9,608 nt of DNA from Oscillospiraceae bacterium (GTDB taxonomy: Bacteria; Bacillota_A; Clostridia; Oscillospirales; WRJC01). The position numbers and the translations under genes were made by a program. The stretch spans positions 1 to 9,608 of the forward strand of contig WRJC01000086.1 of assembly GCA_009782405.1 (NCBI GenBank), written 5' to 3'. The notes under the pieces were generated by a model. It was not told the DNA's origin. It worked only from the letters and a program-made list of their open reading frames with translations, and did not search any database. Below are positions 1 through 9,608 of this stretch, piece after piece. The stretch's first letter is position 1; every line of letters starts with the position of its first letter.

Positions 1-40
1 TGTTTCGGTTCAATGTGTAGGATTGGATTCATAAAATAAA

Positions 41-82
41 AAAAAAGCGAAAAGTCTCAAAATGAGACTTTTCACTTTTTTT
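41..82. terminator. Bidirectional rho-independent terminator
   Basis: A perfect 10-bp inverted repeat (GAAAAGTCTC at 49-58, GAGACTTTTC at 64-73) encloses a 5-base AAAAT loop. Beyond a single C/A mismatch (48/74) and a G-C pair (47/75) the stem can continue as A6 (41-46) pairing with T6 (76-81). Read on the minus strand the hairpin is followed by a long U-run, from the A-rich stretch 34-46, and it lies just after the fucosidase stop at 91. Read on the plus strand it is followed by T7 (76-82), so it can also end a convergent transcript entering from the left. Only 40 bases of that side are visible. One frame there is open from base 1 to a TAA at 37-39, which is too short to call a gene. Confidence 0.85.
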
Positions 83-90
83 GCCAAAGA

Positions 91-1563
91 TTAAAATTCC
101 AGCGCGATACAGTTTGTGTACCGGGTCGGGAGCGACTCGGGCATTTTTATCGTCAAAGCCCCGAAAGACTGCGCAAATTGCAATTCGCCCCCGCCCAAAA
201 TACGGACGGATTTCACCTTTTCGGATTCGTCAAGGCTTTTTATGACCGCCACATTGTTTTCGGGCGCCTTCAGCACAAAGGCGTAAAGCGTATTGCCTTT
301 TTTCGTGAAACGATAATCCGAGCTGTTCCAGTTGGTTTTCGCTTCCGTGAAACCTTCTATCAAAACCTGCGTGTCCCCCTCGCCGAATTTGCGCCACGGG
401 CGCGTGCCGTAAACGCCTTCGCCGCATACTGCGGACCATTTGGCGAGTTCCTCGAGTATGTACACCGTTTCGTCGTCGATCGAGCCGTCGGGGCGCTGCA
501 GGATATTTAGCAGCATGGTCCCGTTTTTGCTGATGATGTCGATAAGCATTTCTATGATATGCGCCGGTTTTTTGAATTCCTGCTTCGCATCGTAGAACCA
601 GTTGCCTATGCAGGTGTCGGTTTGCCACGGCAGCGGGTTTATGCCCGGGAGCTGGCTTTTTTCTATGTCCAAAACACCAACGCTGTAAACGTTCACGTCC
701 CTGTCTTTTTGGGTGTATACGGCATGGTTTTCGCCGTTCTTTTCAATTGAGGCATTGTACAGGCTTGAAACCGCTTCAAGCCCCCATTTGTATTCAATGT
801 TGTTTATCGCCCGGCTGTCCCCCGCTCCATGCCAGTGCTCGCCGAATGGCAGCGAACCGTCCGAATACAGCAAATCGGGCGTGTACAAATCTATGAGCTC
901 TTTCATCACGGACAGCCAGTAATCCCTGAATTTCGCGTTTGAAGTGTACCAAGGCGCAGATGCCCCGGGTTCCGGGGGATGTTCGAAGTTGTCCAAATAG
1001 AAATCGCGGTAATCGGGGTCGTTTCCGTCATAAGGCACTCCCTTGTAGGCCCCGTAGCTGTCGCTTCCTTTGTTCACTCGCCACCAGGAAAAAGTGGCGC
1101 CCAAATGCTCCGTAAATCCAAATGGCATATTGTTTTTTTCGGCCGCCGCCTTCCACAGCCCTATGATGTCCTTTTTCGGCCCCACCTGCATTGAATTGAA
1201 GCGGTTCAGTTTCGAAGGGTAGTTGAAGAAATGGTCATGGTGCATCGCCTGCCCTACAAAATATCGCGCACCCGCCTTGTGGTACAGCTTCATGAGTTCG
1301 TCCGGTTCGAATTTATCCGCTTTCCACAACCCGCACAAGTCTTTGTATCCGAACTTCGACGGATGCCCGTAGTGCCTCAGATGGTACAGATATTGCGCAG
1401 ATCCCTGCATATACATCTGCCTTGCGTACCAGTCGCCGAACATGGGAACGCTCTGCGGGCCCCAATGGCTCCACATTCCGAGTTTCGCATCCAAAAACCA
1501 TTGCGGGCACTCGAACTGCTTCAGCGATTCAAACGTGGGTTCAAATTTTTTTGCGCTGTTCAT
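91..1563 (-). CDS. Alpha-L-fucosidase, glycoside hydrolase family 29
   Basis: Predicted to hydrolyse terminal alpha-L-fucose from glycans by the retaining GH29 mechanism. The 490 residues match the usual length of the (beta/alpha)8 catalytic domain plus a small C-terminal beta domain. Family hallmarks are visible: WSHWG at about 31-35, AMHHDHF at 106-112 (the usual form is KHHDGF), LLYSDG at 231-236 with Asp235 as the expected nucleophile, LLNILQRPDG at 351-360, and GVYGTRPW at 383-390. There is no signal peptide or membrane segment, so it probably acts in the cytoplasm on imported fucosylated oligosaccharides. The ATG is preceded by GGAGGAA (1571-1577) with a 9-base spacer. It lies 32 bases downstream of the dehydrogenase gene, with no terminator between, so the two are probably one operon. 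No sugar transporter is in view. The exact substrate linkage cannot be read from the sequence. Confidence 0.88.
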   Translation of the reverse strand: MNSAKKFEPTFESLKQFECPQWFLDAKLGMWSHWGPQSVPMFGDWYARQMYMQGSAQYLYHLRHYGHPSKFGYKDLCGLWKADKFEPDELMKLYHKAGARYFVGQAMHHDHFFNYPSKLNRFNSMQVGPKKDIIGLWKAAAEKNNMPFGFTEHLGATFSWWRVNKGSDSYGAYKGVPYDGNDPDYRDFYLDNFEHPPEPGASAPWYTSNAKFRDYWLSVMKELIDLYTPDLLYSDGSLPFGEHWHGAGDSRAINNIEYKWGLEAVSSLYNASIEKNGENHAVYTQKDRDVNVYSVGVLDIEKSQLPGINPLPWQTDTCIGNWFYDAKQEFKKPAHIIEMLIDIISKNGTMLLNILQRPDGSIDDETVYILEELAKWSAVCGEGVYGTRPWRKFGEGDTQVLIEGFTEAKTNWNSSDYRFTKKGNTLYAFVLKAPENNVAVIKSLDESEKVKSVRILGGGELQFAQSFGALTIKMPESLPTRYTNCIALEF

Positions 1564-1595
1564 ACTTGATTTCCTCCATATTTTAATTTAAATAA

Positions 1596-2684
1596 TTAAT
1601 TATTGGCAAATATGACTTTTATGCTGTTTTTGCCGTCCATGCACACATCGAAGGCTTGGGCATAATCTTTCAGTTCAAAACGGTGCGTGACCAGTCCGTC
1701 CGTTTTCAATTTCCCGGAGGATATATTTTCGATTGCAGCGGGAAAACAATCCGGGCTCAGGCTGACCCCATATATGTCGAGTTCCTTGCCATCGCCCACA
1801 ACGCTCCAGTTGCAGCTGACCGGTTCGTTGAATAGGGAAAATTCGATGAAACGCCCGCCTTTGCATATGGCCTCCAACCCCTGTGTGACCGAGGCGGGAT
1901 GTCCTGTGGCCTCCATATACACGTCGCAGCCATATCCGCCCGTCATTTCCAAAATCTGCTTTGCCGCATTTGTTTTGCCGGGGTTAATCGCAACGTCCGC
2001 GCCAAAATCCAGCGCGCGCGAAAGCCTTTTGTCAAAAAGATCCAATGCCGCCAATTTTGCCGGGTTCTTTAATTTCGCCGCCGTTATCATGGCCAAACCC
2101 AAAGGCCCGCAGCCCGAAACCGCGACAAAATCCTGCGGCCGGATTTTAGCCCGCTCGACCGCATGATACGAACAGGCGTAAGGTTCGATAAGCACTGCGG
2201 CTCCAAGCGGCAAATCCTCCGGTATTTTATACACCCTCGCCGTTTTGGGCATCAGGGCGTATTCCGCAAAACCCCCGTTCAAATAGTTTTTGAAACCGAA
2301 CACGTCGTGCTTTTTGCAGAGGGAATATTGACCGTTTTTGCAATATCTGCATTCACCGCAAGGGGCAATCTGCTCCACGGCCACGCGGTCTCCAAGCCGC
2401 AAGCCTTTTGCTTCGCCCCCGCCCGGACCCATTTCCAAAATCCTCCCGATAAATTCATGGCCTCCTATCGCGGGTATTTCGACATAAGGCGGCGTCGTTT
2501 CGTTGCCCCAAAAAACTTCGCCGCCCATATACGCCTTTATGTCCCCGGCGCATATTCCGCACCCCTCGATCTTTAAAAGCAACTCCCCCTCGTTTTTGGC
2601 CCGCGGGACTCTGACCCGCTCAAAGCGCGAATCACGCGGCCCGTAGGATACCACCGCATCCATCATTTCCGGAATTTCAAACAT
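1596..2684 (-). CDS. Zinc-dependent medium-chain sugar/polyol dehydrogenase
   Basis: A 362-residue medium-chain dehydrogenase/reductase of the sorbitol/threonine dehydrogenase type. Catalytic zinc ligands are expected at Cys45 (in GCGICAGD), His76-Glu77 (GGHEF) and Glu167 (IEPYA). The structural zinc is held by Cys109, Cys112, Cys115 and Cys123 (the APCGECRYC region), all present. The Rossmann fold carries GCGPLG at 191-196, and an acidic residue after the second strand (Asp215) points to NAD rather than NADP. It should oxidise a secondary alcohol of a sugar or polyol. Pairing with a fucosidase makes fucose, or a product derived from it, a reasonable but unproven substrate. The ATG at 2684 has a strong GGAGG (2691-2695) 6 bases upstream. 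A repeat-rich regulatory region precedes it. An erythritol/threitol-type dehydrogenase is an alternative. Confidence 0.82.
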   Translation of the reverse strand: MFEIPEMMDAVVSYGPRDSRFERVRVPRAKNEGELLLKIEGCGICAGDIKAYMGGEVFWGNETTPPYVEIPAIGGHEFIGRILEMGPGGGEAKGLRLGDRVAVEQIAPCGECRYCKNGQYSLCKKHDVFGFKNYLNGGFAEYALMPKTARVYKIPEDLPLGAAVLIEPYACSYHAVERAKIRPQDFVAVSGCGPLGLAMITAAKLKNPAKLAALDLFDKRLSRALDFGADVAINPGKTNAAKQILEMTGGYGCDVYMEATGHPASVTQGLEAICKGGRFIEFSLFNEPVSCNWSVVGDGKELDIYGVSLSPDCFPAAIENISSGKLKTDGLVTHRFELKDYAQAFDVCMDGKNSIKVIFANN

Positions 2685-2700
2685 AAAAAACCTCCGTTAA

Positions 2701-2736
2701 ATTCATATGATTCACTATCGTTCACATTTGTTCATA
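2701..2736. promoter_or_regulatory. Phased TTCA repeat array, downstream operator
   Basis: TTCA occurs at 2702, 2711, 2721 and 2731, spaced 9, 10 and 10 bases, about one helical turn each, with a related TTCT at 2741. The copies at 2721 and 2731 belong to a 17-base element CGTTCACATTTGTTCAT (2719-2735) that recurs exactly at 2786-2802. The array covers the predicted -10 and start site of the dehydrogenase operon. Such phasing suggests a regulator that binds direct half-sites on one DNA face. The factor is unknown. Confidence 0.6.
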
Positions 2737-2758
2737 TTGGTTCTTTGATTTTATGCAA
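2731..2758 (-). promoter_or_regulatory. Candidate promoter of dehydrogenase-fucosidase operon
   Basis: On the minus strand TTGCAT (plus-strand 2753-2758) and TATGAA (2731-2736) are separated by 16 bases, a plausible -35/-10 pair. It would start transcription near 2724, leaving about 40 bases of leader to the ATG at 2684. The -10 overlaps one copy of the 17-base repeat described separately, so a bound regulator would be placed to block RNA polymerase. Both boxes deviate from consensus, so this is a moderate call. Confidence 0.45.
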
Positions 2759-2766
2759 GTCTGCGC

Positions 2767-2802
2767 ATGAACTGCATGTGAACTCCGTTCACATTTGTTC
2801 AT
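2767..2802. promoter_or_regulatory. Inverted half-site operator, upstream
   Basis: Two arms face each other around a 3-base centre: ATGAAC (2767-2772), ATGTGAAC (2776-2783), centre 2784-2786, GTTCACAT (2787-2794), GTTCAT (2797-2802). The inner arms are perfectly complementary over 8 bp and the outer over 6 bp. The right arm is the second exact copy of the 17-base element found at 2719-2735, starting 67 bases away. It starts immediately after the pstB1 stop codon and lies about 10-45 bases upstream of the candidate -35. It could be a high-affinity operator working with the downstream site. As RNA it could also form a hairpin at the end of the pst transcript, but no U-run follows, so it is a poor intrinsic terminator. 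Confidence 0.6.
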
Positions 2803-2803
2803 G

Positions 2804-3565
2804 TCACCCGAAGCGCCCCGTGATATAGTCGCTTGTCCGTTTGTCCTTGGGATTGAAGAACAAATCGGAATTCGATCCTTCCTCAATTAGTTCCCCCATG
2901 AGCAAAAACGCTATCCTGTCAGAAACGCGCCCTGCCTGCTGCACGTTGTGCGGGGCGAGTACGATTGTGAACTTTTCTTTGAGTTTCATCAGCGAATCCT
3001 CAATTTTGGCGGTCGATATCGGATCGAGCCCCGAACACGGCCTGTCCAAAAGCACCACTTCGGGATCGAGCGCGAGCACCCTCGCCATGCACAAGCGCTG
3101 CTGCTGACCGCCGGATAGCGAGCTTGCGGGCACGTTCAGCCTGTCTTTGACTTCGTCCCAAATGGCGGCATCTTTTAGCGCCCTCTCGACAATATCGGCG
3201 AGCGCTTTTTTGTTTTTTGCGCCGCCCATGCGCGGGCCGTAGGCCACATTGTCAAAAATGGACATGGGCAGCGGAGTGGGTATGTCGAATACCATACCCA
3301 CCTTGCGGCGAAGTTCGGGCAAGTTCGCGTCTTTGCCGCAGACGTTTTTGCCGTCCATCAATATTTCGCCGTCCATTCGGCTTTCGGGGTTTAGGTCGCC
3401 CAAGCGGTTAAGCGCTCTCAGCAGCGTGGTAATCCCGCTGTTTGCCGGGCCAAGCATGCAAAATATTTCATTTGCGCGGATTTCCAGATTCAAATTTCGG
3501 ATTGCGCGCTTTTCCCCGTAATAGAAATTCAGATTTTTGACAATTATTTTCGCCTGCCCCGTCAT
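2804..3565 (-). CDS. pstB: PstB-like phosphate ABC ATPase with degenerate ATP site
   Basis: A 253-residue PstB homologue, about family length, ending in the typical YITGRFG. The overall pattern is PstB-like (RRKVGMVF, MSIFDNVAYGPR, QQQRLCMARVLA, VQQAGRVSD). However, key catalytic residues are replaced. Walker A reads GPANSGITT (39-47) with Ile45 in place of the ATP-binding Lys (codon ATT, 3431-3433). The Q-loop has Asp94 in place of Gln. Walker B reads LLDRP (172-176) with Arg175 in place of the catalytic Glu, and LAPHN replaces VTHN, though the H-loop His206 remains. The signature LSGGQ (150-154) is perfect. It follows pstA by 45 bases, with AAGGGG 5 bases before the ATG. The reading frame is intact, so it looks selected rather than decaying. 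Best read as the degenerate partner of a PstB heterodimer. Confidence 0.9.
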   Translation of the reverse strand: MTGQAKIIVKNLNFYYGEKRAIRNLNLEIRANEIFCMLGPANSGITTLLRALNRLGDLNPESRMDGEILMDGKNVCGKDANLPELRRKVGMVFDIPTPLPMSIFDNVAYGPRMGGAKNKKALADIVERALKDAAIWDEVKDRLNVPASSLSGGQQQRLCMARVLALDPEVVLLDRPCSGLDPISTAKIEDSLMKLKEKFTIVLAPHNVQQAGRVSDRIAFLLMGELIEEGSNSDLFFNPKDKRTSDYITGRFG

Positions 3566-3610
3566 ATTTTCCCCTTGTTAATTTAATTGGCTTGAAAATT
3601 GCAAATCGCC

Positions 3611-4441
3611 CTATTTGTTTTTTGCCATGAATCTGCCCAGCAGCATATTCGCGGCCACGTTTATGATGAAAATCAAAATGATCAGAAGCGCCGCCGTTCC
3701 GTAGGCCTTTTCCATCGAAATGCCTTCCCTGGCGAGAATATAGAAATGGACCGCCATGGTGCGCGTGGGCGAATTCAAGGAATCGGGCATGCGCAGCGCC
3801 GAACCCGCAGTCAAAACTACAGCGGCAGTTTCGGCCACGCAGCGCCCCACGCTCAAAATCACTCCGTTGGAAATTCCGCGAATCGCCGAGGGGAAAACCA
3901 CTTTGGAAATCGTCTGCCATTTGGTGGCTCCCAAGGAAAAGCTGACTTCGCGGTACAACAGCGGCACCGAGCGTATCGCTTCCTCCGCCGTGCGGATGAG
4001 CGTGGGCAAAATCATGACCGCGAGCGTCAGCCCTCCGGAAAGCGTGGACCAGCCAAGCCCCATATATTGCACGAAAAATATAAACCCGAAAAGCCCGTAC
4101 ACGATCGACGGTATGCCGGCCAACGAATTCGCGCTGAACCTGATTATTTTAGTGACGATGTTTTCTTTCGTGTATTCGGCCAAATAGAACGCCGTGCCGA
4201 TCCCAAAAGGAGCCGCGATGGCAACTGCCACGAAAGTCACGAGCAAAGTTCCCGCTATCGTGGAGGAAATGCCCCCCTCTTTTCCCATGTTTTTTGGGAT
4301 TTCCGTCAAAAACTCAAAATTTATCACCGGAAGCCCTTTTGCCAATATGTAAATTATCACAAAGGCGAGCGTTGCCAGCACGAAAATGGCCGCCGTCCAG
4401 ATTATTGCTTTCGCTATTTTTTGGCTTGTGCGCGGATTCAT
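3611..4441 (-). CDS. pstA: Phosphate ABC transporter permease PstA
   Basis: Membrane subunit of the phosphate importer. From the ATG at 4441 it has 276 residues with about six membrane helices (near 12-34, 61-89, 107-127, 135-150, 190-213, 246-268). The family segment SLAGIPSIVYGLFG lies at 106-119. The cytoplasmic EAA-type loop SLGATKWQTISKVVFPSA at 169-186 couples to the ATPases. GRCVAETAAV (199-208) carries the conserved Arg and Glu of the last core helix. The frame also opens at a TTG (4453) that overlaps the pstC stop as TTGA. The nearby GGAAGG (4455-4460) is only one base from that TTG but 13 from the ATG, so the ATG is preferred. Translation is probably coupled to pstC either way. Confidence 0.92.
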   Translation of the reverse strand: MNPRTSQKIAKAIIWTAAIFVLATLAFVIIYILAKGLPVINFEFLTEIPKNMGKEGGISSTIAGTLLVTFVAVAIAAPFGIGTAFYLAEYTKENIVTKIIRFSANSLAGIPSIVYGLFGFIFFVQYMGLGWSTLSGGLTLAVMILPTLIRTAEEAIRSVPLLYREVSFSLGATKWQTISKVVFPSAIRGISNGVILSVGRCVAETAAVVLTAGSALRMPDSLNSPTRTMAVHFYILAREGISMEKAYGTAALLIILIFIINVAANMLLGRFMAKNK

Positions 4442-4449
4442 AATTTCTG

Positions 4450-5295
4450 TCAATCCTTCCCGGCTATGTATTGGGCGGCGCTGTTTAAAATCATGATGAG
4501 AACGAATAAAACAATTCCCGTGGCAAACAAGGCTTCCCTGTGCGCACCTTCGGCGTACCCCATTTCAATCCCGATATTTGTGGTCAATGTCCTGACCGGG
4601 TCGAGGATTGACTCGGGCATGGCCACCGCATTTCCCAAAACCATTATGACCGCCATCGTTTCCCCGATTGCGCGCCCGATGCCCAAAATGACCGAAGCCA
4701 CGATTCCCGATTTTGCAGCGGGAAGCAATACCGATCGTATGGCTTGCCAGTGCGTCATCCCAAGTGCGAGCGCACCCGGTTTGTACTGCGCGGGGAGGGT
4801 GATCATCGAAACTTCGGAAATGCTGATCACCGTCGGCAGGATCATAATCGCAAGTATCACCGAACCTGCCAGTATGCTCAAACCGGGGCCGCCCAGCCGT
4901 TCGCGTATAAACGGAACGATGAATATGAGCCCCCAGAACCCGTATACCACAGACGGTATCCCGGCCAAGAGCTGTATGGCGGGCCTGAATATGTTCCTGA
5001 CGGCGGCCGGGGCGAATTCCGCCAAAAAAATGCTGCAGCAAATCCCGACAGGCACGCCGATCGCCACCGCGCCCAAAGTCACCGAAATGGAACCCACTAT
5101 CATCGGGAAAATCCCATACTTTCCCTGGCTCGGCGCCCACTCCATGCCGAAAACAAATTTAAAAAAACCCACTTTGCCGATAATGGGCGCGCCCTGCACA
5201 ACGATGAACACCGTGATCAAAACAAGCGCGGATATGGAAGAAAGGGCTAAGGCGAAAAATATGCGCCCGGACAATTTTTCCTTGAATTTTTTCAT
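4450..5295 (-). CDS. pstC: Phosphate ABC transporter permease PstC
   Basis: Second membrane subunit of the importer, 281 residues with about six helices (near 12-34, 62-92, 107-130, 138-160, 197-222, 254-275). Diagnostic segments are QLLAGIPSVVYGFWGL (108-123), the EAA-type ATPase-coupling loop ALALGMTHWQAIRSVLLPAA (175-194), and GIGRAIGETMAV (205-216) with the conserved Arg208 and Glu212. The N-terminus is short and basic (MKKFKEK), as expected for a cytoplasmic start. The ribosome binding site is weak, AAAGGAT about 13 bases before the ATG, in a 71-base gap after pstS where no hairpin is seen. Its stop overlaps the possible TTG start of pstA. Confidence 0.93.
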   Translation of the reverse strand: MKKFKEKLSGRIFFALALSSISALVLITVFIVVQGAPIIGKVGFFKFVFGMEWAPSQGKYGIFPMIVGSISVTLGAVAIGVPVGICCSIFLAEFAPAAVRNIFRPAIQLLAGIPSVVYGFWGLIFIVPFIRERLGGPGLSILAGSVILAIMILPTVISISEVSMITLPAQYKPGALALGMTHWQAIRSVLLPAAKSGIVASVILGIGRAIGETMAVIMVLGNAVAMPESILDPVRTLTTNIGIEMGYAEGAHREALFATGIVLFVLIMILNSAAQYIAGKD

Positions 5296-5366
5296 TTTTT
5301 TGATTTTTATCCTTTAAATCGAATATTCATTTAAGATAGAATTTATTTGTTTTCGCGAAGCAGCCC

Positions 5367-6236
5367 CTAATCGCTGACCACTAAACCCCTGCTTGCCAAT
5401 ATTTTTTGCCCTTCTCCGGAAAGAGTGAAATCGATGAAATGTTTTGTCAGGCCTTCGGCTTCCTTGCCTTCATCGACAACCGCAACAAACAAAAACGGCC
5501 TGAACAGCCCATAACTGCCATTTTCGATGTTTTCGAACGAAGGTGCGATCCCGCCCAAACACAGCGCCTTGACTTCTTTTTGCCCCGGTTCGGCCGCGAC
5601 CAAACCGAGGGAAATAAAGCCTATGGAATTCGGATCTTCCGCCACCAAAAGCCTGACTGCGCCGTTCGAGTCCTGCACGATGGCCTTGGGCGTTATTTGA
5701 TTTTCGCCCATGACAAGCTGCGAAAACGCATCCCGGGTGCCCGAACCTTCTTCGCGGGTTATCACGTGTATTTTGGCATCTTTGCCGCCTATTTCTTTCC
5801 AGTTGGCTATATCTGCGGAGTATACTCCCCGGATTTGCTCAAGGGATAAGTCGCAAATCGGGTTTTCGGGGTTGATGATTATTGCGAGGCCGTCTTTTGC
5901 GATTTCATAGATAAGCATTTCTTTTCCGACGCTTTCCAGTACTTCCTTTTCGGAATCTTTTATCTCGCGGGAAGACATCCCGATTTCGGCGATGCCCGAA
6001 AGCGCACTCGAAATGCCCGCCGAAGAGCCTCCACCTTGGATTTCCACATCCCTGTCGGAATACAAGGCATGGTATGCCTCTGCCAGAACCTCGGCATAAG
6101 GCTGAACCGAAGTCGAGCCGGCCGCAATGATGGAATCCGAAGCCGAACCGCACGACGGCGCAAAAACCATGCCGCCAAAAAAAAGCGATATTGAAATCAA
6201 AACGGAGGCCAATTTTTTCAAACGCAAATGGAGCAT
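5367..6236 (-). CDS. pstS: Phosphate-binding lipoprotein PstS
   Basis: Extracellular substrate-binding protein delivering phosphate to PstC/PstA. Residues 1-29 form a signal peptide: basic HLRLKK, a hydrophobic stretch from about 9-25, and a lipobox-like APSC with Cys29 as the likely lipidated residue. Phosphate-contact segments of the family are recognisable: AGSTSVQPY (39-47), GGGSSAGI (68-75), MSSREIKDSE (87-96), and TREEGSGTRDAF (160-171). At 289 residues it has the size of the compact PstS proteins common in Gram-positive bacteria. The ATG lies 3 bases after the pstB2 stop. GGGGAGG inside the end of pstB2 (CCTCC at 6249-6253) sits about 12 bases upstream, implying translational coupling to pstB2. 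Confidence 0.92.
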   Translation of the reverse strand: MLHLRLKKLASVLISISLFFGGMVFAPSCGSASDSIIAAGSTSVQPYAEVLAEAYHALYSDRDVEIQGGGSSAGISSALSGIAEIGMSSREIKDSEKEVLESVGKEMLIYEIAKDGLAIIINPENPICDLSLEQIRGVYSADIANWKEIGGKDAKIHVITREEGSGTRDAFSQLVMGENQITPKAIVQDSNGAVRLLVAEDPNSIGFISLGLVAAEPGQKEVKALCLGGIAPSFENIENGSYGLFRPFLFVAVVDEGKEAEGLTKHFIDFTLSGEGQKILASRGLVVSD

Positions 6237-6239
6237 ATA

Positions 6240-7022
6240 TCAGCCAAACCTCCCCGTGATGTAATCTTCCGTCCTTTGGTCTTTCGGATTTGAAAACATT
6301 TCTGATGTGGGCGAATACTCTATCAGCGTACCCACTTTATCGTCGTTTATCATCATAAAAGCGGACATATCCGAAACCCTTGCGGCCTGTTCCATGTTGT
6401 GCGTGACTATCACGATCGCATACTTTTTAGCCAATTCGAGCATCAAATCCTCGATTTTCATCGTCGATTCGGGATCGAGCGCGCTGCAAGATTCGTCCAT
6501 CAATATCACTTCGGGTTCGATGGCGAGAGCCCTTGCGATGCACAGGCGCTGCTGCTGGCCCGGCGACAGCGAAAAGGCCGGCTTTTTCAGCTGATCTTTC
6601 ACTTCGTCCCAAAGCGCGACTTGCGAAAGGCTCCTTTCGGCGATTGCCGAAAGTTCGCCTTTTTGGTTCACCCCGTGGCTTTTTGGGCCTATTGCGATAT
6701 TGTCGTAAATGCTCGTTGGGAATACGTTCGGCTTCTGGAAAACCATCCCGACTTTTTTTCTCAGGGCGGCGGCGTCGGAGCCCTTGCCGTAAGCAGAAAA
6801 CCCATCCAACAAAACGGTCCCCTCCACGCGCGCGCCGAAAATCAAATCGTTCATGCGGTTGAAAAGGCGAAGGAGCGACGATTTGCCGCATCCGGAAGGC
6901 CCGATGATCGCCGTGATTTTGCAATCGTAAATCTCAAGGGTGATGTCGCCCAAGGCATGGAAAGCACCGTAAAATAAATTTACGGAATTTGTCTTTATTT
7001 TCACGCGGACGTCATCGCACAT
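6240..7022 (-). CDS. pstB: Phosphate ABC ATPase PstB, active type with LSPGQ signature
   Basis: First gene of the pst operon, 260 residues. Nucleotide-site residues are intact: Walker [10 protein letters not shown] (41-49), Q-loop Gln96 in MVFQKPN, Walker B ILMDES (173-178) with the catalytic Glu177, D-loop SALDP, and H-loop His208 in VTHN. The C-terminus YITGRFG is typical. The signature motif, normally LSGGQ, reads LSPGQ at 152-156 (Pro154, codon CCG at 6561-6563). Pro in place of the first glycine should impair contact with ATP bound on the partner subunit. That partner is most simply PstB1, whose Walker motifs are themselves degenerate. Placement ahead of pstS, rather than after pstA, is unusual. 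GGAG (7028-7031) lies 5 bases before the ATG. Confidence 0.92.
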
Positions 7023-7051
7023 AAAAACTCCAAAATCAAATCGTTTTTTTT

Positions 7052-7080
7052 ATTGTACCATATCTGGCTTTCAAATTCAA
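7052..7080 (-). promoter_or_regulatory. Promoter of the pst operon
   Basis: On the minus strand TTGAAT (plus-strand 7075-7080) and TACAAT (7052-7057) are separated by exactly 17 bases. The -10 is preceded by TGG, an extended -10 element. A start near 7045 leaves a leader of about 22 bases before the pstB2 ATG. An A/T tract (7085-7102) just upstream of the -35 could act as an UP element. Confidence 0.75.
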
Positions 7081-7084
7081 CAGC

Positions 7085-7102
7085 TTTTTAAAAATTTTTT
7101 TT
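7085..7102. promoter_or_regulatory. Shared A/T tract between divergent promoters
   Basis: Consecutive T5, A5 and T8 runs lie between the two divergent -35 boxes, 4 bases from the minus-strand -35 and 9 from the plus-strand one. Such tracts are intrinsically curved and can contact the RNA polymerase alpha subunit. A role for both promoters is inference from position. Confidence 0.45.
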
Positions 7103-7111
7103 GTTTGAACA

Positions 7112-7140
7112 TTGAAAATTTAACAGTTGTATGATATAAT
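7112..7140 (+). promoter_or_regulatory. Promoter of the isomerase-kinase operon
   Basis: TTGAAA (7112-7117) and a perfect TATAAT (7135-7140) are separated by 17 bases. TGA directly before the -10 makes it an extended -10. Predicted start is near 7147, leaving about 27 bases of leader to the ATG at 7174. This is the strongest promoter in the window by eye. TTTAACAG (7119-7126) in its spacer resembles TTCAACAG (7076-7083) over the pst -35. Confidence 0.8.
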
Positions 7141-7173
7141 AAAAAAAATGATGCCAAAAAGGAGAATTTATCA

Positions 7174-8037
7174 ATGAACGCAAAAAAATACCCGATATCG
7201 ATCGCATCCTACTCTTTTCACGGCCTTCTCGCAGAAAACAGGACCAGCATATTCACCTACCTCGAAGATCTGAAATTCCGGTACGGCGCCGAATACGCCG
7301 ACATATGGAGCGGCTACCTGCCAAACCTGAACAATGCGGAACCCATCCCGCAGGCCGAGCTTGATCTGCTCAAAAAAATCAGATATTCGATGGACGAAAA
7401 GGGCATAACGCTGGCCAATCTTTGCGTGGACGGGCCGCACATCTGGGCAGACGACGAATCCCAAAGGGCAATCCACAAAAAAGGCGCCTTCAACTACATG
7501 GAGGCCGCCGTGATCCTCGGGGCGAAAACGGTTCGAATCGATGTGGGAGTTGCCCGCGATGCGATAACCGACGGGGAATTCGACTATGTGGCGGGCGTTT
7601 ATTCCGAGCTCGCCGCCTTCGCGAAAGACAACAATATGCGCGTGGGCACCGAAAACCACTGGGGGGCCTCGAGGGACCCGAAGGTGCTCGAGCGGATATG
7701 CAAGGCGGTGAATAGCGAGGCATACGGGGTCTTGTTCCATTTCGGCAATTTCTTCGAGGGCAGAAAAGAAGAAGGGCTTGAAACGGTTTTGAAAATGGCG
7801 ATGCACACCCACATACCGGCCGATTCGGTGCCGTTTGCCAAGGAATATATCAGAAGGCTCGTGAATTCGGGATACAAGGGCACATTCAGCATAGAGCACC
7901 ACAGCGCGAAGCACGAATACGAGAGGGTCGCCTGGCAGCTTGCCACAATCCGCGGGCTTCTCACGGAGCTGGAGGAGGAAGGCTTCGAAGCTCCCGTTTC
8001 GGGCGACTATTTTTCCGGGATTTACCTGAGCAAATGA
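7174..8037 (+). CDS. TIM-barrel sugar phosphate isomerase/epimerase-like protein
   Basis: A 287-residue protein of the xylose isomerase-like TIM-barrel superfamily (AP endonuclease family 2 fold), which includes sugar epimerases, hydroxypyruvate isomerase and IolE-type dehydratases. Evidence is the strand-like opening YPISIASYSF (6-15), GAKTVRIDV (116-124), VGTENHWG (157-164), FHFGNF (188-193), MHTHIPAD (210-217), and FSIEHH (238-243). Likely metal ligands are Glu160, His189, one of His211/His213, and Glu241. The position usually held by Asp before GN is His189 here. AGGAG (7160-7164) lies 9 bases before the ATG. It is divergent from the pst operon and has a strong promoter of its own. The substrate is unknown. 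A link to the nearby fucosidase and dehydrogenase is conceivable but not shown. Confidence 0.75.
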   Translation: MNAKKYPISIASYSFHGLLAENRTSIFTYLEDLKFRYGAEYADIWSGYLPNLNNAEPIPQAELDLLKKIRYSMDEKGITLANLCVDGPHIWADDESQRAIHKKGAFNYMEAAVILGAKTVRIDVGVARDAITDGEFDYVAGVYSELAAFAKDNNMRVGTENHWGASRDPKVLERICKAVNSEAYGVLFHFGNFFEGRKEEGLETVLKMAMHTHIPADSVPFAKEYIRRLVNSGYKGTFSIEHHSAKHEYERVAWQLATIRGLLTELEEEGFEAPVSGDYFSGIYLSK

Positions 8038-8052
8038 GGTGAGCGGGGCATA
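8037..8052 (+). promoter_or_regulatory. Ribosome binding site before a likely ATA start
   Basis: AGGTGAG (8037-8043) overlaps the last base of the isomerase stop and lies 6 bases ahead of an in-frame ATA (8050). By contrast, no Shine-Dalgarno-like sequence precedes the first standard start, GTG at 8107. The placement supports translation of the kinase from the ATA, giving IVIDKEQ at the N-terminus (read as Met at residue 1), 19 codons upstream of the GTG. Confidence 0.5.
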
Positions 8053-8106
8053 GTTATAGATAAAGAACAAATTGTCGCCAATTTTGGCCTGGGCTTTTAT
8101 GAAAAA

Positions 8107-8925
8107 GTGCGCGGCGATCTAAAAACATATTCAAAACTATGGGGATTATCCGATTTTGAGGAAATAGATAATTATACATGGAGCTGCACTTTCAAATGTG
8201 TTTCAAATAAACATGGCTTATGCGTTTTGAAAATCGCCGAAAGCCCGATATCCGCCGAACGCGAATGCTACGTGCTCGGCGAGTATGACGGCAGGGGGTT
8301 TTGCAAATTATATGAATCCGATGTAGCCGGCGGGGTTTTCTTGGTTGAGCGCATAGTGCCCGGCACGCCGTTGGGCGATGAGCCTGACTTTGAAAAACAG
8401 ATCGATATGCTTTGCGAATTTTGGGATGGTTTTCACATCGAGCCCGGCGATAAGACTAATTACGCCTCATATATGACTTGGGTCAATGACATAACCGGGT
8501 ATATGGGTACGCGCAAAGATTGCGGGGAACTATATATCCAAATGGTCAAAGCGCAAAAAATCTGCGCCCGCCTGTATGAAAAATATCCAAAAGAAGTATG
8601 TCTGCATAATGATTTGGGCCCCGGGTCCAATAATCTGCTTTTTGATGGCAACCGAGGATGTTATCGCGCCATAGACCCGAGGGAACCGGTCGTCGGGCCC
8701 GCTTTATTTGATTTTGTGTTCGGCATTGGGTATGGAGATGTAAAAACAGACTTGCATATAACCGGCATAATATCGAAAAAGCTGGATATTCCAAAACGGG
8801 ATTTATGGCGCGCGATATATGTTTCCATATGCAGGGAGATATGCAAACAGGTGAAGTACGGCGGCGAGCCAAATATCGATTTAATATTGCATACAGAAAA
8901 GTTGATGGACGAAATATCGCGATAA
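8107..8925 (+). CDS. Aminoglycoside/hydroxyurea phosphotransferase-like kinase
   Basis: A small-molecule kinase of the APH fold, most like the APH(6)/hydroxyurea kinase family. From the GTG at 8107 it has 272 residues. Visible motifs are VLKI (40-43, ATP lysine Lys42), downstream Glu51/Glu53, DGRGFCKLYESD (61-72), FLVERIVPGTPLG (78-90), the catalytic loop LHNDLGPGSNN (166-176) with Asp169, and AIDP (188-191) with the metal-binding Asp190. The loop is one residue longer than the usual HGDLHPGN. It may phosphorylate an aminoglycoside or another metabolite, and resistance is not established. The frame is open without a stop from 8038, and the extra residues read like the family's N-terminus (IVANFGLGFYEKVRGDL). 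The true start is therefore probably upstream at ATA 8050 or 8056. It follows the isomerase gene and is probably cotranscribed. Confidence 0.7.
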   Translation: MRGDLKTYSKLWGLSDFEEIDNYTWSCTFKCVSNKHGLCVLKIAESPISAERECYVLGEYDGRGFCKLYESDVAGGVFLVERIVPGTPLGDEPDFEKQIDMLCEFWDGFHIEPGDKTNYASYMTWVNDITGYMGTRKDCGELYIQMVKAQKICARLYEKYPKEVCLHNDLGPGSNNLLFDGNRGCYRAIDPREPVVGPALFDFVFGIGYGDVKTDLHITGIISKKLDIPKRDLWRAIYVSICREICKQVKYGGEPNIDLILHTEKLMDEISR

Positions 8926-8964
8926 TATTAAAAAAAAACAACCAATGAAATAATTGGGTGAAAA

Positions 8965-9608
8965 ATGCTGTATTTGAAATCTTTCGCTTTTCCGGACGAT
9001 GAGGCGGAAATTGAATTTTTGTGGCCAATACAAAGCAACGCATATGAATCGTTTTACCCGTTCAAAGTGCTGTCAGCCCGCCGTTTCCATAAAATCGAAT
9101 TCGAGCCGGTCACTGTTTTGTATGGCGGAAACGGTTCGGGCAAATCGACTGCGTTGAATGTCATAGCGGAAAAAACAAAAATAAAGAGGGACTCGATTTA
9201 CAACAAAACGAATTTTTATCCCGATTACATAAAAATGTGCCATATGCCCGCCATAACGGATATTCCCGAAAACAGCAGGATTATCACAAGCGACGATGTA
9301 TTCGATTATATGCTGGACATGCGCAGCCTGAACGAAGGAATCGACAACAAGAGGGAAGGGCTTTTTGACGAATATTCGGGCATGAAAAAATTTTTAAAAG
9401 ACAATGGGTTTCAAATGAAGTCACTGGAAGATCACGAACAGCTCAAAAAATTCAACAGAATAAAAAAGACAACGCAGTCGAAGTTTGTCAGAAGCGAGCT
9501 GATAGGCAACGTTCGGGAATATTCCAACGGCGAAAGCGCCTATAGATATTTTACCGAAAAAATCGGCGAAAACGGGCTGTATGTATTGGACGAGCCCGAA
9601 AACAGCCT
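8965..9608 (+). CDS. AAA/ABC-type ATPase, N-terminal part (runs off window)
   Basis: An open frame from ATG 8965 continues through the window edge: 214 full codons, no stop. Walker A is GGNGSGKST (54-62), preceded by FHKIEFEPVTVLYG, typical of SMC/RecF-like AAA family ATPases in which a short strand pair leads into the P-loop. A signature-like SNGESA lies at 187-192 and Walker B VLDEPENS at 207-214, reached at the last visible codons. A 125-residue insert lies between Walker A and signature, shorter than in SMC-type coiled-coil proteins, so this looks like a compact standalone ATPase (AAA_21 style). GGGTG (8956-8960) lies 4 bases before the ATG, in a 39-base gap after the kinase. The role is unknown. 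Such proteins occur alone or as the ATPase half of defence pairs, and a C-terminal or downstream partner would lie outside the window. Confidence 0.8.
   Translation, partial: MLYLKSFAFPDDEAEIEFLWPIQSNAYESFYPFKVLSARRFHKIEFEPVTVLYGGNGSGKSTALNVIAEKTKIKRDSIYNKTNFYPDYIKMCHMPAITDIPENSRIITSDDVFDYMLDMRSLNEGIDNKREGLFDEYSGMKKFLKDNGFQMKSLEDHEQLKKFNRIKKTTQSKFVRSELIGNVREYSNGESAYRYFTEKIGENGLYVLDEPENS

Follow-up and report, generated by a model that had tools for sequence, protein, structure and literature searches.

The Pst system is the textbook high-affinity phosphate importer, which also serves as a nutrient sensor via PhoU, and its ATPase is described as a homodimer of PstB. In a head-to-tail ABC dimer, each ATP site is composed of the Walker A and B motifs of one subunit and the signature motif of the other. 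Importers with two unlike nucleotide-binding domains (NBDs) include RbsA/NupO, DppDF/OppDF and M. tuberculosis DppABCD, all of which belong to other substrate families than Pst, the NBDs of RbsA and NupO being fused in addition. RbsA and NupO are described with one degenerate site (PMC11466899). As for Pst itself, the E. coli PstSCAB structures (9k3x, 9k3s) hold two copies of one PstB, with a single sequence in the four chains of the two entries, and E. coli PstB has been modelled as a homodimer (PMC5775613). Tandem pstB genes are in themselves already known. B. subtilis PstBA and PstBB are listed as NBD1 and NBD2 of one model (Table 1 of PMC11466899), and the accessible part of that paper makes no degenerate-site claim for Pst. 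The tandem PstBs of E. faecalis have non-equivalent roles, and PstB2 in excess substitutes for PstB1 (PMC12096839), so that tandem pstB genes do not necessarily encode obligate heterodimers.

CFTR, MRP1, TAP and TM287/288 pair a consensus composite site with a degenerate one but, unlike Pst, they are exporters. In the fungal PDR exporter Pdr5, one NBD is altered at the Lys of Walker A, the Glu of Walker B and the His of the H-loop, and the other carries the signature LNVEQ; all degenerate human ABC sites have a changed NBD2 signature, and the second commonest change among asymmetric exporters is a mild Glu-to-Asp replacement (PMC7756269). No previous account of complementary degeneration in PstB was found in the open-licence literature, in a search that also covered asymmetric importers.

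The pst locus and its two PstB proteins

The window, a stretch of 9,608 nucleotides from an Oscillospiraceae bacterium (contig WRJC01000086.1), carries an operon in the minus-strand order pstB2-pstS-pstC-pstA-pstB1 (Table 1). PstS, PstC and PstA are encoded together and each exceeds its NCBIfam cut-off, which places the system in the Pst importer family; the PstB equivalog is represented by PstB2, and PstB1 falls below that cut-off with PstB as its best family. A first-pass annotation had placed both pstB genes correctly, and the strand is added here. The same gene order recurs in loci L127, L128 and L130, and phoU adjoins the pst genes in L127, L128, L024 and L005. A 10-base repeat pattern was drawn up after sight of the sequence.

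Table 1. Genes of the pst operon and diagnostic residues of its two PstB proteins
Feature	Position	Strand	Basis
pstB2	6240..7022	-	TIGR00972 PstB, 363.2 bits vs cut-off 343.2 (NCBIfam)
PstB2 signature LSPGQ, residues 152-156	6555..6569	-	SLSPGQQQR; position hand-counted from translation
pstS, phosphate-binding protein	5367..6236	-	TIGR02136, 237.7 bits vs cut-off 206.6 (NCBIfam)
pstC, permease	4450..5295	-	TIGR02138, 287.9 bits vs cut-off 196.45 (NCBIfam)
pstA, permease	3611..4453	-	TIGR00974, 271.3 bits vs cut-off 193.45 (NCBIfam)
pstB1, degenerate PstB with intact LSGGQ	2804..3565	-	336.9 bits, just under PstB equivalog cut-off 343.2
PstB1 Ile45 replacing Walker A Lys	3431..3433	-	translation, GPANSGITT
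PstB1 Asp94 replacing Q-loop Gln	3284..3286	-	translation, MVFDIPTP
PstB1 signature LSGGQ, residues 150-154, intact	3104..3118	-	translation, SLSGGQQQR
PstB1 Arg175 replacing catalytic Walker B Glu	3041..3043	-	translation, VVLLDRPCSGLDP

The first-pass annotation had also read PstB1 as a protein that lacks the Walker A Lys, Q-loop Gln and Walker B Glu and keeps LSGGQ, and PstB2 as one with intact Walker A, Q-loop and Walker B and an LSPGQ signature; the translations bear out both readings. PstB1 further retains His206 in its H-loop (APHNV), with Pro205 at the position of the PstB Thr, and its predicted structure is an intact PstB fold. PstB2, by residue numbers counted by hand, has Lys47 in Walker A (GPSGCGKSS), Gln96 in the Q-loop (MVFQKPNV), Glu177 in Walker B, followed by Ser at the position of the PstB Pro, and His208 in the H-loop (VTHNM). 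This is the arrangement of an asymmetric ABC transporter, with changes among the Walker, Q-loop and H-loop residues in one NBD and an altered signature in its partner. The window resembles E. faecalis and B. subtilis in having two pstB genes per Pst, but it departs from the E. faecalis type, in which both copies are reported to carry canonical motifs. Both copies are also canonical in the tandem PstB pairs of Ammoniphilus (L033) and Lederbergia (L038).

Conservation and pairing of the two PstB types

Among the best-listed homologues, window included, every PstB1-type protein has Ile, Val or Thr at the Walker A Lys, Asp or Glu at the Q-loop Gln, Arg at the Walker B Glu and LSGGQ (121/121), and every PstB2-type protein keeps all four of K, Q, E and H and never carries LSGGQ (119/119, with 23 signature variants). 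These are close relatives, because each set consists of the best 120 of about 8000 scored per search; the 120 of the PstB2 set include the window protein, and P0123, an internally duplicated canonical PstB, was removed from that set ahead of the count. Database names for both kinds of protein are merely phosphate ABC transporter ATP-binding protein or PstB. Plasmid records gave 137 matches to PstB1 per search, matched by overall similarity and all below 60% identity, of which the best 12 were listed.

We then took a census of 362 PstB ORFs from the fetched loci, distinct by their last 240 residues and drawn from a mixture of pattern-scan and profile-fetched rows. Degraded K, Q, E or H was found in 126, all with GGQ intact, and a degraded signature in 121, all with K, Q, E and H intact; 114 were fully intact, at least one of which (L094) looks like a different ABC ATPase, and both degradations met in a single hybrid ORF (1/362). 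The canonical rows of the genome scan, taken from among the matches listed, are biased to an intact signature because the scan patterns (CSGLDP[IV]ST and GGQQQRLC) select for it. The complementary split of the best-listed homologues goes far past chance.

The complementary pattern is not special to the window's operon. In a milder flavour, PstB1 has Q changed to A and H to N but retains the Lys of Walker A and the Glu of Walker B, and its partner carries LSLEQ, LTGEQ or a similar signature; among the matches listed, it was found in genomes labelled Elusimicrobia, Aminicenantes, Ignavibacteriae, planctomycete and WOR-1. The K/Q/E loss with LSPGQ in the window and the LSLEQ of the milder flavour can both be compared with Pdr5, which differs in being an exporter of another subfamily with NBDs and TMDs on one chain.

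Both partners of the milder flavour are present in 106/112 genomes. The partner is linked to PstB1 in 56/76 Elusimicrobia-phylum, 26/26 Aminicenantes-phylum and 7/8 planctomycete-phylum loci, and 15 of the remaining 20 Elusimicrobia-phylum genomes have it elsewhere. At the threshold used, the degenerate-signature partner was missing from 5/76 Elusimicrobia-phylum and 1/8 planctomycete-phylum genomes with PstB1; two of these (G1350, G1392) show canonical PstB only, and the rest no other PstB. A reciprocal search with a PstB2 profile matched 177 genomes, from which the best 30 loci and 20 fetched regions were examined, and PstB1 adjoins PstB2 in 29 of the 30 best loci, the remaining locus beginning at a contig end. 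All these prevalence figures are E-value-dependent lower bounds: G1260 has the pair yet missed the cut-off, and the pair lay below it in 8/396 genomes (G514, G527, G564, G622, G630, G653, G673, G716).

PstB1 forms a single clade across flavours (support 1.0; 0.992 with motifs masked), as does PstB2 (0.934; 0.897 with motifs masked). PstB1 and PstB2 distances correlate in 104 linked pairs (r 0.863; maximum of 500 permutations 0.085), a correlation that linked inheritance alone would also yield. Median dN/dS is 0.066 for PstB1, measured on the milder flavour, 0.078 for PstB2 and 0.061 for canonical PstB, the last resting on 9 pairs. Purifying selection acts in the milder form, dN/dS being low as in canonical PstB. 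The window's pair would represent one line of descent from an ancient, asymmetric duplication of PstB that also persists, in the milder form, in several other phyla.

One natural PstB1-PstB2 fusion, P0242, is known from a single record on one contig; its model has a pTM of 0.65 with well-predicted domains but no usable placement of one domain against the other, and 8wd9_D aligns to it over 452 residues at 8.8 Å. In-frame fusions were not found within the fetched loci. Two further long hits, P0243 and P0244, in which each half carries canonical motifs and the junction is garbled, were read as joins due to a frameshift or to assembly. When P0242 was aligned with the two PstB types, the rows fell on one half, and the alignment was set aside.

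The first-pass annotation had predicted that loss of the Walker A, Q-loop and Walker B residues in one PstB would accompany a signature change in the other, and the two do co-occur in several phyla, with the partner mostly linked (elsewhere in 15 genomes), low dN/dS and one natural fusion. Unconserved substitutions or decay of PstB1 in relatives would have spoken against its reading; neither was seen, the split being kept in every best-listed homologue, with the same substitutions throughout PstB1, and dN/dS being low in the milder flavour.

Proposed assembly of the ATP sites and rival readings

A consensus ATP site arises by sequence in the heterodimer only, and neither PstB alone gives one, which lowers support for an ordinary PstSCAB but not for a Pst-family importer. 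We infer that the window very probably encodes a phosphate-transporting Pst importer with an obligate PstB1-PstB2 heterodimer and one hydrolytic site. That site would be built from the Walker A, Q-loop, Walker B and H-loop set of PstB2 and completed by the LSGGQ of PstB1, and in the dead site the ruined Walker A, Q-loop and Walker B of PstB1 would face the LSPGQ of PstB2. The PstB2 signature may not be fully dead, because LSPGQ retains the Ser, the second Gly and the Gln.

It is improbable that a PstB2 homodimer is the engine and PstB1 an accessory or regulatory protein outside the ATP sites, for example a dock for PhoU/Pho signalling. A PhoU-PstB interaction has been reported (PMC5775613), phoU adjoins the pst genes in the four loci named above, and E. 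faecalis offers a division of labour with PstB2 required and PstB1 accessory, but this precedent is not transferable because every motif is reported as intact in both of its PstBs (PMC12096839). A PstB2 homodimer would carry two altered signatures, LSGGQ being absent from all 119 best-listed PstB2 proteins, and a non-catalytic accessory would have no need of the LSGGQ kept by all 121 best-listed PstB1 proteins. Pairing of PstB1 or PstB2 with a canonical PstB from elsewhere in the genome seems less probable still. Further canonical PstB in G001 and G029 makes another partner conceivable, and G1350 and G1392 have, at the threshold used, only canonical PstB besides PstB1; however, the partners share an operon, both are kept where they lie apart (15/20 genomes and G001), and they are fused in P0242. 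We give almost no credence to PstB1 as a decaying duplicate with the PstB2 signature change as unrelated drift. Three catalytic residues gone from PstB1 and a score slightly below the equivalog cut-off would fit such decay, but it is already contradicted by the same substitution pattern in 121/121 best-listed PstB1 proteins, by the dN/dS of the PstB1 clade (milder flavour) and by the intact predicted fold.

Beyond the heterodimer itself, we suggest tentatively, and with more doubt than belief, that one ATPase site has been given up across phyla. The window's dead site might then be nucleotide-free, with a putative salt-bridged hinge between the acidic Q-loop residue and the Walker B Arg replacing Mg-ATP; one ATP would be spent per phosphate, and one side would stay closed, fixing the face for PhoU signalling. 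Both hinge residues, Asp/Glu at the Q-loop and Arg at Walker B, are present in 121/121 best-listed PstB1 homologues.

Meaning for the Pst family

On the best reading of these motifs, the window's Pst would be the importer counterpart of the CFTR/Pdr5-type asymmetry. For annotation, the database names of these homologues do not separate the PstB1 from the PstB2 kind. Natural PstB proteins form a graded series, from fully intact, through loss of Q and H, to loss of K, Q and E, so that the question of the degenerate site becomes testable stepwise. A conserved Pst branch that spans several phyla and has a single consensus ATP site would supply separately encoded partners for probing a degenerate site in an importer, and it would let us ask what a phosphate costs in ATP and which side is read by PhoU.

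The pst operon of the window

In the window, pstB2, pstS, pstC, pstA and pstB1 form a single minus-strand array. In that order, its first two junctions are gaps of 3 and 71 bases, the third is a 4-base overlap and the fourth a 45-base gap; because of these short distances the array is likely transcribed as one transcript. The window translations bear out every residue that the first-pass annotation had named for PstB1, a degenerate ATPase with intact LSGGQ, and PstB2, with intact Walker, Q-loop and H-loop residues and an LSPGQ signature. They also hold two features absent from it: a Pro before the H-loop His of PstB1, and DES in PstB2 versus the usual DEP of PstB. No phoU was found among the scanned ORFs of the window. 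The stretch that separates pstB1 from the dehydrogenase gene holds TTCAYA direct repeats with 10-base spacing, possibly an operator (3 matches with at most one mismatch versus 0.14 expected, for a pattern drawn up after viewing the sequence).

Features of the window and of related loci (L, fetched locus; G, sampled genome)
Feature	Sequence	Coordinates	Strand	Remark
pstB2	window	7022-6240	minus	passes NCBIfam cut-off
pstS	window	6236-5367	minus	passes NCBIfam cut-off
pstC	window	5295-4450	minus	passes NCBIfam cut-off
pstA	window	4453-3611	minus	passes NCBIfam cut-off
pstB1	window	3565-2804	minus	336.9 bits, just short of NCBIfam PstB cut-off (343.2)
TTCAYA repeats	window	2711-2803
zinc-dependent dehydrogenase gene	window	1596-2684	minus	downstream of pst operon
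alpha-L-fucosidase gene	window	91-1563	minus	PF01120; downstream of pst operon
APH_6_hur-family kinase match	window	8107-8925	plus	27 bits, exactly at Pfam cut-off
hybrid ORF	L107	1501-2322	minus	3.66-kb contig of G028
hybrid ORF, same as in L107	L132	2217-3038	minus	3.66-kb contig of G028
phoU	L127	4486-5127		adjoins pst genes
phoU	L128	5787-6434		adjoins pst genes
phoU	L024	9657-10322		adjoins pst genes
phoU	L005	9611-10291		adjoins pst genes
pstC-pstA-pstB, canonical PstB	L028 (WOR-1 genome)	2162-9487		directly upstream of asymmetric pst operon

Two flavours of an asymmetric PstB pair

Conservation of the window's flavour, termed type B, was followed in the best 120 of about 8000 scored homologues per protein, with the window counted once per set (its own protein being among the 120 of PstB2) and P0123, an internally duplicated canonical PstB, excluded from the PstB2 set. 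The complementary motif split is kept in 121/121 PstB1, with Ile (103), Val (11) or Thr (7) for the Walker A Lys, Asp (111) or Glu (10) for the Q-loop Gln, and Arg for the Walker B Glu and LSGGQ throughout. All four catalytic positions, H-loop His included, are intact in 119/119 PstB2, where LSGGQ never occurs and the signature takes 23 variants, most commonly LSPGQ (60). In these best-listed homologues the predicted active-site half of each protein is invariant, while the PstB2 signature varies. This is expected of a heterodimer with a single consensus site but not of a PstB2 homodimer. The minority of named sources include Oscillospiraceae, Clostridiales, Treponema, Negativicutes and Oxobacter pfennigii. 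Type B was found in 4 of 398 sampled genomes from the phylum of G029, where the other five profile matches were canonical, and the window's gene order recurs in three loci (L127, L128, L130). The two genes lie on separate contigs in G001, with other ORFs in the place expected for PstB1 after pstA; in G193 the contig ends short of the partner's place.

A milder pair, termed type A, is carried by 5 of 80 loci from named genomes in a genome scan, labelled Elusimicrobia, planctomycete, Ignavibacteriae, Aminicenantes and WOR-1 from the titles of single loci; Aminicenantes belongs to a larger phylum. Here the order is S-C-A-B1-B2, and PstB1 keeps the Walker A Lys, the Walker B Glu and an intact Gly-Gly-Gln signature, with Ala for the Q-loop Gln (Ser in six genomes and Glu in L227 among later loci) and Asn for the H-loop His. 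The adjacent PstB2 has LSLEQ, LSAEQ, LSLEA or LTGEQ and is otherwise intact.

Pairing and probable common origin

Type A PstB1 was found at the cut-off in 76 of 247 sampled genomes from the phylum of the Elusimicrobia genome, and all 76 loci were read. PstB2 lies downstream on the same strand in 56 and elsewhere in the genome in 15 of the other 20, three of these within the contig of PstB1, at distances of about 1.3, 3 and 15 kb; no degenerate-signature PstB2 was found in the remaining five genomes (G1350, G1378, G1392, G1405, G1419). PstB1 occurs in 26 of 396 sampled genomes from the Aminicenantes-genome phylum, always paired, and in 8 of 392 from the planctomycete-genome phylum, seven of them paired; the eighth is 457 bases away from an end of its contig, and the remainder of its genome yielded no partner. 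Conversely, when the 396 genomes of the Aminicenantes-genome phylum were searched with a PstB2 profile, each of the 30 top-scoring loci had a degenerate signature and 29 had an adjoining PstB1, the remaining locus starting at a contig end. Twenty further PstB2-profile regions comprise 11 with canonical PstB and no PstB1 in the region, and nine with a degenerate signature (four of these genomes already among the 30), eight being paired and the ninth the same contig-end locus.

The first-pass annotation had proposed testing whether Walker and Q-loop losses in one PstB go with a signature change in the other, and this pattern recurs: both partners are present in 106 of 112 type A genomes (the three phyla plus the Ignavibacteriae and WOR-1 genomes), and the 362 distinct PstB ORFs of all loci divide into 126 with K/Q/E/H positions degraded and GGQ intact, 121 with only the signature degraded, 114 fully intact and one mixed. 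This last ORF, a hybrid seen in L107 and L132, joins a front of PstB2 type (Lys, Gln, LSPGQ) to a back of PstB1 type (Arg for Glu, APHNV) and is a recombinant or a misassembly, the two being indistinguishable.

In a 153-sequence tree, PstB1 of both types forms one clade (support 1.0; 0.992 with motif columns masked), as does PstB2 (0.934; 0.897), and L242, assigned to type B on its DES motif, groups with type A. Most simply, both types would go back to one old asymmetric pair, type B being a more extreme offshoot or sister. PstB1 and PstB2 distances correlate across 104 linked pairs (r 0.863), a correlation that linked inheritance alone would likewise produce. Median dN/dS, from loci almost wholly type A or canonical, is 0.066 for PstB1 (323 pairs), 0.078 for PstB2 (210) and 0.061 for canonical PstB (9).

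Predicted mechanism and known systems

Tandem pstB genes are already known. A 2025 study states that no prior published work addressed the relative contributions of tandem PstB paralogues; in Enterococcus faecalis it describes PstB2 as required and PstB1 as accessory, each carrying canonical motifs (PMC12096839). For Bacillus subtilis, one listed model has PstBA and PstBB as its NBD pair, and the importers RbsA and NupO are described as having a degenerate site (excerpts of PMC11466899). E. coli PstB has been modelled as a homodimer (excerpt of PMC5775613). A figure legend aligns E. coli DppD and DppF of DppABCDF with consensus-site and degenerate-site ATPases (PMC12136057), and the changes described for Pdr5, LNVEQ among them, are similarly broad (excerpts of PMC7756269, PMC6533308). 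No earlier report of complementary PstB degeneration was found in the literature searched.

In ABC transporters each site combines Walker A/B, Q and H of one NBD with the signature of the other (excerpt of PMC7756269). Since the motif split falls on this established geometry, the PstB2 Walker set and the PstB1 LSGGQ would form one consensus site, and the second composite site would be dead. In ABCC1 and ABCC7, data suggest that the degenerate site keeps ATP bound through many cycles (same excerpt); the weak site of type A, with Lys and Glu kept, may hold ATP without turnover. In type B, loss of the Lys together with the exchange of charges (acid at Q, Arg at E) suggests a joint held by a salt bridge and free of nucleotide. 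From sequence we infer, in support of the first-pass reading, a heterodimeric Pst importer with a single active ATP site. The case is better described by a broad asymmetric Pst lineage to which the window operon belongs than by a quirk of that operon.
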